Assembly (NCBI GenBank): GCA_902765215.1
Contig: CACWZA010000006.1
Coordinates: 1 to 64,000, forward strand
DNA: 64,000 nucleotides
Source: an uncultured bacterium
Lineage (GTDB): Bacteria > Cyanobacteriota > Vampirovibrionia > Gastranaerophilales > Gastranaerophilaceae
Direction of reading: 5' to 3'
In this document: positions 1 to 64,000 of the stretch, one piece after another
Layout: every line of letters begins with the position of its first letter
Numbering within the stretch: position 1 is the stretch's first letter
Made by a program: the position numbers and the translations under genes
Notes under the pieces: generated by a model
Seen by the model: only the letters and a program-made list of their open reading frames with translations
Told to the model about the DNA's origin: nothing
Databases searched by the model: none

Positions 1-1161
1 AAGGTCTGTTTCTGCCTGTTGTTTTTGAGCAGTAACTGTTTCTAATTCTGCTACTTTATTATTGTAGTTTGTTAATGTTGTCTGATAATTGTTTTCTGCA
101 GTAGCACGATTTTTTTCAGTTTCTGCTAAATCAGCTTTAGTTTTTTCTAAATTTTGTGCAACTGTATCGTATTCTGCAGCCTTTCTTTCTTTTTCTGCTG
201 CCATTGCTGCTGCATCAGCTTCTTTTGCTGCTCTGGCATCAGCCTTGTCTTTTTTAAAATCATCAGAACGAACAGTTTCTGCACTGTCAAAGGTTACAAG
301 TTCACCATTTTCATCTAATGCTTTGATTTGGAAGTTTTTAACGATTTCACCTTTAGCGTTATAATAGTTTTTAATCGTTACAACGCTTTCTGTTGTTACA
401 CCTTCCTTTGTTCTGTCATTTTTGTCTAAATATGTAATCTTGAGGTCTTTCTTTACCTTTTCAAATTTTAATGCTTCAACATTTGAACTTGTGAACTGAA
501 GTGTGTCCACATCTTCAACATCATATATAGTATCCTTACCTGAACCATAGAATTTTCCGTTCAGTTCATAAGTACCAAAGATAAAGGTATCAGCGCCTTT
601 GCCGCCATAAATCTTGTCATTACCTGTACCTGCATCGATAATGTCATTACCGCCGCCGCCTTTGATTGTATCATTTTGAGTTGAACCTGAAATATTATCG
701 TTGAAAGCAGTACCGGTTGCTTTTTTCTTCTTAGCAACAATTTCCTGATCATAATCAATCAAACCCTGATCAAGAATTGCTACATACTGAACATCACCGT
801 CAGTTGCCAATTTAACATTCTTGATTGATGATGCTGTTGCTTTACCGTCAGCTTTTTTGAAATATTTTTCAATAGTTACTGTTTGTTTAACAGAACCATC
901 ATTATTGAGAAGGTCAATTTCTAAATTCTTTGTTCCTTCAACATGTTTGAATGTGATTTTACTTCTGTCTTGCAAATCAGTAACGGTATTGATACCTTCA
1001 AAACTGATAGCATCTGTACCTTTACTTGCTTTAACAAAAACAGGTTTATCCAAATCGGATGTTATTGTTATTAAATCATTTTTCTTCGTAGTTTGAGGAA
1101 ATAGTTTGTCTTCTACTTCTAAAAAATCCACCGCTGTAGGTTTGTATTCTTTTTTAGCCAT
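1..1161 (-). CDS. RTX-repeat calcium-binding protein, N-terminal part (runs off the window edge)
   Basis: The reading frame stays open for 387 codons from the ATG at 1161 to base 1, so only the N-terminal part is present. The start is fixed by an AAGGAG site 8 bases upstream. There is no Sec signal peptide, as expected for RTX proteins exported by type I systems through a C-terminal signal that would lie outside the window. Residues about 150-192 hold nonapeptide-like repeats (GGGGNDIIDAGTGNDKIYGG and flanking degenerate copies) that bind Ca2+ in this family. From about residue 303 the sequence becomes an Ala/Glu/Lys-rich coiled coil. Two AMIN-free, beta-rich stretches surround the repeats. 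No ABC exporter or membrane fusion protein is visible nearby. The RTX assignment rests on the repeats; the biological role (adhesin, surface layer, toxin) is unknown. A structured RNA candidate lies directly upstream. Confidence 0.8.
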   Translation of the reverse strand, partial: MAKKEYKPTAVDFLEVEDKLFPQTTKKNDLITITSDLDKPVFVKASKGTDAISFEGINTVTDLQDRSKITFKHVEGTKNLEIDLLNNDGSVKQTVTIEKYFKKADGKATASSIKNVKLATDGDVQYVAILDQGLIDYDQEIVAKKKKATGTAFNDNISGSTQNDTIKGGGGNDIIDAGTGNDKIYGGKGADTFIFGTYELNGKFYGSGKDTIYDVEDVDTLQFTSSNVEALKFEKVKKDLKITYLDKNDRTKEGVTTESVVTIKNYYNAKGEIVKNFQIKALDENGELVTFDSAETVRSDDFKKDKADARAAKEADAAAMAAEKERKAAEYDTVAQNLEKTKADLAETEKNRATAENNYQTTLTNYNNKVAELETVTAQKQQAETDL

Positions 1162-1202
1162 TCTGTTCTCCTTTTTATGTTCATGCCTTAGAATTATACT
1201 CG

Positions 1203-1432
1203 TTTTCTGAGCGTGCACTCATCAAACTCGTGCACGGCATCAGTTGCGTTGTGTCGGGTGTTTCTACATCCGCCCGAAACAACAAAATGCAACCTTGCGA
1301 TTACGCAACGCTGCATCCTTATTTTAAATTATCAAAACAGACATACTCACTTAGGGCTAACCCTGTGGAGTAGTCCTTATTCTCTTTACAATATGAGGTA
1401 TTTAAGCCATTTAGATTGTTGATCTCAGCAAA
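1203..1432 (-). ncRNA. Probable structured RNA or long 5' leader upstream of the RTX gene
   Basis: On the minus strand a TATAAT box (about 1436-1441) precedes a 230-base stretch that is more GC-rich than its surroundings and folds well by eye. TTTTGCTGAG near the start pairs with CTCAGAAAA at the end. Inside are GGAC-TACTC/GAGTA-GTC around a GGG-TTAG-CCC hairpin, TTGCG-TAAT-CGCAA, a long arm GTTGC..GTTGT/ACAAC GCAAC capped by CGGG/CCCG, and CGTGCAC/GTGCACG with an 11-base loop. The 3' end lies about 40 bases before the RTX start codon. I do not recognise a known family: tmRNA, RNase P, SRP and common riboswitch signatures are absent. It could be a free RNA or a cis-acting leader. Confidence 0.5.
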
Positions 1433-1441
1433 AATTATAAT

Positions 1442-1720
1442 AGTATTCATTAATGCTTTCTACTTAAATAGTAATGTACTTTCTCTACTTTCATTATAAT
1501 ATTTTTTTCAATACCCTACAACCCTACTTTTTGATGATTTTAGTATAAAAGTACCAGAATATTTTTAAAACATTCTGACTGACTGTATTTCCCCCATGCA
1601 AAACTTCTTTACATTTGTTAATATGTGGAATCAATCATACATATTTACTGGATTTGAGGCATGTAAACCATGCCATTATTTTTGTTATAGAATGATAAAA
1701 AAGTTGTTTAGGAGTTATGT
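1442..1720. other. Intergenic region with a GGCATG/CATGCC inverted repeat
   Basis: This AT-rich stretch separates the RNA candidate from the plus-strand orphan gene. At 1658-1674 GGCATG and CATGCC flank a 5-base spacer, about 50 bases before the start codon. TTATAGAAT around 1684-1692 may serve as a -10 region, and TTAGGAG just before 1721 is the ribosome binding site. No open frame of interest is present. Confidence 0.45.
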
Positions 1721-2476
1721 ATGTGGAAAAAGTTAAATTTTATCGCCGTTTTGGCTATCACAATGGCTTTAGCGCTTAGTATCACAGGTTATGCCTTTGC
1801 CATGACCTCTGCGCAGAGTGAATTTAACAGCAATATTGCGCCTGAAATAAAGTCTTTCACTGGTGGCGATAAGAGTTTCACCAAACTATACAACAAATAT
1901 GAAGAAGCAATCTTTAAACTAAACGACCTCGACCGCGAGCAGATAAACCCGAAGGACGAATATTACAAAAACAACTGGATACAGGTACTGCCCGCAGAAG
2001 GCGAGTATTACTATGCACTCAACTACAAACACCTCGCAAACGAGTATAAGAACCGGATTTCACGGGAATATTACCTCTGGCTGATGTTCCTTGAAAAGAA
2101 TCAGAGAACGGTCGAAGATGGCGGCCTGATGGTTAACCCCGACAAAATTCGTGAGTACCTGATTTTTACGGAAGAATTTATGAAAAAATATCCCGACTTT
2201 GTCCTTATTGAAGATGTGGAGCTCGAGCAAATCGGCTTCAGGTCTATATATCTTTTCGGGATAGAGAACACCCCCGTGTTTGATATTGCAAACGGGAACA
2301 GAATGAACCCTGATTACAAGAAATCATACGAAAAGTTTTTGAAAAAGAACAAAACCTCAAAGTTCTATCCGGAGGTTAAAAAGTTCTATAATAAGGCAAA
2401 AGAGAACAATTTCGTCCGCGACGACAATTTTGAAAAATGGCACTACAAAACCTTCAACGACAAGTATTTTAAATAG
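1721..2476 (+). CDS. Orphan secreted protein, 251 aa
   Basis: The protein opens with a clear Sec signal peptide (MWKK, hydrophobic stretch to about residue 25, GYAFA cleavage region) and is then hydrophilic, charged and rich in Tyr, Lys and Asn. TTAGGAG sits 7 bases before the ATG. I recognise no domain. The codon choice differs from its neighbours: runs of GC-ending codons (for example AACGACCTCGACCGCGAGCAG around 1921) stand out in an otherwise AT-rich region. Its stop codon overlaps the first base pairs of a 98-bp repeat that recurs beside tRNA-Gly, so the gene may be cargo of something inserted at that tRNA. It is probably periplasmic or extracellular; the function is unknown. Confidence 0.7.
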   Translation: MWKKLNFIAVLAITMALALSITGYAFAMTSAQSEFNSNIAPEIKSFTGGDKSFTKLYNKYEEAIFKLNDLDREQINPKDEYYKNNWIQVLPAEGEYYYALNYKHLANEYKNRISREYYLWLMFLEKNQRTVEDGGLMVNPDKIREYLIFTEEFMKKYPDFVLIEDVELEQIGFRSIYLFGIENTPVFDIANGNRMNPDYKKSYEKFLKKNKTSKFYPEVKKFYNKAKENNFVRDDNFEKWHYKTFNDKYFK

Positions 2477-2572
2477 CAAATAGATGGAGCGACCTTGGTC
2501 GCGAGTTTGAGCCTTAATAAACTAAAAAAGGAACCCTTTAAGGTTCCTTTTTTAAAATGGAGCGGGAGACGA
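2475..2572. repeat. 98-bp direct repeat, distal copy (tRNA-Gly 3' end plus terminator)
   Basis: This segment matches 3014-3111 at a constant offset of 539 bases with about two mismatches. It contains GGAGCGACCTTGGTCGCGAG, a terminator-like hairpin (AAGGAACC..GGTTCCTT with A and T flanks) and ends in TGGAGCGGGAGACGA, the reverse complement of a tRNA-Gly 3' end including CCA. The rest of the tRNA is missing here, so this is a partial duplication. Confidence 0.9.
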
Positions 2573-2575
2573 CTG

Positions 2576-2669
2576 CGCCTCGCATTAAACGGCACCGTTC
2601 ACAATAAAATCCAAAAGCGCGGTTTTGGATTATAATTGTTCACCTCTCACTTCGTTCGTGCCTCTGCTC
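2576..2669 (-). repeat. Dispersed hairpin repeat, family A, copy 1
   Basis: Read on the minus strand it contains CCGAGCAGAGG, GAACAAT, then a 9-bp stem AATCCAAAA/TTTTGGATT around the loop CCGCGC, ATTGT, the palindrome-like CGGTGCCG and TGCGAGG. The same order of elements occurs on the plus strand at 11725-11828 with compensating base changes in the stem. It is a non-coding structured repeat of unknown function. Confidence 0.7.
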
Positions 2670-2771
2670 GGCTTGCTCGAACTCCTGTCGTTCTCGCCTG
2701 TCGCTGCAAAATAAAAAGCAGATAAGAAAATTATCTGCTTTTTATGGAGCGAAGGACTCCGTTGACGAACA

Positions 2772-2796
2772 GCAAAACAATTAAGTATTGTTTTGC
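2772..2796. repeat. Covarying TAAGT-loop hairpin (family B), copy 1
   Basis: GCAAAACAAT and ATTGTTTTGC form a 10-bp perfect stem around the loop TAAGT, with an outer GTTGAC/GTCAAC pair. Related hairpins with different but still complementary stems lie at 2950-2978, 49124-49148 and 49247-49274. Confidence 0.75.
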
Positions 2797-2949
2797 GTCA
2801 ACAAAGAAGTAGACCGCATATTTATGGGATGAGTCAATGGAGGGAAGAGGCGTAGCCGAGTCTTCTCCGATGCATAAAAAAAAGACCTTTAACAGGTCTT
2901 TTTTTTTAATGGAGCGGGAGACAAGGCTCACTGTGTCTGTTTGCGAACA

Positions 2950-2978
2950 GCAAAAGGTGACTAAATGTCACATTTTGC
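2950..2978. repeat. Covarying TAAGT-loop hairpin (family B), copy 2 (loop TAAAT)
   Basis: GCAAAA-GTGAC pairs with GTCAC-TTTTGC, with one G/A mismatch, around the loop TAAAT. The stem differs from copy 1 yet keeps pairing. Confidence 0.7.
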
Positions 2979-3013
2979 GTGGAGTGGAAACATAGTTTAT
3001 AATTGTATGAATG

Positions 3014-3111
3014 AGCAAATAGAGGGAGCGACCTTGGTCGCGAGTTTGAGCCTTTATAAACTAAAAAAGGAACCCTTTAAGGTTCCTTTTTTAAAATGGA
3101 GCGGGAGACGA
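3014..3111. repeat. 98-bp direct repeat, copy adjoining tRNA-Gly
   Basis: This is the partner of 2475-2572. Here the TGGAGCGGGAGACGA end is the true 3' end of the tRNA-Gly gene. The near identity over the whole segment points to a recent duplication or conversion. Confidence 0.9.
3064..3092 (-). terminator. Terminator of tRNA-Gly
   Basis: AAAAAAGGAACC and GGTTCCTTTTTT form a strong stem with T runs on either strand, starting four bases past the encoded CCA. Confidence 0.85.
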
Positions 3112-3171
3112 GGCTCGAACTCGCGACATCCTCCTTGGCAAGGAGGCATTCTACCACTGAATTACCCCCGC
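3097..3171 (-). tRNA. tRNA-Gly (anticodon GCC)
   Basis: The minus strand reads GCGGGGG (acceptor), a D arm, an anticodon stem CTCC/GGAG around TTGCCAA (anticodon GCC), a T arm with GTTCGAG, the acceptor 3' strand CTCCCGC, a T discriminator and an encoded CCA. All four stems form. It is intact although its 3' end has partial copies next door. Confidence 0.95.
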
Positions 3172-3261
3172 AATTCGTATTATTATAATACCCGATAACA
3201 AATTAATGTCAAGCATTTATTTTCATGCTTTTTCTATTTCCGTTCTTATCCCCACATTGAA

Positions 3262-3292
3262 AACAAAAGTACCGATATCATACGATATCGGC
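3262..3292 (-). terminator. Terminator downstream of HU gene
   Basis: CCGATATC-GTAT-GATATCGG followed on the minus strand by TACTTTTGTTTT, about 30 bases past the hup stop codon. Confidence 0.75.
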
Positions 3293-3322
3293 ACTCTTTT
3301 ATCTCGTTTAAGAAACTAAAAA

Positions 3323-3601
3323 CTACTTACCGTTAACAGTTGTTTTGAATTTCTTACCAGCAGAGAATACAGGAACTGTCTTAGCAGGAATCTTGATTTC
3401 CTTACCGGTTTGTGGGTTTCTACCTGTTCTAGCTGCTCTTTTTCTAGATTCGAATGTACCGAAACCTACTAAAGTAACTTTTTTACCTTTAGCAACTGTT
3501 TTTTGAACTGTATCAACTAAAGCGTTTAAAACTTCACCTGCATCTTTTTGAGTAACTTTTGCTTTTTTAGCAATTTCTTGTACTAATTCTTCTTTGTTCA
3601 T
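3323..3601 (-). CDS. hup: HU family DNA-binding protein
   Basis: The 92-aa product has the full length of HU. It starts MNKEELVQEIAKKAKVTQKD (dimerisation helices), carries the GFGTFESRKRAARTGRNPQT segment whose arm and conserved proline insert into the DNA minor groove, and ends with the PVFSAGKKFK segment. HU bends and compacts DNA and assists replication and recombination in the nucleoid. The gene stands alone, with AAAGGAG 8 bases before its ATG and its own terminator. A perfect TTTTTCGCGAAAAA palindrome about 70 bases upstream could be an operator. Nothing is unusual in the protein itself. Confidence 0.97.
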   Translation of the reverse strand: MNKEELVQEIAKKAKVTQKDAGEVLNALVDTVQKTVAKGKKVTLVGFGTFESRKRAARTGRNPQTGKEIKIPAKTVPVFSAGKKFKTTVNGK

Positions 3602-3671
3602 TGTAAAACTCCTTTCTTATTTACTACAACTCTATTATATGGGATACATGGAGATTTGCAATAATTAACCA

Positions 3672-3685
3672 TTTTTCGCGAAAAA
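3672..3685. promoter_or_regulatory. TTTTTCGCGAAAAA palindrome upstream of hup
   Basis: A perfect 14-bp palindrome, 70 bases upstream of the HU start codon. CG steps are rare in this AT-rich context, which makes it stand out as a candidate operator. The regulator is unknown. Confidence 0.4.
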
Positions 3686-3821
3686 CGGTCGTAACTCAAT
3701 AATAACAATAGTTTTCAGGTTTACATAAGTTTATACTGCTCAAAAAAATCATATATTTGAATGAAAAATACCATGCCCGAAACACCTTTTTTTAGTGTAA
3801 TTTACTGGCATGGCATACTAA

Positions 3822-3855
3822 AAAACCGCTTATATGTATTAATATAAGCGGTTTA
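3822..3855 (-). terminator. Terminator of proS
   Basis: A 13-bp stem AAACCGCTTATAT/ATATAAGCGGTTT with a 6-base loop and a T run on the minus strand, 22 bases past the proS stop. Confidence 0.85.
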
Positions 3856-3877
3856 GATATAAATTTTTAAGTTATTA

Positions 3878-5611
3878 CTAATTCAAAGCCGATTTCACGA
3901 AATCAATAACCTTGGAAACCGCTTCATCAGGTGTCATTTCAACCTTTTCGCCTGTTTCCCTCGTTACCAGTTCGACCTTTCCGTCAACAATAGTCTTACC
4001 CACCGTTATTCTGTACGGGAACCCGATTAAATCGGCATCCTTAAACTTAACCCCCGGGCGTTCGCTTCTGTCGTCAAGCACGACCTCAATGCCCGCATTA
4101 TTAAGTTCTGCATATATCTTCTCTGCCACACCCATCTGGGTTTCATCATTAACCGCAACAGGTACAACTATGACATGATAAGGTGCAATAGCAACAGGCC
4201 ATTTGATACCCCAGTCATCGTGGTGCGCCTCAACCGCAGCCGCTGCAGTTCTTGAGATACCGATACCGTAACAACCCATAATATAAGGCTGCGCCTTACC
4301 GTTTTGATCCAAATACACCGCATTCATCGGTTTTGAATATTTAGTACCCAACTGGAAGATATTACCAACTTCAATACCTCTTGTAACCTTTAACGGTTTA
4401 CCGCATTGAGGACAAAGTTCGCCAGCTTCTGCCAGTCTTATATCAACAAAACTGTTAACCCCGATATCCTCAAGGTTTGCACCAACCATGTGCTTATCCT
4501 GTTCGTTAACACCGCAAACAAAATTCTTCAATTCTTTGATAGTTTCGTCTGCAACAATAGTGATATCCTTCATTCCAATAGGGCTTATGAACCCTCTCGC
4601 AGCATTGAATCCTTGTTTTTGCATCAATTCTTCAATCTCTTCCGCCGTTGCAATTCTAATCTCAATCGCCTCAATTGCGTTCATGAGTTTTGTTTCCTCA
4701 ACCTGTTTATCACCTCTTATAAGCGCCAATACAGGTTTGCTGTCTGCTATATAAACAAGACATTTACAAATAAGTGATGGCGGAATCTTCAGAAATTCGC
4801 ACAAATCTTCAATAGAGAATGTGTCAGGGGTATCAATAACTTTCTTTTCCGTATACCCGAATTTTGCCCCGTCAGTATCCGCCTCAGGCAGTTTAGAAAC
4901 TGCGTGATTAGAGTTTGCTGAATAATCACACTCACAATAGAAAACATCATTTTCACCCGCATCTGTATCTGTAATAACCATAAATTCATGGCTGACACTT
5001 CCGCCGATTGCACCGCTGTCAGACTGAACCATTTTTGTAGGCAGACCGCAGCGGTTGAAGATGTTTCTGTATGCCTGTGCCATATTATCATATTCTTTAT
5101 CCAGTTCCTCTTGTGATGTCGCAAAGCTATAAGCATCTTTCATAATAAATTCACGACCTCTTAACAAGCCGAAACGCGGTCTTACTTCATCTCTGAATTT
5201 TGATTGTATCTGATAAAGATTTACAGGGAGCTGTTTATATGATTTCAACCCGTCACGGGCAACAGCCGTGATAATTTCTTCGTGAGTAGGGCCAAGACAC
5301 ATTTCTCTGTTATGTCTGTCTTTTAATCTCATAAGCTCTTTGCCGTACACTTCCCATCTGCCTGATTCTTCCCACAATTCCTTAGGTTGAACAAACGGCA
5401 TAAGAAGTTCCTGAGCACCCGCTTTATCCATTTCATCTCTTGTTATATTTTCAATCTTTTTTAAAACTCTCCACATCAGCGGTAAATAGTTATAAACACC
5501 GCTTGTGAGTTTACGGATAAACCCTGCTTTTACCAAAAATTTATGTGAAACGACTTCCGCATCAGACGGAAACTCTCTCAAAGTTTGTACAAAAAGTTTT
5601 GACATTCTCAT
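3878..5611 (-). CDS. proS: Prolyl-tRNA synthetase (bacterial type, with editing domain)
   Basis: At 577 aa this is a full-length bacterial-type ProRS, which charges tRNA-Pro with proline in the cytosol. The class II core includes motif 2 (FRDEVRPRFGLLRGREFIMK) near residue 140 and motif 3 (GCYGIGISRTAAAAVE) near residue 445. An inserted editing domain at about residues 220-390 (YbaK-like, with KCLVYIADSKPVLALIRGD) removes mischarged alanine. The C-terminal anticodon-binding domain begins around WPVAIAPYHVIVVPV. The start MRMSK follows GGAGATG by about 6 bases. It is monocistronic with its own terminator. A repeat element with a G10 tract lies about 60 bases upstream of the start codon. Confidence 0.97.
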   Translation of the reverse strand: MRMSKLFVQTLREFPSDAEVVSHKFLVKAGFIRKLTSGVYNYLPLMWRVLKKIENITRDEMDKAGAQELLMPFVQPKELWEESGRWEVYGKELMRLKDRHNREMCLGPTHEEIITAVARDGLKSYKQLPVNLYQIQSKFRDEVRPRFGLLRGREFIMKDAYSFATSQEELDKEYDNMAQAYRNIFNRCGLPTKMVQSDSGAIGGSVSHEFMVITDTDAGENDVFYCECDYSANSNHAVSKLPEADTDGAKFGYTEKKVIDTPDTFSIEDLCEFLKIPPSLICKCLVYIADSKPVLALIRGDKQVEETKLMNAIEAIEIRIATAEEIEELMQKQGFNAARGFISPIGMKDITIVADETIKELKNFVCGVNEQDKHMVGANLEDIGVNSFVDIRLAEAGELCPQCGKPLKVTRGIEVGNIFQLGTKYSKPMNAVYLDQNGKAQPYIMGCYGIGISRTAAAAVEAHHDDWGIKWPVAIAPYHVIVVPVAVNDETQMGVAEKIYAELNNAGIEVVLDDRSERPGVKFKDADLIGFPYRITVGKTIVDGKVELVTRETGEKVEMTPDEAVSKVIDFVKSALN

Positions 5612-5669
5612 AATTCTACATCTCCATTCGCTGAAACCATTTTATCATGAACATGAATAAATTATTGTT

Positions 5670-5797
5670 TAGGGGGGGGGGTAAATGTATAAAATACCCC
5701 TCACCCGAATATCTAATCATTTGCAAGCAAATCATAAGATATTCGACCTCTCCCGCGGAGAGGTTACTGTTTCTACTTATCCCATTTACCCCTAAAT
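5670..5797. repeat. MITE-like inverted-repeat element with G10 tract
   Basis: The outer ends are an inverted pair, GGGGGTAAATG at the left (after a run of ten G at 5672-5681) and CATTTACCCCTA at the right. Inside are a 19-base imperfect inverted repeat (5706-5745, CGAATATCT..AGATATTCG) and ACCTCTCC-CGC-GGAGAGGT (5746-5764). The same outer and inner elements recur at 43842-43911, and the outer ends at 36219-36365. It carries no gene. A possible frame across it on the minus strand is an artefact of the G tract. Confidence 0.7.
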
Positions 5798-5885
5798 AGC
5801 CCATTCGGTCTATATAAAATTCAACCATTTTATTGATGTTCTCTCCCGAAAAAACCTGTATTCTTGAATATGGAGAGAGGGAATA

Positions 5886-6878
5886 ATGAAAAAATTGTTA
5901 CCGATTTTTATATCGGTGTTGATTATTACGGTTAATGTGTTAGTCGCAGATGCCTCTGAAAACTTACTGAGAGGGGTAGATGTTAAAAAAGGTGCAAATT
6001 CTTACACAGTGGAATTGACCTCGACTGCTCCTGCCAAAATAACCAAAACAATTGTTTCAAATAACAGAATACTTATAAACCTTAAAAATATAGGTGTTTC
6101 ATCAAACCTGACAACAAAATTCGGCGGAAATGCCGTAATCGACAATGTAATGGTTGAACCATGCGGAGCAGACAGCGTTAATGTAATGGTTCAGGCGGAT
6201 GATGTCGCATATTCAGATATCGTATTCAAAGAACCAACCGCATTTCAAAACGCAGAAGATACAGTAAAAGGTTCTTTCAGTTCCCTGTTTAGCGTACTGT
6301 CCGGAACTTCAACAAAAGACAGAGGAATCCAATTTGGAATACTGGCTATCTTCCTTATGATTTTAGTCGGCGAAGTAAGATTTATTAAATCCAAATATGA
6401 CGAACTCAATCAGGAAAAAGCGGAGCTTCTGAGAAACATTGAGGCAACAAAAGATTTCGGCGAATATTTACCAAACTACGGAAACACAGGTCTTAAAAAA
6501 CCTTACACAACTCCGTTATACGGCACAAACTCAACTGTTGGGGTAAATACAAACGCAATAAGAAGAAACGGTATCAAACGACTTGTTACACCTGAAACAA
6601 CAACTTTAAATTCACTTTTATACAACAGAAATCAGGAAAATAAAATTATTGACAGAATAATCAATCATAAACCTGTTTTCGGAGCGTTATCTAATATAAA
6701 TGTTAACGAACTCAAAGAAAAATTTGAAACACAAAGAACGGTATCAAACCCGCTCGAAAAAACAAAATTAAAAGCGAATGTACAACATCTTGAAGCATTA
6801 ACAGCACTCTACAAGGAAAGAGTTCACACTGATGAACCCGTAAAAGAGCTGCATTCAAGATTAAACCGAATTTACTAA
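5886..6878 (+). CDS. Envelope protein with AMIN-like domain and one membrane helix
   Basis: The 330-aa product has a signal peptide (to about residue 23), a beta-rich region at about residues 28-115 resembling AMIN domains, which bind cell-envelope polymers in cyanobacterial and other proteins, a membrane helix at about 149-167 (GIQFGILAIFLMILVGEVRF) and a cytosolic, charged tail of 160 residues with no recognised fold. The start is preceded by GGAGAGAGGG. A related layout (signal, AMIN-like region, linker, membrane helix, long cytosolic part) is seen in the 683-aa protein at 15440, so the two may be distant paralogues. The AMIN call rests on pattern and context and is tentative. A link to wall or pilus assembly is inference. 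Confidence 0.6.
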   Translation: MKKLLPIFISVLIITVNVLVADASENLLRGVDVKKGANSYTVELTSTAPAKITKTIVSNNRILINLKNIGVSSNLTTKFGGNAVIDNVMVEPCGADSVNVMVQADDVAYSDIVFKEPTAFQNAEDTVKGSFSSLFSVLSGTSTKDRGIQFGILAIFLMILVGEVRFIKSKYDELNQEKAELLRNIEATKDFGEYLPNYGNTGLKKPYTTPLYGTNSTVGVNTNAIRRNGIKRLVTPETTTLNSLLYNRNQENKIIDRIINHKPVFGALSNINVNELKEKFETQRTVSNPLEKTKLKANVQHLEALTALYKERVHTDEPVKELHSRLNRIY

Positions 6879-6914
6879 CACACATAACATAAATCTATTT
6901 ATCACTAAACTAAT

Positions 6915-6938
6915 GAGCCGACAGGCTCTTTTTTTTTA
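6915..6938 (+). terminator. Rho-independent terminator
   Basis: GAGCC-GACA-GGCTC followed by nine T, 36 bases after the AMIN-like gene. Confidence 0.88.
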
Positions 6939-6977
6939 TCAAATTTTAGTTTTATAAATTATCCTCTAAATCGTTTA

Positions 6978-7006
6978 TTGACAAATTTATACATGTGAAA
7001 TAAATT
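6978..7006 (+). promoter_or_regulatory. Promoter of the CinA-like gene
   Basis: TTGACA, a 17-base spacer and TAAATT give a sigma-70-type promoter starting about 20 bases before the ATG. A second option is TACTAT (7022-7027), five bases before the ATG, which would give a leaderless mRNA. Confidence 0.55.
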
Positions 7007-7032
7007 GATATTGTTATGTATTACTATTAGTC

Positions 7033-7563
7033 ATGAAAGCGATAATTATGTTTAATATATTTGGTAAGAAAAAAGACAACGTTGAACAAAAAATAGCACA
7101 AATTTTATTTGACCACTCCATGGTTATATCGACAGCAGAATCGTGCACAGGCGGACTTTTAAGCTCTCGTCTGACGGATATTCCGGGTAGTTCAAGATAT
7201 ACAAAATGCAATTTTGTAACCTACTCAAACGACATGAAACAAGGTCTGCTCGGGGTAACAGCAGACACACTTGAAAAGTTTGGGGCAGTAAGCAAAGAAT
7301 GTGCAACGGAAATGGCAGCAGGTTTGCATGCCAGAACAAACGCAGATGTAGTTGTGTGCACAACGGGGATTGCAGGGCCGACAGGCGGAAGTCCTAACAA
7401 ACCAATCGGACTTATCTATGTCGCAATAAAATCTAAATACAAATCAGTAGTTCAGGAATTTAGACTTAATCCTAAACTTAAACGCACCAAAATGAAATAC
7501 AAATTCACACAATGTGCACTTGAAATGCTGCTTGATTTCTTAACAGACACGATTAATGGATAG
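7033..7563 (+). CDS. CinA C-terminal-domain protein (nicotinamide-nucleotide amidase type)
   Basis: The 176-aa protein is a stand-alone CinA C-terminal domain (PncC type), which in characterised members deamidates nicotinamide mononucleotide to nicotinate mononucleotide in NAD recycling. Visible signatures are STAESCTGGLLSSRLTDIPG (residues about 34-53), VTYSNDMKQGLLGV, and CTTGIAGPTGGSPNKPIGLIYVA. The N-terminal molybdopterin-like domain of full CinA is absent, as in E. coli PncC. Either the first ATG or the one at 7051 could be the start; no ribosome binding site is evident for either. Its 3' end overlaps the convergent gene at 7553 by 11 bases. Family assignment is secure; the substrate is inferred from homologues. 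Confidence 0.88.
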   Translation: MKAIIMFNIFGKKKDNVEQKIAQILFDHSMVISTAESCTGGLLSSRLTDIPGSSRYTKCNFVTYSNDMKQGLLGVTADTLEKFGAVSKECATEMAAGLHARTNADVVVCTTGIAGPTGGSPNKPIGLIYVAIKSKYKSVVQEFRLNPKLKRTKMKYKFTQCALEMLLDFLTDTING

Positions 7564-8479
7564 TGCCGGCATTAGCCATAGAGGTAAATCTCTCTAATAA
7601 ATCAGGGCATCTGTCTATCAAAAGTTTTGCAAACTGTTTTGTGTCAACCTGAGTTGCAACAATAGAGAACAAATCTTCAGGCAGTTGTTTTGTCATTCTT
7701 TGTAATGATTCCCCGTCAAGTGCAATCATAGACTTAACCATATCCGGTTTCTGCAGTTGAGAAACCATATCGGTATATGCCTGTCCGCTAAAATGAAGTA
7801 ATACTTCCTTGTTTTCACTTGCCATATTGAATACAATATTTTGTTGTATTTCAGGGTCAAGAGATGCCATTGTTTCTTTAAACTGTTTTGTCGGAAGAGC
7901 AGATATCTGTGCTATCAGCTTTGAAGCATCACTCTGATCAGCCGCCTCACCTGTTATCCCTTCTGCCATTTGTATAAGCAGTTCAGGATCAAGGTTACGC
8001 AGCTGCATCGTGAGCTGTTCCTTTGGTATATCGGCACTCATGAAAAATGCTTCCATATCGCCTTCAGGCATCATTGCTATTATCTGGGACAAAGAAAATG
8101 CCTCCAGTGCAACACTAGCCGCTTCAGCAACAGAAACCTTTCCAAGCATCTGCTGAAGTTTTTCCTGCGTAAAGAAATTAAGCCCGATAACCATGTCCTC
8201 GCTGTCAAGCATCTCCAGCACTTTATCACGCTGTTCTGCCGACATTTGGTTAATAATATTATACTTGTTTGATGGATCTGCCAATTGGAAAGTTTCTATC
8301 AGCTCGTCCACATTTCCGAAGAGTTTTCGTCCATAATCACGCGCAAGGGTATTACCACTCTCTGCTTCTGCCTCAATTATGTCATCGACCGATTTGTCAG
8401 CATAATCGTGCATTCTCGAAGTAGTAATATTCAGTTTCGTCATCAAATGATATTGATCGGTATTGAGTGAAATAGACAT
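7553..8479 (-). CDS. Orphan helical-repeat protein resembling MgtE_N/FliG
   Basis: This 308-aa soluble protein lacks a signal peptide and membrane helices. From about residue 60 on it shows tandem helical units with the flavour of MgtE N-terminal and FliG-type superhelices (MSAEQRDKVLEMLDSEDM, LRNLDPELLIQMAEG, MASLDPEIQQNIVFNMASE, LDGESLQRMTKQLPEDLF). No Mg2+ channel domain follows, so it is not a transporter. It begins MSISLNT, almost the same as the orphan at 62312 (MSISFNT). TAGGAG lies 8 bases before the ATG. The upstream region contains GCATG and AAGGCAATT, which also occur before the orphan at 58182. The resemblance to MgtE_N/FliG is pattern-based; the function is unknown. Confidence 0.6.
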   Translation of the reverse strand: MSISLNTDQYHLMTKLNITTSRMHDYADKSVDDIIEAEAESGNTLARDYGRKLFGNVDELIETFQLADPSNKYNIINQMSAEQRDKVLEMLDSEDMVIGLNFFTQEKLQQMLGKVSVAEAASVALEAFSLSQIIAMMPEGDMEAFFMSADIPKEQLTMQLRNLDPELLIQMAEGITGEAADQSDASKLIAQISALPTKQFKETMASLDPEIQQNIVFNMASENKEVLLHFSGQAYTDMVSQLQKPDMVKSMIALDGESLQRMTKQLPEDLFSIVATQVDTKQFAKLLIDRCPDLLERFTSMANAGTIH

Positions 8480-8602
8480 ACCATTCTCCTATTAATATAT
8501 ATTATATATATAATAAGTAAATACTCCTAAAAAAATTGCCTTGTTTTCACATGCTTTGTTAAGTATTGTAAATGTATTTTGGGGTATAGTCAATAGCGAA
8601 AA

Positions 8603-9229
8603 TTATTTTTTAAGGGTAACAGGAGGAGGCTGTATATAGAGCGGTAACACCTTCGCCCAGTTGCCGTCCTCAGTTTGTAATTTTTCAAGCGCAATTTCTG
8701 ATAAGATTTCGCCTAACTCAAAATCAGCCTGCTGATAAGATATAACTTCTTCCGCATCAAGTCTGAACCTTTCTATGAGTCTGTCGTCTGTTATAACCTT
8801 ACGGCCTTTTATAATTTTATCGACTTCTTCCAGTTCAACTGCACCATATAATTTTTTGTCGTACAAATACGCCTTATTCTTTCTTGCATCGAGCGCAACA
8901 ACATACTCATCCTTCTTTGCACGGGATAAAATTTCCAAGGATGATACGCCGACAGCCTTACATCCTATTTGCTGAGCCATTACTCGTGCAACCGTCGTAC
9001 AGGCACGAATCCCTGTAAAACTACCGGGGCCGACATTTATCGCAATCGCATCTATATCTTGCGGAACTTTATTGCTTGCCCTCAATATATCCCTTATTGT
9101 TGAGATTAAATATGCGGAATGATAACTCTTATCATTCGAACTTATCGTATCAGAGGAAATAATATCATCTTCCGTTCTCAACACTACATAAGTCTTATCT
9201 AAACAAGTATCAAAAGCGAGTAACAACAT
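8603..9229 (-). CDS. tsaB: tRNA threonylcarbamoyladenosine biosynthesis protein TsaB
   Basis: TsaB is the regulatory partner of TsaD in making the t6A37 modification of ANN-decoding tRNAs. The 208-aa product shows the ASKHA-fold start LLLAFDTCLDKTYVVL, the family segment INVGPGSFTGIRACTTVARVMA near residues 63-84, and VVALDARKNKAYLYDK. The catalytic metal-binding histidines of TsaD are absent, as is normal for TsaB. One base separates it from the stop of tsaE, so the two are co-transcribed and probably translationally coupled. tsaD and tsaC are not in this window. Confidence 0.95.
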   Translation of the reverse strand: MLLLAFDTCLDKTYVVLRTEDDIISSDTISSNDKSYHSAYLISTIRDILRASNKVPQDIDAIAINVGPGSFTGIRACTTVARVMAQQIGCKAVGVSSLEILSRAKKDEYVVALDARKNKAYLYDKKLYGAVELEEVDKIIKGRKVITDDRLIERFRLDAEEVISYQQADFELGEILSEIALEKLQTEDGNWAKVLPLYIQPPPVTLKK

Positions 9230-9230
9230 A

Positions 9231-9704
9231 TTAACCCCTCACCATTTTTTCGATAATTGCACTGTTCTTTTCACCAACAGCCCTGAACTCATAACATCTG
9301 TTGTCATCGTCATCATAAGTAACGTTAATCTCTATTCTGTCAAAAGGGACTTCCCCTTGTGAAAATTCTGCCCACTCAACAAAGGTCAAACATCTGCCCT
9401 CTGAATATTCCCTCAACTCATCTGTTATTGTCTTTATCCCGACATTTTCCAGTCTGTATAAATCAAAATGATATATCGGAATTTCGCCTGTGTGGTATTC
9501 GTTCAAAATTGTAAAACTCGGGCTGGTAACTTTTTCCTTAATATCAAGTGCTTCAGCAACCATACGGACAAATGCCGTTTTGCCCGCACCGATATCCCCG
9601 AACAAATTTACAAAACAACCGTCCGTTTTGGTCAGCTCTGCAAATTTTTCGGCAAGTTTCTTTGTATCATCTAAAGAGTAACAAGTTTTTGAATAAGTTC
9701 CCAT
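9231..9704 (-). CDS. tsaE: tRNA threonylcarbamoyladenosine biosynthesis ATPase TsaE
   Basis: TsaE is the small P-loop ATPase of the bacterial TsaBDE complex that makes t6A in tRNA. The 157-aa product has the Walker A motif GDIGAGKTAFV at about residues 36-46, the VTSPSFTILNEY segment and the aromatic-acidic motif FVEWAEF near residue 109. Length and order are standard. It heads a two-gene operon with tsaB. The upstream sequence has no convincing ribosome binding site, and TATGAA lies a few bases before the ATG. Confidence 0.95.
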   Translation of the reverse strand: MGTYSKTCYSLDDTKKLAEKFAELTKTDGCFVNLFGDIGAGKTAFVRMVAEALDIKEKVTSPSFTILNEYHTGEIPIYHFDLYRLENVGIKTITDELREYSEGRCLTFVEWAEFSQGEVPFDRIEINVTYDDDDNRCYEFRAVGEKNSAIIEKMVRG

Positions 9705-9811
9705 ATTTCATACCCGCTCAATACTTTGATTATATTATAAAATTATTTATTATGAAATAGTAAAATGGTCTAATCGGAATTTGCCTGCTGAGCGCTGGGC
9801 TTTTTCGGGCT

Positions 9812-9835
9812 AAAAAAAAGGATGCTAATGCACCC
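9812..9835 (-). terminator. Terminator of the yggS-sepF operon
   Basis: GGGTGC-ATTA-GCATCC followed by eight T on the minus strand, about 50 bases past the sepF stop. Confidence 0.75.
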
Positions 9836-9884
9836 TAAATATCCAACTATCACAAATCAATTTATATTTATAATTTTTTTCGGA

Positions 9885-10391
9885 TTAAAAATTAGAACCT
9901 AATAATCCGTCAACACCAAAAGAGTTAGTTTCTTTTGTTTCAACAGACAATTGAACGCTGTTTGGAGTGAATACAAAAACTGTATCACCAATCTTTTGCG
10001 GCTTTCCACCAATCGCAAAAGTTGCGCCACAAACGAAGTCAATAGTCTTTTGTGCTGTTTCCTTGTCAAGTAAATGCAAGTTCAAAATAACTGTTTTTTG
10101 GTCTAATAATTGTTGTACAATCTGAGTTGTATCAGCAAATGAACGAGGTTCAACAATTCTTACTTCGTAACCTTTGTAACCAGGTAACTTTCTGACATTT
10201 GTTGATTCTTCACGTTTTGAAGTTCTTGTTGAGTAAGTATCTTCATACGGTTTCAATGCTGTCACCCCCTCTGTAGGATAGCCTGTAAAATCACTTGGTT
10301 CGATATAATCAATATCTTCCGGTTCTGAACCACCTACTAAATTTTCTGTAAACCAATTGATAGCTTTTCCAAATTCCTCTCCTAATGTCAT
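9885..10391 (-). CDS. sepF: Cell division protein SepF
   Basis: SepF bundles FtsZ filaments and tethers them to the membrane in Firmicutes, Actinobacteria and Cyanobacteria, where it stands in for FtsA. The 168-aa product has an N-terminal segment beginning MTLGEEFGKAINWFTENLVG that could act as the amphipathic membrane helix, a linker to about residue 68, and the SepF core from about residue 73 (GYEVRIVEPRSFADTTQIVQ) through LHLLDKETAQKTIDFVCGATFAIGGKPQKIGDTVFVFTP, written here only in part as landmarks LLDKETAQ and IGDTVFVF. TGGAGGAAAG precedes the ATG. It lies 22 bases after yggS, an arrangement common in SepF-using bacteria. FtsZ itself is at the right end of this window. Confidence 0.95.
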   Translation of the reverse strand: MTLGEEFGKAINWFTENLVGGSEPEDIDYIEPSDFTGYPTEGVTALKPYEDTYSTRTSKREESTNVRKLPGYKGYEVRIVEPRSFADTTQIVQQLLDQKTVILNLHLLDKETAQKTIDFVCGATFAIGGKPQKIGDTVFVFTPNSVQLSVETKETNSFGVDGLLGSNF

Positions 10392-10413
10392 CTTTCCTCC
10401 AATATAATTTTTC

Positions 10414-11082
10414 TTAGTTAAATAATAGTCTTCCTATACGTATCATTGTTGCACCGTTTTCGACGGCACATTTGTAATCATCACTCATACCCATAGACAA
10501 CTCGCTAAATCCTGCATGATGCACTCTGTTAAATTCTTCCAAAAGGTTTTTAGCCTCAGAAAACACTTTATTAAGCTCTTCATCATCAGCCCCAAGCGGT
10601 GCCATACACATCAACCCGTCTATCTTCAAGCCCCCCAAGGCTAATAATTCATTCATACAATTCTTTAATTCTCTTTCTTCAAATCCAAACTTTTGGACTT
10701 CCCCTGAGATATTTACCTGAAGCAATATTCGTTGAACTTTGCCAATTTTTAAAGCACTCTCAGATATAATACTCGCTAACCTAAAAGAATCGACGGACTG
10801 AATGTAATCAAAATATTTAACGACTTTATCAACCTTGTTAGTCTGCAAATGGCCTATGAAATGAAAAGTACTTTCACCTCTGATATCATCCGGTAACAAT
10901 TCAATCTTTTTGACTGCATCATTCACTCTGGATTCACCAAAATCTCTTAAGCCTGCTTTGTAGGCATCCAGGATTGCATTCACATCGTAATACTTTGTTA
11001 CTGCAATTATTCGTGGTGTATAAGGTACGATCTCTTTTTGTAAACGTAGAAGATTAGTTTCAACAGAATATGTCATAAGCAA
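10414..11082 (-). CDS. yggS: PLP homeostasis protein of the YggS/PROSC family
   Basis: The 222-aa product is a monomeric PLP-binding TIM-barrel protein that helps keep pyridoxal phosphate levels in balance. Landmarks are IIAVTKYYDVNAI with the PLP lysine near residue 30, GESRVNDAV, FHFIGHLQTNKVDKV, VNISGEVQKFGF and MGMSDDYKCAVENGATMIRIG near the C-terminus. GAGGAG lies before the ATG at 11082; the second ATG at 11076 is a possible alternative. It is the first gene of an operon with sepF. The upstream region carries several CATG-containing repeats. Confidence 0.95.
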   Translation of the reverse strand: MLMTYSVETNLLRLQKEIVPYTPRIIAVTKYYDVNAILDAYKAGLRDFGESRVNDAVKKIELLPDDIRGESTFHFIGHLQTNKVDKVVKYFDYIQSVDSFRLASIISESALKIGKVQRILLQVNISGEVQKFGFEERELKNCMNELLALGGLKIDGLMCMAPLGADDEELNKVFSEAKNLLEEFNRVHHAGFSELSMGMSDDYKCAVENGATMIRIGRLLFN

Positions 11083-11547
11083 CTCCTCTACACTTTATCA
11101 ATTATATCTTATCGAGCATGATAAGACAAAATCTTTGTTTTGAAGTGATTTTCACCGTTGGTTAAATTACCTAAAACCCATGACTGGCATGCAATTGAGC
11201 ATGTTGCAAAAATGTTAAGTTTTGTTAAAATTACCCCTGTTTTTCGGTGATTTTGGCAGTCTTTGGACAAAAAATAAAATTTTTTTTGATTAAAGGCATG
11301 CCCTTATCGGTTCAGAATTAAAATATTAGTTCAAAACCTCACTCCATCATCAATTTACACCATTTTTACGATATTTAAATCATATAAATGGTTGATATTT
11401 TAATCAAAATACTAACCAAAACAGCAATTATTGTCATTTTTACACTAATTAGCAAAAACGGACAAATTTTAGATTAAGTTTTGTAAACTAAATTTTTCCA
11501 TAATATCAAGGGTTTTCAGAATTTTACAGAAAAATCAAACAATTGTG
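11083..11547. other. AT-rich intergenic region with CATG-containing repeats
   Basis: No gene is apparent here. The stretch contains CCATGACTGGCATGC and GCATGTTGCAAAAATG near 11179-11214 and GGCATGCC near 11296-11303, which on the minus strand lie upstream of yggS. GGTGATTTTCACC-like pieces near 11145 and 11247 form weak inverted repeats. It may hold regulatory sites for yggS-sepF. Confidence 0.4.
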
Positions 11548-11720
11548 TTGACTTATTTTTTTAATGTGCAATAATAATAGAGTACTCTTTAAGTGTACAA
11601 CACACACTAAATAATATTTAAACGCAAATAAATTTTGAACTCCTAAAATAGATATAATAAACACTAAAGACCATTAGGATGCAGAAAACAATCCACTCAT
11701 AAAATTGAGTGGTTTTTTTT
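11548..11720 (+). ncRNA. Candidate small RNA with promoter and terminator
   Basis: TTGACT (11548-11553), an 18-base spacer and TAATAAT make a good promoter. The predicted start is near 11585. A perfect terminator CCACTCA-TAAAAT-TGAGTGG with eight T closes the unit at 11693-11720. The roughly 135-base transcript is A/T-rich, has no ribosome binding site with a frame behind it, and contains GAACTCCTAAAA, whose CUCC could pair with Shine-Dalgarno sequences. The transcript boundaries are inferred from the sites. Confidence 0.5.
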
Positions 11721-11724
11721 ATAG

Positions 11725-11828
11725 TCCGAGCAGAGGTATGAGCAACAAAGTTGCGAAAGGCGAACAATAATAACCCGAAACCACGCTTTTGGGTTTTATT
11801 GTGAGCGGTACCGTCTAACGCGAGGACG
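11725..11828 (+). repeat. Dispersed hairpin repeat, family A, copy 2
   Basis: CCGAGCAGAGG, a GCAAC/GTTGC hairpin, GCGAACAAT, the stem AACCCGAAA/TTTTGGGTT around loop CCACGC, ATTGT, CGGTACCG and ACGCGAGG follow in the same order as in copy 1 (2576-2669, opposite strand). Differences within the stem keep base pairing, which suggests selection on the structure. Confidence 0.7.
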
Positions 11829-11894
11829 TAAGCCCGAGCAAAGCCGAATTATTGGTAAAGTGTAGCAATAGCGAGAAGCGAACAATAAAACAAC

Positions 11895-13808
11895 TTAAAA
11901 TGTTCTTGTGTACTTAACCATTATCGCAGAATTGTTTCTCGTTTTATTTATCTGGTCAAAGTTCCCGCGATACCCGAGTGCAAACGTATTTTTACCGCTC
12001 TTTGCAGATACTGATGCAGAAAAAGTATTTCTGTTTTCTGTCATTTCCTGAATACCGCCTATATCAATATTCTGCCTGTTATGCATAAACTCTGTATTAC
12101 CGGTAAAGACAATTGGGGTATCTTCAGGTTTATAATTTATAAAGGTTTTTGCACCCACACCATAGTCTTTTGTTGTTGGGGTAAAGACTGAATATCCGTC
12201 AACCCCTATGCCTGCCGATAATTCACCGTCAGGATTAAAAATTACCGAACTTGACAGATTAAATTTTGAACCGAACTGAATGCCCATTTCCTGAGCACCT
12301 GAGGTTTTTCGCATATCTGCCAAAATACCGCCGCTCAATGTGTTTTCCAGTTTTACATTTCCGGTGTTTGATGTAATTTTCAAAGCATCTTCCAATGCCA
12401 TCCTGCCATCACCATTATAAGAAGTCCCCAGAGTTATACCTGCTGCGAGATAACCGTCAGCAGACAGTTGCAGAGTATTAGCCAGATTTGAATTATCTGT
12501 TAACTTTATATCGTGTTCAATCCCTGCAAAACCGCGGGCAAAAGTTGTCAAATATTCTGCGCCCTGTTCTTTTATACCGTCCTCAGTCTGAATAGGTTTA
12601 TATTGTGATGCAGTATAATCAAATATTACATCCGCACCGAAATAACGCTTACAATTCTCACCGCCCAGTGTTCTTACCCCTGCGCGGGCACCCCAGCCTT
12701 CGGATGAATCAAATATCATAGAATTAGAATTTGTCTGATATCCGATACCGCCTGTGAGTGCAGTATGTTTACTTTTCCCGAGTAACAATGTGCCTTCTAA
12801 AGTTGCAGAAGTATCACTCAGATTAGTTTTATCAAGTTTTACTGATATTCCTGATTTTTTAGGGATTACATCTGCTGTCGGGATCTCTGAATTATAGACA
12901 GATTTATCAATTTTATCACCCCAAACAGCATCATCTTCAAGTGCATATTTACAATATGATCCTTTTTCATCAACAAAACAAATCGTTCCGTTTGTCATCA
13001 AAGACGAATTTTCACTCTGGAGCTTGCAGACTGCCTCAACAATATTGTTCGCTTCAACCTGATCTGCGTGACCATAGTTACAGAAGGTATATTTCCCATC
13101 GCCTGACTTATAAACCAAAATTGCATGACCTGCGCCAATATTTGATTTACAGGAAACTACAGCAGCTTCCATGCCTGATTTATGCATATACCTCATAACA
13201 AGGTCGTGAATATTACTGCAAACCCACCCCTGAAGGCGTTCTCCCTCCGGATTAGCAAGTACTCTGTGAAGTATCTCGCGGGTACTTTCGCCAAAGGAAT
13301 ATGTATTTTTACCTGAATCGTATAAATCAGCTCTAAATACCTGTAAAAGGTTGCTGGTAAAATTACGGGTAGCAACAGGGTCATCTTCTAAGTTATTAAA
13401 CTGCTCTGTCAAATAATTATCAACAGCCGTTATATCACCGCCGTTAGCATTATACATATCTCTCAGATCTGATAAGGTCAACCCCTCATAATCAATATCG
13501 TCAATATCTTCTAAATGGATATAACTGCCTGTTTCAATGGGTTGTTCTGTTGTATAAGACACCTCAGCATCAACTTCTGTCTTGGCAGGTTTTTCAACGG
13601 TTGACTTTTTAACAGTCGGTTTTTTGTTTTTATATTGATTCCATAATGCAAGACGAGTGTCTTGCTGACTTTCCTCCGGGTGCAAACTCTGATCATCAAC
13701 GACAGAATCAGGCTGCTCGCTTTGAACAGGTTCAGACTGGACTTCAATAACTTGACCGTCCTTAAATACATATTTTTTTTCTACTTTATACTTCTTAGGG
13801 GTTGGCAT
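11895..13808 (-). CDS. Two-part protein: transglutaminase-like N-terminal region and C-terminal beta-barrel
   Basis: The 637-aa protein starts with a charged, Pro/Gln/Glu-rich segment (to about residue 100) and has no Sec signal. Residues about 125-285 resemble a papain/transglutaminase-like fold: Cys in GWVCSNIHDLVMRYM (near 203), His in GAGHAILVYKSGDGKY (near 233) and Asn/Asp in FCNYGHAD (near 248) are spaced as a catalytic triad. From about residue 325 the sequence is alternating, Gly/Asn/Thr-rich beta strands to a C-terminal VKYTRTF, whose final Phe is typical of outer-membrane barrels. The start codon is supported only by position. Function, export route and whether the Cys is active are unknown. 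Alternatively the C-terminal half may be a soluble beta-helix. Confidence 0.6.
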   Translation of the reverse strand: MPTPKKYKVEKKYVFKDGQVIEVQSEPVQSEQPDSVVDDQSLHPEESQQDTRLALWNQYKNKKPTVKKSTVEKPAKTEVDAEVSYTTEQPIETGSYIHLEDIDDIDYEGLTLSDLRDMYNANGGDITAVDNYLTEQFNNLEDDPVATRNFTSNLLQVFRADLYDSGKNTYSFGESTREILHRVLANPEGERLQGWVCSNIHDLVMRYMHKSGMEAAVVSCKSNIGAGHAILVYKSGDGKYTFCNYGHADQVEANNIVEAVCKLQSENSSLMTNGTICFVDEKGSYCKYALEDDAVWGDKIDKSVYNSEIPTADVIPKKSGISVKLDKTNLSDTSATLEGTLLLGKSKHTALTGGIGYQTNSNSMIFDSSEGWGARAGVRTLGGENCKRYFGADVIFDYTASQYKPIQTEDGIKEQGAEYLTTFARGFAGIEHDIKLTDNSNLANTLQLSADGYLAAGITLGTSYNGDGRMALEDALKITSNTGNVKLENTLSGGILADMRKTSGAQEMGIQFGSKFNLSSSVIFNPDGELSAGIGVDGYSVFTPTTKDYGVGAKTFINYKPEDTPIVFTGNTEFMHNRQNIDIGGIQEMTENRNTFSASVSAKSGKNTFALGYRGNFDQINKTRNNSAIMVKYTRTF

Positions 13809-13995
13809 AAAATACTTTTAATACACCTCGTAAAATAAAACGAACTCTTTCTTATATATAAAAAAACTTTTTAAGAAGGCCGATTTCAAACCCGTGGTTT
13901 TGTAAAAACACTGAACACACTGATTATCACTTAATTTTAGCGATTTTAGACTTAATAAAAATTTACACTTTTTAAACAAACACTACACATAAAGA
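13809..13995. other. Leader and promoter region of the 637-aa protein
   Basis: AT-rich and without a gene. GAGGTG lies about 17 bases before the ATG at 13808, farther than usual. No convincing promoter stands out. Confidence 0.35.
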
Positions 13996-14125
13996 CAAAA
14001 AAAAGAGTCATTTCTGACTCCTGAAAATTTGTGAAGTGTAGTGTGTGTAGAAAGAAACTTTTTCGTCTTTTTCTCTAGTCCTCGTCCCAATGCTTTTTGG
14101 GCTTCCTCGTGTTTGTAGTTTCTTC
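13996..14125 (-). ncRNA. Candidate small RNA between rpsO and the 637-aa protein
   Basis: On the minus strand GAAGAAACT (about 14122) pairs with AGTTTCTTTC (about 14060). Within this stem CCCAA-AAAGCA-TTGGG is flanked by the repeated ACGAGGA. The unit ends in a terminator, GAGTCA-GAAA-TGACTC plus a T run (13996-14020). rpsO has its own terminator farther upstream (14252-14284), so this would be a separate transcript. TATAAA near 14136 is a possible -10 box. No known RNA family was recognised. Confidence 0.45.
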
Positions 14126-14251
14126 TCTTTATACTCTGTACTCATGTAAAGTATTTTTTGTTTTTAAAATTGATTAATTGATATCTATTCCGTATATACT
14201 TTTTACAAAACTTAATAAATCGTCCAATAACCCTGATTTTTCGGGCATATT

Positions 14252-14284
14252 AAAAGGGCGGAATAACTTTCGTCATTCCGCCCT
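14252..14284 (-). terminator. Terminator of rpsO
   Basis: GGGCGGAAT and ATTCCGCCC form the stem, with a T-rich tail on the minus strand, 20 bases past the rpsO stop. Confidence 0.85.
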
Positions 14285-14303
14285 ATCCAATAAGTCTTAA
14301 AAA

Positions 14304-14573
14304 TTAACCACGGATACCTAAATCTTTGATTAATTTTCTGTATCCTTCCAAATCTCTAGATTTCAAGTAAGATAACAAACCTTTTCTCTTACCTACCATC
14401 ATCAACAGACCACGTTTTGTTGCGTAATCGTTTTTGTTGGTTTTCAAGTGTTCAGTAAGTTCAGAAATTTTTTGAGTCAACATAGCAACTTGTACTTCTG
14501 TTGAACCTGTATCTTTACTGTCTTTTCCAAATTTTGAAATGATTTCTTGTTTGTTCTTTAAATTAATTGACAT
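14304..14573 (-). CDS. rpsO: 30S ribosomal protein S15
   Basis: The 89-aa product is a standard S15, an early-binding protein of the 30S central domain that holds the 16S rRNA three-way junction. Landmarks are [39 protein letters not shown] and [22 protein letters not shown] precedes the ATG. It is a single gene with its own terminator. No pnp gene follows, unlike the common rpsO-pnp pair. Confidence 0.97.
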
Positions 14574-14721
14574 AATTTATTTCCTTTTGTCTTGTGTATG
14601 AGTACATATTGGCGTAAGCACTCTACATAATGATAATAATATGATGAATTATTAAAATCAAGCATGAGTTTTTCTGCAGACACAAATTTGTCAACAAACT
14701 TAATAAATCAACCTGTAAACT

Positions 14722-14747
14722 AAAAAGACGAAACCGTTAGGTTTCGC
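14722..14747 (-). terminator. Terminator of the small EF-hand gene (bidirectional)
   Basis: CGAAACC-TAAC-GGTTTCG with T runs on both sides, about 90 bases past the stop at 14837. Confidence 0.75.
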
Positions 14748-14836
14748 CTTTTTTGATAGTCAGAAAATTTAGAGTGCTCTTATATGAACATTCTTTTTAG
14801 TTGTTGATTGATGCGTTTAGTGTGTAAATACACTCA

Positions 14837-15124
14837 CTACGCTGCAAGCTCAAACTTTTTAGGTTCTTGTGCCTCTTTGCCTTCTTGAGCTTTCAGGGCA
14901 AATTCTTCATTCGATATCTTATCTATCTTTGCCTGAATTGCCTGCATAATCTTGTCACATACTTCTTGATTTGCGAGGATTTCATCAATCGAGATGTTTC
15001 CGTCGCCGTCAGAATCGCACTGAGAAAAATCTTTCGCGCTGATTCCGTTTTCTTCAGACTGCTGTCTTGTTATTTTTTCTGCATTAAAACTGGAAATAAA
15101 TGCATATCTGGATAAAATGTTCAT
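14837..15124 (-). CDS. Small EF-hand protein, 95 aa
   Basis: The protein carries one canonical EF-hand loop, DSDGDGNISIDEI, at about residues 37-49, so it should bind one Ca2+. The N-terminal 25 residues (MNILSRYAFISSFNAEKITR) include a partly hydrophobic segment but no clear signal peptide. The rest is helical and charged, ending in EPKKFELAA. Dimerisation through the single EF-hand is possible. AGAGGG lies about 13 bases before the ATG, farther than normal. A second, larger EF-hand protein is at 51083. The partner and role are unknown. Confidence 0.7.
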   Translation of the reverse strand: MNILSRYAFISSFNAEKITRQQSEENGISAKDFSQCDSDGDGNISIDEILANQEVCDKIMQAIQAKIDKISNEEFALKAQEGKEAQEPKKFELAA

Positions 15125-15439
15125 AATATAAAGCCCTCTTTTTGTTGTTTATTCTTCTTATTTAATCTTTTCTCTTTTTGTTCTTCTTCTCTGCTATAAA
15201 TGTTTCTCTATTATTTTCTCTATCTTTTTCTTTTTAATCTTCTTTCTCCGCAAGTTATGTAGCCGTTTTTACGGGTTAACACGTATCAAAAAACATAAAA
15301 TATCTCCTTATTGCATAATAGTAGCTCTCGTAAATTAAATTACATTATAATAAAGTCTAGTTTAAATGTATGAATTTCATAGCACTTTGAAAAGTTTACA
15401 ATTGTATACATTTTTAAAGTGTGTTAGAATAAAAGAACG
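15125..15439. other. Divergent promoter region
   Basis: A purine-rich (minus strand) tract of about 130 bases upstream of the EF-hand gene contains repeated AGAGAA and AAGAAG units. On the plus side TTGTAT (15402-15407), a 17-base spacer and TAGAAT (15425-15430) end nine bases before the ATG at 15440, so the AMIN-like gene would have almost no leader. No gene is seen. Confidence 0.45.
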
Positions 15440-17491
15440 ATGAGTGAAGCAAAAGGGAAAAATAAATTATCAGCACTTCTTATGGCAAGTTTGCTTGCTG
15501 CTAATTTTGTATGCGCAGGTGAAGCATACAAAAATAATGTAGTTGACGTACGCGTTAACAAAGAATCAGGCAACGCCGTAAAAGTTACTATTTATACTGA
15601 CAGACCTTATACAGATCCCGTCGTTGTAAATAAAAAAGCCAACAACAAGTATGTAATCCTTATGCCGGAAACAAGCAGCTCACTCAAAGGTGCACCAACC
15701 GTAAATAACGGAGCAGGCACCATCTCTAATGTTTCCGTAAACACTCAGGCCGCAGCAGGCGGAAAAGGCTACACAAAAATCATTATCACATCAGAAAAAG
15801 CCATAACGGTTGTACCGAGAACTCAACAAATGCTTGGGGTAAAACCTGTTGAACACAAAAACAATGTGACAAAACTTGATACAACAAAGCCTGTTACAAC
15901 ACCAAAAACAACTGATGCCCAAAAACTGGCTCAACAAAAGGCTAAACAGGCTGCTGATGCCAAAGCCGAAGCCCAAAAGAAGGCTGCAGCACAAAAGGCT
16001 GCCCAACAAAAAGCAAAAGAAGAGCAAGCTAAAAAATTAGCACAACAAAAAGCGAAAAAAGCTGCTCAAGCAAAGAAATTAGCGGAACAAAAAGCTTCAC
16101 AATCCGCACAACCAACACAAAAACCTACACCTGTTGCACAACAACCTGTTTCAAAGCAACCAATAGAAGTTCTTGAACAGGAAGTTAAAACAGGTCAGAG
16201 TTCAACACTACCGGATAGTTCAGATGCTATCCTCAACAAAGAGATTAACGATAATCTCAAAGCAAAAGAAGAAAGGCTTGGAGAAAAAGGCAAGAAGAAA
16301 TCAAAACCTGCCATTTTTGATGCAAATCTCGGGGATAAATCTGTACTTGATAACATAAAAGCTGTTATCAAAGATTATCAAAACATAAGTATCTGGAAAC
16401 TGTTGTTACTCGCAGGGGCTGTAACATTCCCTATTATTGTTATTATGATTATCCTTACTATGGATAAGAAGATTAACAAAAAGATTGATAAATCCTTCAG
16501 AAAAGAGGACGAAGAAACCATTGACTACGGTGTTGATGATAGTGTTGAACCATACAACCCTCCACCAACAGCACCGGAACAAGTATACAGCAGCTTTGAT
16601 GAAATGCTTGATCAGGTTGATGAACCTGTTCCTTCTTACCATGAAGAACAATTACATCAGGCAGAATATGAAAAATTTGCTCAGTCGGTTAACGAACCTT
16701 TCGTTGCTGACGAACCGATTATAAAACCTGATGAACAGCCTCAGTTTACAAACGATTATTCAGACAACGATTTTGAAACCGATTTTATACCGGAAGAGTC
16801 AGAACCTGTCCAGGAAAATATTCCTGATGAATATATGGCAGCAAGCGTTCAGGAAGAACCTGTTAATATTGCAGAGCCTGAAATCATTGAGCCTGCTGAA
16901 CCGCCTGCTCCAATCGAGCCGGTTGCACCTGCTCAGCAGACTGAAGAATACAACCCTGACGGTTTCCTTTCAGAGTCTGATTTCACTCAGGTTAACGACA
17001 AAGATTTCTTTGATGAACTCGTTATACAAACAATGGCAAATAACAATTCTGACGGACTTCCGGAAGAATCACCTGCTGATGAAATCTTCAACTTTATGAG
17101 AGAGGAAGAACAACCGGCAGAACAACCGATAGAAGAAGCACCTCAAGACACTTTTGCAGAAAGCTCAGAAGATGCTTTTGCTATGGGCTTTGCAGAACCT
17201 GAAGAAACCACTCCGCAGGAAAGTGATGAACTTACAATGCTTACAGAAGTCAAACTGAACGATACGACAGGACTTTACCTCGTTAACTACGAAAACTTCT
17301 CATCGTTAGTCGGTCATATCGGAGACGATTACTTCGTTGTTAAGAAGTTTGATGAGATAGTAAACGAAAACATAATAGTAAAACCTACGGAAAAACTGAA
17401 AAATGCAACCAGGTACCTTGTCAGAGTGGGCAAAAACAAGATGGTTGTTGAAGTAACTCCAATGACAATGAACAGGCTGCTTGACTTATAA
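15440..17491 (+). CDS. Large AMIN-like envelope protein with membrane helix and acidic cytosolic domain
   Basis: The 683-aa protein has a signal-like N-terminus (hydrophobic to about residue 27, NFVCAGEAY), a beta-rich AMIN-like region at about 30-130, a Lys/Ala/Gln coiled linker at about 150-225 (repeats such as AQQKAK), a membrane helix at about 318-341 (WKLLLLAGAVTFPIIVIMII), a highly acidic Pro/Glu-rich stretch at about 355-600 and a compact C-terminal domain from about 605 (DTTGLYLVNYENFSSLVGHI). The layout resembles a FimV- or TonB-like scaffold linking wall and cytosol, but no homologue was identified. It overlaps the next gene by one base (TAATG), so the pair is translationally coupled. 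The promoter places the start site almost at the ATG. Confidence 0.65.
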   Translation: MSEAKGKNKLSALLMASLLAANFVCAGEAYKNNVVDVRVNKESGNAVKVTIYTDRPYTDPVVVNKKANNKYVILMPETSSSLKGAPTVNNGAGTISNVSVNTQAAAGGKGYTKIIITSEKAITVVPRTQQMLGVKPVEHKNNVTKLDTTKPVTTPKTTDAQKLAQQKAKQAADAKAEAQKKAAAQKAAQQKAKEEQAKKLAQQKAKKAAQAKKLAEQKASQSAQPTQKPTPVAQQPVSKQPIEVLEQEVKTGQSSTLPDSSDAILNKEINDNLKAKEERLGEKGKKKSKPAIFDANLGDKSVLDNIKAVIKDYQNISIWKLLLLAGAVTFPIIVIMIILTMDKKINKKIDKSFRKEDEETIDYGVDDSVEPYNPPPTAPEQVYSSFDEMLDQVDEPVPSYHEEQLHQAEYEKFAQSVNEPFVADEPIIKPDEQPQFTNDYSDNDFETDFIPEESEPVQENIPDEYMAASVQEEPVNIAEPEIIEPAEPPAPIEPVAPAQQTEEYNPDGFLSESDFTQVNDKDFFDELVIQTMANNNSDGLPEESPADEIFNFMREEEQPAEQPIEEAPQDTFAESSEDAFAMGFAEPEETTPQESDELTMLTEVKLNDTTGLYLVNYENFSSLVGHIGDDYFVVKKFDEIVNENIIVKPTEKLKNATRYLVRVGKNKMVVEVTPMTMNRLLDL

Positions 17492-18603
17492 TGAAAATCA
17501 TAAAAAGTTTTCTTGTAATATGTTTATGTGTAATTTTGACAGGCTGCGGGTTTAAAAAAGATGACTGTATAACCCTCAAATTTTCGACATGGGGTTCAGC
17601 CTCTGAGATGGCAATTCTTACCCCGATTATTAAAGATTTTGAAACCCAAAACCCCGATATAAAAATTGAGGTAATGCATATCCCTCAGGACTATTTCAAG
17701 AAACTTCACCTGCTTTTTGCATCAAATCTTGCGCCTGATGTGGTATTTATAAATAACCTTAATATTCCTGTTTATGCAAATTTACTGGAGGATCTTACCC
17801 AATATATTAATAAAGACACCTATTTTAAACAGGCGCTTGAAACAATGACCGTAAACAATAAAGTTTATGCAGTTCCGAGAGATGTATCGACACTTGTCGT
17901 TTATTATAACAAAACTCTCTTTAAAAAATACGGAGTTCCATACCCTGATAAGAACTGGACTTTAGAGGACTTACTTATAAAATCAAAAAAATTAACCCAC
18001 AAAGGGGTATGGGGAATAAGTTACGAACCGCTGATATATTATGCACTTCCATATATGCACTATTTTAACGAATACCTTTTCAATCAGGAAGGACAGCAGA
18101 TATATGATAACTGTAACGGAACAGAATATTATAAAAACCTCGCTTTCAAATACCACTATGCCCCGACTCCTGCACAAACGGGGAGCAAAACCCTTGCACA
18201 AATGTTTCTGGAAGAAAAGATTTGTATGCACCTTTCGGGAAGATGGTTAGTGCCTAAATACAGAACCGATGCTCATTTTGAATGGGATGTAATAAATTTT
18301 CCTAAATATGCATCATCAACTGATTCCTCAGGCTGGGCAATATCAAAAAGCTCAAAAAATAAAGATGCCGCAATTAAGTTTGTTCTGTTTCTGTCAAACA
18401 AAGACAACATAACCAAAATAACCAAAGACGGACTGATTGTACCTGCAAGAATTGATGTTGCAAAATCGGAAGCCTTCCTTAATAACAAACCTGCAAACTC
18501 AAACGCCTTTATTGAAGCGGTTGAAAACTCAAAACCAACATCCGTAACAAAAGACTACAACAAGGTTGTTGACAAATTAACAGACAAGGTTTTTTCTAAT
18601 TAG
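17491..18603 (+). CDS. Extracellular solute-binding lipoprotein, family 1
   Basis: The 370-aa product has a lipoprotein signal with the lipobox LTGC (Cys19) and the fold pattern of sugar-binding proteins of ABC importers: LKFSTWGSASEMAILTPIIK, IEVMHIPQDYFKKLHLLFAS, LAPDVVFINN, YAVPRDVSTLVVYYNKTLFK and a late WAISKSSKNKDAAIKFV. Family 1 members usually bind oligosaccharides or glycerol phosphates. Permeases and an ATPase are not adjacent. Instead the gene is coupled (one-base overlap) to the AMIN-like membrane protein, which is unusual and suggests a sensory or structural role, or a dispersed transporter. A terminator follows. Confidence 0.85.
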   Translation: MKIIKSFLVICLCVILTGCGFKKDDCITLKFSTWGSASEMAILTPIIKDFETQNPDIKIEVMHIPQDYFKKLHLLFASNLAPDVVFINNLNIPVYANLLEDLTQYINKDTYFKQALETMTVNNKVYAVPRDVSTLVVYYNKTLFKKYGVPYPDKNWTLEDLLIKSKKLTHKGVWGISYEPLIYYALPYMHYFNEYLFNQEGQQIYDNCNGTEYYKNLAFKYHYAPTPAQTGSKTLAQMFLEEKICMHLSGRWLVPKYRTDAHFEWDVINFPKYASSTDSSGWAISKSSKNKDAAIKFVLFLSNKDNITKITKDGLIVPARIDVAKSEAFLNNKPANSNAFIEAVENSKPTSVTKDYNKVVDKLTDKVFSN

Positions 18604-18687
18604 AGAGCAGATAATAATTTTCGGACACAGCTTTGGAAAAAAATTCAAAGGTGTGTAAAAATGTTGGCAGAAATGTCTCTTTTACTT

Positions 18688-18720
18688 AGTCCTTGTTCTC
18701 GGTTACAGGGACTTATTTTT
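18688..18720 (+). terminator. Terminator of the AMIN-like/solute-binding operon
   Basis: A 9-bp stem AGTCCTTGT/ACAGGGACT with an 8-base loop and TATTTTT tail. It abuts the stop of the convergent LOG-family gene. Confidence 0.75.
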
Positions 18721-19330
18721 ATCCTGCAATAGCGGTTGTATAAATATCTTCCGGTTTAACCTCTTTTGCGCCGTATTCATAATTCAGAAGATAATCAACA
18801 GCCTCCTGCGGAGTGTCTGCAACATAATAGAGGTTATGCACCGAATTTTTAGAAAAACTGTTATCTGATATATTTTGAAAGAACTCTAATAAATGGTCAA
18901 AAAATCCGTTTGTGTTGAGAAAAACAATAGGTTTGTTATTATAACCCAATTGTTTGTGACAAAGAATTTCACTTACTTCTTCTAATGTACCAAACCCTCC
19001 GGGCATAGCAACAACACCGTCAGAGAGTTCATCCAGTTTTGTTTTGCGGTTACGCATATTATCTGTCAGATAGTATTCATCACATTCTTCCGAATACACC
19101 CCGAAACTGTGCAATTTCTTTGGCATAACCCCATAAACTTTTGAACCGTTTTCTTTTGCTTTTTTCGCAACCGAATACATTGTCCCAACATTACTTCCGC
19201 CATAAACAAGGTCAAACCCTGCTTTTGCAAGTAATTCACCAAACAATTCAGCATCAGCATAAAACTCTTTTGCTAAAGTGTTTGAAGAAGAACAAAAAAC
19301 ACAAATATTCTTTTTAAAACGATTCCCCAT
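18719..19330 (-). CDS. LOG family protein (TIGR00730 type)
   Basis: The 203-aa product is a Rossmann-fold protein of the LOG family, whose characterised members release nucleobases from nucleoside 5'-monophosphates (phosphoribohydrolases). Landmarks are CVFCSSSNTL at the start, DLVYGGSNVGTMYSVA, the signature MPGGFGTLEEVSEIL near residue 110, and NKPIVFLNTNGFFDHLL. It is sometimes misnamed lysine decarboxylase. GGAGAAAGAAG precedes the ATG. It lies 45 bases after the prepilin gene, at the end of a same-strand run that begins with rny. Whether it acts on cytokinin-like or other nucleotides is unknown. Confidence 0.9.
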   Translation of the reverse strand: MGNRFKKNICVFCSSSNTLAKEFYADAELFGELLAKAGFDLVYGGSNVGTMYSVAKKAKENGSKVYGVMPKKLHSFGVYSEECDEYYLTDNMRNRKTKLDELSDGVVAMPGGFGTLEEVSEILCHKQLGYNNKPIVFLNTNGFFDHLLEFFQNISDNSFSKNSVHNLYYVADTPQEAVDYLLNYEYGAKEVKPEDIYTTAIAG

Positions 19331-19375
19331 TTTTCTTCTTTCTCCATAAAAAACTGATTTGCGATATATTTAACC

Positions 19376-19999
19376 CTAAGGCTCCTGAATATCCTGAAGC
19401 ATCATAAATGAACAATACACCCCTGTTCCCTGCTTTGAACAGTCTGACTCGACAGTTATAGGATCTTCATTTTTACCGAAAGGTTCAATTTTATTGGCAT
19501 AAACATTCATACCAAAAATATCTTTCCCCCAGACATTCGGGCCGCGTCTTCCGTTGACATCATACATCAACATACCTTCAATTTTATCTTCGCCCTTAAT
19601 TTTTTCATCATCAAACCATTTAAAAGCGACTGATGCCCCGTTGTCGGTATTGTAAATTTCCTTGAAAACATATTTTTCGTCAGGTGTATCACCATTCATA
19701 TATTTTATTTTGTATGAAACAGGATTTTTAAGCGGATGAACTTTTATTAGCGCATTTATAAAATGTTCCAGAGAAACAACCCCGTTATCACGGTAATTTT
19801 GATTATTCATCATACTAATCGGAATACTTGAAAACCCGCTCTGAACATGTTTCCATTTGGCAATATTTTTAGAAATGATTGCATCTTCAACGGTTAAAGG
19901 CACAACAAGTATTGTGACAGTCAAGAATATCACAAACAAAATTATAACCTCTACTAAAGTAAATCCGTCTTTTAAAAATGTCGTCTTTCTATCAATCAC
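19376..19999 (-). CDS. Prepilin-like protein (type IV pilin/pseudopilin N-terminus)
   Basis: The 207-aa product carries the prepilin cleavage motif KDGFTLVEVIIL at about residues 11-22: cleavage after Gly, methylated Phe and the conserved Glu5. A hydrophobic helix of about 20 residues follows. The remaining domain is soluble, with Cys residues near the C-terminus (SDCSKQGTGVYCSFMM) that could form a disulfide. No poly-repeat or minor pilin signature is evident. The start is GTG at 19999, 20 bases after the PHP gene; no ATG lies at a suitable place. Pilus or pseudopilus machinery is not in the window. Assigned as a pilin-like subunit only. Confidence 0.8.
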   Translation of the reverse strand: MIDRKTTFLKDGFTLVEVIILFVIFLTVTILVVPLTVEDAIISKNIAKWKHVQSGFSSIPISMMNNQNYRDNGVVSLEHFINALIKVHPLKNPVSYKIKYMNGDTPDEKYVFKEIYNTDNGASVAFKWFDDEKIKGEDKIEGMLMYDVNGRRGPNVWGKDIFGMNVYANKIEPFGKNEDPITVESDCSKQGTGVYCSFMMLQDIQEP

Positions 20000-20019
20000 C
20001 TGATCACCCGATTACTTAA

Positions 20020-20868
20020 TTATGCCAAATCAAGCCTTCTCTTTTCTTCCATAAGTTTATCATAAACCCATTCCGGAACAAAGTTTTTGCCTAATATTAT
20101 TTGTCCGTTCATGATGTTTGGTGCATGGAAATCCGAACCACCCGTAACAATCAAACCATATTCTTCAGCAAGGGTTGAAAAATGCTCAATATACGGAGCA
20201 GAATGTTTTCTGTGATAAGCTTCTATCCCTCTCAAACCGCAATTAACCAATTGTGAAATGAGTTCATCAGCAATAGGCACATCGTAAGGGTGTGCTATTA
20301 CAGGGATACCGCCTGCATCATATATGATTTCAACAACATCGAACGGCGAAACGGTTTTTCTTTCAACATACACAGGAGAATCAACATGAATATATTTGTT
20401 GTATGCTTCTATGACATTTGATGTTCCGCCCACATTCGTAATTGCTTTCGCAATATGCGGACGCCCGATACTACCGCCTTCGGCAACCATATTTTTTACA
20501 TCCTCGAAATTGATTTTTATCCCTTCTTTTTTCTTAAGAAGTGCCAAAATCTCTTTCGTTTGGACAATTCTGGCTTGCTGTTGTGTCTTTAACATATTTT
20601 GGAAATCTTTATCCTTAACATCCATAAAGTAACCCAAAATATGTACTTCCATGCCTTTGTACAAAGTGTTAATTTCAACACCCTGTATAAGTTCCAGTTT
20701 TTCACCCTTTTCTTCAACATACTTTTTAGCAACATCATACGATAAAATATTATCGTGGTCTGTGAGTGAAATACATTCAAGACCGTGCTCAATTGCTAAA
20801 TCAACGATTTTTTCGGGTGAAAATATTCCGTCGGAATAATAGGTGTGTATATGAAAATCTGATTTCAC
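20020..20868 (-). CDS. PHP-domain phosphoesterase (TrpH/RNase AM type)
   Basis: The 282-aa product has the PHP metal-site motifs DFHIHTYYSDG (residues 4-14), LTDHDNI (near 35), GVEIN (near 64) and late His/Asp motifs in IAHPYDVP and TGGSDFHAPN. Members of this subgroup hydrolyse 3',5'-nucleoside bisphosphates and short RNAs, or remove 5' ends of RNA. It lies 24 bases behind ymdB and rny, which suits an RNA-turnover role in the same operon. Histidinol phosphatase is the alternative for PHP proteins, but the short length and motif set fit the TrpH group better. Confidence 0.85.
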   Translation of the reverse strand: MKSDFHIHTYYSDGIFSPEKIVDLAIEHGLECISLTDHDNILSYDVAKKYVEEKGEKLELIQGVEINTLYKGMEVHILGYFMDVKDKDFQNMLKTQQQARIVQTKEILALLKKKEGIKINFEDVKNMVAEGGSIGRPHIAKAITNVGGTSNVIEAYNKYIHVDSPVYVERKTVSPFDVVEIIYDAGGIPVIAHPYDVPIADELISQLVNCGLRGIEAYHRKHSAPYIEHFSTLAEEYGLIVTGGSDFHAPNIMNGQIILGKNFVPEWVYDKLMEEKRRLDLA

Positions 20869-20892
20869 TACACCCTCCCCGAATCATAAAAC

Positions 20893-21726
20893 TCAAACGC
20901 TGCTTTCAACGCTGACCTCCATTTCTTCATTTGCTTCTACTTCTAACTTAATTCTTTTGATTTCAGTTGCTTTACCATCACACAAGGTAACCTCAACTGC
21001 ATTAATTTGGGCAGGGTAAGTTGATGCGACTTCATATCTTTCAGGCATAGCGGTAGTCAGTCGTTTGAAAGATGTTTCATATTCCATCCCGATAATACTG
21101 TCGATTGCACCGCAAAATCCGACATCTGATATGTATGCCATACCGTTAATTATTTGTTCATCTGCAGTCTGCACATGAGTATGTGTTCCAACCATCAAAG
21201 ATACCCCTGACTCTGATAAGTATCTGCCGAAACACAATTTCTCAGCAGTTGCTTCTGCGTGAAAATCCACAATTATATAATCAACTTCATTTTTGAGCCG
21301 TTCAACTTCCTCTTTTACAACGTCCCATGGGGAATCTAGAGGCTGCATAAATACTCGTCCGAGCGCATTTATCACCCCTATTTTTTGTCCTTTTACATCA
21401 AACACCCGGCTCCCCTGACCGGCTGTTCCTTTGGGGTAATTAATGGGGCGAATAAGTTTATCCGCCTCATCGATGTAGTTAAAAATTTCTTTTTTATCCC
21501 AGATATGATTGCCTGAGGTTATGCAATCGATACCGGATTCTGTCAATTCTGTATAATTCTTTATGGTAAGTCCGAACCCGTGGGATGCATTTTCGCCGTT
21601 GATAATAACAAAATCAGGGTAATTCTCTTTATTTTTCAAATCGGCAAGGTAGGCAATCACTGCATTTCTGCCGACTTTGCCTACCAAATCACCGAAAAAT
21701 AATATCTTTAATTGTGTTTTATTCAT
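20893..21726 (-). CDS. ymdB: YmdB-type metallophosphoesterase (2',3'-cyclic nucleotide phosphodiesterase family)
   Basis: The 277-aa product matches the TIGR00282/YmdB family. It shows the dinuclear metal motifs FFGDLVGKVGR, INGENASHGFG, SGNHIWDKKE, VDFHAEATAEK and GTHTHVQTADEQI. In Bacillus, YmdB works with RNase Y and affects biofilm and motility programmes, hydrolysing cyclic nucleotides in vitro. Here too it follows rny, 38 bases after its stop, so the pairing is conserved. TATAAT sits three bases before the ATG but the gene is probably read from the rny promoter. A C-terminal acidic tail (EANEEMEVSVESSV) is an addition. Confidence 0.92.
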   Translation of the reverse strand: MNKTQLKILFFGDLVGKVGRNAVIAYLADLKNKENYPDFVIINGENASHGFGLTIKNYTELTESGIDCITSGNHIWDKKEIFNYIDEADKLIRPINYPKGTAGQGSRVFDVKGQKIGVINALGRVFMQPLDSPWDVVKEEVERLKNEVDYIIVDFHAEATAEKLCFGRYLSESGVSLMVGTHTHVQTADEQIINGMAYISDVGFCGAIDSIIGMEYETSFKRLTTAMPERYEVASTYPAQINAVEVTLCDGKATEIKRIKLEVEANEEMEVSVESSV

Positions 21727-21764
21727 ATCATTATAAGGGCATTTGATTATATTTACCCCTACCC

Positions 21765-23279
21765 CTATTTTGCTACTTCCACTGCTCTGAACTCTCTTAC
21801 GACCGTAACTCTGATTTGTCCCGGATAATCGAGTTCGTTTTCAATTTTGTTTGCAACATCTCTTGCAAGTTTTTGAGATGCCAAATCATCAAACTGTTCT
21901 GCCTCAACAATTACACGAACCTCACGACCTGCCTGAACAGCAAATGACTGTTTGATTCCCTTGTAACTGTTAACAATTTCTTCAATCTTTTGCAGACGCT
22001 TGATATAAATTTCCAGAGTATCACGTCTTGCACCCGGACGCCCTGCCGATATAGCATCTGCAATCTTAACCAAAACTGCCTCAATAGTGTTTGCAGTAAC
22101 ATCATCATGGTGAGCTTCGATTGCGTGAATAATTTCTTCCCGTTCACCGAATTTTCTTGCAAGTTCAACCCCGAGTTGAATGTGAGTACCTTCCTGAGTC
22201 TGGTCAACGGCTTTACCGATATCGTGCAGCAGACCTGCGCGTTTTGCGGTATAAACATTAGCACCCAATTCCGCAGCCAGCATACCTGCAATATGACCAA
22301 CCTCAATTGAGTGATTAAGCACATTTTGACCGTAACTTGTTCTGTAATATAAACGACCTAAGTCTTTTATAAGTTCCTTGCTTAAGCCCATAACACCCAT
22401 ATCCAAAGCGGCATTTTCACCTTCTCTGAAGATTTTCTTTTCAACTTCCGCTTTAGATTTTTCAACAACTTCCTCTATTCTTACAGGGTGGATACGACCG
22501 TCCTGAATAAGTTTTTCAAGAGCAAGTTTTGCAACTTCACGTCTTACAGGGTCAAAAGATGATAATACAACCGCCTCCGGAGTATCGTCAATGATTAAAT
22601 CAACACCTGTTAAAGTTTCTAAAGTTCTGATGTTACGACCCTCACGACCGATAATTCTTCCCTTCATTTCATCATTAGGTAATGATACAACCGAAACTGT
22701 CGATTCAACAACCTGCTCCATCATACATCTTTGCATTGTTGTTGATAAAATTTCTTTTGCTTTTTCCTGAGCATCTTCTCTTATTTTTGCTTCATTCTCA
22801 CGAATAAGCTGCATTTGCTCCTGCGCAAGTGATTGTTTCAATTGCTCCAGAAGCATATTTTTAGCATCTTCAACAGACAGACCTGAAATTCTTTCGAGTT
22901 CGGCAGTTTGTCTTTGAAGTGCTTCATCAAGTTCTTTTTCTTTTCTTTCTATTTCATCTTCTCTTTTATCGAGATATGATTCTTTATCCGTTACAGATTG
23001 AATTTTGCTTTCTAACTCATCTTCTCTTTTAGAGATTTTGTTTTCTAAATTGTTAAGTTCCCGTCTGCGTTCTCTTTCTTCTTCGTTAAATTTTTCTCTT
23101 TCATCTTGGAGTGCTTCTTTAGCACTAATAATTGCCTCTTTCTTCATTAAGGCTTCTTTTTCTGCCAAATCAGCAGCATTACTCTTTGACTGTTTAGACA
23201 ACTTCGCATACATAGCACAAAGTACAGCAACTGCGAGTGCCAATACAACAATCAAAGCGATTGAAACACCGGTATTCAT
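21765..23279 (-). CDS. rny: Ribonuclease Y
   Basis: RNase Y is the membrane-anchored endoribonuclease that starts mRNA decay in many bacteria without RNase E. The 504-aa product has an N-terminal membrane helix (residues about 5-25), a long charged coiled coil to about 190, a KH domain with [20 protein letters not shown] (near 208-227) and an HD domain with [12 protein letters not shown], the HD pair in [12 protein letters not shown] (near 350) and [10 protein letters not shown]. All catalytic residues are present. AAAGGATAAAG precedes the ATG. It leads a run rny-ymdB-PHP-prepilin-LOG with short gaps, which looks like one operon. Confidence 0.97.
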
Positions 23280-23608
23280 CTGCTTTATCCTTTTCTACTG
23301 TTTTTTATTATAATATACGCGACTGTCGGTACATATATCCTACCGCCACAATTATTTGGATGTTCCTGTAAATATTCAAGAATTTCATATCATCAAGGTA
23401 GTTATATCGCTTTACCTTTCTGTAATTCACTCTCTATATTTACCCCTAATTTTATCGCATATATTTTCCTAAAAATTTTTTCTACTACATCTGGTTATAT
23501 TCTATCATGTTTTTTCCTATTTGTATAGTTACCAAATTTAAACTGGGAAAATAAAATTTACTATGATATATTAAAAACAAGATTTAATAAGAAAATAAGG
23601 AGAATTTT
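23280..23608. other. Divergent promoter region of rny and dxs
   Basis: AT-rich, no gene. A solo TATATTTACCCCTAA motif lies at 23436-23450, matching the ends of the inverted-repeat elements elsewhere in the window. AAGGAGA precedes the dxs ATG, and TATGATATATT near 23563-23573 is a likely -10 region. Confidence 0.45.
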
Positions 23609-25372
23609 ATGGTTTTAGAAAAAATTAACTGCCCAGATGATGTTAAAAAATTATCTTACGATGAAATGAGAGCTTTATCATCAGAAATAAGGGAGCTTAT
23701 TATAAACAAAGTAAACACTATCGGCGGACACATGGGGCCGAATTTGGGGATTGTTGAGGCGACAATTGCACTCCATTATGTTTTTAATTCACCTGAAGAC
23801 AAAATTATTTTTGACGTATCACACCAGTGTTATCCGCACAAAATTCTGACAGGAAGAAAAGAAGGTTTTACTCCAAACAATTATCTTAAATATACAGGCT
23901 ACACCGCACCTGAAGAAAGTGAACACGATATTTTCAAAATCGGTCACACTTCAACCTCGGTCAGTCTTGCAACAGGTGTTGCAAAAGCAAGAGATTTAAA
24001 AGGGGGTAAATATAATGTTATTGCCCTCATCGGTGACGGTTCTTTAACAGGCGGGGAAGCACTCGAAGGGTTGAACAATGCTGCAACTTTAAATTCAAAT
24101 ATTATTATCCTTGTTAATGATAATGATATGTCTATTGCAGAAAACCACGGAAGTATTTACGATAACCTGAAGAAATTAAGAGAAACAGACGGTAAATACG
24201 AAAACAACTTCTTCACGGCACTCGGTTACGATTACTATTTTGTAAAAGACGGTAATAATGTCGAAGAACTGATTGAAACCCTTAACAAAGTAAAAGATAC
24301 AGACCACCCTGTAGTTGTGCACATGTATACACAGAAAGGGCTCGGGCTTGCACCTGCAGTAGAGGATAAAGAAGCTTATCACTGGTCACTTCCGGGAGTT
24401 CTGGACCAAACAGATAATACACCGCAGGAGGTTGAAACCTGGGATACCATAACAAAAGAATACCACATGAAAAAAATCAAAGAAGATCCGTCTTATATTG
24501 TTGTGAACGCAGCAACACCCGGAGTTTTTGGATTTGATAAAGAATACAGACAAAAATTAGGAAGCCAATATACGGATGTCGGGATTGCAGAAGAACACGC
24601 TGTTGCTTATTCATCAGCATTAGCAAATCAGGGAGCAAAACCTGTATTCCATGTTATGAGCTCTTTTGTACAGAGGACTTACGACCAGTTGTCACAAGAT
24701 TTGTGCCTGAACAATTCCCCAATCACTATGCTTGTATATTGGGGCGGTATTTCAAGTGCTGACTGCACCCACCTTTGTACATTTGATATTCCGCTTATTT
24801 CAAACATTCCGAATATGGTATATATGTCCCCAACGACAAAAGAAGAATATCTTGCAATGCTTGATTGGGCTACAGAACAAACAGGACACCCTGTTGCAAT
24901 TCGTGTTCCTGCCATAAACCTCGTATCAACAGGAATAAAAGATACGACAGATTATTCAATACTTAATAAATATAAAATGGTTGAACGAGGTTCAAAAGTT
25001 GCAATTATCGGGCTTGGAAACTTCTTCTACAAAGGAAAAGAAGTTAAACAATCTCTTAAATCAAGACTTGGCATTGATGCAACCCTGATTAACCCTGTTT
25101 ATATGACAGGTATAGATAAAGAAATGCTGGAAGATTTAAAGAAAGACCACAATCTTGTAATAACATTAGAAGACGGCACTCTTGACGGCGGCTTCGGAGA
25201 AAAAATAACAAGATTTTACGGCAACTCTGATATGAAAGTTCTAAACTTCGGGGCGAAAAAAGATTTCCCTGACAGAGTTCCGCTGAATGAGTTATATGAA
25301 AAATATCACCTGACGACAGACTTAATCGTTGAAGATATTGCAAAAACTCTCGGACTTTTGGAAATTGTATAA
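23609..25372 (+). CDS. dxs: 1-deoxy-D-xylulose-5-phosphate synthase (short-form DXS)
   Basis: DXS condenses pyruvate and glyceraldehyde 3-phosphate in the first step of the MEP isoprenoid pathway, with thiamine diphosphate. The 587-aa product is somewhat shorter than the usual 620. It shows GPNLGIVEATIALHYVFN, FDVSHQCYPHKILTGRKEG, the ThDP-binding GDGSLTGGEALEGLNNAA...NDNDMSIAENHGS region, and the transketolase central motif VGIAEEHAVAYSSALANQG. The canonical GGHLASNLG start motif is replaced by GGHMGPNLG, as in a variant DXS subgroup found in some anaerobes. AAGGAG precedes the ATG. It is monocistronic. A generic transketolase is less likely given the DXS-specific domain order. Confidence 0.85.
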   Translation: MVLEKINCPDDVKKLSYDEMRALSSEIRELIINKVNTIGGHMGPNLGIVEATIALHYVFNSPEDKIIFDVSHQCYPHKILTGRKEGFTPNNYLKYTGYTAPEESEHDIFKIGHTSTSVSLATGVAKARDLKGGKYNVIALIGDGSLTGGEALEGLNNAATLNSNIIILVNDNDMSIAENHGSIYDNLKKLRETDGKYENNFFTALGYDYYFVKDGNNVEELIETLNKVKDTDHPVVVHMYTQKGLGLAPAVEDKEAYHWSLPGVLDQTDNTPQEVETWDTITKEYHMKKIKEDPSYIVVNAATPGVFGFDKEYRQKLGSQYTDVGIAEEHAVAYSSALANQGAKPVFHVMSSFVQRTYDQLSQDLCLNNSPITMLVYWGGISSADCTHLCTFDIPLISNIPNMVYMSPTTKEEYLAMLDWATEQTGHPVAIRVPAINLVSTGIKDTTDYSILNKYKMVERGSKVAIIGLGNFFYKGKEVKQSLKSRLGIDATLINPVYMTGIDKEMLEDLKKDHNLVITLEDGTLDGGFGEKITRFYGNSDMKVLNFGAKKDFPDRVPLNELYEKYHLTTDLIVEDIAKTLGLLEIV

Positions 25373-25375
25373 TAA

Positions 25376-25406
25376 AAAAAACTCCCTTTTTGAAAGGGAG
25401 TTTTTT
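25376..25406 (+). terminator. Terminator of dxs
   Basis: AACTCCCTTT-TTGA-AAGGGAGTT followed by a T run, directly after the stop codon. Confidence 0.9.
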
Positions 25407-25541
25407 ATTAACTAAAAACATGGGGAAAGCCTTACACAGCATGAATTGTGACAAATGTAACAAAAAATTTTTTCTCTGAAATCAGCAGTTATAAAAATAC
25501 TTTTTTTTTATGATTAGCTAATTTTCGAGAGTATATTATTC

Positions 25542-26450
25542 ATGGCAGTAGACGCGATTCGAGAACGTATAACTTCGACCGTTAACACCCAGGAAACAGA
25601 GAGCACCACGGGTGATAATACTCCTGCTATTAATTTATTTGATAATATGACCTCGAGGGAAATTATAGACTTACACGAAGAAGGTGCTTTAGTACCTCCT
25701 GAAGTGCTGGATTGGGCTCTTGAAATATACAGAACCGAACCAAACTCGCCAATGAAATACAAGGATGCAGGGATAGAAGGAAACGGAAAACAGCTTGAAG
25801 CCGTGTCATACGTACAAGGGCTTGAAGCAAAGGGAATGAACATATTTGCTATATGCGAAGATTTAAAATCGCTGACTGCAGAAATGGAAGAACGCGACTT
25901 ACAAAATATTACGAAAATAGCTAAAGTAACTCCGGAACTGGCAGATGGTGCCAGCATCGGAGATGATGATCAAAGTGAAGTGGGTAAATTACTGAAAGCA
26001 ATGAAAGAAGAAAGCTTCAGAGGAATCTTCGGGGGCGGAGAATTCCGACAAAACATGAAAGTTTTCAACGCAATGAGTAAAAACTCACAAAACGAATTAG
26101 ACACAATAACAGAATCACTCGAAGATATGCAATCAATATTGTCAGACTCTATGTCTGATGCTGAAGAATCAAGGGAATACGGCGGTGTCGCTATATTAGT
26201 CGGCCAAAAATTAAAAATGCCATGGATGCAGGATCAATACGATGCCGCAGGACAAGGAAAAAGAACCGTCAGAACTGCAAAAAATACGAAACGATTAGCT
26301 AAGGCAGTTGCAAAGGATCACAAGCTCACGGTCAGAGCGATTAGGAAAAATGTTACGGATATTGGTGAAGCCACAACAGAAGCGAACAATCTTAATCAAA
26401 CTACCGGCTCGGGAGGTACCGGAACCGATAGCGGAGGAGGTACAACTTAA
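25542..26450 (+). CDS. Orphan soluble protein with Gly/Thr tail, 302 aa
   Basis: The product lacks a signal peptide and membrane helices. It is acidic and helical, with LFDNMTSREIIDLHEEGALV near residue 33, a Gly-rich loop GIFGGGEFRQNMKVF near 165, a basic stretch RTVRTAKNTKRLAKAV near 246 and a low-complexity C-terminus (TTGSGGTGTDSGGGTT). I recognise no domain. The ATG has no ribosome binding site; TATATT ends four bases before it, so the mRNA may be nearly leaderless. Upstream GTAACAAAAAA and a T-rich TACTTTTTTT segment resemble the promoter regions at 58182 and 62972. It could belong to the same regulated group. Confidence 0.6.
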   Translation: MAVDAIRERITSTVNTQETESTTGDNTPAINLFDNMTSREIIDLHEEGALVPPEVLDWALEIYRTEPNSPMKYKDAGIEGNGKQLEAVSYVQGLEAKGMNIFAICEDLKSLTAEMEERDLQNITKIAKVTPELADGASIGDDDQSEVGKLLKAMKEESFRGIFGGGEFRQNMKVFNAMSKNSQNELDTITESLEDMQSILSDSMSDAEESREYGGVAILVGQKLKMPWMQDQYDAAGQGKRTVRTAKNTKRLAKAVAKDHKLTVRAIRKNVTDIGEATTEANNLNQTTGSGGTGTDSGGGTT

Positions 26451-26497
26451 TAAATTTACAACTGGCACTAATTGAAAGTTAGTGATATCATTCTTTT

Positions 26498-27103
26498 ATG
26501 GCTGATGTCAACGCTTTACAAAAATACCGCATATATCTGCAATATCTTGAAAAGAAACTGGGAGAATATTTTCAGGAGCAATCTCCTTATATATTCTGTA
26601 AAGCGGGTTGTTCATCGTGCTGTGAAAAAGGGGAATATCCGTTTACAGAGATTGAATTTTCGTACCTTATGCTCGGGGTTCAGACCTTATCCCCTGACAC
26701 AATAAAAAAGATTGAAGCGAATATAGAACAAATCAGAAAAGATAAAGCAGAATGTAAAGAGAAAAAATTTCTTCATGCCTGCCCGTTTCTGATTGATAAA
26801 AAATGCTCACTATACGATTTTCGCGGAATAATATGCAGAAGCCACGGACTCGCATTTTTTGATAAAGACCAACATTTACTTGTCCCTGCGTGTGTTGATG
26901 AGGGGTTGAACTATTCAAATGTATATGACTTTGAAAACAGAACCATCTCATCAGAAAAATACAAAGCAACGGGAATAAAACAGGAGCCGCTTGCACACAA
27001 TGTCGGGGTATATTATTTAACCAACAACGAAATAACAAAAGAACTAGGGCTTGATTTTGGTGAAATCAAACCAATGGCACACTTCTTCTTAGGCGAAGAT
27101 TAA
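26498..27103 (+). CDS. YkgJ-family cysteine cluster protein
   Basis: The 201-aa protein belongs to the YkgJ/UPF0153 group, small proteins thought to bind Zn or an Fe-S cluster. The eight-cysteine pattern is visible: KAGCSSCCEKG (near residue 30), HACPFLIDKKCSLYDFRGII (near 90-110) and ICRSHG. A role in metal chaperoning or in protein modification is guessed from family context only. The start has no ribosome binding site: TATCAT (26486-26491) lies six bases before the ATG, the spacing of a leaderless transcript. The 3' end overlaps the convergent gene at 27100 by four bases. Confidence 0.8.
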   Translation: MADVNALQKYRIYLQYLEKKLGEYFQEQSPYIFCKAGCSSCCEKGEYPFTEIEFSYLMLGVQTLSPDTIKKIEANIEQIRKDKAECKEKKFLHACPFLIDKKCSLYDFRGIICRSHGLAFFDKDQHLLVPACVDEGLNYSNVYDFENRTISSEKYKATGIKQEPLAHNVGVYYLTNNEITKELGLDFGEIKPMAHFFLGED

Positions 27104-28884
27104 CCCTCTTTTTGTGCCTTAAGATTATCACGCTTAATCAAAAAATTATCCAATCTTTCAAACAATTCGTTACCCAAAACTGTTACGGCAGCACCTAAAG
27201 CCAATGCTTTTCCGCCTGAGATAAGTTTAACCGTGCAGGCAGTTGTTGTGGAAATACCTGCTAACAACGGAAGTCCGTATTTCAGGGCAACAGATCTTTT
27301 CTTTTGTTTTGTATCTGCTGACGACATAGCAATAGCGGTAGTACCTATCGGCAATGCCATACCAATTGCAACATCAGTCAGGGCTGAGCCTGCTGCCAAA
27401 TCTCTTGCCTTATCCGTATATTCAAAACCTTCTGTATAAATTGCCTTGTTGAAGGAATCTATCGCCTTTTGAGCTACCTTTTTCACCTTAAGGTATTCCT
27501 CTTCCGGTAATATATTTCTGTATATAGACAACTGCTCCTCTATAAGCCCTTTATTGTCTGTATTTATAACCTTTCCGAATTTACGCAGAAGCGAGGTAAT
27601 CTTTTTAATATCCGAGGCAGAATATTTATCATTACCCACAATTTCACTTGCATGTTTAAGATTAGCATTCATTAATTCAACCAGCTTTTGGCGTGATATC
27701 GCTTCTTCGCTGCCGTTAACAGATACATAATCAGCCGAAAGTCGTTTGAGACTCTTTAACAGTTCACGGGCATCTTTGCTGTCAGGATTTATAGAATTTT
27801 CAAGTTTTGAAATAATCTGACTCATTACCTTATAGTTATCCTGCGGATTATTGGTAATTATGCGTTTCTTTTCCGCAAGGTCAGACATAATTCTTGCCTT
27901 ATCACGGGAAACAAGACGCTCAGGTACAAAGGTTGTCCACTCATCAACATCAGTAACAAAGGTTTTCATTTTGCCATAGATAGAATCATAAGTTTTTTTA
28001 TCAAGTCCTTTAAAACATTCTATCAAATTCTCATTTCTCTGTTCCAGACATTTCTCAGAAAAGTTTGTAGAATAAGAGAATTTTATTCTTGCTAAATTCA
28101 TTTTCAAAATATCTACAACGGAACTTACCGGCATGTATGGGGAAGTATTTTCACCAATTGCAATCTTTTCATTGACAGCTTCAAACATATCCGTCATTGC
28201 ACGCATATCTTTGTCAGACTTTTTGTATGCAGATTTTACCGTCGAGAACGACAATTTTCTGAACTTGTCCGTAATTGCATCACAAGGTTTATCCAGTTTA
28301 CATGTTTTGCGAACAAATTTAGAGAACAGGGCATCCTTCAATGGCGTTATATTAAACAGGGCTCCTCTTGCCATAAAGGCAATTTTATTTGCCCCCTGCA
28401 AAAATGCCAAATAACGCCCTTCCGCATCAGAGATATTCTGTTTTTGTTTAAGTTCACCTATCTTTTTAGTTGCACTGTCTACAACTTTGCCAAGGGAATC
28501 CGTAATTGTTTTAGAGATTTTGCCCTTAGATAAAATCAAAGATAATGCACCTATAACGACTGCAGAACCGCCGACAAAAACCGCGGCCTTTAACCGCTGA
28601 TGCCCTGTCTGGTTTGGAGTTACTACCGTATTAACCCCGTCATCAAAGTTATCGGGAATACTGTCCGTTATGATACTTGTATCAATATTCCCAGGTAATT
28701 GTACTCCAAGAAGGTTGTTAGGTTCTGTTTGTGAATATTGAGATGTCGTGACCTGTTGGTGGTTTTGCTGAATATCATCTCTCTTTAAATAGGCTTTATC
28801 AACGCCATAGTTACTAAATCGGCCACTATACTTCAAGCCGACCTCGAATGGGGTCACAACATTTGTATTAACAAAACCTTCCAT
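27100..28884 (-). CDS. Orphan helical membrane-associated protein, 594 aa
   Basis: No signal peptide is seen. Residues 1-90 are Asn/Gln-rich and polar. A membrane helix follows at about 95-117 (AAVFVGGSAVVIGALSLILS). A long helical, charged soluble region extends to about 490. Near the C-terminus are two or three hydrophobic segments (AAGSALTDVAIGMALPIGTT, YGLPLLAGISTTTACTVKLI, ALALGAAVTVLGNELFE). No family was recognised. The ATG at 28884 lacks a ribosome binding site. Its N-terminus (MEGFVNTNVVTPFEVGLKYS) is one of several short polar leaders on orphan proteins in this window. Confidence 0.6.
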   Translation of the reverse strand: MEGFVNTNVVTPFEVGLKYSGRFSNYGVDKAYLKRDDIQQNHQQVTTSQYSQTEPNNLLGVQLPGNIDTSIITDSIPDNFDDGVNTVVTPNQTGHQRLKAAVFVGGSAVVIGALSLILSKGKISKTITDSLGKVVDSATKKIGELKQKQNISDAEGRYLAFLQGANKIAFMARGALFNITPLKDALFSKFVRKTCKLDKPCDAITDKFRKLSFSTVKSAYKKSDKDMRAMTDMFEAVNEKIAIGENTSPYMPVSSVVDILKMNLARIKFSYSTNFSEKCLEQRNENLIECFKGLDKKTYDSIYGKMKTFVTDVDEWTTFVPERLVSRDKARIMSDLAEKKRIITNNPQDNYKVMSQIISKLENSINPDSKDARELLKSLKRLSADYVSVNGSEEAISRQKLVELMNANLKHASEIVGNDKYSASDIKKITSLLRKFGKVINTDNKGLIEEQLSIYRNILPEEEYLKVKKVAQKAIDSFNKAIYTEGFEYTDKARDLAAGSALTDVAIGMALPIGTTAIAMSSADTKQKKRSVALKYGLPLLAGISTTTACTVKLISGGKALALGAAVTVLGNELFERLDNFLIKRDNLKAQKEG

Positions 28885-28963
28885 ATTAGTATTAACACAT
28901 AAAGACAGAAAAAGTTGCCTTTTTCCAAAAAAGAAATTTATATATCTTTAAAAAACGACCTTA

Positions 28964-29170
28964 TTATGCTTCACCTTCAGCAACAACAGTCGCAACAAGA
29001 TCGCCGTAACTGTTAAAACAGCCGTTTGTTTCTTCAACTATAAATTTATAACCTGTTTTACCTTCAATAACTTCTTCGGCTTTGTCCATTGCTTCGTCGT
29101 AGTCTTTAAATTCACCTACCAAAGTTTTTGTTAATTCTTTATTACCTTCCTGCAAATATACCTGAAACAT
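28964..29170 (-). CDS. Small protein behind nifS, 68 aa
   Basis: The product is small, acidic and has a beta-alpha-beta pattern (MFQVYLQEGNKELTKTLVGE, DYDEAMDKAEEVIEGKTGYK). It has a single Cys (NGCFNSYG). A good TAGGAGA ribosome binding site and the 16-base gap after nifS support it as a real gene of the nifU-nifS operon. It might be an accessory of Fe-S assembly, but no family was recognised. Confidence 0.65.
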   Translation of the reverse strand: MFQVYLQEGNKELTKTLVGEFKDYDEAMDKAEEVIEGKTGYKFIVEETNGCFNSYGDLVATVVAEGEA

Positions 29171-29186
29171 TTTATTCTCCTATATC

Positions 29187-30440
29187 TTAATCCGATTCAC
29201 AACATTTTCCGTTGTTGCAGTTTCCCTTATTACATACGCCGCCGTTACATTTAGCCCTTGATTTTCTGAGGTGTTCCAACTCCTCCTGATAAGGTGAAAT
29301 GCGGGTAATATCTTCAATAACCTTAGGTAATTTTTCAAGAACATAATCGATTTCATTTTCTGTCGTAAATCTGCTCAAACTAAATCTTATACTTCCGTGC
29401 AAAGAAGTAAACGGTGTTCCCATAGCACGAAGAACATGACTCGGTTCAAGCGAACCTGATGTACAGGCACTACCTGAACTTGCACAAATACCCAAATCGC
29501 TCAGGTGAAGAAGTATCAATTCCCCTTCAATATATTCAAACCCGATATTTGTAGTGTTTGGAACTCTGTTAGAAATTGATGAGTTTAATCTTGAATTGTA
29601 GGTCGCTTTTAAGATACCTGTTTCAAGCTTATCTCTCAGTCTTTTTACTTCTGTTCCTTCATATTTAAGTCCTTCTTTTGCAAGTGCTGCGGCTTTACCC
29701 ATACCTACAATATAAGGCACATTTTCAGTCCCCGCTCTGTAACCTCTTTCCTGATGTCCGCCCGTAATCAACGGAGGAAGAATAACACTTGATTTTACAT
29801 ACAATGCCCCGATACCTTTAGGCGCATGGAACTTATGCCCTGAAACACCCATCATATCAATTTGGGTATCTTCAACGCTGATATCAACTTTTCCCGCACC
29901 CTGAACGGCATCAACAAAGAAAAGTGTATTTGGATTTTTTGATTTAATAATCTCACCGATTTCTCTTACGGGGAAAATTACACCTGTTTCATTATTTGCC
30001 CACATAACCGATACTAATGCCGTATCATCCGTAATTTTTTCCCGCAACTCATCCATATCGAGTTCACCGTTAGAATTTACCCCGACATAGTCAACTTTAT
30101 ACCCCTGTTTTTCCAATGATTTATATGTATTCAAAACACAAGGGTGTTCAACCTTTGTAGTAACAATATGTTTTTTTGATTTATTGTGTGCAACAGCCCC
30201 TCTGATTGCCATATTTGCACTTTCCGAACCGCAGGAAGTAAAAATAACTTCCCGTTCTGACTTTGCACCGAAGAAATCTCGCATCTGTTCTCTTGCATCA
30301 GCAATAGCATTTGATGATTTTACGCTGAATTCATACATACTTGAAGGATTTGCATATTCGTCCTTTAAATATGGCAACATTTCATCAAAAACTTTTTCAT
30401 CAACTTTGGTTGTTGCATTATTGTCTAAATAAATAACCAT
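29187..30440 (-). CDS. nifS: Cysteine desulfurase NifS/IscS type, with Cys-rich tail
   Basis: This PLP enzyme takes sulfur from cysteine and delivers it to the NifU scaffold. The 417-aa product shows YLDNNATTKVDEKV at the start, ANNETGVIFPV, the PLP lysine in VSGHKFHAPKGIGALY (near residue 200) and the catalytic Cys loop ASSGSACTSGSLEPSHVL (near 325). The C-terminus carries an unusual tail with five cysteines (AKCNGGVCNKGNCNNGKCC), which could bind metal or relay persulfide. It overlaps nifU by one base and is followed by a 68-aa gene. In this non-diazotrophic context the pair most likely serves general Fe-S assembly, including the hydrogenase. Confidence 0.94.
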   Translation of the reverse strand: MVIYLDNNATTKVDEKVFDEMLPYLKDEYANPSSMYEFSVKSSNAIADAREQMRDFFGAKSEREVIFTSCGSESANMAIRGAVAHNKSKKHIVTTKVEHPCVLNTYKSLEKQGYKVDYVGVNSNGELDMDELREKITDDTALVSVMWANNETGVIFPVREIGEIIKSKNPNTLFFVDAVQGAGKVDISVEDTQIDMMGVSGHKFHAPKGIGALYVKSSVILPPLITGGHQERGYRAGTENVPYIVGMGKAAALAKEGLKYEGTEVKRLRDKLETGILKATYNSRLNSSISNRVPNTTNIGFEYIEGELILLHLSDLGICASSGSACTSGSLEPSHVLRAMGTPFTSLHGSIRFSLSRFTTENEIDYVLEKLPKVIEDITRISPYQEELEHLRKSRAKCNGGVCNKGNCNNGKCCESD

Positions 30441-31258
30441 TATACCTGTATAACCTCAATATCATTACTAACTTTATCTCTCAATGTTGTTTCAACAAAA
30501 GATTTTAATGTCAAAACAGAATTTTTACATGAAGAACATCTGCCCTGAAGTTTAACATAGACTTTATTTTCGGATATATCAACCAACTCGATATCACCGC
30601 CGTCTTTCTGTAATTCAGGAGCAATAACATTTTCTATCACTTTATTAATTTTTAAAATTAACTGAGCAGGTGATAATTTAGGCTCATTCTTCTTTGCATA
30701 TTTATCAATAAGCTTTTGGATATCACCTTTACATCTGCCACAGGCACCGCCTGCTTTTGTATAATTAGTAATATCTTCAAGAGTTGTGAGTCCGTTAACT
30801 TCAATTGCTTCTTTGATAACATCTTCTGTCACATTAAAACATGTACACACAACTCTTGAGGTTTTATTATCACTAACATCAAACTCAATTTCTTCATCAT
30901 AATATTTTTTAAGAGCATCTTCTAATGCTTCGTGCCCCATAACAGAGCAGTGCATTTTTTCAGGAGGGAGCCCGTCTAATTCCTTTGCTATATCTGCATT
31001 GGTAATTTTTCTGACTTCTTCTATCGGCTTACCGATAACCATTTCCGTTAAAATACTTGAACTTGCAACGGCAGAACCGCAACCAAAAGTCTGAAACTTC
31101 GCATCAGTTACAACACCGTCTTTTATTTTTAAATATAGTTTAAGTGAATCACCGCAAGTCAAAGAACCTGCTTCCCCGATGACATCAGCATCATCAATTT
31201 TGCCGACATTTCTAGGGTTTCTGTAATGATCCATAACCTTATCAGAATATTTCCACAT
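30440..31258 (-). CDS. nifU: Fe-S scaffold protein NifU (three-domain)
   Basis: The 272-aa product is a full NifU: an IscU-type scaffold at residues 1-125 with Cys in SLTCGDSLKLY, FGCGSAVASSSILTEM and EKMHCSVMGHEAL, a central BFD-like [2Fe-2S] domain at about 130-185 (VVCTCFNVTEDVIKEAI, GGACGRCKGDI) and a C-terminal NifU domain with GRCSSCKNSVLTLK. It builds and transfers Fe-S clusters with NifS. AAAGGAG precedes the ATG and the gene leads the operon nifU-nifS-small protein. All expected cysteines are present. Confidence 0.95.
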   Translation of the reverse strand: MWKYSDKVMDHYRNPRNVGKIDDADVIGEAGSLTCGDSLKLYLKIKDGVVTDAKFQTFGCGSAVASSSILTEMVIGKPIEEVRKITNADIAKELDGLPPEKMHCSVMGHEALEDALKKYYDEEIEFDVSDNKTSRVVCTCFNVTEDVIKEAIEVNGLTTLEDITNYTKAGGACGRCKGDIQKLIDKYAKKNEPKLSPAQLILKINKVIENVIAPELQKDGGDIELVDISENKVYVKLQGRCSSCKNSVLTLKSFVETTLRDKVSNDIEVIQV

Positions 31259-31377
31259 AATTACCGCTCCTTTGACTTCATTCTATATCAAACATATTCC
31301 GATAGCCATACACAATAGCCATATATTTTTATATTTTTAAAATATGTATTATAATATTTTGTATTAAGGAATGAATT

Positions 31378-32883
31378 ATGCGAAAAATATTAAGTGTTTT
31401 TATATCGGTTCTGTTTATAGGTTCATTTGTTTGTGCAAACGAACCGGTATCTGTTCAGCAAAATTATAAAGATGGAGAAATATACTTTATGGAAAACAAT
31501 GATACTGACAAAATAGCGGCTAACAACGAGATTTCGCTTTCAATAAAGAAAACAAAATCACCTTCCGTTGCGGGAATGTTTTATACGGCTGATAAAACTC
31601 AGCTCCAAAACCAGATAAATGAATTCAAAAAGAACAGTAAAAACACTTATATCACCCCAACCCGTGCCGTCATTGTGCCACATGCCGGGTTAGTATATTC
31701 AGGCAGACTTGCTTACGAGGGAATAAGCCAACTGGACAAAAATTTAAAAAACATCTTTATATTTGCACCTGCACACAGGGTTGCATTTGAAGGGATAGCC
31801 CTGACGAGTTATGATGCGTGGGCAACTCCGCTCGGAGAAATAAACATAAATAAAGACATAACAAAAGAATTGATATCAAAATTCGGCGGCAAGTACAATG
31901 ATAACGCACTAGCACCGGAACACGCAATAGAAGTAGAAATTCCGTTTATTCAAACTGTATTCAAAGATGTGAAAATAATTCCTGTTTTAATCGGAAAGGA
32001 AGATTATGACAAGGTTTATAAAATAATTTCTTACTATTATCCGAACCCTGAAAACGGGTTTGTAATATCATCAGATTTAAGTCATTATTTACCTGATGAC
32101 AGAGCAAAAAAAGTTGACGGTTATACGGCACAACTTATTGAAACCTGTACGACAAACAATTTCTCTCACGAGCTTGCCTGCGGGGCAACAGGAATTTTAG
32201 GGCTGATTCAGTTTGCAAACGAAAAGAATTATTCTCTTATAAGAATAGATATGGCGAACTCGAGTGATGCAACTTTTGAAAGGGACAGAGTTGTCGGATA
32301 TGGCTGCTGGTTCTTGTACGAAGGTGACAGAAACGAATTTATAAAAGAAAACTATTCTGATTTTATAATAAATCTCTGTAAAGATTCAATTAAGAATAAG
32401 AACACAAACAGCGCCGAAATCGTATACCCTAAGGTGCTGTCGGAATACGGAGCAGTCTTTGTCACACTGGAAAAATTCGGAAACCTGAGAGGATGTATAG
32501 GCTCAATCATTCCGCACCGTCCGCTGATTGATGACATTATAATAAATGCACAAAATGCGGCGTACTCTGATACAAGATTCAGACCTGTCGAAAAAGGTGA
32601 AATAAAAGATTTGAAAATAGCCGTTTCACTTCTTTCTGTTCCGAAACAGATGCACTTCAAAGATGAGGAAGATTTGCTGAACCAAATTCGTCCGAATATT
32701 GACGGAATCATTATCAAAGACGGAAACTATCAGGCAGTTTATTTACCTTCCGTATGGGAACAATTGCCTGACAAACGGGACTTTTTAAATTCATTAAAGG
32801 TTAAAGCCGGTTTACCCGCTTCTCACTTCTCAAAAACTTTTGAGGCATACAGGTTTGAAACCTCGTATATAAAGGAGCACTAA
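31378..32883 (+). CDS. Exported MEMO-AMMECR1 fusion protein (AmmeMemoRadiSam type)
   Basis: The 501-aa protein fuses two domains that are separate in many bacteria. After a signal peptide (MRKILSVFISVLFIGSFVCA) and a short linker, residues about 60-315 are MEMO-like: SVAGMFYTADKTQLQNQINE, VIVPHAGLVYSGRLAYEG, FAPAHRVAFEGIALTSYDAW, EHAIEVEIPFIQ and ISSDLSHYLPD with metal-type His/Asp. Residues about 330-500 are AMMECR1-like: GAVFVTLEKFGNLRGCIGSI, DTRFRPVEKGEI and LPSVWEQLPDKRDFL. In the AmmeMemoRadiSam system these accompany a radical SAM protein, not seen here. The signal peptide implies a location outside the cytosol, which is not the usual expectation. AAGGAATG precedes the ATG. Function unknown. 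Confidence 0.85.
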   Translation: MRKILSVFISVLFIGSFVCANEPVSVQQNYKDGEIYFMENNDTDKIAANNEISLSIKKTKSPSVAGMFYTADKTQLQNQINEFKKNSKNTYITPTRAVIVPHAGLVYSGRLAYEGISQLDKNLKNIFIFAPAHRVAFEGIALTSYDAWATPLGEININKDITKELISKFGGKYNDNALAPEHAIEVEIPFIQTVFKDVKIIPVLIGKEDYDKVYKIISYYYPNPENGFVISSDLSHYLPDDRAKKVDGYTAQLIETCTTNNFSHELACGATGILGLIQFANEKNYSLIRIDMANSSDATFERDRVVGYGCWFLYEGDRNEFIKENYSDFIINLCKDSIKNKNTNSAEIVYPKVLSEYGAVFVTLEKFGNLRGCIGSIIPHRPLIDDIIINAQNAAYSDTRFRPVEKGEIKDLKIAVSLLSVPKQMHFKDEEDLLNQIRPNIDGIIIKDGNYQAVYLPSVWEQLPDKRDFLNSLKVKAGLPASHFSKTFEAYRFETSYIKEH

Positions 32884-32897
32884 ATACAAAATAAAAA

Positions 32898-32960
32898 AGA
32901 CACCGGCAGGGTAAACTTAAGAAATTAGATAATATATGTTATGTATTTAGTCCGGTGTCT
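32898..32960. terminator. Long inverted repeat, probable bidirectional terminator
   Basis: AGACACCGG at 32898-32906 pairs with CCGGTGTCT at 32952-32960, with A- and T-rich flanks, between two convergent genes. The loop is long for a classical terminator. Confidence 0.5.
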
Positions 32961-32970
32961 ATAAAAGTCT

Positions 32971-33477
32971 TTATTGGTCTGATTCTCTGTGTTTATCGAT
33001 TAATTTTTCAAAATCAGACGGTTTTATGCTTTGGATAAAATCCTTAAATTCTTCCGCTTCTTCTTCATCTCTTGCGGAATCTGTTGATACGGCACCATTC
33101 ATAAGCACATTAGCCGTAACATATATCGGAGCTTCCGCTCTCATTGCAACGGCAATTGCATCAGATGGTCTTGCATCAATAACAACTTCTTTTTCATTAT
33201 TGGTTAAGTATATTGTTGCGTAATAAGTTTCTTTTTCAACATCATTAATTTCTATTTTAGAAACGGAGAAACCTGTTTTCTTCACAATATCAACGACTAA
33301 ATCGTGAGTCATAGGGCGGGTAACTGATAATTTTTCAATCTTACGGATAATGGCACTGGCTTCGGCTGAACCAATCCAGATAGGCAATGCACGGCGATTA
33401 TCCAAATCGTGGAGAACCACAATCGGAGAACCTGATCGCGTATCAAGCGCAATACCCATAACCTTCATTTCTATCAT
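32971..33477 (-). CDS. Bifunctional nuclease (BFN/DUF151) domain protein
   Basis: The 168-aa protein has the BFN domain: MKVMGIALDTRSGSPIVVLH, RALPIWIGSAEASAI (near residue 30-44), TYYATIYLTNN and EVVIDARPSDAIAVAMR. Characterised plant and archaeal members show DNase and RNase activity; bacterial functions are poorly known. It has no added UVR domain. The upstream sequence has TAATAT five bases before the ATG and no ribosome binding site at the usual distance, so a leaderless mRNA is likely. It precedes ruvB's 3' end on the same strand by 83 bases, read after ruvB. Confidence 0.88.
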   Translation of the reverse strand: MIEMKVMGIALDTRSGSPIVVLHDLDNRRALPIWIGSAEASAIIRKIEKLSVTRPMTHDLVVDIVKKTGFSVSKIEINDVEKETYYATIYLTNNEKEVVIDARPSDAIAVAMRAEAPIYVTANVLMNGAVSTDSARDEEEAEEFKDFIQSIKPSDFEKLIDKHRESDQ

Positions 33478-33560
33478 TTTATATATTATCCCTAAGTCTT
33501 AATTAGTCGTCTTTAGAGTCATTGTACCACAAATAAATTTTGTCAACAATTTATTACGCA

Positions 33561-34628
33561 TTAAAACAAAGTTTGTTGGTAACTGTCTAATTTTTTGCCA
33601 AGGTGTCTGTAACCCTCAGGTGATACTTTTCTTCCCCTCGGAGTACGTTGCAGAAGTCCTGACTGCAAAAGATACGGCTCACAGACATCTTCTAAAGTTC
33701 TCACATCCTCACTCAGAGCAGCCGCAATTGTTTCTATCCCGACAGGGCCACCGTCATATTTTTCAATGATAAGATTTAAAAACGCTCTGTCAGTCGTATC
33801 AAGCCCAAACTCATCAATATTCAGAATATCTAACGAATTATCCGCAACCTCATCTGTAATAACCCCGTCATACTTAATCAGGGCAAAGTCAGATACGCGT
33901 TTTACAAGTCTGTTTGCAATACGAGGTGTTCCACGAGAGCGTCTTGCGATAGAAACAGCACCTTCTTCGGTTATTTTAATATCCAAAATTCCTGCCGTGC
34001 GTTTTATAACCTGAGTTAATTCTTCAATCGAATAGAACTGCAATCTGTGAATTATCCCAAATCTGTCTCTGAGCGGGCCTGATAACTCGCCTGCTTTTGT
34101 TGTTGCACCAATTAGAGTAAACTTCGGCAAAGGTACTCTCAAAGTTTTGACTGTCTGAGATTTACCTGTCGTCATATCAAGCGAAAAATCTTCCATAGCA
34201 GGATAAAGAATTTCTTCCGCTACTTTGTTTAATCTGTGAATTTCATCAATAAAAAGAATTTCACCGCCCTTTAAGGACATCAATATCCCGATAATATCAC
34301 GAGGGCGTTCAAGTGACGGAGCAGAAGTTATTTTAATATCCGCACCCATTTGCTCTGCAATAACCCCTGCAAGAGTAGTTTTCCCAAGCCCCGGAGGTCC
34401 GTAAAACAAAAGGTGATCGAGCGGTTTTTCTCTCAGTTTTGCCGCTTCAATTGATACTTTTAAGGTTTCTTTTAAGGCAGTCTGGCCTATATAATCTTCA
34501 AAAGTTTTTGGTCTAATGGTATTTTCAAAAGTTTTGTCATACTCAATAGACTCATTTTTTATTATAGGATTTTTCTTATTCTCGGAGTTTTTTATCCCCA
34601 AATCACCGTCATCTGAAATAATTGCCAT
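33561..34628 (-). CDS. ruvB: Holliday junction branch migration ATPase RuvB
   Basis: RuvB forms the hexameric motors that drive branch migration of Holliday junctions with RuvA. The 355-aa product shows [20 protein letters not shown], Walker A in [16 protein letters not shown] (near residue 75), Walker B in [16 protein letters not shown], sensor 1 in [20 protein letters not shown] and the winged-helix end [20 protein letters not shown]. An N-terminal extension of about 28 residues is charged. The start has no ribosome binding site: TATAAT lies exactly six bases before the ATG, with a TGC in front, so the mRNA should be leaderless. ruvA and ruvC are not adjacent. Confidence 0.97.
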
Positions 34629-34634
34629 AATGAA

Positions 34635-34640
34635 ATTATA
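34635..34640 (-). promoter_or_regulatory. -10 box of ruvB placed for a leaderless transcript
   Basis: TATAAT (minus strand, 34640 to 34635) preceded by TGC and followed by six bases and the ATG. A start site 7 bases after the box would coincide with the start codon. Confidence 0.65.
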
Positions 34641-34673
34641 GCATAATAACCCTAAAAAGTGAAAACAAAAAGA

Positions 34674-35546
34674 TTAGATTAAATCGCCTAAAGAATCAGT
34701 CAAATCGCCAAGTCCGTCGCCTATGGAATCAGTAACATCAGATATCCCGTCAGCAATTTTATCAAAGATTGATGTATGTCCTGCAATATCGTCTAAACCT
34801 GCAGCAACATCATCAGCCATTGGCTCAGCACCTGATTTGAATGCATTTTTAACAAACTCATAACCTGATTTTATTTCTTTTCCGCCGTTAACAATATCGT
34901 CAATAATAGCGAAATTTAAAGCAGCATCTGCCGCATCATCAATAGCATTACCTGCTGTATATGTTCTGTTCGGTTTTTGAGCAGAGTCAGGTTTTTGAAA
35001 AGCCCCGCCAAAATCAAAAGTAACAGTTTTATGTTTACCGGCCCTGCGCTTTTTGCCGTCTGCAGTTTTAATATCTATAACATTACCTTTTGGGTCAAGA
35101 TAAATTTGATCTGCTGCGGGCTTTTTACGGCGCTTTTTTGATGAAATTTCAAAAAATCTTTCAGGCTCATAAGATTCAACAATATCATTTGGGTTCACAG
35201 CGGAAACATCATTTTCCGGTTTAATATTACAAACAGATATCTTCATGTTTGGGTTGTTGTACTGTTCATGGCTTGCATATTCTCTTTCAAGATTTTTGTA
35301 CAAATTCCTGAGCGGTTTTCTTACCGCAATTCCCAAAAGGGCAAGCGCAGACACACCTGCGACAATAGCAACTGTTTTCCAGTTATAATTAACTCTTGAT
35401 TCTTCTTTAGCTTCAACCGGAATTAGAGGTTGTGGTTGCAAAGCTTGAGGTTGAACAGGCTGAGTCCTGTTAATATCCGTAATTGCTTTATACGACGGAG
35501 AAAAAGTTGAATAATTATTATAATTACAACATATTTTCATTTGCAA
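34674..35546 (-). CDS. Orphan membrane-anchored protein, 290 aa
   Basis: The protein begins MQMKICCNYNNYSTFSPSYK, a polar leader like those on other orphans here, then a Pro/Gln stretch, one membrane helix at about 57-74 (VAIVAGVSALALLGIAVRKP), and a soluble tail of 215 residues with a basic cluster SKKRRKKPAADQ near residue 136 and amphipathic repeats at the end (DGISDVTDSIGDGLGDLTDS). GAGG lies six bases before the first ATG. No family was recognised. Confidence 0.6.
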   Translation of the reverse strand: MQMKICCNYNNYSTFSPSYKAITDINRTQPVQPQALQPQPLIPVEAKEESRVNYNWKTVAIVAGVSALALLGIAVRKPLRNLYKNLEREYASHEQYNNPNMKISVCNIKPENDVSAVNPNDIVESYEPERFFEISSKKRRKKPAADQIYLDPKGNVIDIKTADGKKRRAGKHKTVTFDFGGAFQKPDSAQKPNRTYTAGNAIDDAADAALNFAIIDDIVNGGKEIKSGYEFVKNAFKSGAEPMADDVAAGLDDIAGHTSIFDKIADGISDVTDSIGDGLGDLTDSLGDLI

Positions 35547-35747
35547 CCTCTTTTTTGCATAAATAATATACCTAACAAAATTTTTTTGCTAACTAAAATA
35601 AAATTAAATTTTTCAAACCCCTTAAAAGGCAGTAATAACGGACATGCTCAGATTGTAAATTTTTTGCAATATATCAAAAAAAATAGCAATTTTTATTTTG
35701 AGGGTAGTTTATACATGTGCAAATACATTACCCCTAAGGAGATTTTT

Positions 35748-36215
35748 ATGCGAATACTCGGCAAACCTGAAAAAACAATCCGCGGAATAGAACACAACCC
35801 AATATATCGTGCTGCATACAAAGCCTGCATGCACGCAGGCAGAAACCAGACCAAAGCGACAGCAAAACAATATGACAAAATCGCTCAATTAGGTCTGGAA
35901 GATCCGACTAAAACAAAAATAATTATGGCCACTGCAAAAAAAGATTATCTCAAAGATATCGCCGATTTATCAAAAAATGACCTTGGTCAAATCGCCGAAA
36001 GACAAATAAACACTATAAAAACAAACTTCAAACTGAAGTTCAATTTAATGTTCAGAAGAAGCCAAAACGCACTCGATAACGCTTTAAAAGAACAACACCC
36101 TGAAACATATAAATTAAGAAAGAAACTGTTAGAAAGCGGAAATGTAACTCTTGAAAACAAAACAAGACCGTTTGCAAGACTTGGCAGAATGAACATCGAC
36201 CCGATGAAATTATAG
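35748..36215 (+). CDS. Orphan basic protein, 155 aa
   Basis: The start at 35748 is chosen because AAGGAG lies seven bases before it; longer frames upstream lack such a site. The protein (MRILGKPEKTIRGIEHNPIY) is Lys/Arg-rich and mostly helical, with no signal peptide. A helical core spans about residues 15-130. It could bind nucleic acid or another acidic partner, but no domain was recognised. An inverted-repeat element follows its stop codon. Confidence 0.6.
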   Translation: MRILGKPEKTIRGIEHNPIYRAAYKACMHAGRNQTKATAKQYDKIAQLGLEDPTKTKIIMATAKKDYLKDIADLSKNDLGQIAERQINTIKTNFKLKFNLMFRRSQNALDNALKEQHPETYKLRKKLLESGNVTLENKTRPFARLGRMNIDPMKL

Positions 36216-36218
36216 TGG

Positions 36219-36365
36219 GTAGGGGTAGGGGTAAATATAAAAAAACCTTATTCCTAATCGAAGAAAAATAAATCAACATAACCAAACAAAAAACGGACTC
36301 TTTTTTCAAAGAGCCCGTTTTATATATTCATTCGGGTAACCTTTTATATATTTACTCCTTTACCC
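36219..36365. repeat. Inverted-repeat element enclosing a terminator
   Basis: The left end GGGTAGGGGTAGGGGTAAAT and the right end ATATATTTACTCCTTTACCC are inverted. Inside, AACGG-CTCTTT/AAAGAG-CCGTT (36292-36320) forms a terminator between the convergent genes. The ends match the MITE-like copies at 5670 and 43842; the inner hairpin differs. Confidence 0.55.
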
Positions 36366-38132
36366 TTACTCACCAGCAGAGATGTAGCAATCTTTTCTCT
36401 TATCAGAATAAGTCGTATGCAACAACTCGTGCGACTTGTGAGAATTTGGTTTTTCAAGATGTTTTTTATACAACTCGATAATATCAGGGTTTTCGTGAGA
36501 TTTTCTCCATTGACCTGTTGCATCGTCTGTATATAACCCCTGAGCGCGTTCTTCCTTGATATTAGAATCGTTGTGACTCAATGGCTGACCGCCACCGTTG
36601 ATACAACCGCCAGGGCAAGCCATTACCTCTAACAATTGATAATCTGCTTTCCCTTCTTTGATTTCTCTCAAACATTTTTCTGCTTCTTTGAGAGTGTTGA
36701 CGATTTTAACCTTAATCTTTGTACCTTTAAGGTCAAGTTCAACGGTCTTAACTCTGTGAGTACCACGCATATCGTTGATAACAACATCTTTGAGTTCTTC
36801 GCCTGTTACCAAGTTGTAAGCAGTTCTTGCTGCAGCCTCTGCAACACCGCCTGATACCCCAAAGATAGTACCGGCACCTGTGTATTTGCCAAATGGTGAA
36901 TCTGCAGGAGCACCTTCAAGACTCTTGAAGTCAATACCTGCTGATTTTATCATTCTGCCGAGTTCCTGAGTTGTAAGAACATAGTCAATTTCCTGCTTAC
37001 CGTTTTCCATCTTGAATTGTTCTCTGTTTGCTTCGTACTTTTTAGCAGTACAAGGCATAATAGAAACGCTTACGAGATTTTCAGGAGTAATATCTTCGTA
37101 ATATTGCGGAACATATTCTCTTATAACAGCACCCAACATACCTTGAGGTGATTTACAAGTAGATAAATGTGCCGTCATATCAGGATGTTCAAGTTCTAAA
37201 TAACGAACCCAAGCAGGACAACAAGAAGTAAATAAAGGTAATGTACCTCCTGTTGTTACTCTTGTAACGAACTCCTGAGCTTCTTCCATAATAGTCAAAT
37301 CGGCAGAGAAGTTAGTATCAAATACCAAATCGAACCCGATAGCCTTCAATGCTGCGTTTATTTTAGCGGTAGAGTTAACACCCGGTTCCAAACCGAACAT
37401 TTCACCGATAGCAACACGAACTGATGGTGCAAATTGGACAACCACTTTCTTTTCAGGGTTAGTGATTTCTTTCCAAACCTTTTCAATTTGAGAATTGATA
37501 GTTAACGCACCTGTCGGGCAAACCGCAGCACATTGACCGCAGTTTACACATTCAGAAGTTGCAAGCGGTTTTCCGTTCATTGGCTGAACCAAAGTTCTTG
37601 AACCTCTGTTAGCAAAACCTAATACAGAATGTTGATACTCGCTGCAGGCTCTGACACACGCACCGCAAAGGATACATTTGTTCGGATCTCTGACAATAGA
37701 CGGACTGCTGTGATCAACAGGCAGGAAGTCGTCTTTTTCAGCATAAGGAATATCAGTAATTCCGTATTCTTCAGCATATTGTTGTAACTCACAATCACCC
37801 GAACGAGCACATGTTAAACATTTTCTGTCGTGATTAGCGAGTAACAATTGAAGAACAGTTTTTCTTATTCTTCTTGTTTTTTCAGTATTTAATTTAACTT
37901 TGATACCTGCTTCCGGTGGCATTGTACAAGATGAGTTAATCATTTTTCTTCCGTTAGGATACTCAACTTCCACAACACACATTCTGCAGGCACCGAATGA
38001 TGTTAGGTCAGGACGATAGCAGAATGTAGGAACATTCATGCCTGCTTTTCTGATAACTTCGAGCAGGTTTGGTTCGTTAGTAAATTCTACTTCCTTACCT
38101 TCTATAAATAATGTCTTTTTATCTTCTGTCAT
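36366..38132 (-). CDS. hydA: [FeFe] hydrogenase catalytic subunit, NADH-linked (group A trimeric type)
   Basis: The 588-aa subunit makes or uses H2 at the H-cluster. From the N-terminus: a [2Fe-2S] domain (Cys38, Cys49, Cys52, Cys69), a His-Cys3 [4Fe-4S] segment (HDRKCLTCARSGDCELQ), two [4Fe-4S] motifs (CILCGACVRACSEYQ and CVNCGQCAAVCPTGA), then the H-cluster domain with TSCCPAWVRYLE (near 302), MPCTAKKYE (near 357) and MACPGGCINGGGQP (near 504), and the small-subunit-like end. All ligands for the H-cluster are present. It is the last gene of hydC-hydB-hydA, 12 bases after hydB. With these partners it is likely an electron-bifurcating enzyme using NADH and reduced ferredoxin. Maturases HydEFG are not in the window. 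NuoG is excluded by the H-cluster motifs. Confidence 0.96.
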   Translation of the reverse strand: MTEDKKTLFIEGKEVEFTNEPNLLEVIRKAGMNVPTFCYRPDLTSFGACRMCVVEVEYPNGRKMINSSCTMPPEAGIKVKLNTEKTRRIRKTVLQLLLANHDRKCLTCARSGDCELQQYAEEYGITDIPYAEKDDFLPVDHSSPSIVRDPNKCILCGACVRACSEYQHSVLGFANRGSRTLVQPMNGKPLATSECVNCGQCAAVCPTGALTINSQIEKVWKEITNPEKKVVVQFAPSVRVAIGEMFGLEPGVNSTAKINAALKAIGFDLVFDTNFSADLTIMEEAQEFVTRVTTGGTLPLFTSCCPAWVRYLELEHPDMTAHLSTCKSPQGMLGAVIREYVPQYYEDITPENLVSVSIMPCTAKKYEANREQFKMENGKQEIDYVLTTQELGRMIKSAGIDFKSLEGAPADSPFGKYTGAGTIFGVSGGVAEAAARTAYNLVTGEELKDVVINDMRGTHRVKTVELDLKGTKIKVKIVNTLKEAEKCLREIKEGKADYQLLEVMACPGGCINGGGQPLSHNDSNIKEERAQGLYTDDATGQWRKSHENPDIIELYKKHLEKPNSHKSHELLHTTYSDKRKDCYISAGE

Positions 38133-38144
38133 TTTTATTTCCCC

Positions 38145-39998
38145 CTACTCTTTACCTATTGCCTTGAACGGACAACTGTTCAGACAAGCCTCACACTTGA
38201 TACATTTAGACTGATCAATCTTATGAGGGTTCTTAACAGTACCTTCAATAGCACCAACAGGACAAGTTCTTGCACATTTTGTACAACCCTTACATTTTTC
38301 AGGGTCGATAGTAATTTTCTTCATCGCGGTACAAACACCTGCAGGACACTTATAATCTCTGATGTGTGCAATATACTCATCTTTGAAGTATTTCAAAGTT
38401 GAAAGAACAGGGTTTGGAGCAGTCTTACCCAAACCGCAAAGAGAACCGTCTTTTACGGTATAAGCAAGATCTTCCAAAATTTCTAAATCTTTCATTTCAC
38501 CCTTACCTGCAACGATTTTTCTCAAAATCTTAAGCATATTCTTAGTACCTTCACGGCAAGGAACACACTTACCGCAAGACTCATTCTTTGTAAAGTTCAT
38601 AAAGAATCTTGCTACTTCAACCATACAGGTATCTTCAGCCATAACAACCAGACCGCCTGAACCGACCATAGCGCCTGCTTTGATAAGACTGTCATAGTCC
38701 ATAGGGATATCGAGATGTTCTTCTGTCAAACAACCGCCTGAAGGGCCGCCGATTTGAACAGCTTTAAACTTCTTACCGCCTCTGATACCGCCGCCGATAT
38801 CAAAGATGATTTCTCTCAATGTTGTACCCATAGGAACTTCAATAAGCCCTGTATTATTAACTTCACCTGTAAGAGCAAAAGTTTTTGTACCCTTAGAAGT
38901 TTCGCAACCCATAGAAGCAAACCAGTCAGCACCGTTAAGAATAATCAACGGAACGTTTGCAAGGGTTTCAACGTTGTTAATCAAAGTAGGTCTGCCGAAC
39001 AAACCTTTGTTTGCAGGGAATGGCGGTTTTGGTCTAGGCATACCGCGTTCACCTTCGATAGATGCGATAAGAGCAGTTTCTTCACCACAAACGAATGCGC
39101 CTGCACCTTCTTTGATATGGATAGTGAATGAAAAGTCACTTCCCATAATATTTTTACCAAGGTAGTGTCTTTCTTCTGCCTGAGCAATAGCTATTCTCAA
39201 TCGTTTAATAGCAAGCGGATATTCCGCACGAACATAGATATATGCTTCGTCAGCACCTACTGCAAAGCCTGCGATAGCCATACCTTCTAACAGTTTGTGA
39301 GGGTCACCTTCCATAACTGAACGGTCCATAAATGCACCAGGGTCACCTTCGTCACCGTTACATACTACATAAGACTTTCCGCCTTTGTTGGCAGCAGTGA
39401 ATTTCCACTTCATACCGGTAGGGAAGCCACCGCCCCCTCTGCCTCTTAAACCTGACTTGATAATTGTATCAATAACTCCGTCAGGATTATTTTCTTCAAT
39501 AACTTTTGCTAATGCTTCATAACCGCGAACTGCTAACGCTTCATCAAGACTTTCAGCATTGATTCTTCCGCAATTCTTAAGAGCGGTTCTTGTTTGTTTA
39601 GCATAGAAATTGATATCATCATTTTTATGAACATGTTCACCTGATTTAGGATCTGTGTATAACAGTCTTTCAACAGGTTTGTCGTTCTTAACGTGGCTTT
39701 CAAAAATTTCTTCTACATCTGATTCTTTAACTTTTACATAAGTAACGTGTTTATCTGGAATGATAACCAAAACGCCCTGTTCACAGAAACCGTGACAACC
39801 TGTAGGAACAATAGTCATTTTGTCGTAATCAGTCAATGTAGAAACGCTTGCCCCTAATTCTCTAAACTTTTCTATAACCTTAAGTGAGCCGTTAGCAACA
39901 CAACCGGTACCTGCACAAACAAGCACTCTTAAACCTTGTGCCTTAACCGCTGCCTGTGCTTTTGCCTGTTCTGCTTTAATATCTATTGATAATGCCAT
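38145..39998 (-). CDS. hydB: NuoF-like flavin/Fe-S subunit of the [FeFe] hydrogenase (HydB/HndC)
   Basis: The 617-aa subunit has an N-terminal thioredoxin-like [2Fe-2S] domain (VCAGTGCVANGSLKVIEKF, PTGCHGFCEQG), the FMN/NADH-binding NuoF core (KSGLRGRGGGGFPTGMKWKF, VVCNGDEGDPGAFMDRSVME, GAGAFVCGEETALIASIEG), an SLBB segment, the [4Fe-4S] motif SCGKCVPCREGTKNM, and a C-terminal two-cluster ferredoxin domain (CKGCTKCARTCPVGAI, CIKCEACLNSCPFKAI). This domain order is that of the NADH-binding subunit of trimeric bifurcating hydrogenases, where the flavin splits the electron pair. It overlaps hydC by one base. Confidence 0.95.
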   Translation of the reverse strand: MALSIDIKAEQAKAQAAVKAQGLRVLVCAGTGCVANGSLKVIEKFRELGASVSTLTDYDKMTIVPTGCHGFCEQGVLVIIPDKHVTYVKVKESDVEEIFESHVKNDKPVERLLYTDPKSGEHVHKNDDINFYAKQTRTALKNCGRINAESLDEALAVRGYEALAKVIEENNPDGVIDTIIKSGLRGRGGGGFPTGMKWKFTAANKGGKSYVVCNGDEGDPGAFMDRSVMEGDPHKLLEGMAIAGFAVGADEAYIYVRAEYPLAIKRLRIAIAQAEERHYLGKNIMGSDFSFTIHIKEGAGAFVCGEETALIASIEGERGMPRPKPPFPANKGLFGRPTLINNVETLANVPLIILNGADWFASMGCETSKGTKTFALTGEVNNTGLIEVPMGTTLREIIFDIGGGIRGGKKFKAVQIGGPSGGCLTEEHLDIPMDYDSLIKAGAMVGSGGLVVMAEDTCMVEVARFFMNFTKNESCGKCVPCREGTKNMLKILRKIVAGKGEMKDLEILEDLAYTVKDGSLCGLGKTAPNPVLSTLKYFKDEYIAHIRDYKCPAGVCTAMKKITIDPEKCKGCTKCARTCPVGAIEGTVKNPHKIDQSKCIKCEACLNSCPFKAIGKE

Positions 39999-40495
39999 TA
40001 TTGCCCCCTTTCTTCGCTTAAAAGGGTATCTAAAATAATGCTTATTGCATCTGATGTCATTTGAGGATGAACCTTTTCATTTATCATAACAACAGGAGCA
40101 AGCCCGCAAGCACCCAAACAACTTACGGTTTCAAGTGAGAACAAACCATCATCACTTGTTAGTTTACCTTCTTTAAGATTTAATTTGTTTCTTATAGCGT
40201 TGAGTACAGGCATTGAACCACGAACATGGCATGCTGTCCCATCGCAAACTTTAATTTCATATTTACCTTTCGGTTCTAATGAAAACTGTGCATAGAATGT
40301 TGCAACACCGTATACGGTTGCAGGTGACAAATCGTCAATCTTTTCACCTATGTATGTCATAGCATCTTCAGGAAGATATTTATAGATTTCCTGAACATTT
40401 TGCAACATAGCGATTAAATAAGATTTTTTGTACTCATACTTCTCGAGAATTTTGTCAATTGCTCGGAAGTCAATTGCTGTGCTACTTCCAGTCAT
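39998..40495 (-). CDS. hydC: NuoE-like [2Fe-2S] subunit of the [FeFe] hydrogenase (HydC/HndA)
   Basis: The 165-aa product is a NuoE-type subunit: a helical N-terminal half (LQNVQEIYKYLPEDAMTYIG) and a thioredoxin-like [2Fe-2S] domain with VCDGTACHVRG and SLETVSCLGACGLAPVVMIN supplying four cysteines. It passes electrons to the NuoF-like partner. TAGGAGAG precedes the ATG, and it is the first gene of the hydCBA operon. NuoE of complex I is excluded by the gene context. Confidence 0.95.
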   Translation of the reverse strand: MTGSSTAIDFRAIDKILEKYEYKKSYLIAMLQNVQEIYKYLPEDAMTYIGEKIDDLSPATVYGVATFYAQFSLEPKGKYEIKVCDGTACHVRGSMPVLNAIRNKLNLKEGKLTSDDGLFSLETVSCLGACGLAPVVMINEKVHPQMTSDAISIILDTLLSEERGQ

Positions 40496-40601
40496 TTATT
40501 TCTCTCCTAATACCATATATTGCCAATGTGTAAATCACAATATAAATGTAACATGAACATAGTTTAGTGGCAAGGGAGCATGTGCCGTAGATTATTTAAG
40601 C

Positions 40602-40607
40602 TATAAT
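40602..40607 (+). promoter_or_regulatory. -10 box of rlmD-like gene placed for a leaderless transcript
   Basis: TATAAT, six bases, then ATG at 40614. No ribosome binding site is present between them. GCATGTG lies about 25 bases upstream of the box. Confidence 0.65.
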
Positions 40608-40613
40608 ATAATA

Positions 40614-41951
40614 ATGGAACTTGAATTAGTAATCGAGAAATTGTCATCAGACGGCAAAGGTATAGCACACCACGACGGTGCTGTCGTGTTTGTTGATAAG
40701 GTTTGCCCTCAGGATAAAATCAAGGCAAAGATAGTCAAACAAAACAAAAGCTTTTGGATAGGCGAACTTGTTGAAATACTTGAAAAATCACCCCACAGGG
40801 TAAAACCCTTCTGCCCGATGCACAATGTTTGCGGAGCGTGTAACCTGCAATTTATCGACTACGATTACCAGCTCGAATGTAAAAAAGAGATGGTTAAAGA
40901 TGCTTTCAGAGGAACGGATATTGAAGTCAAAGATGTAATTCCAAGCCCGCAAATAAAAGAATACAGACATAAAATACAGTACCCTATCCGTCAGACACAG
41001 GTTTCCAAACGCATACTTGCAGGGTATTTCAAACCAAAATCACACGATATTGTAAATATAAAATACTGCCCTATCCAGCCTGCAATATGTGACGAAATTA
41101 TTGATTTTGTAAGAGAAACCGCGCCTATGTACGGGATAGAGGGTTATGACGAAAAGAACCACAAAGGACTTTTAAGACATGTTGTTATCCGCTCGTCCGC
41201 AAAAACAGGGGATAACCTCGTTATACTCGTTATTAATTCAAACAAACCAAACGAAAAAGTAAAAGACTTCGCACTCAAACTCTACGACAGGTTTGATAAA
41301 GTAACAGGGATCGGGGTAAACATCAATAACAAACAAACGAACCTCATTATGTCGGACAAAACAATTATCCTTTACGGGAAAGAATATATCGAAGAAGATT
41401 TATGCGAAGTAACCTTCAAAATCGGTGCAAACACATTCTTTCAGGTTAACCCGAAAAGCGCAGAAAATATTTTTAAATATGTAAAAAATCATATTAAATC
41501 TAATTATAATACCCCTAAAATACTTGATGCTTATGCGGGGATATCCGCATTCGGTCTTGTTATGGCTGATATTGCAGGGAAAGTCGTATCAGTCGAAGAG
41601 AACAAAGCATCAGTAGATTTAGCAAAAGAAGTCGCAGCGGCAAACAGAATTAAAAATATCGAATTACACTGTGAGGACAGCGAAAAGTTTTTTGAAGAAA
41701 TATCAGAAAACACTTTTGATATAACAATACTTGATCCGCCAAGGAAGGGCTGTACGGAAAAGACACTTGAATACGCACTCAAACTCACAAAATCACAGAT
41801 AATATATGTGAGCTGCAACCCGTCAACTCTCGCAAGAGATTTGAAATACTTAACGGAACACGGCGGAACGGTTAAATTCGTTCAGCCTTTCGATATGTTC
41901 TGCCATACAAACCATATAGAAAATGTTGCGATTATTTCTTTACCTTCTTAA
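40614..41951 (+). CDS. rlmD: 23S rRNA (uracil-5-)-methyltransferase, RlmD/TrmA family
   Basis: The 445-aa enzyme uses SAM to methylate C5 of uridine in rRNA. It has an N-terminal TRAM domain (MELELVIEKLSSDGKGIAHH), Fe-S cysteines in CPMHNVCGACNLQFIDYD (near residue 67-84) and YCPIQPAICDE, the SAM motif ILDAYAGISAFGL, LDPPRKGCTEKT (near 375) and the catalytic Cys in YVSCNPSTLARDLKYL. This is the RumA set of motifs. The exact target (U1939, U747 or both, as in RlmCD) cannot be told from sequence. The start has TATAAT six bases upstream and no ribosome binding site. The 3' end overlaps the convergent gene at 41932 by 20 bases. Confidence 0.92.
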   Translation: MELELVIEKLSSDGKGIAHHDGAVVFVDKVCPQDKIKAKIVKQNKSFWIGELVEILEKSPHRVKPFCPMHNVCGACNLQFIDYDYQLECKKEMVKDAFRGTDIEVKDVIPSPQIKEYRHKIQYPIRQTQVSKRILAGYFKPKSHDIVNIKYCPIQPAICDEIIDFVRETAPMYGIEGYDEKNHKGLLRHVVIRSSAKTGDNLVILVINSNKPNEKVKDFALKLYDRFDKVTGIGVNINNKQTNLIMSDKTIILYGKEYIEEDLCEVTFKIGANTFFQVNPKSAENIFKYVKNHIKSNYNTPKILDAYAGISAFGLVMADIAGKVVSVEENKASVDLAKEVAAANRIKNIELHCEDSEKFFEEISENTFDITILDPPRKGCTEKTLEYALKLTKSQIIYVSCNPSTLARDLKYLTEHGGTVKFVQPFDMFCHTNHIENVAIISLPS

Positions 41952-42606
41952 GGAAAGAAAAAGTTTTATCAACATACGGGAAGTAGGCAAACCGTTCAAG
42001 AAATCCGCTTACCTTTTTAGTGACAGCATTGTCTTTAATCTGTCCTTCCATAATTAGTGCCATTCTGGTATTAAATGATTTCGGATAAAGTTTTCTGTAT
42101 TCTGCGTTTGTTTTTGCATACATAATCTTATCCGACCATTTTGCTTTTGGGGTAACCGCATCCATTTCCAAACGGTGAGCATCAATTATTCGTCTGCGTT
42201 TTTCACCCGTACGAGGATAAAGTTCGTCAAACGATTTTTCAAACTCTTTCTTTTCAGGCAAATCTTTCATGTTTCTGTCGTCAGGAATTTCCGTTGCGTT
42301 AATACACTGTTTCATCAAACGGAGTGCAATACTTGACCGTGCCTCGAACTGTGCCATTTGTGCATAATGCTCGGTTAAAGGAAAGAAAACAGGTTCTTTT
42401 GTTTCTTTCATTACCTCATCACTCAATTCCGATGTTTTCTTTATACCTTTTTTTATTGTGTCATCAAGTATCACTTTTGCAACAGAAGGGTTTTTCTTCC
42501 CTTCGGTATAAAAACCGGTCATTGCCTTTTTATATTTATCATCATTATTCTTATAAAATCTGAATGCGTTAACCGCATTAGCTCTCACAACATTATAATC
42601 CATCAT
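41932..42606 (-). CDS. Orphan helical protein, 224 aa
   Basis: Basic and helical throughout, without signal peptide or membrane segments. It begins MMDYNVVRANAVNAFRFYKN and ends FSFLKKVKK. AAAAGGGGAT before the ATG is a good ribosome binding site. Its 3' end runs 20 bases into the end of the rlmD-like gene on the other strand. I recognise no family. Confidence 0.55.
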   Translation of the reverse strand: MMDYNVVRANAVNAFRFYKNNDDKYKKAMTGFYTEGKKNPSVAKVILDDTIKKGIKKTSELSDEVMKETKEPVFFPLTEHYAQMAQFEARSSIALRLMKQCINATEIPDDRNMKDLPEKKEFEKSFDELYPRTGEKRRRIIDAHRLEMDAVTPKAKWSDKIMYAKTNAEYRKLYPKSFNTRMALIMEGQIKDNAVTKKVSGFLERFAYFPYVDKTFSFLKKVKK

Positions 42607-42662
42607 ATCCCCTTTTATGATGTTAACACAATCTACTAATTATACTACCACAAAAACCGTTT

Positions 42663-43073
42663 CTAAAAAACGCTTTTCCCGTTACAAAGGAACTTCAAAA
42701 GTTTTCCTTCATAATTACGGGTTATTTCGTACAGGTAATTATTTTGCGGGTTAGAAGCCGAAACATATTCTTCTGTTTTGACCTGCAAGCCGTCTACAAT
42801 CTTGTTGATGATTGTTCTTACATAAGACTCGCCGTCTTTAGACTGAAAATGTTCAACCTGTTTCCCTTTGGAATATTCAAACCACCAGTTTTCGATAGGA
42901 TTACCCTTTTCATCAAATTTATCCTGTCTGATGAATCTGTCATGCTTAAGATCATATTCTTTGTGCAGGATTCTGACATTATTGTCATTGTATTCATCAG
43001 TAATACGATACCCTTTTCCAAGTACCGTTTTTGTAGTATTCCCAAAATTTATCTCGTTATTATATATCCTCAT
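42663..43073 (-). CDS. Orphan small protein, 136 aa
   Basis: The product is hydrophilic and aromatic-rich with beta-strand-like repeats (DKFDEKGNPIENWWFEYSKG, KLLKFLCNGKSVF at the end) reminiscent of MORN- or YD-like units, but too few for assignment. It begins MRIYNNEINFGNTTKT, matching the short N-terminal pattern seen on other orphans. No strong ribosome binding site precedes the ATG; AGGAGGAGATG lies about 60 bases upstream. Confidence 0.5.
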   Translation of the reverse strand: MRIYNNEINFGNTTKTVLGKGYRITDEYNDNNVRILHKEYDLKHDRFIRQDKFDEKGNPIENWWFEYSKGKQVEHFQSKDGESYVRTIINKIVDGLQVKTEEYVSASNPQNNYLYEITRNYEGKLLKFLCNGKSVF

Positions 43074-43164
43074 ACATGCTCTAAAACGCGAACAAAAATT
43101 AATTTGCTAGTCAACTAATTTTTTCGCATCTCCTCCTCTAAAAAATATTATACCAAATAAAAAC

Positions 43165-43202
43165 CCTTTCGCATATGGAAGAGATGGAGAGTTTGCGAAA
43201 GG
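43165..43202. promoter_or_regulatory. Spaced inverted repeat CCTTTCGCA/TGCGAAAGG
   Basis: A perfect 9-bp inverted repeat with a 20-base spacer in the intergenic region before the MIF-family gene. It may be an operator or part of an RNA hairpin. Confidence 0.4.
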
Positions 43203-43261
43203 TACATCATAAAATACTTAAATCAAAGAGATACGATTATATTTAACTAATTTTTATAAAA

Positions 43262-43350
43262 GGGGTTCGGCTAAATAAAGGCAAATTTAAAAAAAAAAGA
43301 ACATTGAAACAAACTGCCAAACCCCCCAACGCTCAGAAAGGAGGTGAGCC
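43262..43350 (+). ncRNA. Candidate RNA with a loop that displays a full Shine-Dalgarno sequence
   Basis: GGGGTT-GGC (43262-43271) pairs with GCC-AACCCC (43316-43326) around an A-rich loop. Next, GCTCA (43331-43335) and TGAGC (43345-43349) form a stem whose 9-base loop is GAAAGGAGG, the complement of the 16S rRNA 3' end. No start codon with a reasonable frame follows. TATAAA at 43255-43260 is a possible -10 box. The unit could be an untranslated RNA that binds ribosomes or a decoy for sequences that mask the anti-Shine-Dalgarno. Confidence 0.4.
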
Positions 43351-43498
43351 TAATCTTTTAAAACTTTTTTCATATCGTCATTCCTTATTTCCCTAATCCT
43401 TACATTATTACTATAAAACATGACTATGACAGAAACGGTCGTACTAAAATATTTTTTTCTCATGCTAAAATAAATATGTGAAAAATAAGGAGAGAATT

Positions 43499-43843
43499 AT
43501 GCCATACACACAAGCAAGACTAACAATAGAACTGGACGAAGCACAAAAGAACGATTTACAGTCAAAACTGACAAATGCTGTCGGGAATGCATTTTCAAAA
43601 CCAGCTGCATACATTATGACAGAGATTGAAGACAAATGTTCACTCTATATGGGCGGAAACAAACTTGATAAAGGTGCATATTTGTCAGTTAGTCTGTTAG
43701 GCATGACAACAAAACAGGCATGCGAAGGTCTTACACAGCAAATTTGCTCAATTTTGAGTAACGATTACGGAATCGACGGCAAAAATGTTTATGTAACATA
43801 CCACCCTGAAAACCTTTGGGGCTGGAACAATATGATGTTCTAG
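43499..43843 (+). CDS. MIF/phenylpyruvate tautomerase family protein
   Basis: The 114-aa product matches the macrophage migration inhibitory factor group of the tautomerase superfamily. Pro follows the start Met (MPYTQARLTIELDEAQKND), giving the catalytic N-terminal proline after Met removal. The middle segment YIMTEIEDKCSLYMGGN and the end VYVTYHPENLWGWNNMMF are in line with MIF homologues. The start at 43499 has AAGGAGAG in front; a GTG 21 bases upstream would bury the catalytic proline and is rejected. In the cell it may tautomerise small keto-acids; host-facing roles of MIF mimics are known in parasites but cannot be assumed here. Confidence 0.88.
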   Translation: MPYTQARLTIELDEAQKNDLQSKLTNAVGNAFSKPAAYIMTEIEDKCSLYMGGNKLDKGAYLSVSLLGMTTKQACEGLTQQICSILSNDYGIDGKNVYVTYHPENLWGWNNMMF

Positions 43844-43911
43844 GGGTAAATCTTTTATTATTTTTAACCTCTCTTGCGGGAGAGGTTAAATTTTTATATA
43901 TTTACCCCGCA
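43842..43911. repeat. MITE-like inverted-repeat element
   Basis: GGGGTAAAT at the left and ATTTACCCC at the right enclose TTAACCTCTC-TTGCGG-GAGAGGTTAA. The same outer and inner parts occur at 5670-5797. Only 70 bp long, it begins at the stop codon of the MIF-family gene and may also act as its terminator. Confidence 0.7.
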
Positions 43912-43961
43912 AATAATATTTTTACGGGTTTATATATAGACATAAACCTTAAGGAGTTATT

Positions 43962-44897
43962 ATGCAAATTTGCCCCGTCAACCGAACATATTTTTACGGT
44001 AACAATGCCCCAAAACGAATTATAACCGAATCACGCAACGAGAACACAAAAGACATCGACCTATTGCCGACAGAAGAAATGATTCGCAGAATCAATGATG
44101 AGGACAAAAAAGTTGCACTCGCAGTAGAAAAAGAGATACCAAATATTGCAAAAGCTGTGGACACAATCGCAGAACAGTTCAAAAAAGGCGGACGGTTGTA
44201 TTATTTCGGAGCAGGTACATCAGGCAGACTCGGGATATTAGACGCATCAGAATGTCCTCCGACCTACGGGGTTAAACCTGATTTGGTACAGGGTTTTATA
44301 GCAGGTGGTGAAACTGCCATCAGAAACGCCGTTGAAGGTGCTGAAGATAACTACGGTTTCGGGCTTGATGATGCAAATGTTTTGGGTAAAAACGATGTTT
44401 GCGTAGTTATATCGGCAAGCGGAAACCCTAAATATTTGATGGGAGTACTGGACAGGGCAAAAGAGAGAGGGGCAAAAACGGTTGCAATAACATGTAACCC
44501 TAAAGGCAGAATTTTAGATGAATCAGATATCGGTATTTGTACTGTTGTAGGCCCTGAAGCGATAACCGGTTCAAGCCGTATGAAAGCGGGAACGGCGCAA
44601 AAGATGGTACTCAATATGCTCTCAACAGGGGCAATGGTAAAGACTGGCAAAACATACGAAAACTATATGATAGATGTAATGCCGACAAACCTTAAACTGA
44701 GAGACAGAGCGACAAGGATTGTTTCCGAGCTTGCGGAGGTCGATACCCAACAGGCACGACAGACTTTGAATAATGCCGACTGGAAAGTTAAAACAGCAAT
44801 TACTATGCTCAAATCAGGACTTGATAAAGACGAGGCAAACGAACTTTTAGAAAACAATGACGGAGTTTTGAGAAAAGCATTGAATATTATCGGATAA
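43962..44897 (+). CDS. murQ: N-acetylmuramic acid 6-phosphate etherase MurQ, with N-terminal extension
   Basis: MurQ cleaves the lactyl ether of MurNAc-6-phosphate in peptidoglycan recycling. The 311-aa product contains ESRNENTKDIDLLPTEEM, the SIS-domain motif YYFGAGTSGRLGILDASECP (near residue 85), VVISASGNPKYLMG and VGPEAITGSSRMKAGTAQKM with the catalytic Glu region, and a UBA-like C-terminal helical end. The first 20 residues (MQICPVNRTYFYGNNAPKR) precede the normal MurQ start and match short leaders on orphan proteins here. AAGGAG directly before this ATG supports the long form. No amgK, nagZ or PTS gene is adjacent. Confidence 0.95.
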   Translation: MQICPVNRTYFYGNNAPKRIITESRNENTKDIDLLPTEEMIRRINDEDKKVALAVEKEIPNIAKAVDTIAEQFKKGGRLYYFGAGTSGRLGILDASECPPTYGVKPDLVQGFIAGGETAIRNAVEGAEDNYGFGLDDANVLGKNDVCVVISASGNPKYLMGVLDRAKERGAKTVAITCNPKGRILDESDIGICTVVGPEAITGSSRMKAGTAQKMVLNMLSTGAMVKTGKTYENYMIDVMPTNLKLRDRATRIVSELAEVDTQQARQTLNNADWKVKTAITMLKSGLDKDEANELLENNDGVLRKALNIIG

Positions 44898-44934
44898 TTA
44901 GGTTTTAATCCGTTTTTAGTGTAGAATAATTTTT

Positions 44935-45222
44935 ATGAATAAGATATCGGCTGTTACAACATATAGACTTGCGAGCATAGTGTTGGTTATGTTAACCTTA
45001 GTTTTACCTTGCTGTGCTCAGGAAATACAATATGACCAAAAACCGGAACAGCAGGAAATCTATTTAAATATAAATGCCCCGTCAAAACAGTATAACCTTA
45101 AAAAGACCGATTATCGGAACAACCCCGACATGCAGCAGTATGATGATGACGAAAAGATGCCGATAGAATTTATGACTTCCCCGCTCAGAATATTGAAACA
45201 ATATCAAAATGACGAGTTATAA
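44935..45222 (+). CDS. Small secreted protein, 95 aa
   Basis: A signal peptide (MNKISAVTTYRLASIVLVML to about residue 28, ending CCAQE) is followed by a polar, Gln/Asp/Tyr-rich mature part of about 65 residues. A Cys at the cleavage region (LVLPCCAQ) might make it a lipoprotein, but the box is weak. TAGAAT lies seven bases before the ATG and no ribosome binding site is seen, so the transcript is probably leaderless. No family was recognised. Confidence 0.6.
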   Translation: MNKISAVTTYRLASIVLVMLTLVLPCCAQEIQYDQKPEQQEIYLNINAPSKQYNLKKTDYRNNPDMQQYDDDEKMPIEFMTSPLRILKQYQNDEL

Positions 45223-45293
45223 CCTGTTTTTATAGATTAGAAGTCCGCAGAAAACGGGTAACAAAAATATTTTTTACCATTTTTATTCTTAGT

Positions 45294-45962
45294 ATGAACG
45301 ATATATCTTTCACATCGAGAATAAACTTTGTAAACACCAAGACCTTTGACGAATGTTTCAGAAAAGGTGATTATGTTGATTTTCGTGCAAATCATGATTT
45401 GACGGCACTTGATATGATAACGGTTAAGGCTGTTGAAAAAATGTTCGGGAACAAGATAAAACACCCGAGGTTAGATGTTTTGAAGTCAGACGAGTTTTAC
45501 ACAGACACCGTAAGAACCTGCACCGCAGGCGGGGTAGTCAACACAAAAACGGGAGAAGCGGCAGGGTTTCATATATATGACAGTCTGTTCAATTCGGAAA
45601 AGGTTGACGATATTTTGGAAAATATTTTCGGACGGGTTGAGAACCCTGACAGAGCCTTGATATTAGGAAGTAAACATCTCAGAACATCAGTATATTCTAT
45701 CCCGATTTTCCAAAAAATTCTTGACGGGATAATAAAGAGAGTGCCGAATGTAACTGTTTTCAGAGAACACTCGTTACCATTTTCTGAAAGCAATATGCAC
45801 TATTCACTAAAAAACGACACATGGACAATACAATCTATGTACCGTCCGCTGACCGATTATAAAGAGTTTGATATATCATCAAAAGAAGAGCTGGACAAAT
45901 GTTTCAAAAAGGTAAAAATCGCTGACGGTGACATTTTGAGCTTCGGCGAGGTGACAAAATAG
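45294..45962 (+). CDS. Orphan soluble protein, 222 aa
   Basis: The protein starts MNDISFTSRINFVNTKTFDE, one of the recurrent short leaders. The rest is mixed alpha/beta, without signal or membrane segments; DRALILGSKHLRTSVYSIPI near residue 120 and the FREHSLPFSESNMHYS stretch look enzyme-like, but no family was recognised. TATTCT lies four bases before the ATG with no ribosome binding site. It follows the small secreted protein by 71 bases. Confidence 0.55.
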   Translation: MNDISFTSRINFVNTKTFDECFRKGDYVDFRANHDLTALDMITVKAVEKMFGNKIKHPRLDVLKSDEFYTDTVRTCTAGGVVNTKTGEAAGFHIYDSLFNSEKVDDILENIFGRVENPDRALILGSKHLRTSVYSIPIFQKILDGIIKRVPNVTVFREHSLPFSESNMHYSLKNDTWTIQSMYRPLTDYKEFDISSKEELDKCFKKVKIADGDILSFGEVTK

Positions 45963-45994
45963 CACCTGATATCCGATTTATTATTCTTTCCCTG

Positions 45995-46870
45995 TTAAAC
46001 TTTTTTCTGATAAATACCTTTATACACCTGAGTAAGAGGGTTAAGGATACCTGAATCTTTTACGGGTTTTTCAAATTCATAAGGATCTGTAATAAAATAG
46101 GCATTTGGTTTGAGGGTACGCACTATATTTGACAATGTTTCCATATACTCGTTTTCCGATACTATGTATGGCAGCACATTATTCGCAGATACAACATCAA
46201 AGTTTCTGTCGGGATATTCTTTTATAACATCCTGAACCCGACTGTCCCATCTTGCTTTTTGAGGATTGCCGTAGGTTTCTCTGACAAAATCAAATATTTC
46301 GTCATTCACTCTGGCGTGGCATGCTTTCACCTTTGGATTCTGTATAAAATCGATGAGCAGGTAATGAGAATTCTTTTCATTTTGTACTTTCGGAGCAAGC
46401 CAATCGCTATATGATTCTTTGACAAAAGATGATTTTGCAAATCGGGGATAAACTTCATAGTCAAATAAATCAGAGAAGGCAGATTGTTTGAGCTTTTGCA
46501 GAGAGGGTTCTGACTGCAGATCAACGACATGCAAATCCAGATTCGCTTTAAGCGGTTTGTCTTTTAAAATACCTTTTATTGAAGCAAGGTAGGAAAACGG
46601 TTCCTGAGAGTTCCCAATACCGATTATCAATATCTTTTTTTGCTTGTTGTCATTTTGTTTAAATAGACGAAAGAATGTATTTTCCACATTACAATATGCA
46701 CCTGAAAGCAGGGCAACCGCACCGCGTCTGAAATAACAGGATTTCGTGCTGTTATATTTATAAAAATCGGGATGAGCCGTAAAAGTCGGTTCTTTCTTAC
46801 GGCAGGAATACGGATTATTGACAGTTGAACTCATAATCGGTGTAACTCGCATATTTGAATTAAACCCCAT
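45995..46870 (-). CDS. SAM-dependent methyltransferase-like protein (CheR-like)
   Basis: The fold pattern is that of class I methyltransferases: ILIIGIGNSQEPFSYLASI (SAM-binding glycine loop), LDLHVVDLQSE (acidic residue after the second strand) and FDVVSANNVLPYIVSENEYM followed by IVRTLKPNAYFITDPYEFEK. The segment order and the FDVVSANNVLPYI motif resemble CheR. The start is uncertain: ATG at 46870 or 46852; a TTG farther out at 46918 is unlikely. The N-terminus (MRVTPIMSSTVNNPYSCRKK in the shorter form) is polar. No chemotaxis genes are nearby. The substrate is unknown. Confidence 0.65.
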   Translation of the reverse strand: MGFNSNMRVTPIMSSTVNNPYSCRKKEPTFTAHPDFYKYNSTKSCYFRRGAVALLSGAYCNVENTFFRLFKQNDNKQKKILIIGIGNSQEPFSYLASIKGILKDKPLKANLDLHVVDLQSEPSLQKLKQSAFSDLFDYEVYPRFAKSSFVKESYSDWLAPKVQNEKNSHYLLIDFIQNPKVKACHARVNDEIFDFVRETYGNPQKARWDSRVQDVIKEYPDRNFDVVSANNVLPYIVSENEYMETLSNIVRTLKPNAYFITDPYEFEKPVKDSGILNPLTQVYKGIYQKKV

Positions 46871-46958
46871 AAAGATATTTTTGCAAGGGAAAGCTCTTTC
46901 AGTAAAAACCTCTAACAAACTTTGATTTTCGTATAAACTGCAATTATATCAGACCTGA

Positions 46959-47585
46959 CTAAAGCATGTACTTATTAAGTATCTTGTCAAAATCGGATAC
47001 GGATATGAAAAAATCTACATCTGCGCCGTTTGAATATTTATTTGCAGGGAACTTGTCGAATAATCTGTATGCTTTTTGGTTTCGTTTGTCTGTTGTCCAA
47101 CTTATTGTATTCAGCCCTTTTGACTTTGTTTTCTCTGAGATACGTAATGCCATATTAAGCAAGGTTTTTACTGTCATTTTGGAATCTTTTATATCGGGGC
47201 TGACAGCGAGAAAGTTTATATATGAATTGGACCCGTTGTAGGATAATGAATAACAACCTAAAATCTTATCCTCTTGCTTAACTACTTCTAACTCCGTATC
47301 CCTCACTAACGGACAATATTTCTGAAGCAATAACCATATCTTTTGGGATAAATTTTCATAGAACCTGCCAAAAATATTTTTTTTACCTGTCAGACCTGCA
47401 GTACCTGCAGACTCGTTAAACGAATCAACAAAGAAGTTCAGCACATCACTAACCTCCTGTTTCCCGTTAACACTTTTAAATACAGGCTCCGTCGGTGATG
47501 CTGAACCACCGCCATAAACCCCAAACCTTTGTCTGGATAGATTTTGCCTTATATTCTGCACACAATTTGGTCTTATTTCTATCAT
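46959..47585 (-). CDS. Possible GNAT-family acetyltransferase, 208 aa
   Basis: After a polar leader (MIEIRPNCVQNIRQNLSRQR and a Gly/Ser stretch) the C-terminal 120 residues follow a GNAT-like pattern: LEVVKQEDKILGCYSLSYNG, YINFLAVSPDIKDSKMTVKT with the pre-binding-loop position, ISWTTDKRNQKAYRLFDKF as the NxxA-Y-F helix region. The acetyl-CoA loop (Q/RxxGxG/A) is not well conserved, so activity is uncertain. TAGAAT lies nine bases before the ATG. Confidence 0.5.
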   Translation of the reverse strand: MIEIRPNCVQNIRQNLSRQRFGVYGGGSASPTEPVFKSVNGKQEVSDVLNFFVDSFNESAGTAGLTGKKNIFGRFYENLSQKIWLLLQKYCPLVRDTELEVVKQEDKILGCYSLSYNGSNSYINFLAVSPDIKDSKMTVKTLLNMALRISEKTKSKGLNTISWTTDKRNQKAYRLFDKFPANKYSNGADVDFFISVSDFDKILNKYML

Positions 47586-47792
47586 AGCAATTCCATTCTA
47601 AATAATAGAAAAACTCTAAATCTAAAAATTGCTTTTTAATTTACTATTGCAAAATTCTAACTTGGGGTTATATAACAGTTCTATAAAAGCTTGCAGTTTG
47701 AGTGATATAAATAGTTTGTATGATAATAGCCTAAACTATATATTTTAATTTCGTAAAAATTAACCTTAAGTCACTTACTCTTATAATTAATT

Positions 47793-48956
47793 TTATTTAA
47801 TTTTCTTCTGCACGTAAACGTTATTATCTTTGAATGTTACTATAAAATACATTGAATCTATATATCTATCATAATTACTTGGGAATGGTCCAAACGGAGA
47901 AGAATCTTCAATAGTATTAATAACTGAGGATGAAGGCAGAGAACCATTATTTTCAATTACATCACACGATATCAATTCCCCAAATTTGGAAATCCCACAT
48001 AAAACTCTATACGAGCAAGAAGAACCTGTGCCTGCCCAATTTTTTTGAATTTTTTTTCTTATGTCATTTTCATATGAATTTGTAGCCACGTTAGTCGTAT
48101 AATTGTTGCCATTACTCACTTTTTGTTGATGACCATTTTTATAATTCTCATATTTTTGCTTTAATTGATAATACTTATCTTTAATTTCTTGTGAAATATC
48201 ACCTGTTATTGAATATCTATATGCTCTATTTATAAAAATATCGTATGATTTTATTGCTTTTTCATAATGCATTAAAGCACTTTGTTTTTCGCCGAGTTTG
48301 TACTCATTATCAGCCAATAGTTCTAGTACTGGGACATCAATTAATTCTGCAGTTTGATTCGTTGGAGGTTTTGTAAGAGGCAAGGCTTTTAAACAATATG
48401 TTTTAGAATTTTGATATTGCCCAAGTTTATAATAATTCTTAGCTATGAGTAAAAGATAATTGGGAATATATGCTTTTGGCCCTGATGCTTTGCTATGTTT
48501 TGCATAGTCAATTGATTTTTTTGCGTAATTTATTGCTTGAGTATAGTTACCTTTTTTTTCGCTAGCTAATGCATAGTTAAAAGCATTAGCTGAAAGAAAT
48601 GAATCTTTATCCTCATGAAGATACATCTGACAACCATTATCAAAACCTTTAATAATTAGTTCTTCATTTCTAGCAAAATTTACATTATTTTCACTATTTC
48701 TATAAATTTCATCCAAAACGTCAGAACAATTAATATTCTCTCCCTTTAATTCAGAAGTTGTTCTATTTGACAAGTAAAAATTAACAAGCATAAGAAATAA
48801 AAAACAAATAAAAATAACCCCAAATATTAGAAAATATTTGCTTTTATATGTTGGTTTATTAATACATTCCAACACATTCCCACATTTAGGACAATGAGTA
48901 CAGGAATCATCGTTTATTTCCTCATTACATCTTGGACATTTTCTTAACATATACAT
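47793..48956 (-). CDS. Zinc-ribbon, TPR and TonB-C-like membrane protein
   Basis: From the ATG at 48956 the protein has about 387 residues. A zinc ribbon opens it (CPRCNEEINDDSCTHCPKCG), a membrane helix follows at about 40-62 (YFLIFGVIFICFLFLMLVNF), then TPR-like helices (FNYALASEKKGNYTQAINYA, YYKLGQYQNSKTYCLKALPL, LADNEYKLGEKQSALMHYEK) and a C-terminal domain resembling TonB/TolA ends (YENDIRKKIQKNWAGTGSSC, SKFGELISCDVIENNGSLPS). A TTGAAA-17-TATAAT promoter overlaps any longer frame, which fixes the start at 48956 or 48950. The order ribbon-helix-TPR-TonB_C suggests an envelope scaffold; function unknown. Confidence 0.7.
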   Translation of the reverse strand: MYMLRKCPRCNEEINDDSCTHCPKCGNVLECINKPTYKSKYFLIFGVIFICFLFLMLVNFYLSNRTTSELKGENINCSDVLDEIYRNSENNVNFARNEELIIKGFDNGCQMYLHEDKDSFLSANAFNYALASEKKGNYTQAINYAKKSIDYAKHSKASGPKAYIPNYLLLIAKNYYKLGQYQNSKTYCLKALPLTKPPTNQTAELIDVPVLELLADNEYKLGEKQSALMHYEKAIKSYDIFINRAYRYSITGDISQEIKDKYYQLKQKYENYKNGHQQKVSNGNNYTTNVATNSYENDIRKKIQKNWAGTGSSCSYRVLCGISKFGELISCDVIENNGSLPSSSVINTIEDSSPFGPFPSNYDRYIDSMYFIVTFKDNNVYVQKKIK

Positions 48957-48972
48957 CACTTTCTTTTTTTTG

Positions 48973-49001
48973 ATTATACTTAATTTTTTGACATTTTTCA
49001 A
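48973..49001 (-). promoter_or_regulatory. Sigma-70 promoter of the zinc-ribbon/TPR gene
   Basis: On the minus strand TTGAAA, a 17-base spacer and TATAAT. It places transcription start near 48966, ten bases before the ATG. Confidence 0.8.
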
Positions 49002-49123
49002 TAAAACAGTAATTATTGAAGATTATTTTAATTAGCAAACATTCTATTTTGGTTAACACCATTTTAATTTTCTAAAAACATACAACAAAGCCCCCAAATG
49101 GTGCCGCGTCTCACTCTGCCGCA

Positions 49124-49148
49124 GCAAAACGATTAAGTATCGTTTTGC
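49124..49148. repeat. Covarying TAAGT-loop hairpin (family B), copy 3
   Basis: GCAAAACGAT and ATCGTTTTGC around the loop TAAGT. Compared with copy 1, an A-T pair is replaced by G-C. Confidence 0.75.
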
Positions 49149-49246
49149 GAGAGGGCGAGGCTTGACCTCGCTCCGAGACAAGTGCTCATTCTTTTGCAAT
49201 AAATTGCAAAAGAATGGTGCCGCGTCTCAAGGACTCCGTTTGCGTA

Positions 49247-49274
49247 CTCAAAATGATTAAGTATCATTTTTGAG
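49247..49274. repeat. Covarying TAAGT-loop hairpin (family B), copy 4
   Basis: CTCAAAATGAT and ATCATTTTTGAG, with one bulged T, around the loop TAAGT. Outer pairs differ from copies 1 and 3 but remain complementary. Confidence 0.7.
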
Positions 49275-49380
49275 AGGAATACATTATAACCATAAGACTG
49301 ACAGAATAAGCAAATGGAGGGTATGGCGAAGCCATACTTCCGAGACAAGAGCTCGTTTTTTATTCTTTCAGAATAAAAAA

Positions 49381-49457
49381 TGGTGCCGCGTCTCGGAATC
49401 GAACCAAGGACACAGGGATTTTCAGTCCCTTGCTCTACCAACTGAGCTAACGCGGCA
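49381..49457 (-). tRNA. tRNA-Phe (anticodon GAA)
   Basis: TGCCGCG pairs with CGCGGCA, the anticodon stem AGGGA/TCCCT encloses CTGAAAA (GAA), the T arm has GGTTCGATTCC, and CCA is encoded. The gene is intact; its 3' end has two partial copies downstream. Confidence 0.95.
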
Positions 49458-49599
49458 CATATTGTATGCTTTTATATTTAATTTTCGGCACAAAACTATA
49501 AAGCTCTGTAAGATTATTCTATAATATAAAGATTTTTAGTCAAGAAAAATTTATTCTGTCGGTGTATAATTATAACATCAGGAAAATAAGGATGATATA

Positions 49600-50238
49600 A
49601 TGAAAAGATTTTTGTTGATTTTAGGATGTATGTTATTTATTTTATCGGTTATGGCAGAGGAGGTTAATACAAATCTCCAATCGCCAATAAATGATATAAA
49701 TTTAGAAACCCAGACAAAAAAGACCTATAATCTGGGTGCACCAAAGTTTGACTCCGCTACAGACTATAATAAAGATATTTCTAAAAGTGAACCACAGGAT
49801 TTTTCAAAACAAAATCCTAACACAAAGCGCAGTGCAAAATTTGGGAAGAAAAAAACATACAAGGATTTTTCTGTAGGATCTGAAAGCACACAAACAACGA
49901 CATCAGATACTTATAGCAGTTCCAATACCGTTTATTCCGAATACGAAAAGAAAAATTTTAAAATAAATTCTTCTTATACAAAAAACACAACCCAAAATCA
50001 GGCAGGTCAGGATAAAGGTACGTTATCAGTTACTCCGGAATACAAATTAAACAACCATGTTTCTGTTCAAAACAAATATTCCACAAACATGAACGACAAC
50101 AGTAATAAAGGCGAAATAAAAATGAATATAAAACCGTTCAAAGATGACAGAATGAACATGGGAGTCGGGGTAGGACAAAAATACAGTGAATCGGGTACCA
50201 GTTCACAGGTTAATTTTTCCACTAATTTCAGATGGTAA
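49600..50238 (+). CDS. Small secreted, probably outer-membrane beta-strand protein
   Basis: The 212-aa product has a signal peptide (MKRFLLILGCMLFILSVMA), a polar linker rich in Lys, Ser and Thr to about residue 100, then alternating strands (YEKKNFKINSSYTKNT, GTLSVTPEYKLNNHVSVQNK, RMNMGVGVGQKYSESGTS) ending in QVNFSTNFRW. A terminal aromatic after alternating residues is typical of outer-membrane barrels; with six to eight strands it would be a small barrel. AAGGATGA precedes the ATG. It overlaps nothing but ends three bases from infC on the other strand. No family was recognised. Confidence 0.6.
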   Translation: MKRFLLILGCMLFILSVMAEEVNTNLQSPINDINLETQTKKTYNLGAPKFDSATDYNKDISKSEPQDFSKQNPNTKRSAKFGKKKTYKDFSVGSESTQTTTSDTYSSSNTVYSEYEKKNFKINSSYTKNTTQNQAGQDKGTLSVTPEYKLNNHVSVQNKYSTNMNDNSNKGEIKMNIKPFKDDRMNMGVGVGQKYSESGTSSQVNFSTNFRW

Positions 50239-50241
50239 AAT

Positions 50242-50802
50242 CTATGTAGCAGGAGCAAGGAACAATGTCACGTTTCTGCCTTCAAGTTGTGGTTTCTTTT
50301 CTACCATAATGGTATCGCCTTCAAGGTCGGTCATAAACTTGTTAGCCAAATCAAATGCAAGGTTTGAGTGTTGCATTTCACGACCTCTGAGCATTACAAC
50401 TATTTTTACCTTGTTCCCCTGTGATATAAACTTGTTGATGTTTTTAATTCTTACCTGATAGTCATGGGTATCTATTTTGTATCTTACCTTTACCTCTTTG
50501 ACATCAACAGTATGTTGTTTTTTCTTAGCTTCTTTAGCTTTCTTTTCAAGCTCATATTTGTATTTACCATAGTTTAAAATCTTTGCAACAGGCGGTTCCT
50601 GATTCTGGCTGACAACAACCAGATCCAAATCTGCCTCTTCTGCCATAGCTAATGCCTTTGAAGTTTCTACAACTCCGTGGTTTTCACCGTTTTCATCAAT
50701 TAATCTTACTTCCGCAGAACGAATTCTTTCGTTCATAATCACTTTATCTTTACTGTTATCACGGCCTCTGTTATTGGCGTATTTGTTATCTGTAGGTGCT
50801 AT
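50242..50802 (-). CDS. infC: Translation initiation factor IF-3, starting at an ATA codon
   Basis: IF3 keeps ribosomal subunits apart and checks start-codon choice. The product contains NERIRSAEVRLIDENGENHG, LDLVVVSQNQEPPVAKILNY, GKYKYELEKKAKEAKKKQ, VRYKIDTHDYQVRIKNINKF and MLRGREMQHSNLAFDL. An ATG at 50736 would give a truncated IF3 with no ribosome binding site. Extending in frame reaches ATA at 50800-50802, seven bases after a strong AAAGGAG, adding APTDNKYANNRGRDNSKDKV and giving 186 residues, close to the usual 170-180. infC of E. coli starts with AUU and is autoregulated through this rare start; the same logic applies here. rpmI and rplT do not follow. Confidence 0.9.
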   Translation of the reverse strand: MAPTDNKYANNRGRDNSKDKVIMNERIRSAEVRLIDENGENHGVVETSKALAMAEEADLDLVVVSQNQEPPVAKILNYGKYKYELEKKAKEAKKKQHTVDVKEVKVRYKIDTHDYQVRIKNINKFISQGNKVKIVVMLRGREMQHSNLAFDLANKFMTDLEGDTIMVEKKPQLEGRNVTLFLAPAT

Positions 50803-50967
50803 GGCTGTTCTCCTTTACTTTTGTACTAACCTTTTATTTTCTTAAGTGGTGCAAATAATTACATTTACCCCACCCTAGTGTAACAATATTACCATATATA
50901 TCGTTTTTTTTAAACATGGGGCATGCCTGAACCACTAAAATTTCACCCGTATGGTGTAGATATAACT

Positions 50968-51000
50968 AAAAAACGGCAGGAAATTCCTGCCGTCTTTTTT
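50968..51000. terminator. Bidirectional terminator
   Basis: ACGGCAGGAA/TTCCTGCCGT with T runs at both ends, about 85 bases past the stop of the EF-hand gene on the minus strand. Confidence 0.8.
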
Positions 51001-51082
51001 GCACATTAGCCAATAGCCTGAATCTTGATTTGCCCTATCGCATCCCAATTTTTCACTATGTGCATTTTCCTATAATCCACAT

Positions 51083-51643
51083 TTAGCTGTTGTTATTATC
51101 TTCCTGTATCCACTTATAAGACAACAAACTTGTTGAGTCGTCGTCTTTCTTATCATCACCGTAGAACAATGATGTTCTGTTAATCATATGGTTAAGGTCT
51201 TTTTGTTTACGGTTTTCCATTTTAGACTGCAAAATATATGCCTGAACTTCCCCACTTGAAACATAACCGTCATGGTTTGTATCAATATCCGTAAAGTGGT
51301 CTAAAATAGTTGATTGCGCATTTGCAGAAATGCCTGACATACCGCCGAGAGAACTTACCTGATCTCTTGTCAGACCTTTATTTGTCATTTGATTCATCAG
51401 TTTATCAACTTCTTTATTTGATAATTTGCCATCACTATTTTTATCCAAAGTTCCGAAGTTCTGGGATAAATATGATGCAAAAGTCGTTCCGTACGGGCTT
51501 GCTAAAAGGTTCGTATTTGTCATTGCCTTTGACAGATTCTTTTGGGTTAATCCGCCTGAATACATATTTGACAATACGGCATAAGAATTCCTTACACCTG
51601 CATTCACTCCCGCAAAAAGGGACGAAGCACTAAAATTTGCCAT
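51083..51643 (-). CDS. EF-hand protein with two calcium-binding loops, 186 aa
   Basis: Two canonical EF-hand loops are visible: DKNSDGKLSNKEV (near residue 67) and DTNHDGYVSSGEV (near 121), so the protein should bind two Ca2+. The N-terminus (MANFSASSLFAGVNAGVRNS) is Ser/Ala/Gly-rich with no signal peptide. AGGAGATT precedes the ATG. Together with the EF-hand protein at 14837 and the RTX protein it adds to a calcium-related theme. The partner is unknown. Confidence 0.75.
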   Translation of the reverse strand: MANFSASSLFAGVNAGVRNSYAVLSNMYSGGLTQKNLSKAMTNTNLLASPYGTTFASYLSQNFGTLDKNSDGKLSNKEVDKLMNQMTNKGLTRDQVSSLGGMSGISANAQSTILDHFTDIDTNHDGYVSSGEVQAYILQSKMENRKQKDLNHMINRTSLFYGDDKKDDDSTSLLSYKWIQEDNNNS

Positions 51644-51762
51644 GGGGTAATCTCCTGTATATTTTCTCTACCTTCACTAACATCTTAATGATAATTTTTA
51701 AAAAATCAACCCTTTACATGTATGATTTTTTTGAAGGGTAAATTTGTGCTGTCAGCAAATGT

Positions 51763-52572
51763 CTAAATAATTATTCTGATGATAGAGAAAACCTCTCTCA
51801 GCCCCGGATAGTGGTTTTTGTTGTATAACTCAACGAACTTCTCATAACAAGTAGGTGCGAGTTCTTTTGTCTTTTCTATATCGAGGTAAACCCCCTCAAC
51901 AAACCTCGCAAACAATTCACACGGCTCGTTATAATACTTTGACAACTTGTTTATGCGTCGTGATATTTTGGCGCGTTTTCGCTGTTTAGATTTCAGCTTC
52001 AGATAATCAACAAAAACCTCAGGTATATCAGGAAAATCAGCCCTGACTGCAGACACGGAATACACCTTGCTAGTGTTCCACGACTGAACCTTTACCCTGT
52101 CATATTTTTCCAGATACCTCAAATCTGACCAGCGGGAATAACTTCTGAATTCTTTAAACCTCTCGCTGAGCGAAAACTTGGGGTAAGTCATTTTGATATT
52201 ATCAGCAAGCGCTTTTATCCCTGTTTTCAGTTTTTCGCGTTCGGCAGTCAGTTTTTTGCAGAGTGCGTTCTCATCAACATACATTGTAACCGCCAAAAGT
52301 TCATCTCTGATAACCTCGTTATCTTCCCCAAACAGTATTGTGAGGTCTTTCAGCTTTTTATCAAGGTTATAATGTACATAGTGTGCAAACTCATGCACAA
52401 GCGTTTTGACAGCGCTTGTATCATCGAGGGTTTTTGACACATCAATACGGCCTTCCTTAAAAAAGCCACGATTTCCCCTCGCTTTGGTAAATGTTTTTAC
52501 ATCTAACCCGAACGAAGAAATATACCTTATCAGTTCATCTTTTATTAGTGTTTTGTTTCGTGTACCAACCAT
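51763..52572 (-). CDS. Putative HExxH zinc metallopeptidase (ImmA/IrrE-like N-terminal part)
   Basis: The 269-aa product carries LVHEFAHYVHYNLD at about residues 60-73, the HExxH zinc motif, and a downstream Glu-containing helix (IRDELLAVTMYVDENALCKK) that may supply the third ligand. The rest is helical, basic and ends FSIIRIII. This resembles the peptidase domain of ImmA/IrrE proteins, which cleave repressors, but no HTH partner or phage genes are near. It starts 28 bases inside the end of cutA on the same strand, so the two are coupled. Cys/Lys content suggests a cytosolic location. Confidence 0.65.
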   Translation of the reverse strand: MVGTRNKTLIKDELIRYISSFGLDVKTFTKARGNRGFFKEGRIDVSKTLDDTSAVKTLVHEFAHYVHYNLDKKLKDLTILFGEDNEVIRDELLAVTMYVDENALCKKLTAEREKLKTGIKALADNIKMTYPKFSLSERFKEFRSYSRWSDLRYLEKYDRVKVQSWNTSKVYSVSAVRADFPDIPEVFVDYLKLKSKQRKRAKISRRINKLSKYYNEPCELFARFVEGVYLDIEKTKELAPTCYEKFVELYNKNHYPGLREVFSIIRIII

Positions 52573-52862
52573 TGAAGATATTCTTTACTGCAATCAACTA
52601 TAGGTAATGCTATAATTTCAGGAACCTGATACGGATGTAAATCAGAAATAAGGTGCTTGATTGGCTCAAAATTTATCCTGAGAGTCTTAATCATTAATAA
52701 AATCTCTTTTTCTTTTGCCATTTCACCGTCCCACGAAAAGACCGATTCAACTCTATCTATTGCACTAACGCAAGCTGCAAGCCTGTGCTTAATAATATGT
52801 TTTGAAATTTCCTTAGCAACGCGTTTATCAGGTACCGTACAATAAATAACTATAGCATCCAT
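52545..52862 (-). CDS. cutA: Divalent-cation tolerance protein CutA
   Basis: The 105-aa product has the CutA trimer fold landmarks IVIYCTVPDKRVAKEISKHI, RLAACVSAIDRVESVFSWDG and HPYQVPEIIALPIVDCSKEY. CutA is a ferredoxin-like trimer linked to copper tolerance, though its molecular role is still unclear. AAGGAG precedes the ATG. It overlaps the following peptidase-like gene by 28 bases. Confidence 0.95.
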   Translation of the reverse strand: MDAIVIYCTVPDKRVAKEISKHIIKHRLAACVSAIDRVESVFSWDGEMAKEKEILLMIKTLRINFEPIKHLISDLHPYQVPEIIALPIVDCSKEYLQWLVHETKH

Positions 52863-52926
52863 TTTCTTACTCCTTAATCTGTCAATAAAACTATTATAAC
52901 TTTAAATCACAGAAAAGTAAAATATA

Positions 52927-54318
52927 CTATAAATCAAAAATCTTATCAGGGTTAAGTATATTATTAGGGTCAAACACCATTTTAATTTTTTTCATATATT
53001 CAAGCGCCTCAGGTGAAACCGCCTGTGCCAAAAACTCTTTCTTTTCCAGTCCGATACCGTGTTCGGCTGACAGAGTTCCGCCTAAATCGAGGGTAAGCGC
53101 ATAAAACTCTTTTTTCGCCTTTTCGTAGTTTTCCACTTCCGCAGAATTTTCCAAATCTAACGCGATTTGAGGGTGAATATTCCCGTCCCCGATATGGCCG
53201 ACTATTGAAATAATAAGCCTGTATTTTTCTGCTATCTCATTTATCCCGCTCACAAGTTTTGAAATATTTTCCCGCGGAACAATCATATCGTTAGTGAGAA
53301 CATCCGGTCTTAACTTTGCAGTAGCACCAAAAGATGCGCGTCTGCCTGTCCATATTTTTTCCTGTTCTTCTTTATTTCGTGCTATCACAATATCAGTCGC
53401 ACCCGACAATCTCAACACGGTTTCCAGCCGCATTATCTGTGTTTCCATAGAGATATTAAGCCCGTCAACCTCTATAATCAAAGCCGCTTCCTTATCAGTC
53501 AGCAAACCGCACGGATAAAACTTCTCAACCGTTTTGATTGTGTTTCTGTTCATAAAATCAATCGTAGACGGATAAACATTCTTATCTATCATATTCGTTA
53601 CGGAATTTGTAGCATCCTCAACATTGTCAAAATATGCCATAACAACATTGGTAGTTTCAGGCTTAGGTATAAGTTTCAAAGTTGCCTCAACAACAATCCC
53701 GAGCGTACCTTCACTTCCGATAAACAACTGTTCAAGATGGTAACCTGTTGCATTTTTGATTGTATTAACACCAGTTTCCATAATTCTGCCGTCAGCAAGC
53801 ACCACCTTAAGCCCAAGCACATAGTCTTTTGTTGTGCCGTATTTGAAGGTCTTAGGCCCGCCCGCAGACTGTGCTATCGCACCACCTACTGTTGATACCT
53901 TTAAATTTGACGGATCAGGCGGGAAAAACAACCCAAACTTGTCCACTTCTTCCTGCAATTTTCCGACAACGACACCTGCCTGAACCTTTGCTGTCATATT
54001 TGTTTTATTAATTTCCAAAATGTTATCCATCTTGGTAAAATTAATGATTATCCCGCCGCGTTTCGGAATACACGCCCCGACGAGATTTGTACCCGCACCG
54101 CGCGCAACAACGGGGATTCTGTTTTCATTTGCAAAACGCATTATAGACTGTATTTCCTCTATCGTTTCAGGGAAAACAACAACATCCGGCAACACATCGG
54201 ACTGCACATCATTTGTGCCGTCCTGTGAATAAACATAGCATTCCTCTATTGCCGACAAGACATTCTTCTTCGGCAAAATACTTTCTAATTCGGCTTTTAT
54301 TTTTGATTTTGTTACCAT
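52927..54318 (-). CDS. FAD-binding oxidoreductase of the GlcD/D-lactate dehydrogenase family
   Basis: The 463-aa flavoprotein oxidises 2-hydroxy acids such as glycolate or D-lactate. The FAD-binding motif is VVARGAGTNLVGACIPKRGG (near residue 74-93), with QAGVVVGKLQEEVDKFGLFF and FGLKVVLADG-like segments after it, and the C-terminal FAD-oxidase part includes GHIGDGNIHPQIALDLE and LSAEHGIGLEKKEFL. TAAAGT lies six bases before the ATG and no ribosome binding site is present, so a leaderless mRNA is likely. The Fe-S partner GlcF and an electron-transfer flavoprotein are not adjacent. Exact substrate unknown. Confidence 0.9.
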   Translation of the reverse strand: MVTKSKIKAELESILPKKNVLSAIEECYVYSQDGTNDVQSDVLPDVVVFPETIEEIQSIMRFANENRIPVVARGAGTNLVGACIPKRGGIIINFTKMDNILEINKTNMTAKVQAGVVVGKLQEEVDKFGLFFPPDPSNLKVSTVGGAIAQSAGGPKTFKYGTTKDYVLGLKVVLADGRIMETGVNTIKNATGYHLEQLFIGSEGTLGIVVEATLKLIPKPETTNVVMAYFDNVEDATNSVTNMIDKNVYPSTIDFMNRNTIKTVEKFYPCGLLTDKEAALIIEVDGLNISMETQIMRLETVLRLSGATDIVIARNKEEQEKIWTGRRASFGATAKLRPDVLTNDMIVPRENISKLVSGINEIAEKYRLIISIVGHIGDGNIHPQIALDLENSAEVENYEKAKKEFYALTLDLGGTLSAEHGIGLEKKEFLAQAVSPEALEYMKKIKMVFDPNNILNPDKIFDL

Positions 54319-54388
54319 AGTTGAACTTTATTACGCGTAACTCTGCGGGGAATCCCCGCATCATTACCTTTATAACATTTCCCCGCCT

Positions 54389-56674
54389 TTAGTCTTCGTT
54401 GATAAAGGAGGTGAGCTTATCAATGCTTGCGTTTAATTTTTCCATCTTCGCATCAATTTCACTCATCTTTGAGTCTAACACACTTGAATCATTTTTTGCA
54501 ACCAGTTCAAGAACAGTCGTTAACTTTTCATCAAGTTTATTCAGTCTTTCTTCCTGATTTGAGATTAACTCATTTTGTTCAAGAAGTTTGCTTTCTAATG
54601 TGTTAAGAGTTTCGCTGTAATCAATCGGAGCAGGGATAGCTCTTACTTCATCAAGCATTTCTTTGAGTGATGAAGAAACATCATCCGCACCCTGTGCAAT
54701 TGATACCAAAGAATCCAGTTTTGACTGATTTTCATAAATATTGGTAATTGTTTCACCTGCATTATCAACCCACTCTGCAAGCATAATAAGTGATTGATTA
54801 ATTACGCTGTTGTAATTATTGCTTTCTGTGAGAGCCGTCTTGACATCATGTATACTGTCCTCAAGACCTTTGAATTTACTTGCAACAGAAACAGATTTCA
54901 ACTGTTCATCAATTTCTTCAGAAAGCACTTTAAACTCTTTTAATGATGCTTCAATCATATTTGTTGAGTTATCAGAAGTTAACAACAACTTGTTAACCCT
55001 TGTGCTGACACTTGTTACATCATCCTTTAATTTTGCCAGTGTATCAGATATATCACATTCGTCAATCTTGTTGAGTTGTTGTTTCATGGAATCAACCATC
55101 ACAATAACCCCGTTCAATTCTTCGGTAAATTCTTCAGAATTGACAGATACACCGTTCTGAGTAAGTTCGTTCAGATAAATTCTGATTTTTGCAACATCAG
55201 ATTCAATATCCTGCATGCTGTATGTATAATCAGATTCTTCGTCACCCGATTGAAGAATTGATATATTCTTTTTAATATCTGCAAGGAGTTCTTTTATAGA
55301 AATTCTGTCAGGTTCAGAAGTTTCAATTATACTCTTTGTGCATTCTCTGACGATATCACAGAGATCTTCGTTTTGTCTTTTTAATGATTCGCCTCTTGAC
55401 TGAATTTCCGTAACATTATTTTTTATTTCGTTGATAGAATCTTCAACGGCAAGCTTTTTGGCATTAGACTTTTTAGCATAATCCTGAAGATATTCTTTTA
55501 TCTCTTTTAACTCGTCCTGAATAGTATCAAAACTAGAGTTATTCAATTCTGTTGCAGTCGTAAGGTCTTTCAATGTTGCTGAAACCTTATCAAGATCTTC
55601 ATTCTTCGGTATAAGGTTGCCGTCAGTATCTTCTACAAGATATTCCGAAACATTACCGAGCATTGACACAATCGCATTGTAAACATCTTTTCTGAACTGT
55701 TGGGTAACGGTTGTGAGTTCATCTCTGTCCTGAGAAGTCTGAAGTGTGTATGAATATTCGTCAACAATTCTGCTGATATTACTGTTCAGGGTGTGTTTCA
55801 AATCACCGACAGCAGGCAAGTCTTTCAGTTTCGAGAAGTTTTCCAGCTTAGTAAAGATTTCCATTTCTTCGATTAATTTACTAAGTTTTGAAATGCGTTG
55901 TTCTGTCTTAACATTAAGGTTATAGATACCATTTTTAAGCATTTCACATGTTTCATCAAACGCACTGCCCTCAATCCCTGATTGCTCTGCAGATGGAGCG
56001 TTTGCCAAAACATTTTCCTGTATTCTTGTAAAAATGTCGATAATACTTCTTCTCAGGTTATCGGTTGTTTTTTCAACAGTTGTACCGAGAATAGTCATAT
56101 CGTCTGAAAGGTGCTGAACAGCATCGACTGAAACTGCCTTAACAGATTTTTCAAGATATTCAACACATTCTCTCAGATTACTGTTTACATCAGAAATATC
56201 TTTTCTTACTGCATCTGTTGATGCAATACCTTGAGAATAAAGGGTTTCAGTAGTATCTTTCAGTGTTACTGATATATTGCGTTCAATCTCACCAGTCATA
56301 TTCTTGATAATTGCCTGATCAATACCTGCGTTATTTGTTAAGATTTCAAGACGGTTGACTTTTTCAGTGAGTTTTCCCATTAACTCTTTCAAATCTTCAT
56401 TGATAACCTCATCAATGTTTTGATTCATTGTAGCAAGTTCTTTTTTAACTTCCAGTATATTAGTCTGAAGAATAGTGTATTCATCAGTCGGTTTTGCCTT
56501 TTCGTTTGACAACTCATTTACGGCTGTAACAAGTCCGTCTAATGTCTGCAATACATTATAGAACTGATTGTTGCAATCCTCACCGCTTGCCATGCCTGTT
56601 TTCACTTCACTAACAAGCTCTTTAACTTCCTCAAACTTACTTATTAAACTCTCAAGATTATCTGTTTTCGCCAT
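54389..56674 (-). CDS. Long coiled-coil protein, 761 aa
   Basis: Almost the whole length is predicted helix with heptad-like spacing, rich in Glu, Asp, Lys, Leu, Ile and Asn, with low aromatic content. Repeated segments such as LKDLTTATELNNSSFDTIQD, LNELTQNGVSVNSEEF and KLDEKLTTVLELVAKNDSSV look like methyl-accepting-protein or tape-measure type helices. No signal peptide or membrane helix is seen. TATGGT lies five bases before the ATG and no ribosome binding site is evident. A structural or cytoskeletal role is possible. It precedes a FAD oxidase gene by 70 bases on the same strand. Confidence 0.6.
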   Translation of the reverse strand: MAKTDNLESLISKFEEVKELVSEVKTGMASGEDCNNQFYNVLQTLDGLVTAVNELSNEKAKPTDEYTILQTNILEVKKELATMNQNIDEVINEDLKELMGKLTEKVNRLEILTNNAGIDQAIIKNMTGEIERNISVTLKDTTETLYSQGIASTDAVRKDISDVNSNLRECVEYLEKSVKAVSVDAVQHLSDDMTILGTTVEKTTDNLRRSIIDIFTRIQENVLANAPSAEQSGIEGSAFDETCEMLKNGIYNLNVKTEQRISKLSKLIEEMEIFTKLENFSKLKDLPAVGDLKHTLNSNISRIVDEYSYTLQTSQDRDELTTVTQQFRKDVYNAIVSMLGNVSEYLVEDTDGNLIPKNEDLDKVSATLKDLTTATELNNSSFDTIQDELKEIKEYLQDYAKKSNAKKLAVEDSINEIKNNVTEIQSRGESLKRQNEDLCDIVRECTKSIIETSEPDRISIKELLADIKKNISILQSGDEESDYTYSMQDIESDVAKIRIYLNELTQNGVSVNSEEFTEELNGVIVMVDSMKQQLNKIDECDISDTLAKLKDDVTSVSTRVNKLLLTSDNSTNMIEASLKEFKVLSEEIDEQLKSVSVASKFKGLEDSIHDVKTALTESNNYNSVINQSLIMLAEWVDNAGETITNIYENQSKLDSLVSIAQGADDVSSSLKEMLDEVRAIPAPIDYSETLNTLESKLLEQNELISNQEERLNKLDEKLTTVLELVAKNDSSVLDSKMSEIDAKMEKLNASIDKLTSFINED

Positions 56675-56783
56675 CTTTAACCATATCCCACTAAAAAGTC
56701 TACTTTAATGATTATATTTTATCATAAACTGAACTTTTTGACAGAGTGTTAAGGAGTTTTAAGCGATTTGGGGAATTTTGGGG

Positions 56784-57677
56784 CTAAACCTCCTGCACAT
56801 ACCCGAAGGATTTTAAGATATTATCCTTTTTGCGCCAGTCCTTTTCAACCTTTACCTGAAGCCCCAAAAAGACCTTCTTTTCGGTTATTTTTTCCAAATC
56901 TTGTCTTGCCTGAGTACCTACGGTTTTCAAAAGACTTCCGCCTTTACCAATCAGAATACCTTTTTGGCTCTTTGTTTCGCAATATATTGTCGCCCTGATT
57001 TTATCTATTTCAGGTTCTTCTTTGTATTCATCAACCTTAACTGCGACAGAATGAGGAATTTCATCAGATGTATTTATCAGAATTTTTTCCCTGACAATTT
57101 CTTCCACAATAGAGCGCATATTTTCTTCCGTCACTACATCTTCAGGATAAAGAAATTCACCCTCAGGCAAATACTCTTTTATCGCTTCAACAAGTTTTGA
57201 TTTATTTTTCCCTGTTTTAGCGGAAATTCTGACCACCTGCGCAAAATCAGGATAAAGTTCTCTGTAAGAAATTATATTTTCATCAATTTTTTTTGGTGAT
57301 GCTTTATCTGTTTTATTCAAAACCATAATGACAGGTGAAGAGATGTTTTTAAGGACATTTTCAACAATCCATTTATCGCCTTTCCCCGCAGGGGTAGAAA
57401 CATCAACCAAAAACAGAACAACATCGGCATCAGGCACGGACACTTTTGCCTCATCAAGCAAAAATTCACCCAGTTTATTCAGAGGTTTATGCATCCCAGG
57501 GGTATCAACAAAAATAATCTGGGTATCATCAGTCGTATATATACCTTTGATACGTTTGCGTGTTGTCTGAGCCTTATTTGTAGCAATGACAATCTTCTGC
57601 TCTAATATCTGATTTAAGAGAGTAGATTTCCCTACATTAGGCCGACCTATAATTGCTGTAAAACCTGTCTTTGTCAT
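56784..57677 (-). CDS. era: GTPase Era
   Basis: Era is the GTPase that binds the 3' end of 16S rRNA during 30S maturation. The 297-aa product has G1 GRPNVGKSTLLN, G2/G3 up to VDTPGMHKPLNKLGEFLLDE, G4 VLNKTDKA, G5 RISAKTGKNK and the KH domain with IYCETKSQKGILIGKGGSLL. Length and order are normal. TAAAAT lies exactly six bases before the ATG without a ribosome binding site, so the mRNA should be leaderless. This is notable for a gene that acts on the 16S 3' end. Its end is 110 bases from the coiled-coil gene. Confidence 0.96.
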   Translation of the reverse strand: MTKTGFTAIIGRPNVGKSTLLNQILEQKIVIATNKAQTTRKRIKGIYTTDDTQIIFVDTPGMHKPLNKLGEFLLDEAKVSVPDADVVLFLVDVSTPAGKGDKWIVENVLKNISSPVIMVLNKTDKASPKKIDENIISYRELYPDFAQVVRISAKTGKNKSKLVEAIKEYLPEGEFLYPEDVVTEENMRSIVEEIVREKILINTSDEIPHSVAVKVDEYKEEPEIDKIRATIYCETKSQKGILIGKGGSLLKTVGTQARQDLEKITEKKVFLGLQVKVEKDWRKKDNILKSFGYVQEV

Positions 57678-57683
57678 AACCCA

Positions 57684-57689
57684 ATTTTA
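57684..57689 (-). promoter_or_regulatory. -10 box of era placed for a leaderless transcript
   Basis: TAAAAT (57689 to 57684 on the minus strand), then six bases and the ATG at 57677. Confidence 0.55.
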
Positions 57690-58081
57690 ATATAAACATC
57701 CCCGATTTTTCAATACACACTCAATATATTTACCCCCATTTATACCCCCCTACAAAATAAAAATGCCGATCTATTGATACGGCACATACTCACGCTTTTT
57801 ATAGTGGAGGAGAAAATAAAGAAAAGAGATTAGATTAGTTACATATTCCATGTACCCATATATACAAAGTATATAACAAATTCGTTAATACCATCGTTAC
57901 AAAAGTTAAAAATTTTAGGCATAAATTTTGACATTTTTCGATTAAATAATTTTTATTTTTAAAATATCAAATACTCCTAAAACATAGTAGTAGATAATGT
58001 TTTACAAATTTACATTTGCCAATTAAACTAGATTTCAGGGCATAATTTTTATCAAAATTTTCAGGGATTTCCCCTATTTTT
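57690..58081. other. AT-rich intergenic region between era and the 204-aa orphan
   Basis: No gene is apparent. A solo TATATTTACCCCCATTTATACCCCCC motif (about 57723-57748, given in pieces) matches the ends of the inverted-repeat elements. AAATACTCCTAAAA near 57967 also occurs near 8518, and ACTCCTAAAA recurs inside the small-RNA candidate at 11548. GTTACAAAA occurs near 57897. Confidence 0.4.
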
Positions 58082-58110
58082 CATGTTAAGACATGTTACA
58101 AAAAACATGC
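58082..58110 (+). promoter_or_regulatory. CATG-rich upstream element, copy before the 204-aa orphan
   Basis: CATGTTAAGACATGTTACAA, three further A, ACATGC. The minus strand of 62381-62406 has the same sequence without the three A. In both cases ACTTTATAT follows about 30 bases downstream and the ATG 60-70 bases downstream. Confidence 0.65.
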
Positions 58111-58181
58111 TAAAAAAGGCAATTAGTATATACTTTTAGACTTTATATAAATATATAAGAAGAATATTGAGGAGCTATAAA

Positions 58182-58796
58182 ATGAAGTACACACAAGGCG
58201 GAACGGCACCAGTACAACAAGGTTTAACAACCCCAACTATTACATCAAATGTAACCGCGCAAAAGACAGAAAACACCGGTTCAACATTTAATGTTGAAGA
58301 ATCTAATACTGCTCTTCAAAAACTGGGGACAACTGATTTAAGTATTCCGTTTAGTTTTGAAAACTATGCAAACAAATATGTTGCAAGCATGTTCAGATTA
58401 AGCGGGCCACTTGATCCAAACGCTACTGTTCTGAGTAAATTTGACGGAGCAACAACAGTTACAATTAATGATGTTCCAAATGCAATACAGAATGATGCTC
58501 AGGGATTTCAGGCAAGAATTAAAAAAGAAGTCGGTGATTTATTGAGTGCATCAAGAGGTAAAAACGATTCCGAAACAGGTACTGATGCAATTATCAATGC
58601 ATTTAACAGTAAATATGGTGATTTTCTGACAGCTTCTGTATGTATTGATCCGTTTGATAAAAAAGGTACAAGACCTTCTGTAACAATCACGCACAATGAA
58701 ACTCAACAACTTGCAGGATACTTCCCGCACGGAACAACCGTTGAGCAGGTAATGGAACAATCCAGTCAAATGTACGACGGATTGTTATCAGCATAA
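58182..58796 (+). CDS. Orphan protein, 204 aa, under the CATG-rich element
   Basis: TGAGGAG directly before the ATG at 58182 fixes the start; a TTG 15 bases upstream is rejected. The N-terminal 45 residues (MKYTQGGTAPVQQGLTTPTI and following) are polar and rich in Thr/Gln/Asn. The rest is mixed, with IPFSFENYANKYVASMFRLS near residue 58 and a beta-rich C-terminal part (RPSVTITHNETQQLAGYFPH). No signal peptide or membrane helix. No family was recognised. The promoter element is shared with the orphan at 62312. Confidence 0.65.
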   Translation: MKYTQGGTAPVQQGLTTPTITSNVTAQKTENTGSTFNVEESNTALQKLGTTDLSIPFSFENYANKYVASMFRLSGPLDPNATVLSKFDGATTVTINDVPNAIQNDAQGFQARIKKEVGDLLSASRGKNDSETGTDAIINAFNSKYGDFLTASVCIDPFDKKGTRPSVTITHNETQQLAGYFPHGTTVEQVMEQSSQMYDGLLSA

Positions 58797-58874
58797 CCAA
58801 TATAACTATTTATTTTATAACCTCTTTTTGGTATCATTATCACAACAACTGATATAACAAGAAGAGGTTATTTT

Positions 58875-59903
58875 ATGTTTTCAAAAAACAGCATCACCGT
58901 AAAGAATATTATTTTCATAATAATGGTAATAATACTTTTGAGATTCTTATCTCACATAACGGCAATCGTTATGTTATTCTTTGCGGCTTATGTGCTTGCG
59001 TGCTCACTTAATCCGCTGGTTGATAAATTCAGCACAAAAATGAGCCGGCCGTTATCTGCAAGTATTGTTATGAGCGGAGTTACTCTTATCGTGTTTGCAA
59101 TAATACTTCCTATAATCGTTATTGCTGTAAGACAGATAGAACTTTTTGTTATGTCCGCGCCGAAACAGTTTGCACTAATCAAAGCATTTGTACTGAAACA
59201 GCAGATACTCGGACAGTCAGTCCTCTCAATGATTAACCTGCCTTCAATTGTTGAACCTGTTTCAAACTTTACAAAAAGCATAGTAGAACAGTCGATTGCA
59301 CTGACACTCAACTTTGCATCAGCACTTGTTTACCTGCTTGCAATGTGTGTCATAACATATTACTTTATTGTTGATAAAGAGCTTATCCGAAAAGGGTTTA
59401 TGCTGTTGTTCCCCGACCATATAAAACAAAAAGCAGACACCATTATGACAACAATATCTGAAAAAATAGGCCGTTATATTGTTGCACAACTAACGGTTAT
59501 CGCGAGTGTCGGAATATGCGTTATGATACCGCTTTTATGCTTGAAGATAGACTGTGCGGTTCTTCTCGGGGTAATTTCAGCAATACTTGATTTAATCCCC
59601 GTTATCGGACCTACCATTGCAGGAATAATTTGCGTATTTATGTGCTGGAGCTACGGGCCTGTCATTGTCGGACTTATAATCATCTTCTTCCTGCTTGCAC
59701 AATGGATAGAAAATAATTTTATAAGACCGTACATTTTCGGGAAATTCTTCGACCTGCACCCGTTAATAATCTTCTTTGCACTGTTTGTAACAGCGAAATA
59801 TTTGGGAATAATCGGGGTTGTATTAGCACCTGCAATTGCCGCTACAATCGCTGTTTTAATTGACGAGTTATACATTAAACCTATTAACAGAAAGACAAAC
59901 TAA
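58875..59903 (+). CDS. AI-2E/PerM-family membrane transporter
   Basis: The 342-aa protein has the family's hydrophobic layout: two helices at the N-terminus (IIFIIMVIILLRFLSHITAI and following), one near residue 65-90, a soluble stretch to about 140, and further helices including IDCAVLLGVISAILDLIPVI, GPTIAGIICVFMCWSYGPVI and LHPLIIFFALFVTAKYLGII. The IPVIGPTIAG motif is a family marker. Substrates reported for members include autoinducer-2 and Na+/H+; none can be assigned here. AAGAGGTTATTTT precedes the ATG. The radical SAM gene begins directly after its stop codon, so the two form one operon. Confidence 0.9.
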   Translation: MFSKNSITVKNIIFIIMVIILLRFLSHITAIVMLFFAAYVLACSLNPLVDKFSTKMSRPLSASIVMSGVTLIVFAIILPIIVIAVRQIELFVMSAPKQFALIKAFVLKQQILGQSVLSMINLPSIVEPVSNFTKSIVEQSIALTLNFASALVYLLAMCVITYYFIVDKELIRKGFMLLFPDHIKQKADTIMTTISEKIGRYIVAQLTVIASVGICVMIPLLCLKIDCAVLLGVISAILDLIPVIGPTIAGIICVFMCWSYGPVIVGLIIIFFLLAQWIENNFIRPYIFGKFFDLHPLIIFFALFVTAKYLGIIGVVLAPAIAATIAVLIDELYIKPINRKTN

Positions 59904-61454
59904 ATGAGTGAAACCTATCTGTACAAAAGAAATTTAAACAAAGAAACCGATTATAATGTGTGGTTTGCATTCCCTGAATGTGATTCCTTTTCACTATCAT
60001 CAATTGGCTATTTATGGCTTTATAAAGAAATTGACGAAAGCGAAAACATTCAGGTAGAACGGCTTTGTACAGATACGGCATCAACCCGTATAAAACCGCA
60101 GGAAGTTGATGCCATAGGTTTTTCATTCACATTTGATATGGATTTTATAAATATTTTTAAGATTTTAGAAAGATACAATATCCCTCTCAAATCAAAAGAC
60201 CGTAACGAAAACCACCCGATTATATTTGCAGGAGGTCCCGTTCTGACTGCAAACCCTGAGCCGTATAAAGATATTTTTGATTTTATTGTAGTTGGTGACG
60301 GGGAGGGGATAAATCTTAATGCGATAAATATTTGCAGAGAACATAAATACAAAAAATCTGATAAAACCGCTCTATTAAAAGATCTGTCGACAGTTGACGG
60401 GATATATGTTCCGTATCTTCACACACTTGATAACCCTGCAAAAAAATCACATTCAAAACTGTCTGAGTGTATCCACACAGCAATATTAAGTGATAAAAGT
60501 TTCTTCCAAAACACATTTATTATTGAAACTTCACGAGGTTGTTCAAATTGCTGCGGGTTCTGTATTGCATCATACCTGAACCTTCCCGTCAGATTTGTAG
60601 AATACGAAAAAATAATTGAAACCATTGAACTTGGGCTGAAACATACAAACAAACTTGCACTTCTTGGTGCATTGGTGAGTGCGCATCCGAGATTTGAAGA
60701 TATCTGTAAATATATCTATGATAAAATTCAGTCAGGACAACCAATTGAAATGAGTATATCATCAATGAGAGCAAACACTCTTACCCCAAATATTGTAAAA
60801 ACCCTCGTTGCAGCAGGGCAGAAGAATATTACAATAGCAATCGAAGCGGCGACAGAAAGACTGCGTAAGGTTGTTAATAAAAACATAACGGAAGAAGAAA
60901 TTTTTAATGCGGTAAGAATATCAAAAGAAAACGGGTTGAAAGGCATAAAAATATACGCTATGCTCGGACTCCCGACCGAAACAGAGGACGATGTACAAGA
61001 ATTTATACGACTGGCAAAAGACCTAAAACGTGAGTTTAAAGGGTTTGATATAACGTTTTCCTTCTCAACATTTGTACCTAAACCGCACACCCCATTGCAA
61101 TGGACTGCAAGAGAGGATACAAAATCATTGGAGAAAAAAATCAACTATCTTCAAAAAGAGTTTCATAAAATAGGAATTAATGCACGATTTTCAAGCGCGA
61201 AATGGGATTACTACCAAACCCTGTTATCCAGAGGGGACAGCACCTTAACCGACTATATTATCGAAGTTTATAAACAGGGCGGAAAAATCGGTGCATACAA
61301 ATCTGCCGCTAAGAAGTTAAACATCGACACAGATAAGTTTGTCACCCGTGGATTTGATACAGAAAATTTTATCCCCCCTTGGGATATTGTTGATATAAAT
61401 CCAAGAAGGGATATTTTATTAAAAGAATATAATCGTCTTATGAAGAATGCCTGA
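59904..61454 (+). CDS. Radical SAM protein with B12-binding-like N-terminal domain
   Basis: The 516-aa protein has an N-terminal Rossmann-like region of about 190 residues (FSFTFDMDFINIFKILERYN, IIFAGGPVLTANPEPYKDIF, VVGDGEG) in the position of a cobalamin-binding domain but without the DxHxxG motif. The radical SAM cluster motif is SRGCSNCCGFCIASYLNLP (Cys-x3-Cys-x2-Cys, near residue 211). GTxx-type and SISSMRANTLTPNIVKTLVA segments follow, with EAATERLRKVVNKNITEEEI, as in the TIGR03960-like group. The ATG follows the transporter's stop at once. Its reaction is unknown; methylthiolation or a tRNA/lipid modification is possible. Confidence 0.85.
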   Translation: MSETYLYKRNLNKETDYNVWFAFPECDSFSLSSIGYLWLYKEIDESENIQVERLCTDTASTRIKPQEVDAIGFSFTFDMDFINIFKILERYNIPLKSKDRNENHPIIFAGGPVLTANPEPYKDIFDFIVVGDGEGINLNAINICREHKYKKSDKTALLKDLSTVDGIYVPYLHTLDNPAKKSHSKLSECIHTAILSDKSFFQNTFIIETSRGCSNCCGFCIASYLNLPVRFVEYEKIIETIELGLKHTNKLALLGALVSAHPRFEDICKYIYDKIQSGQPIEMSISSMRANTLTPNIVKTLVAAGQKNITIAIEAATERLRKVVNKNITEEEIFNAVRISKENGLKGIKIYAMLGLPTETEDDVQEFIRLAKDLKREFKGFDITFSFSTFVPKPHTPLQWTAREDTKSLEKKINYLQKEFHKIGINARFSSAKWDYYQTLLSRGDSTLTDYIIEVYKQGGKIGAYKSAAKKLNIDTDKFVTRGFDTENFIPPWDIVDINPRRDILLKEYNRLMKNA

Positions 61455-62312
61455 TTATTGTGGTGGAGGCTGATTTCGCTTAGCAGCTTCTTCTTCCTCT
61501 TTTTGTCTGCGCAATTCTTCTTGTTGTTTCATTTCTTCCTGATTGATTGACTTAGAATCATCGCCTGTTTTAAGAGTTGGATCTTCTTCATCAGGATCTT
61601 TAGGCGGTTCACCAACATCTTCAGGGTTAGTTCCGTCTACATTTCCGCTATCATCACTAGGAGGAGCGCCGTTAGGGCCGCCTGTACCGTCCGCACCGCC
61701 TGCCCCATCAGTTGGGTTCTCTGCTGATAACATTCCTTCACCTGTCGGCTGACCTCCGCCAATACCGTCAAGGTTAAAGTTTAATGATATTTCAGAGCCC
61801 GGCCCGAGTCCGCCCGTCAGATTGAGAACATCAGAACCTGAGAATCTTGGTTTCCCTTGTGATTGTCCGCTGGCTGCATTATCAGGAGAATCACTGCTGT
61901 CAGAACCTGAAGGCTGTTGTATTGCACCCGGAGTTGTAACAGGAGCACCACCGATAGCGGAAGGAGCACCCGGCTGAATATTCGGATTATTCACATCCAT
62001 TCCCGGAGCATTGAAAACAGATCCACTCATAGAATTTGGATCAGCATCATTAACAAGACTCGTACCACCGCTGGATGCAGCAGAAGACGAAGCCGTTGTA
62101 AATCTTTGGACACCGTTTGGAGTATTTGCACTAGGATCAACACCAAATATACTGTTGGTGTTATACTTCTCGTTAAACTTGGCTGCACTGCCCTCGTCCT
62201 GATCAGGAGGGGTTACTTCCACCTGAGGAACACCTGCATTTTGCTCCTCGAGTCGCTTTCGCCTAAGCTCTTCGAGATCGTTTGAATATCCTGTATTAAA
62301 TGAAATACTCAT
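61455..62312 (-). CDS. Orphan Gly/Pro-rich protein, 285 aa, beginning MSISFNT
   Basis: ATG at 62312, preceded by AAAGGATTG, is the chosen start; a TTG frame reaching 62357 has no site. The protein begins MSISFNTGYSNDLEELRRKR, is low-complexity from about residue 65 to 235 with Gly, Ser, Pro and Asn, and ends in an acidic stretch and a charged helix (EEMKQQEELRRQKEEEEAAK). No signal peptide is seen. The first residues match those of the helical-repeat orphan at 8479. The CATG-rich element lies about 68 bases upstream. It is convergent with the radical SAM gene, with no gap. Confidence 0.6.
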   Translation of the reverse strand: MSISFNTGYSNDLEELRRKRLEEQNAGVPQVEVTPPDQDEGSAAKFNEKYNTNSIFGVDPSANTPNGVQRFTTASSSAASSGGTSLVNDADPNSMSGSVFNAPGMDVNNPNIQPGAPSAIGGAPVTTPGAIQQPSGSDSSDSPDNAASGQSQGKPRFSGSDVLNLTGGLGPGSEISLNFNLDGIGGGQPTGEGMLSAENPTDGAGGADGTGGPNGAPPSDDSGNVDGTNPEDVGEPPKDPDEEDPTLKTGDDSKSINQEEMKQQEELRRQKEEEEAAKRNQPPPQ

Positions 62313-62380
62313 AACAATCCTTTGTTTTTTGCTCTCTATAAATATAAAGTTTTTCAAAAACCCTCAATTTCAGAGGTTTA

Positions 62381-62406
62381 GCATGTTGTAACATGTCTTA
62401 ACATGC
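62381..62406 (-). promoter_or_regulatory. CATG-rich upstream element, copy between two divergent genes
   Basis: Minus strand: GCATGTTAAGACATGTTAC, then AACATGC. It matches 58082-58110 apart from a three-A gap. It lies between the orphan at 62312 (minus) and the DMT-like gene at 62439 (plus) and could act on both. Confidence 0.65.
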
Positions 62407-62426
62407 GGGGAAACAATAATTTATAG

Positions 62427-62432
62427 TATAAT
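62427..62432 (+). promoter_or_regulatory. -10 box of the DMT-like gene placed for a leaderless transcript
   Basis: TATAAT, six bases, then ATG at 62439. No ribosome binding site. Confidence 0.65.
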
Positions 62433-62438
62433 TATTTT

Positions 62439-62777
62439 ATGTTAAGAGCATTTTTACCGATAATATTATTAACTATATCTAACATATTTATGACATTTGC
62501 CTGGTACGGACATTTGAAATTCAAAAGTACCGCATTATGGATAGTAATTCTTGTGAGCTGGGGGATAGCCCTTTTTGAATACTGTTTTCAGGTTCCCGCA
62601 AACAGAATCGGGCATGGGGTATACACGGCAGCACAGTTAAAAACTATACAGGAAGTTATAACCCTTGTCGTCTTTTCTGTATTTTCCGTACTTTACCTGA
62701 AAGAAGAATTCCGCTGGAACTACCTTGTAGGCTTCCTTTTCATAGTACTTGCGGTATTTTTTATATTTAAAAAGTAG
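62439..62777 (+). CDS. DMT-superfamily small membrane protein (DUF486)
   Basis: The 112-aa protein has four membrane helices (LRAFLPIILLTISNIFMTFA, TALWIVILVSWGIALFEYCF, TIQEVITLVVFSVFSVLYLK, NYLVGFLFIVLAVFFIFKK) and the PANRIGHG-YTAAQLK motif typical of DUF486. The family is related to small drug/metabolite transporters and probably works as a dimer. TATAAT lies six bases before the ATG. Confidence 0.9.
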   Translation: MLRAFLPIILLTISNIFMTFAWYGHLKFKSTALWIVILVSWGIALFEYCFQVPANRIGHGVYTAAQLKTIQEVITLVVFSVFSVLYLKEEFRWNYLVGFLFIVLAVFFIFKK

Positions 62778-62971
62778 CAAAAATTCTATTGTTACAATTG
62801 TTACAAAAAAGTCAATTTTCTGAGAAAAAAATACTTTATATAAGTGGGATAAGTTATAGAGTATTAATACTGTTTCAGAAGATGGATATCTTATAATTGA
62901 TATTCATATAACGAAATTGTATCGATACATTTATAGAGTATTATCGAAAATTTAATATAAAGGGAATTACT
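62778..62971 (+). promoter_or_regulatory. Palindrome-rich promoter region of the 81-aa gene
   Basis: Two perfect 12-bp palindromes, AGTATTAATACT (62860-62871) and TGTATCGATACA (62918-62929), and a direct repeat TTATAGAGTATTA (62854-62866 and 62931-62943) lie before the gene at 62972. GTTACAAAAAA and TACTTTATATAAG are also present. The pattern suggests a dimeric regulator. Confidence 0.5.
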
Positions 62972-63217
62972 ATGTCGATTGGAGCAAAAGACAAGATTGA
63001 CAAACTTCTTGTCAAAAAGTATGCACAACAACAGGTGGACAATCACGAAATGGGCGTAACCGCCATGGTCTCACCTGAGAAGATGATGGACGCAATGAAC
63101 GATTATGCGGCAGTCCACAGAAATATAATGTTTATGTCCAACAGAATAAACGATATATGTGCCGGCTTAAAGGCAAAGGCGAGGTACAGCAGCCACTTGC
63201 AGGCTCGGGCCTCATAA
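62972..63217 (+). CDS. Small orphan protein, 81 aa
   Basis: The product starts MSIGAKDKIDKLLVKKYAQQ, is helical and charged, with Met-rich helices (MDAMNDYAAVHRNIMFMSNR) and no signal peptide. AAAGGGA precedes the ATG. The upstream region is packed with palindromes and shares GTTACAAAAAA and ACTTTATATAA with the orphan at 58182. Size and helical content resemble small type III-type secreted or chaperone proteins, but that is only a guess. Confidence 0.6.
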   Translation: MSIGAKDKIDKLLVKKYAQQQVDNHEMGVTAMVSPEKMMDAMNDYAAVHRNIMFMSNRINDICAGLKAKARYSSHLQARAS

Positions 63218-63255
63218 CAGATTTTATATTTTTTATACCCCATCCCCCAAATAAA

Positions 63256-63290
63256 GAAACGGCGAACATTTTGTCCGCCGTTTCATTTTT
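63256..63290. terminator. Bidirectional terminator before ftsZ 3' end
   Basis: GAAACGGCG and CGCCGTTTC form the stem with inner GAACA/TGTTC-like pairing, T-rich flanks on the plus side and A/T-rich on the minus side. Confidence 0.75.
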
Positions 63291-63305
63291 TAATTTATAA
63301 CTTAT

Positions 63306-64000
63306 TTACTTCTTTAAGAAATCAGGGATTTCAATATTAGTAAATGTGTTTGAAGTTATAGGAGGTAAGGCAGGACCTTGTGCTCCTGAAGCGATTGTAG
63401 ATGTTTGAGTTGAATCGCTGCTGCTTCCGCTGCTGAATGGTGAGAAGATTGAACCTATATCAGGAGTATTCAATGCTCCTCTTGATGAAATAGCAGGAGT
63501 TTGAGGTTTCAATTCAGAACCTGTAGCAATAACGGTGATAGAAATTTCACCTTGGCTGTTATCATCAATTGAAGTACCGATAATAACTCTTGCATCATCC
63601 AATACAGCTTCGTTAATCAGGTTGATAGCATCAGTCAGTTCATACAATGTCATATCAGGGCCGCCCTTAACATTAACGATAAGACCGCCTGCACCCTGAA
63701 TAGATGTTTCAAGCAAGTTAGAGTTGATAGCAATCTTAGCTGCTTCAACTGCTCTGCCTTCACCTGAACCAACACCGATACCCATAACTGCAGAACCTGA
63801 TGACTGCATTACACTCTTAACATCGGCAAAGTCAACGTTAATCAAGCCCGGACGAGTGATGATATCAGAGATACCCTGAACACCTCTCAAAAGGACTTCA
63901 TCAACAATAACGAATGCATTTTGTACGCCCATTTTGTTATCAGCAACTTCTAACAATTTATCGTTAGGGATAACCAATAACGAGTCAACAGATTCTTTAA
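63306..64000 (-). CDS. ftsZ: Cell division protein FtsZ, C-terminal part (runs off the window edge)
   Basis: About 231 residues of FtsZ are visible, the rest being beyond the right edge. The T7-loop region and C-terminal domain are clear: VIPNDKLLEVADNKMGVQNA, NVDFADVKSVMQSSGSAVMG with the catalytic NxDFAD, GEGRAVEAAKIAINSNLLET, ITVIATG, then a Ser/Thr-rich linker and the conserved C-terminal peptide IEIPDFLKK, which binds SepF or FtsA. The gene ends with its own terminator. The pairing with sepF (9885) agrees with a SepF-dependent divisome. Confidence 0.96.
   Translation of the reverse strand, partial: KESVDSLLVIPNDKLLEVADNKMGVQNAFVIVDEVLLRGVQGISDIITRPGLINVDFADVKSVMQSSGSAVMGIGVGSGEGRAVEAAKIAINSNLLETSIQGAGGLIVNVKGGPDMTLYELTDAINLINEAVLDDARVIIGTSIDDNSQGEISITVIATGSELKPQTPAISSRGALNTPDIGSIFSPFSSGSSSDSTQTSTIASGAQGPALPPITSNTFTNIEIPDFLKK

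Follow-up and report, generated by a model that had tools for sequence, protein, structure and literature searches.

Arrays of the tRNA-linked repeat type with folded cores at tRNA genes of a Gastranaerophilales genome

The window, a stretch of 64,000 nucleotides of contig CACWZA010000006.1 from an uncultured bacterium of the family Gastranaerophilaceae, contains an intact tRNA-Gly(GCC) gene on the minus strand (3097..3171; ARAGORN; Rfam tRNA model, 63.5 bits), which heads an array of partial copies of its own 3' end; all features of this array are on the same strand. The terminal sequence GTCTCCCGCTCCA is found, as the initial annotation had claimed, not only in the gene itself (3097-3109) but also, exactly, at 2910-2922 and 2558-2570, and each full copy has its own terminator, a hairpin with a T-run (3063..3092, directly 3' of the tRNA; 2876..2906; and 2524..2553, which is of the same type as the one at tRNA-Gly). 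The near-identical 98-bp segment described there is likewise real, with 98% identity, and is part of a longer direct repeat of 111 bp (2462-2572 versus 3001-3111, 93%). Of the two weaker tRNA traces that had been proposed, the one at 2745 is a tRNA end, though only seven nucleotides of it (CGCTCCA), whereas the one at 2838 had to be rejected as tRNA, since it belongs to a core element, of which it forms the left stem (CCTCCATTGAC). At the edge of the window (1-1160, minus strand), a large protein is encoded that appears, by eye, to combine glycine/aspartate-rich calcium-binding-like repeats with a coiled-coil-like region.

The Gly array consists of three units and the truncated head of a fourth. 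Unit 1 starts with the T-arm of the same tRNA in inverted orientation (GGCTCAAACTCGCGACC, 3036..3052; 94% identity, supported by the test of tRNA specificity given below), which overlaps a hairpin, GCGACC-AA-GGTCGC (3028..3041), and continues with a B-type core (2923..3025) that has the stem CTATTTGC...GCAAACAG and an inner hairpin at 2950-2978, to end in an exact copy of the tRNA 3' end (2910..2922; 19/20 identity over 2910-2929). The core of this unit recurs at tRNA-Asp, Lys, Tyr, Phe, Arg and Ser, and the fold of the unit is a junction with the closing helix AAGGCTCA/TGAGCCTT, far more stable than shuffled sequences (z=-4.7). Unit 2 is made of another B-type core (2752..2843; stem CTCCATTGAC/GTCAACGGAG, core hairpin GCAAAACAATACTTAATTGTTTTGC at 2772-2796), the residual tRNA end at 2745..2751 and the fourth terminator hairpin of the array (2713..2743). 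In unit 3, a hairpin GGCGAGAAC...GAGTTCGAGC (2675..2698) that contains the 5' half of the T-stem, and the closing bases of which are complementary to the tRNA's own t59-63, precedes a C-type core (2571..2674) and the second exact 3' end copy (2558..2570); the stability of the fold of this unit is not unusual compared with shuffles (z=-0.4). The truncated head of the fourth unit (2470..2513) retains the inverted T-arm (2497-2513), the hairpin (2489-2502) and the beginning of the B stem. The copies keep 13-20 nt of the tRNA 3' end, except for unit 2 with its seven. A second array in the window, which is absent from the initial annotation (49030-49456, minus strand), is associated with tRNA-Phe (49381..49456) and comprises two units between 49099 and 49380, one with a B-type core (49229..49321) followed by a 3' end copy at 49215-49228, and the other with a short hairpin element, B' (49113..49154), followed by a copy at 49099-49112.

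The Gly array exemplifies a pattern that extends over the whole genome and is not special to tRNA-Gly, a point absent from the initial annotation, as are the conserved cores, the inverted tRNA arms and the mirror arrays at tRNA 5' ends described below. For the 39 distinct tRNAs of the genome to which the window belongs, all detected by ARAGORN in the fetched loci, copies of the tRNA's own last 12 nt were sought with at most one mismatch within 900 bp downstream, and the tails of other isotypes served as the control. At least one such copy is present at 18 of the 39 tRNAs, compared with 6 of 1418 wrong-isotype comparisons; in another genome of the same genus (G001), the respective numbers are 11/38 and 2/1344. 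Chance is excluded by the excess of own-tail 12-mers over those of other isotypes, and an assembly artefact is unlikely because the units are not identical to one another and were also found in genomes assembled independently. The usual spacing of the own-tail copies is 105-230 bp.

The typical unit, from the tRNA outward, consists of a terminator, the inverted 3' end of the same tRNA, a hairpin, a structured core, the tRNA segment from t59 to CCA and, again, a terminator. The hairpin has the form GAGAAC...GTTCGA, its right arm being the 5' strand of the T-stem together with the T-loop; the GAGAA..GTTCGA motif was identified in 21 of the 44 units, and the remainder are mostly B-type with other arms. 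The inverted piece matches its own tRNA specifically, with a median of 5.6% of the other isotypes scoring equally well (p=4e-4). The closing helix is tRNA-specific as well: in 67 of 105 cases, the five bases preceding GAGAA pair with the tRNA's own t59-63, against 47.6 +/- 3.5 after permutation, a count that was reached by none of 2000 permutations. The units at tRNA-Ser, Pro and Thr include near-identical ones.

Arrays also form at the opposite end of tRNA genes. Copies of the first 12 nt of a tRNA were detected upstream of 4 of the 39 tRNAs in the window's genome (control, 3/1418) and of 6 of the 38 in G001 (control, 2/1344). In these mirror units, a segment that includes the promoter and the 5' part of the tRNA is interrupted by B' in reverse-complement orientation, within the D-arm at tRNA-Pro and tRNA-Lys, and beside the anticodon stem at tRNA-Ile; the respective arrays are located upstream of tRNA-Pro(cgg) (L087), Ile(gat) (L088) and Lys(ctt) (L014), and those of G001 at loci L340 and L345. 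A separate observation at a tRNA 5' side is a match to the whalefall-1 RNA upstream of tRNA-His (L037, 1355-1426, minus strand), which at 34.4 bits is below the gathering threshold of 37.

The cores fall into several types. Core A is ~120 bp long (GCGGATTTGC...GCAAATCCAAGACA), and the alignment of 33 copies yields a consensus three-way junction in which 13 of the 29 base pairs show double compensatory changes; the sequence varies at the tips and the fold is conserved. A covariance model detected this core in 36 of 98 Vampirovibrionia genomes, nearly all from one family, in 1-36 copies and with a patchy distribution. At tRNAs, the junction is exact, TTCGA^core^N59, directly after A58 in the T-loop of a T-arm copy and with no target duplication; without exception, the 26 copies located near a tRNA are 3' of it and in the same orientation. 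In some genomes, core A is also found away from tRNAs, in other, unrelated dispersed palindromes, so that tRNA targeting is not absolute. A scan of species genomes for a conserved core produced more than 112 places, and all named records were metagenome-assembled genomes (MAGs) of Candidatus Gastranaerophilales/Melainabacteria.

The stem of the B core exists in several versions that compensate one another (TTTGC/GCAAA, TTGGC/GCCAA, TTCAC/GTGAA and TTGAC/GTCAA, with the offset read by eye). The short hairpin B' (CCTCTC-hairpin-CGGCAGAGT) is present in 41 of 98 relatives, with a reversed-pattern control near zero. The window's own genome carries 20 copies of the B/B' hairpin, 15 of these no more than 600 bp from a tRNA, one where the tRNA-Lys array breaks off, three in a single other palindrome and one orphan; the examined copies in relatives are mostly associated with tRNA 5' ends. 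The dispersed palindrome with three B' copies (L308, L309 and L311) reads CTCCCC..CCA^B'^CCAACTCGGGGAG and is followed by conserved sequence. The insertion points of B and B' differ within an arm, with ~5 nt often replaced, which is not what a clean site-specific reaction would produce, and in one tRNA-Met 3' array B' takes the place of the anticodon loop. A test of whether hairpin loops are the general target of insertion gave no significant result (p=0.2). The cores can be nested, with B' inside a hairpin of core A and core A inside a C core (L172 and L159). The Rfam search detected no family matching the cores, and a search of plasmids, performed with core A only, gave no match. A phage origin of the cores was considered and rejected, given that no exact core match was found in viral contigs; the phage records match the tRNA alone.

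Comparison of related genomes shows that the arrays are not static. The 3' arrays at tRNA-Phe, Glu, Gly(GCC) and Asp in the window's genome are absent in G001, and those at Arg(TCT) and Leu(TAG) in G001 have no counterpart in the window's genome, where the contig with Arg(TCT) ends 28 nt past the tRNA. That these two congeneric genomes differ in which tRNAs carry arrays implies that units have been gained and lost. Alignment of filled and empty tRNA-Met loci reveals an insertion of ~245 bp, with t58-76 and the terminator duplicated. The Gly array is missing in three genomes of the same genus, and tRNA-Gly(GCC) of other genera carries no, one or two units; thus, an identical array in all relatives, the outcome that the initial annotation had named as refuting, did not occur. 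No empty site syntenic to the window's Gly array was detected; the flanking gene was found in G005 alone, where the contig stops short of the array. In the genome G028 (L061), a CRISPR-like array (repeat GTTTTGATTTACTAATAATTTAAAATATATTATAAT) directly follows the terminator of tRNA-Gly. Units of mixed descent were detected too: the last unit of a tRNA-Met array ends in the 3' end of tRNA-Asp and is thus chimeric (L353, approximately C27:15010-15062), and two tail copies of the Leu array have a base (CGTCGACA) that is seen in the tRNA-Leu of other species. The chimeric Met end and the foreign-like Leu tails are consistent with exchange between arrays and between genomes.

Some intervals between tRNA ends are much longer than the typical unit and contain genes. 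Ends of tRNA-Leu(gag) occur at ten places over 26 kb (L210/L211, G000:C33:18500-44700), with genes in the intervals of 2-18 kb and a repeated right-end motif (GTTGGGTTCCAAAATAGTAACC) adjoining the tRNA-Leu tails. At tRNA-Met (L353, G000:C27:14330-26540), a cluster of 11.6 kb with AdhE-like, Rex-like, Fe-hydrogenase and Fe-ADH genes is bordered by the tRNA-Met array on one side and, on the other, by a distal tRNA-Met 3' end with half a core and the same terminator. HipA-like genes (identified by eye) of two other MAGs end at a core A, within a tRNA-Met end and a tRNA-Ile end, respectively. These gene-bearing intervals may be cassettes, or else islands that inserted into an array. Neither the tRNA-Leu intervals nor the 11.6-kb tRNA-Met cluster revealed an integrase.

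The search for an enzyme that could move the cores yielded no dedicated recombinase or other candidate. The statement of the initial annotation that no integrase is visible in the window holds for the Gly array, which encodes none; elsewhere in the genome, there are four tyrosine recombinases, apparently two Xer and two of the phage (integrase) type. One of the two integrase-type genes adjoins tRNA-Val(tac) and the other is near a tRNA-Met, and both of these tRNAs are without an array. The RAYT/Y1 transposase seemed promising as the mover, with Y1 genes adjoining core A in G041 and G044, yet 20 Y1 loci are flanked by GTAG-type REPs, and the classical RAYT transposases look unrelated to the cores. 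The RAYT-like Y1 transposases of the Gastranaerophilales (L258-L277) have flanking GTAG-type REPs of the form GTAGGTCAGGC../GTAGGGTGCGATGTTTCGCACC.

Tandem repeats linked to tRNA genes (TLRs) have been known in Escherichia coli since 1978 and, to our knowledge, have remained without an explanation since then. Like the arrays described here, TLRs are located 3' of a tRNA, terminate with an exact copy of its last nucleotides and are arranged in tandem with a period of 105-230 bp. Cotranscription with the tRNA, within its precursor, is a further trait of TLRs. The E. coli set consists of 22 sequences at ten loci, each identical in its last 18-19 bp to the end of the tRNA or rRNA that precedes it (PMC8144298). 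TLRs in general have no known function, although the E. coli RNAs RrA, RrB and RrF are transcribed, bind Hfq and bind CsrA in vitro, and rrB sits between two terminators (PMC8144298). For the comparison, the tyrT-tyrV locus (RtT RNA, Rfam RF00391) and the arg cluster of E. coli were analyzed. The similarity extends to the internal anatomy of the units, namely, the inverted tRNA end (GGGGAAGGATGAGAA..), the GGTTCGA half of the T-arm, the core and the segment ATCC-acceptor-CCA. The tyrT repeats read GGGGAAGGATGAGAAGCTTCGACCAAGGTTCGA-core-ATCCTTCCCCCACCACCA, with the core ending just 5' of ATCC and, as in the Gastranaerophilales, with a central TC-to-GA change in the inverted end and with the half T-arm; the motif GGATGAGAA...GGTTCGA is common to both, whereas the core sequences differ. 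The arg and tyr repeats of E. coli have in common a core-like stretch (AACGTTGC..GCAACGGCCCGAAGGGCGA..GAGTAATCC), and the folds of the Gastranaerophilales Tyr unit and of the E. coli repeats are alike in the closing helix and the first hairpin. The RF00391 model recognizes four E. coli copies (133-138 bits) but, even at E<=10, none of the Gastranaerophilales units. Unlike the E. coli TLRs, those described here affect about half of the tRNAs, have cores that are dispersed and patchy between species, include mirror 5' arrays and, at tRNAs, have a terminator ahead of each unit. Judging by this anatomy, the arrays are of the TLR kind, with new cores and a far greater spread.

Several other systems resemble these arrays in part. 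Integrative elements and islands at tRNAs similarly involve partial tRNA copies, regeneration of the gene and the 3' end as a border, but the units analyzed here are 0.1-0.25 kb in size, lack an integrase, have common structured cores inside the T-loop copy and occur at both gene ends. Integron cassette arrays also consist of tandem units with a folded conserved site at the unit end and a fixed orientation; in contrast, the platform here is a tRNA arm, most of the units are geneless, and neither IntI nor an attC core was seen. REP elements, which RAYT (Y1) transposases move, occur in these genomes too and are likewise short, structured and non-autonomous, but it is GTAG-type REPs, and not the cores, that flank the RAYT genes. 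The Rickettsia palindromic elements and MITE-like repeats are folded, dispersed sequences of 100-150 bp that can insert in RNA genes (PMC2229807), whereas the insertions described here are in copies of tRNA arms rebuilt outside an intact gene.

The best reading of the arrays is that they represent a proliferating, mobile family of the TLR type, and the Gly array itself probably arose as very small non-autonomous units were gained, one after another, at the tRNA end. The cores would enter copies of tRNA arms site-specifically, at the T-, D- or anticodon loop, and each event would leave an intact gene together with a spare 3' end and terminator or, at the other end of the gene, a spare promoter and 5' end; the tRNA would remain functional because the intact gene persists beside the spare end after each event. 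Recombination between the repeated ends could further make the arrays grow, shrink and swap units. Against this reading count the failure to find an enzyme, the copies of core A away from tRNAs, the varying insertion points of B and B', the non-significant test of hairpin loops as a target and the failure to detect a syntenic empty site for the Gly array. The suggestion of successive insertions of very small non-autonomous elements in the initial annotation is partly supported, considering the empty and filled tRNAs within the genus, the cores common to many tRNAs and the ~245-bp insertion at tRNA-Met with its duplicated end and terminator, but no integrase could be linked to the units. Chance, artefact and plain duplication do not suffice to account for the arrays. 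A model in which the tRNA end alone was multiplied, by tandem duplication or replication slippage, would fit long direct repeats (the 111-bp pair, for instance) and the near-identical units at tRNA-Ser, Pro and Thr, but it brings in neither cores common to other tRNAs and genomes nor precise core junctions; as a complete explanation, it is highly improbable and is contradicted for most units, but duplication probably contributes to the growth of arrays.

A possible, if rather doubtful, alternative is that the units are integron-like cassettes, with the folded core as the recombination site, the tRNA arm as the platform, a recombinase that inserts units at the T-loop, optional cargo and the newest unit nearest to the tRNA. 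The fixed orientation and exact T-loop junction of the cores, the folded core with variable tips, the T-stem half contained in the hairpin and the cargo intervals between tRNA ends or cores (2-18 kb at tRNA-Leu, 11.6 kb at tRNA-Met and the HipA-like genes) all fit cassettes, but the occurrence of core A in unrelated palindromes, the nesting of cores, the varying positions of B and B' and the failure to identify a dedicated recombinase do not. It seems unlikely that the units are integrase-mediated mini-islands along the lines of the initial annotation, each a deleted remnant of an integrative element that attached at the tRNA 3' end: independent remnants should not have common, covarying cores at one T-loop position, inverted arms of the same tRNA and 5' arrays are not expected from them, and both integrase loci are without an array, even though integrative elements do use tRNA ends in this genome, with integrases near tRNA-Val and tRNA-Met, right-end motifs GTTGGGTTCCAAAATAGTAACC lie beside the tRNA-Leu tails, and partial tRNA copies are commonly generated through integration (PMC9897764). 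No less improbable is a primarily functional origin, whereby read-through transcripts are kept as small RNAs or as signals for processing of the tRNA 3' end. The stable fold of Gly unit 1, the compensatory changes in the cores and the precedent of RrA, RrB and RrF in E. coli (PMC8144298) speak for RNA-level function, and the fast gain and loss of units, the differing cores at one tRNA, the unremarkable fold of unit 3, the terminator before each unit and the general lack of a known function of TLRs (PMC8144298) speak against it.

The presence in E. coli of the same anatomy, GGATGAGAA..GGTTCGA..core..ATCC, suggests a general mechanism, and from the sequence comparison we infer that one mechanism may be common to all TLRs. 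More tentatively, the TLRs of phyla as distant as those of E. coli and the Gastranaerophilales could comprise one class of tRNA-parasitic mini-elements, in which a folded core is delivered into an arm loop by some recombination system, the end is rebuilt each time from tRNA-templated sequence, and a gene cluster is occasionally carried as cargo. The Gastranaerophilales make the origin of TLRs testable through the comparison of filled and empty sites, given that about half of the tRNAs are affected, close relatives differ and the cores are identifiable. If units do carry cargo, there would be gene capture at tRNAs that integrase-based island finders miss, and if the mini-element scenario is true, tRNA genes would serve, at the 3' as well as the 5' end, as platforms comparable to integrons.

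Follow-up and report, generated by a model that had tools for sequence, protein, structure and literature searches.

The window analysed here, a stretch of 64,000 nucleotides, is contig C6 of the 2.15 Mb genome (47 contigs) of an uncultured bacterium of the Gastranaerophilales, whose closest named relatives, recorded as Candidatus Gastranaerophilales or uncultured bacterium, are genomes from rumen and gut. Members of this order are common gut bacteria that are known mostly from metagenome assemblies. The window contains a whole gene for MurQ (N-acetylmuramic acid 6-phosphate etherase) in which a short leader precedes the enzyme domain, together with other genes whose products begin, or may begin, with a leader of this kind:

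43951..43956, forward strand: AAGGAG ribosome-binding site just ahead of the ATG that starts the long MurQ form (sequence)
43962-44897, forward strand: whole murQ gene with leader, 311 amino acids (open reading frame and homology)
43962..44015, forward strand: MurQ leader, residues 1-18, MQICPVNRTYFYGNNAPK (homology boundary, model score, orthologs)
44016..44897, forward strand: MurQ domain; DASECPPT and EGAED are invariant segments of the alignment (homology)
35481..35540, reverse strand: leader MKICCNYNNYSTFSPSYK.. of an orphan 288-residue protein, 34674-35540 (model score)
43038..43073, reverse strand: leader MRIYNNEINFGN of an orphan 136-residue protein, 42663-43073 (model, p=0.003)
46763..46852, reverse strand: leader MRVTPIMSSTVNNPYSCRKKEPTFTAHPDF of a methyltransferase-like protein, 45995-46852 (model, p=0.005)
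45294..45329, forward strand: leader MNDISFTSRINF of an orphan 222-residue protein, 45294-45962 (family conservation)
47511..47585, reverse strand: possible leader MIEIRPNCVQNIRQNLSRQRFGVYG of a GNAT-like protein, 46959-47585 (model, p=0.06)

The window MurQ is a full-length member of its family, matching TIGR00274 over residues 20-308 with 388.5 bits (cut-off 302). Since homology begins only at residue 18-20, residues 1-18 are an addition to the enzyme, close to the roughly 20 extra residues that the initial annotation had counted, and the strong ribosome binding site that it had described before the long form is the AAGGAG listed above. Its view that the leader does not look like a Sec signal also holds: the leader is polar, MQICPVNRTYFYGNNAPKR contains no hydrophobic run, and MurQ, like the other leaders listed with it, is retained by a filter against hydrophobic stretches at the N-terminus. 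By inspection, there is no RR of a Tat signal in the MurQ leader or in those of its orthologs. Scored with a model that was never trained on this genome, the MurQ leader reaches p=0.0003 against internal methionines.

The orphan protein at 34674 scores equally well (p=0.0003 against internal methionines), its best start being the ATG at 35540 and not the TTG two codons upstream. The leader of the 45294 protein scores poorly (p=0.07) and is backed instead by strong conservation. Among the similar leaders listed earlier, those at 34674, 42663 and 46852 therefore stand on their score and that at 45294 on its conservation, while the one at 27100 is unsupported by the model (p=0.08). Two further observations concern other genes of the window. 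Directly 5' of the leader MurQ lies a homolog of the macrophage migration inhibitory factor (MIF) family (43499-43843), and the same two neighbours are found in locus L136 (951-1295, with MurQ then at 1555); because MIF requires a free N-terminal proline, this homolog is expected to lack a leader. By eye, the protein encoded at 31378-32883 resembles a fusion of MEMO-type and AMMECR1-type parts with a signal peptide.

Anatomy and frequency of the leader

The leader starts with Met, any residue, and Ile or Val at position 3, often with a second aliphatic residue or Pro at positions 5-6. A spacer of variable length follows, disordered-looking, rich in Asn, Ser, Thr and Gln and poor in acidic residues, and leads to a core of the form [VIPT]-[SN]-F-x-[GAS], whose Phe lies anywhere between positions 9 and 39. 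Carriers with named domains include an AAA ATPase, GNAT proteins, CheR-type and other methyltransferases, MurQ, a nucleotidyltransferase with a weaker leader and a protein with a weak DnaJ match; the majority of leader proteins lack a named domain, many are small orphans, and some have hydrophobic segments or are membrane proteins. No named Pfam or NCBIfam domain covers any leader in the proteins scanned. In the literature searched, from which subscription papers were largely outside the scope, neither the leader nor a non-flagellar type III system of this order is described. A different recurrent N-terminus, MG[ML][AS][AS]SQ[AV]R[LFY]L.L..R...., opens proteins of 346-1008 residues (L015:3730, L010:18367, L012:10389 and L005:12650) and looks to be of the structural-subunit type.

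To count leaders, we sampled about 40% of the genome, namely 40 stretches of 20 kb plus the window, with genes called by a home-made caller, so that start codons are predictions. Loose regular expressions were hardly enriched and, like an unsupervised EM model, failed to separate the leader from Sec signals and nucleotide-binding starts. Both were therefore replaced by a two-block model trained on 18 hand-picked leaders from other genomes of the order; the window genome was held out, and the training genomes were excluded as test sets. The simple core pattern alone was only weakly enriched at N-termini of the sample, its reversed control was slightly enriched too, and Ile and Lys are frequent at positions 2-5 across all genes.

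The initial annotation had looked to a statistical motif across the proteome, and within the sample such a motif is real: a score above 2 is reached by 25 of 658 N-termini, where composition-preserving shuffles predict 6.7 (p=5e-8), and by 16 of 3334 internal methionines (p=1.3e-10). With the window removed, the count is 22 of 602 against 5.8 in shuffles (p=2.3e-7). The excess also persists when residues 1-6 are held fixed and the remainder is shuffled (p from 0.0006 to 0.03, depending on the threshold), so that the position of the Phe core is itself informative. Among 77 named loci surrounding MurQ, which form an independent set, 11 of 435 scored as leaders against 3 of 1740 (p=4e-6), although four of the eleven are false positives, copies of one membrane protein. 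The sister orders f8, f12, f9/f14 and f10/f11 (628 genes) gave no leader excess, and no leader genes adjoin each other in the own-genome sample. Extrapolation yields some 50-60 leader genes per genome at this threshold, a rough figure, as the model misses some leaders (that at 45294, for example) and admits false ones.

Conservation in MurQ and in unrelated families

The initial annotation had also asked whether MurQ of relatives has the leader. Orthologs of the leader type, 77-85% identical, occur in three relatives of the genus and begin with MLICPVKYSNTTFCSNEKKNNNSCGAK-IITE, MQIYPSQCYRPVFRGDNSKNSCGAK-IITE and MYICPTYYSSNVFKSVNKNNDSSCGAK-IITE. All three keep a leader of the form MxIxP...F-x-[GS], with Ile3, Pro5 and F-x-[GS] constant while length and other residues vary, and a ribosome-binding site similar to AAGGAG precedes the long form in each. 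The codons for Pro5 and Phe differ synonymously between the orthologs; since the residues stay, selection acts at the protein level. The genome's second MurQ (C4:37275) has no leader and begins with MSEIITEYRNENTKDID, and all 77 MurQs at other Gastranaerophilales loci likewise begin right at the domain. As judged from these genes, the predicted leader is the mark of a second, genus-specific MurQ copy, the ordinary copy being unmarked.

Homologs of the 222-residue protein at 45294 are present in 13 of 57 other genomes searched, and twelve of them begin like MNNISFTSRIRF, MKNKSVSFTSKIRF, MDNRISFTSNIRF or MEKDITFTSTIRP. The stretch ISFTSRI is kept in 13 sequences of the family, S8 and I10 being invariant, and residues 4-12 (ISFTSRINF) form its most conserved nine-residue window, with an identity of 0.67 against 0.29 in the rest. 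Even between homologs that are 24-37% identical, this core is at least as conserved as the Cys motif RTCTAGG. The protein has no Pfam match; C76 and H93, invariant in the 13 sequences (RTCTAGG ... FH), suggest a Cys-His enzyme, perhaps with the fold of a CheD-like deamidase. Elsewhere in the genome, two GNAT-like proteins start MDSINFTANRI and MNRINFTANLI, and in a membrane-type family found in 53 of 58 genomes, three copies at 26% identity all retain a spacer rich in Asn and F-[KQ]-G ahead of a conserved NPM. As the comparison of these families shows, the leader is kept by selection at the level of the predicted protein.

Export apparatus, interpretation and known signals

FHIPEP, the FlhA/SctV gate, is present in 57 of 57 genomes of the order, and this universal form is a second type, distinct from the FlhA of flagellated members. 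Flagellin is absent from the genus of the window and from 27 of 58 genomes searched. The genome of the window encodes FliF, FliH, FlhA, FliP, FliQ, FliR, a FliMN-type C-ring protein and FlhB, and hence has an export gate; by inspection of N-termini, the operon of relatives additionally holds rod-protein-like proteins and FliI. A near-complete flagellum-type export apparatus is found in genomes without flagellin. Also encoded is a soluble protein that fuses a novel N-terminal part to the cytosolic domain of FlhA:

G000:C12:3265-8960 (L018), G000:C2:42783-46766 (L006) and G000:C15 (L021:18605): export apparatus loci; in relatives, L236-L255
G000:C2:106405-107862 (L132:6405-7862): soluble protein, novel N-terminal part fused to the FlhA cytosolic domain

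This soluble FlhA-C paralog occurs at full length in 54 of 57 genomes of the order and in the sister orders yields only partial matches, to FHIPEP proteins. Genome G010 lacks it but retains a leader-type family whose alignment begins at residue 1, which weakens the candidacy of the protein as sole receptor. The neighbourhood of the FHIPEP operon has no excess of leader genes (6 of 285), and the sister orders have FHIPEP but no leaders. A natural loss of the gate was considered for genome G136, where a single gene is missing and FliP is still present, so that no knock-out genome exists within the set.

Because unrelated families share and conserve the leader, a targeting signal fits best, and we regard it as probably a lineage-specific N-terminal sorting, or docking, signal of the Gastranaerophilales. 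Of the 'targeting or secretion tag' proposed originally, the sorting part is consistent with this shared and conserved leader, while secretion stays putative. The leader would have been added to unrelated proteins, among them MurQ, GNATs, AAA ATPases, methyltransferases, membrane proteins and orphans; a putative receptor would read the aliphatic start and the Phe core and take each protein to one place, and the soluble FlhA-C-like protein of the order may be that receptor. Our preferred, tentative destination is the conserved flagellum-type type III export apparatus, which is kept throughout the order even where flagellin has been lost. We hold this putative route with reserve because the leader is more tightly defined than known type III signals, the gate motif Fxxx-phi is not enriched in leaders, leader genes lie away from the operon, leaderless sister orders have the gate and the known substrate of MurQ is intracellular. 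Read in this way, and with the same reserve, the leader could be an undescribed order-wide signal on at least about 50 proteins per genome that serves a dedicated export or localisation route, possibly derived from the flagellum, with a soluble FlhA-C-like receptor, and persisting without flagella.

Almost as likely as type III export is docking inside the cell, in which a short linear motif recruits enzymes to a scaffold, a pole or a compartment in the cytoplasm or at the membrane. The strong conservation of a short core beside a variable spacer agrees with docking, as do leaders on enzymes of cytosolic fold such as MurQ, whose substrate is cytosolic, and AAA ATPases, and on proteins with hydrophobic segments as well; however, no scaffold is known, and a metabolic scaffold would less typically gather so wide a mix of functions and so many orphans. 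We disfavour the view that the leaders merely resemble each other in composition, with polar Asn/Ser-rich N-termini arising in an AT-rich order and MxI from translation-initiation preferences. The near lack of enrichment of loose patterns, the slight enrichment of the reversed core and the commonness of Ile and Lys at positions 2-5 would suit such an origin, but the held-out data exceed shuffles that preserve composition, no other stretch of the 45294 family is as conserved as the core, and a whole leader has been added to MurQ and retained in its orthologs.

A route through an Omp85-type or other envelope pore, which would read the leader much as a Phe-containing plastid transit peptide is read, we consider quite unlikely. 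The leader is polar, acid-poor and has a conserved Phe, Omp85 recognises the invariant N-terminal Phe of cyanelle precursors (PMC2222254), and Melainabacteria are related to Cyanobacteria (PMC4451040); nevertheless, the argument is one of resemblance alone, and transit peptides act in import, not export. Least credible of all is that the leaders are untranslated in-frame sequence upstream of wrongly predicted starts: the starts do come from our home-made caller, but each of the four MurQ orthologs has a ribosome-binding site ahead of its long form, the codons of Pro5 and Phe change while the residues stay, and conservation of the leader extends over 13 sequences of the 45294 family. Should the leader direct export, its carriers would amount to a ready inventory of what these bacteria release, and the apparatus retained in the absence of flagella would gain a use; should it instead serve internal docking, it would point to a subcellular hub.

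Finally, we compared the leader and its carriers with known systems. Compared with members of the MurQ family (4lzj, 1nri, 4s12), the window MurQ is alike over the whole etherase domain, with the key segments invariant, and differs by the 18 added N-terminal residues. Plastid and cyanelle transit peptides (PMC2222254) are likewise polar N-terminal extensions with an important Phe on soluble folds, but serve import into a eukaryote organelle.

For type III signals of Pseudomonas syringae, the rules call for position 3 or 4 to be aliphatic or Pro, for the first 12 residues to be free of acidic ones and for Ser to exceed 10% of the first 50 (PMC3338616). The leaders are similarly N-terminal and polar, with an aliphatic residue or Pro at 3-4 and a tendency to few acidic residues in the first 12. 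Of 57 leaders, 93% obey the first rule, compared with 43% of the remaining polar N-termini, a comparison that is partly circular, as the model itself includes position 3, and residues 2-12 are free of acidic residues in 67% of leaders against 20%, again partly circular, with the window MurQ among those that comply. The Ser content is reached in only 23% of leaders, the window MurQ having one Ser in 50. The leader has a defined and conserved Phe core, as in the 45294 family, in contrast to the high mutability of known type III signals (PMC3338616).

Early flagellar subunits such as FlgD combine an N-terminal hydrophobic signal at residues 2-5 with a gate recognition motif at 36-40 (PMC8983047). 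The organism's own rod proteins have no leader, and the leader departs from the flagellar arrangement in its very variable spacing. In 20 leaders, a phi residue at +4 of the Phe, as in the gate motif Fxxx-phi, is no more frequent than in the background (0.35 against 0.34); the motif is present in the 45294 family. What the leader shares with the early flagellar signals is their two-part design, a hydrophobic start and, after a flexible spacer, a Phe-containing motif.

What the first reader, a model, noticed from the sequence alone, without database searches (positions are those of the whole stretch)
58082..58110. Shared CATG-rich element before two orphan genes
Seen: CATGTTAAGACATGTTACAA(AAA)ACATGC occurs here and, inverted, at 62381-62406. 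Each is followed by about 30 bases, ACTTTATAT and an orphan gene (58182, 62312). Weaker relatives, with GCATG, AAGGCAATT or GTTACAAAAAA, lie before 8479, 25542, 62972 and yggS. Inference: one regulator controls a set of orphan, possibly exported proteins.
Basis: partly seen in the sequence, partly recalled or inferred. Interest (0 to 1): 0.7.

Follow-up and report, generated by a model that had tools for sequence, protein, structure and literature searches.

The report
RpaB-like promoter box for orphan genes
The repeated CATG element is the upstream part of a 75-base promoter used about 25-40 times in this non-photosynthetic gut relative of cyanobacteria; it drives orphan proteins that look like export substrates, plus apparent small RNAs, and it resembles the DNA site of RpaB, a light-response regulator whose role in these bacteria is unknown.

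Summary
The identical 20-mer at 58082-58101(+) and 62405-62386(-) also occurs elsewhere in the genome: 10 matches at up to 3 mismatches, against 0 for the reversed pattern. It is only the most visible version of a longer promoter. A search using the downstream core alone returned, unasked, a direct repeat TRTWAASWNW-TGTWACAAAW at fixed distance from GMAATY-N16-ACTTTATAT. A sequence profile finds 28 such sites at E<=0.01 in the genome, sites in 57 of 58 relatives (order Gastranaerophilales) and, in about 109 other Cyanobacteriota, one marginal site. The 23 best sites in the genome all precede an ORF (20) or a short terminator-ended stretch without ORF (3). The encoded proteins are orphans without signal peptide and with S/T/N/Q-rich N-termini. 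The relatives also carry a second, non-flagellar FliP-type export apparatus, retained where flagellin is absent. The direct repeat fits the cyanobacterial HLR1 box, and the genome has an RpaB ortholog. Best reading: an RpaB-type activator site before a dedicated core promoter, defining a regulon linked to a flagellum-derived secretion system. The promoter is near certain, the export link likely, RpaB probable but untested, with RpaA the main rival.

The parts
58082..58110 (+). Upstream activator-type box: direct repeat CATGTTAAGA-CATGTTACAA (10-bp period) plus a third ACATGC; HLR1-like
58119..58148 (+). Core promoter, variant: GCAAT-N16-ACTTTATAT
   Evidence: the same GCAAT or TCAAT variant is seen in L003, L027, L028, L040
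58182..58796 (+). Orphan gene, 204 aa, no Pfam match, no hydrophobic N-terminus
62381..62406 (-). Upstream box, three CATG at 10-bp steps (CATGTTAAGA-CATGTTACAA-CATGC)
62342..62371 (-). Core promoter GAAAT-N16-ACTTTATAT; whole promoter 62405-62335 scores 55 bits
61455..62312 (-). Orphan gene, 285 aa, low complexity, no Pfam match
25451..25503 (+). Promoter of the same kind (30 bits)
25542..26450 (+). Orphan gene, 302 aa, downstream of it
62790..62849 (+). Weak promoter match (17 bits): TGTTACAATTGTTACAAAAAA ... ATACTTTATAT
62972..63217 (+). Orphan gene, 81 aa, downstream of it
15347..15378 (-). Candidate core promoter GAAAT-N17-ACTTTATTAT about 220 nt before the EF-hand gene 15124-14837; similar genes in sister genomes have the same core (L051, L090)
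8508..8539 (-). Candidate variant core GCAAT-N16-ACTTATTATAT before gene 8479-7553 (MgtE_N domain); TGTTAAGTATTGTAAA box at 8557-8572 on the other strand
13847..13916 (-). Weak promoter match (15 bits) before gene 13808-11895

Best explanation
The element is the activator half of a composite promoter. An OmpR-family response regulator, most likely the RpaB ortholog, binds as a dimer to two half-sites ten bases apart (TRTWAAS and TGTWACA), one helical turn apart on one face of the DNA. This places it about 50-68 bases before the inferred transcription start. There it recruits RNA polymerase to a dedicated core (GMAATY, 16 bases, ACTTTATAT) that is probably read by an alternative sigma factor. 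The regulon comprises orphan proteins that are probably substrates or accessories of a second, flagellum-derived type III export apparatus universal in Gastranaerophilales, plus apparent small RNAs. Shown by computation: the promoter, its fixed geometry, its distribution, the RpaB ortholog and the second FliP. Inferred: RpaB binding, activation, the sigma factor, transcription of the RNAs and export of the products.
For: Searching 8 same-genus genomes for GAAAT..ACTTTAYAT only gave 99 hits, 82 with a spacing of exactly 16. The upstream direct repeat then emerged unselected at fixed distance. The profile R1 finds 28 sites at home and sites in 57 of 58 relatives, with zero in the class outgroup. 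In a phylum-wide draw it finds sites in every same-family genome listed and one marginal site in about 109 other Cyanobacteriota. The best 23 sites at home precede an ORF or a short terminator-ended stretch. The HLR1 consensus, reverse-oriented, fits at a single register in 46 of 60 non-redundant sites (mean best 13.9 of 16; shuffles 11.1, sd 0.11). The RpaB ortholog passes the curated NCBIfam RpaB cut-off (360.7 vs 330 bits) and its recognition helix equals that of a Synechococcus homolog. HLR1 activates when at about -45 to -66 (PMC13421787). FliP: every flagellin-less relative in the order has exactly one, the short type; 28 of 31 flagellated ones have two or more. Own FliP is 74% identical to the short FliP of a flagellated relative and 41% to its flagellar FliP. 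The regulon gene at C2:41.2 kb lies beside fliR-Q-P-O. N-terminal composition.
Against: No binding, expression or secretion data exist. The first half-site has TWAA where HLR1 has TTAC, and the box fits HLR1 better in reverse orientation. RpaA (ortholog present) could bind instead; in cyanobacteria the two regulators share targets. The core promoter matches no sigma consensus known to me. The export apparatus itself has only weak promoter matches upstream of its fliE-flhA operon. Compositional signs of type III substrates are not specific. There is no R1 match directly before rpaB.
Confidence: 0.55

Rival explanations
1. The same promoter and regulon, but the box is bound by RpaA or the third OmpR-family regulator rather than RpaB.
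For: The genome has three OmpR-family regulators; P0010 is a clear RpaA ortholog (E 2e-79 to the solved RpaA chain, identical IETIRVHIRHLR helix). RpaA and RpaB share promoters in Synechococcus.
Against: The published RpaB consensus fits the box at one register. No RpaA consensus was at hand to test.
Confidence: 0.2
2. The whole 75-bp element is read mainly by an alternative sigma factor plus an unrelated or unknown activator; HLR1 resemblance is coincidental.
For: The most invariant part is the core with its fixed spacing; the genome has seven sigma-factor candidates, including FliA-like and SigF-like ones. The arms also fit TGTNAN7TNACA (GlnR/TnrA type).
Against: The 10-bp direct repeat upstream of the core is typical of OmpR-family sites. 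The only two MerR-domain hits are a Fic-like protein and a 556-aa protein, not GlnR/TnrA. The conserved TG of the second half-site is not explained by the inverted-repeat reading.
Confidence: 0.2
3. A dispersed repeat or mobile element that happens to lie before genes.
For: Identical 20-mers recur in the genome.
Against: Similarity is confined to promoter positions with fixed spacing; spacers and flanks differ between sites; sites are conserved before similar genes in other species and all point into genes.
Confidence: 0.02

Closest known systems
HLR1 element of the RpaB regulon in Cyanobacteria (KTTACAWW-N2-KTTACAWW)
   Same: Two direct half-sites with 10-bp period, T[GA]TWA core, OmpR-type regulator present as ortholog, position before the core promoter matching the activating class
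   Different: Reverse orientation; first half-site TWAA not TTAC; fixed core promoter attached; targets are orphan, export-linked genes and short transcripts, not photosynthesis genes
Type III secretion regulon boxes (hrp box/HrpL, tts box/TtsI, PIP box/HrpX)
   Same: One short promoter element before many scattered orphan genes without Sec signals, in a genome with a type III export apparatus (comparison from general knowledge)
   Different: No sequence resemblance; export apparatus is flagellum-derived; substrates unproven
GlnR/TnrA box (TGTNAN7TNACA)
   Same: Arms of the box fit it
   Different: No GlnR/TnrA found in the genome; direct rather than inverted symmetry fits better
Incomplete flagella described in non-motile Gastranaerophilales (PMC3787301, PMC4040986)
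   Same: Same kind of genes (fliE, fliF, fliH, flhA, fliP) without flagellin
   Different: FliP and FliR data indicate that the retained set is a second paralogous system also present in flagellated relatives, not simply a decayed flagellum

Membership tests
HLR1/RpaB regulon | RpaB ortholog present | tested here: met
   NCBIfam NF045944 360.7 bits, cut-off 330; 67% identity to a Synechococcus homolog
HLR1/RpaB regulon | RpaB recognition helix conserved | tested here: met
   DTRVVDVHISRLRSKL identical in the Synechococcus protein L151
HLR1/RpaB regulon | Two direct half-sites KTTACAWW with 10-bp period | tested here: inconclusive
   Period met; consensus fits in reverse orientation 13.1 of 16 on average, but the first half-site differs
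HLR1/RpaB regulon | Site at about -45 to -66 when activating | tested here: inconclusive
   About -50 to -68 if transcription starts just after ACTTTATAT; start not measured
HLR1/RpaB regulon | Bound by phosphorylated RpaB | not testable with these tools
   needs gel shift or footprint
GlnR/TnrA box | GlnR/TnrA (small MerR family protein) encoded | tested here: not met
   only a Fic-like protein and a 556-aa protein match MerR_1
Type III export regulon | Export apparatus encoded | tested here: met
   FliE, FliF, FliH, FlhA; FliN/SctQ-like, FliO, FliP, FliQ, FliR; no flagellin
Type III export regulon | Products lack Sec signal and have S/T/N/Q-rich N-termini | tested here: met
   0/20 vs 26/97 hydrophobic N-termini; STNQ 33% vs 22%
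Type III export regulon | Apparatus genes share the promoter | tested here: inconclusive
   only partial matches in the divergent region before the fliE operon, C12:1955-2041
Type III export regulon | Products are exported | not testable with these tools
   needs secretion assay

The most novel reading that the evidence does not exclude
In the non-photosynthetic sister group of cyanobacteria, RpaB is the master regulator of a second, flagellum-derived secretion system: it switches on dozens of secreted orphan proteins and C-rich small RNAs through an HLR1-derived composite promoter. Its role in light response would then be one branch of an older regulator.
Probability: 0.35. Interest if true: 0.9.

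Novelty: new variant of a known kind. Interest (0 to 1): 0.72.

Why it matters
RpaA, RpaB and NblS were noted in Melainabacteria in 2013 with no known role in cells that do not use light (PMC3787301). This promoter gives a concrete, testable target set for such a regulator. It also gives a handle on many orphan genes of gut Gastranaerophilales, and argues that the 'incomplete flagella' of non-motile members are a second export system with its own regulon.

Tried and rejected
GlnR/TnrA box: fits the arms, but no such protein was found. Mobile repeat: flanks not shared. Flagellin promoters of flagellated relatives, read by eye, showed no obvious copy of this core, so a link to flagellin was not pursued. 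Rfam: no known RNA family over threshold in the short transcripts (one sub-threshold whalefall-1 match). Pfam on the orphan products: nothing but weak EF-hands. A structure model of the 58182 protein from its single sequence was too poor to use (mean pLDDT 43). The rpaB gene itself has no good promoter match directly upstream. The yggS relative was not supported. Literature: no paper held was found that describes a type III system or HLR1 sites in this order.

Full report
What was checked. Two exact 20-mers are found in the window against 0.01 expected. In the whole genome (2.15 Mb, 47 contigs) the 20-mer has 10 matches with up to 3 mismatches and none for the reversed control. The closest named relatives, by RpaB, are Candidatus Gastranaerophilales genomes, i.e. 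the non-photosynthetic sister group of Cyanobacteria.

What it is. Reading the matches with their flanks in this and sister genomes showed a further conserved stretch, TGAAATY, then about 16 bases, then ACTTTATAT, then an ORF. I then searched eight same-genus genomes for GAAAT-N14..22-ACTTTAYAT alone, ignoring the CATG box. There were 99 hits, 82 with a spacing of exactly 16 and 9 with 17, against 15 hits in all for the reversed pattern. A logo of 66 of these hits, aligned on the core only, shows the upstream box without having been asked for: TRTWAASWNW-TGTWACAAAW, a direct repeat with a 10-base period, the second half-site 22 bases before GAAAT.

Distribution. A sequence-only profile (R1) built from 44 same-genus promoters finds 28 sites at E<=0.01 in this genome and 39 at E<=0.05. 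It finds sites in 57 of 58 relatives across seven families, often at 1e-9 or better, and none in the outgroup of the same class. In a phylum-wide draw of 194 genomes, every same-family genome listed had sites at E<=1e-4; of about 109 others only one had a single marginal match. E-values from this model are rough, but genera other than the training genus are an independent test. In the window the profile gives 62405-62335(-) 55 bits, 25451-25503(+) 30, 58082-58155(+) 24, 62790-62849(+) 17 and 13916-13847(-) 15.

What it drives. All 23 best sites in the genome point into something: 20 into an ORF start, most within about 100 bases, and three into short stretches without an ORF that end in a terminator hairpin with T run. 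The three families of short transcripts recur in sister species with conserved bodies and, in two of them, a single-stranded CCUUCCU motif complementary to ribosome-binding sites. Rfam has no family for them over threshold. The seven proteins tested have no Pfam family beyond weak EF-hands. None of 20 regulon proteins has a hydrophobic N-terminal stretch, against 26 of 97 background ORFs; their first 30 residues have 33% S/T/N/Q against 22%, and fewer hydrophobic residues and cysteines. This pattern fits type III substrates but does not prove export.

Link to an export apparatus. The genome has FliE, FliF, FliH and FlhA in one cluster and FliN/SctQ-like, FliO, FliP, FliQ and FliR in another, but no flagellin. 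Over 58 genomes FliP is present in 57, the exception being the outgroup without the promoter. Every flagellin-less genome in the order has exactly one FliP, of a short type (about 213-250 aa by open frame). Of 31 flagellated genomes, 28 have two or more; the other three are probably assembly gaps. The FliP of this genome is 74% identical to the short FliP of flagellated G045 but 41% to its flagellar FliP; FliR shows the same (56% vs 29%). So what earlier work read as incomplete flagella (PMC3787301, PMC4040986) looks like a second system kept in every member. A promoter-driven gene lies next to the fliR end of this cluster in this genome, and another just before the cluster in G007. The region before the fliE operon has only partial promoter matches, so direct control of the apparatus is not settled. 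The number of sites does not differ significantly with flagellin within the family (p=0.21).

The regulator. The box fits the cyanobacterial HLR1 consensus KTTACAWW-N2-KTTACAWW at one register, in reverse orientation: the best match falls there in 46 of 60 non-redundant sites, with mean best score 13.9 of 16 against 11.1 (sd 0.11) in shuffles. HLR1 is the site of RpaB, which activates when HLR1 lies about -45 to -66 (PMC13421787). Here the repeat would lie at about -50 to -68 if transcription starts just after ACTTTATAT, an inferred start. The genome has three OmpR-family regulators. One passes the curated RpaB cut-off, is 67% identical to a Synechococcus homolog and has its recognition helix unchanged. 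A second is an RpaA ortholog and stays the main rival. The GlnR/TnrA consensus also fits the arms, but no such protein was found. The first half-site differs from HLR1 (TWAA for TTAC), so formal membership in HLR1 is not claimed.

Verdict. A conserved composite promoter defining a regulon is near certain (about 0.97). A link to a flagellum-derived export system is likely (about 0.65). RpaB as regulator is probable (about 0.55) and untested. I know of no prior description, and none was found in the papers held. The kind, a response-regulator box plus core promoter, is known; the combination and the targets are new.

Noticed in passing
L233 (G000:C12:33139-33211 and downstream ~140 nt), L238 (C37:12165-12235), L245 (C2:84694-84767): Three families of apparent small RNAs follow high-scoring promoters: largely unstructured transcripts of about 90-135 nt ending in terminators, families A and B with CCUUCCU motifs; similar transcripts occur in other genera (L211, L216, L219).
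   Followed up: partly
G000:C2:106393-107865 (L045:8394-9866, +): A 490-aa protein carrying only the C-terminal part of FlhA (FHIPEP positions 321-655), separate from the full FlhA gene; could be a stand-alone docking platform.
   Followed up: no
58 relatives; L275 versus L276 (G045): Flagellated Gastranaerophilales carry two FliP genes in two separate clusters; flagellin-less ones keep only the short type.
   Followed up: partly
window 57913-57760, minus strand: Weak promoter match followed by CTCCTCC and a GCCGTATCAATAGATCGGC hairpin with T run; possibly another small RNA upstream of era.
   Followed up: no
window 62381-62406 and several sister-genome sites: A promoter subtype has three CATG at exact 10-base steps, suggesting a third bound monomer or a second factor.
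   Followed up: no
window 14837-15124, 51083-51643; L242: EF-hand-like calcium-binding motifs recur among the orphan proteins of this regulon and nearby.
   Followed up: no
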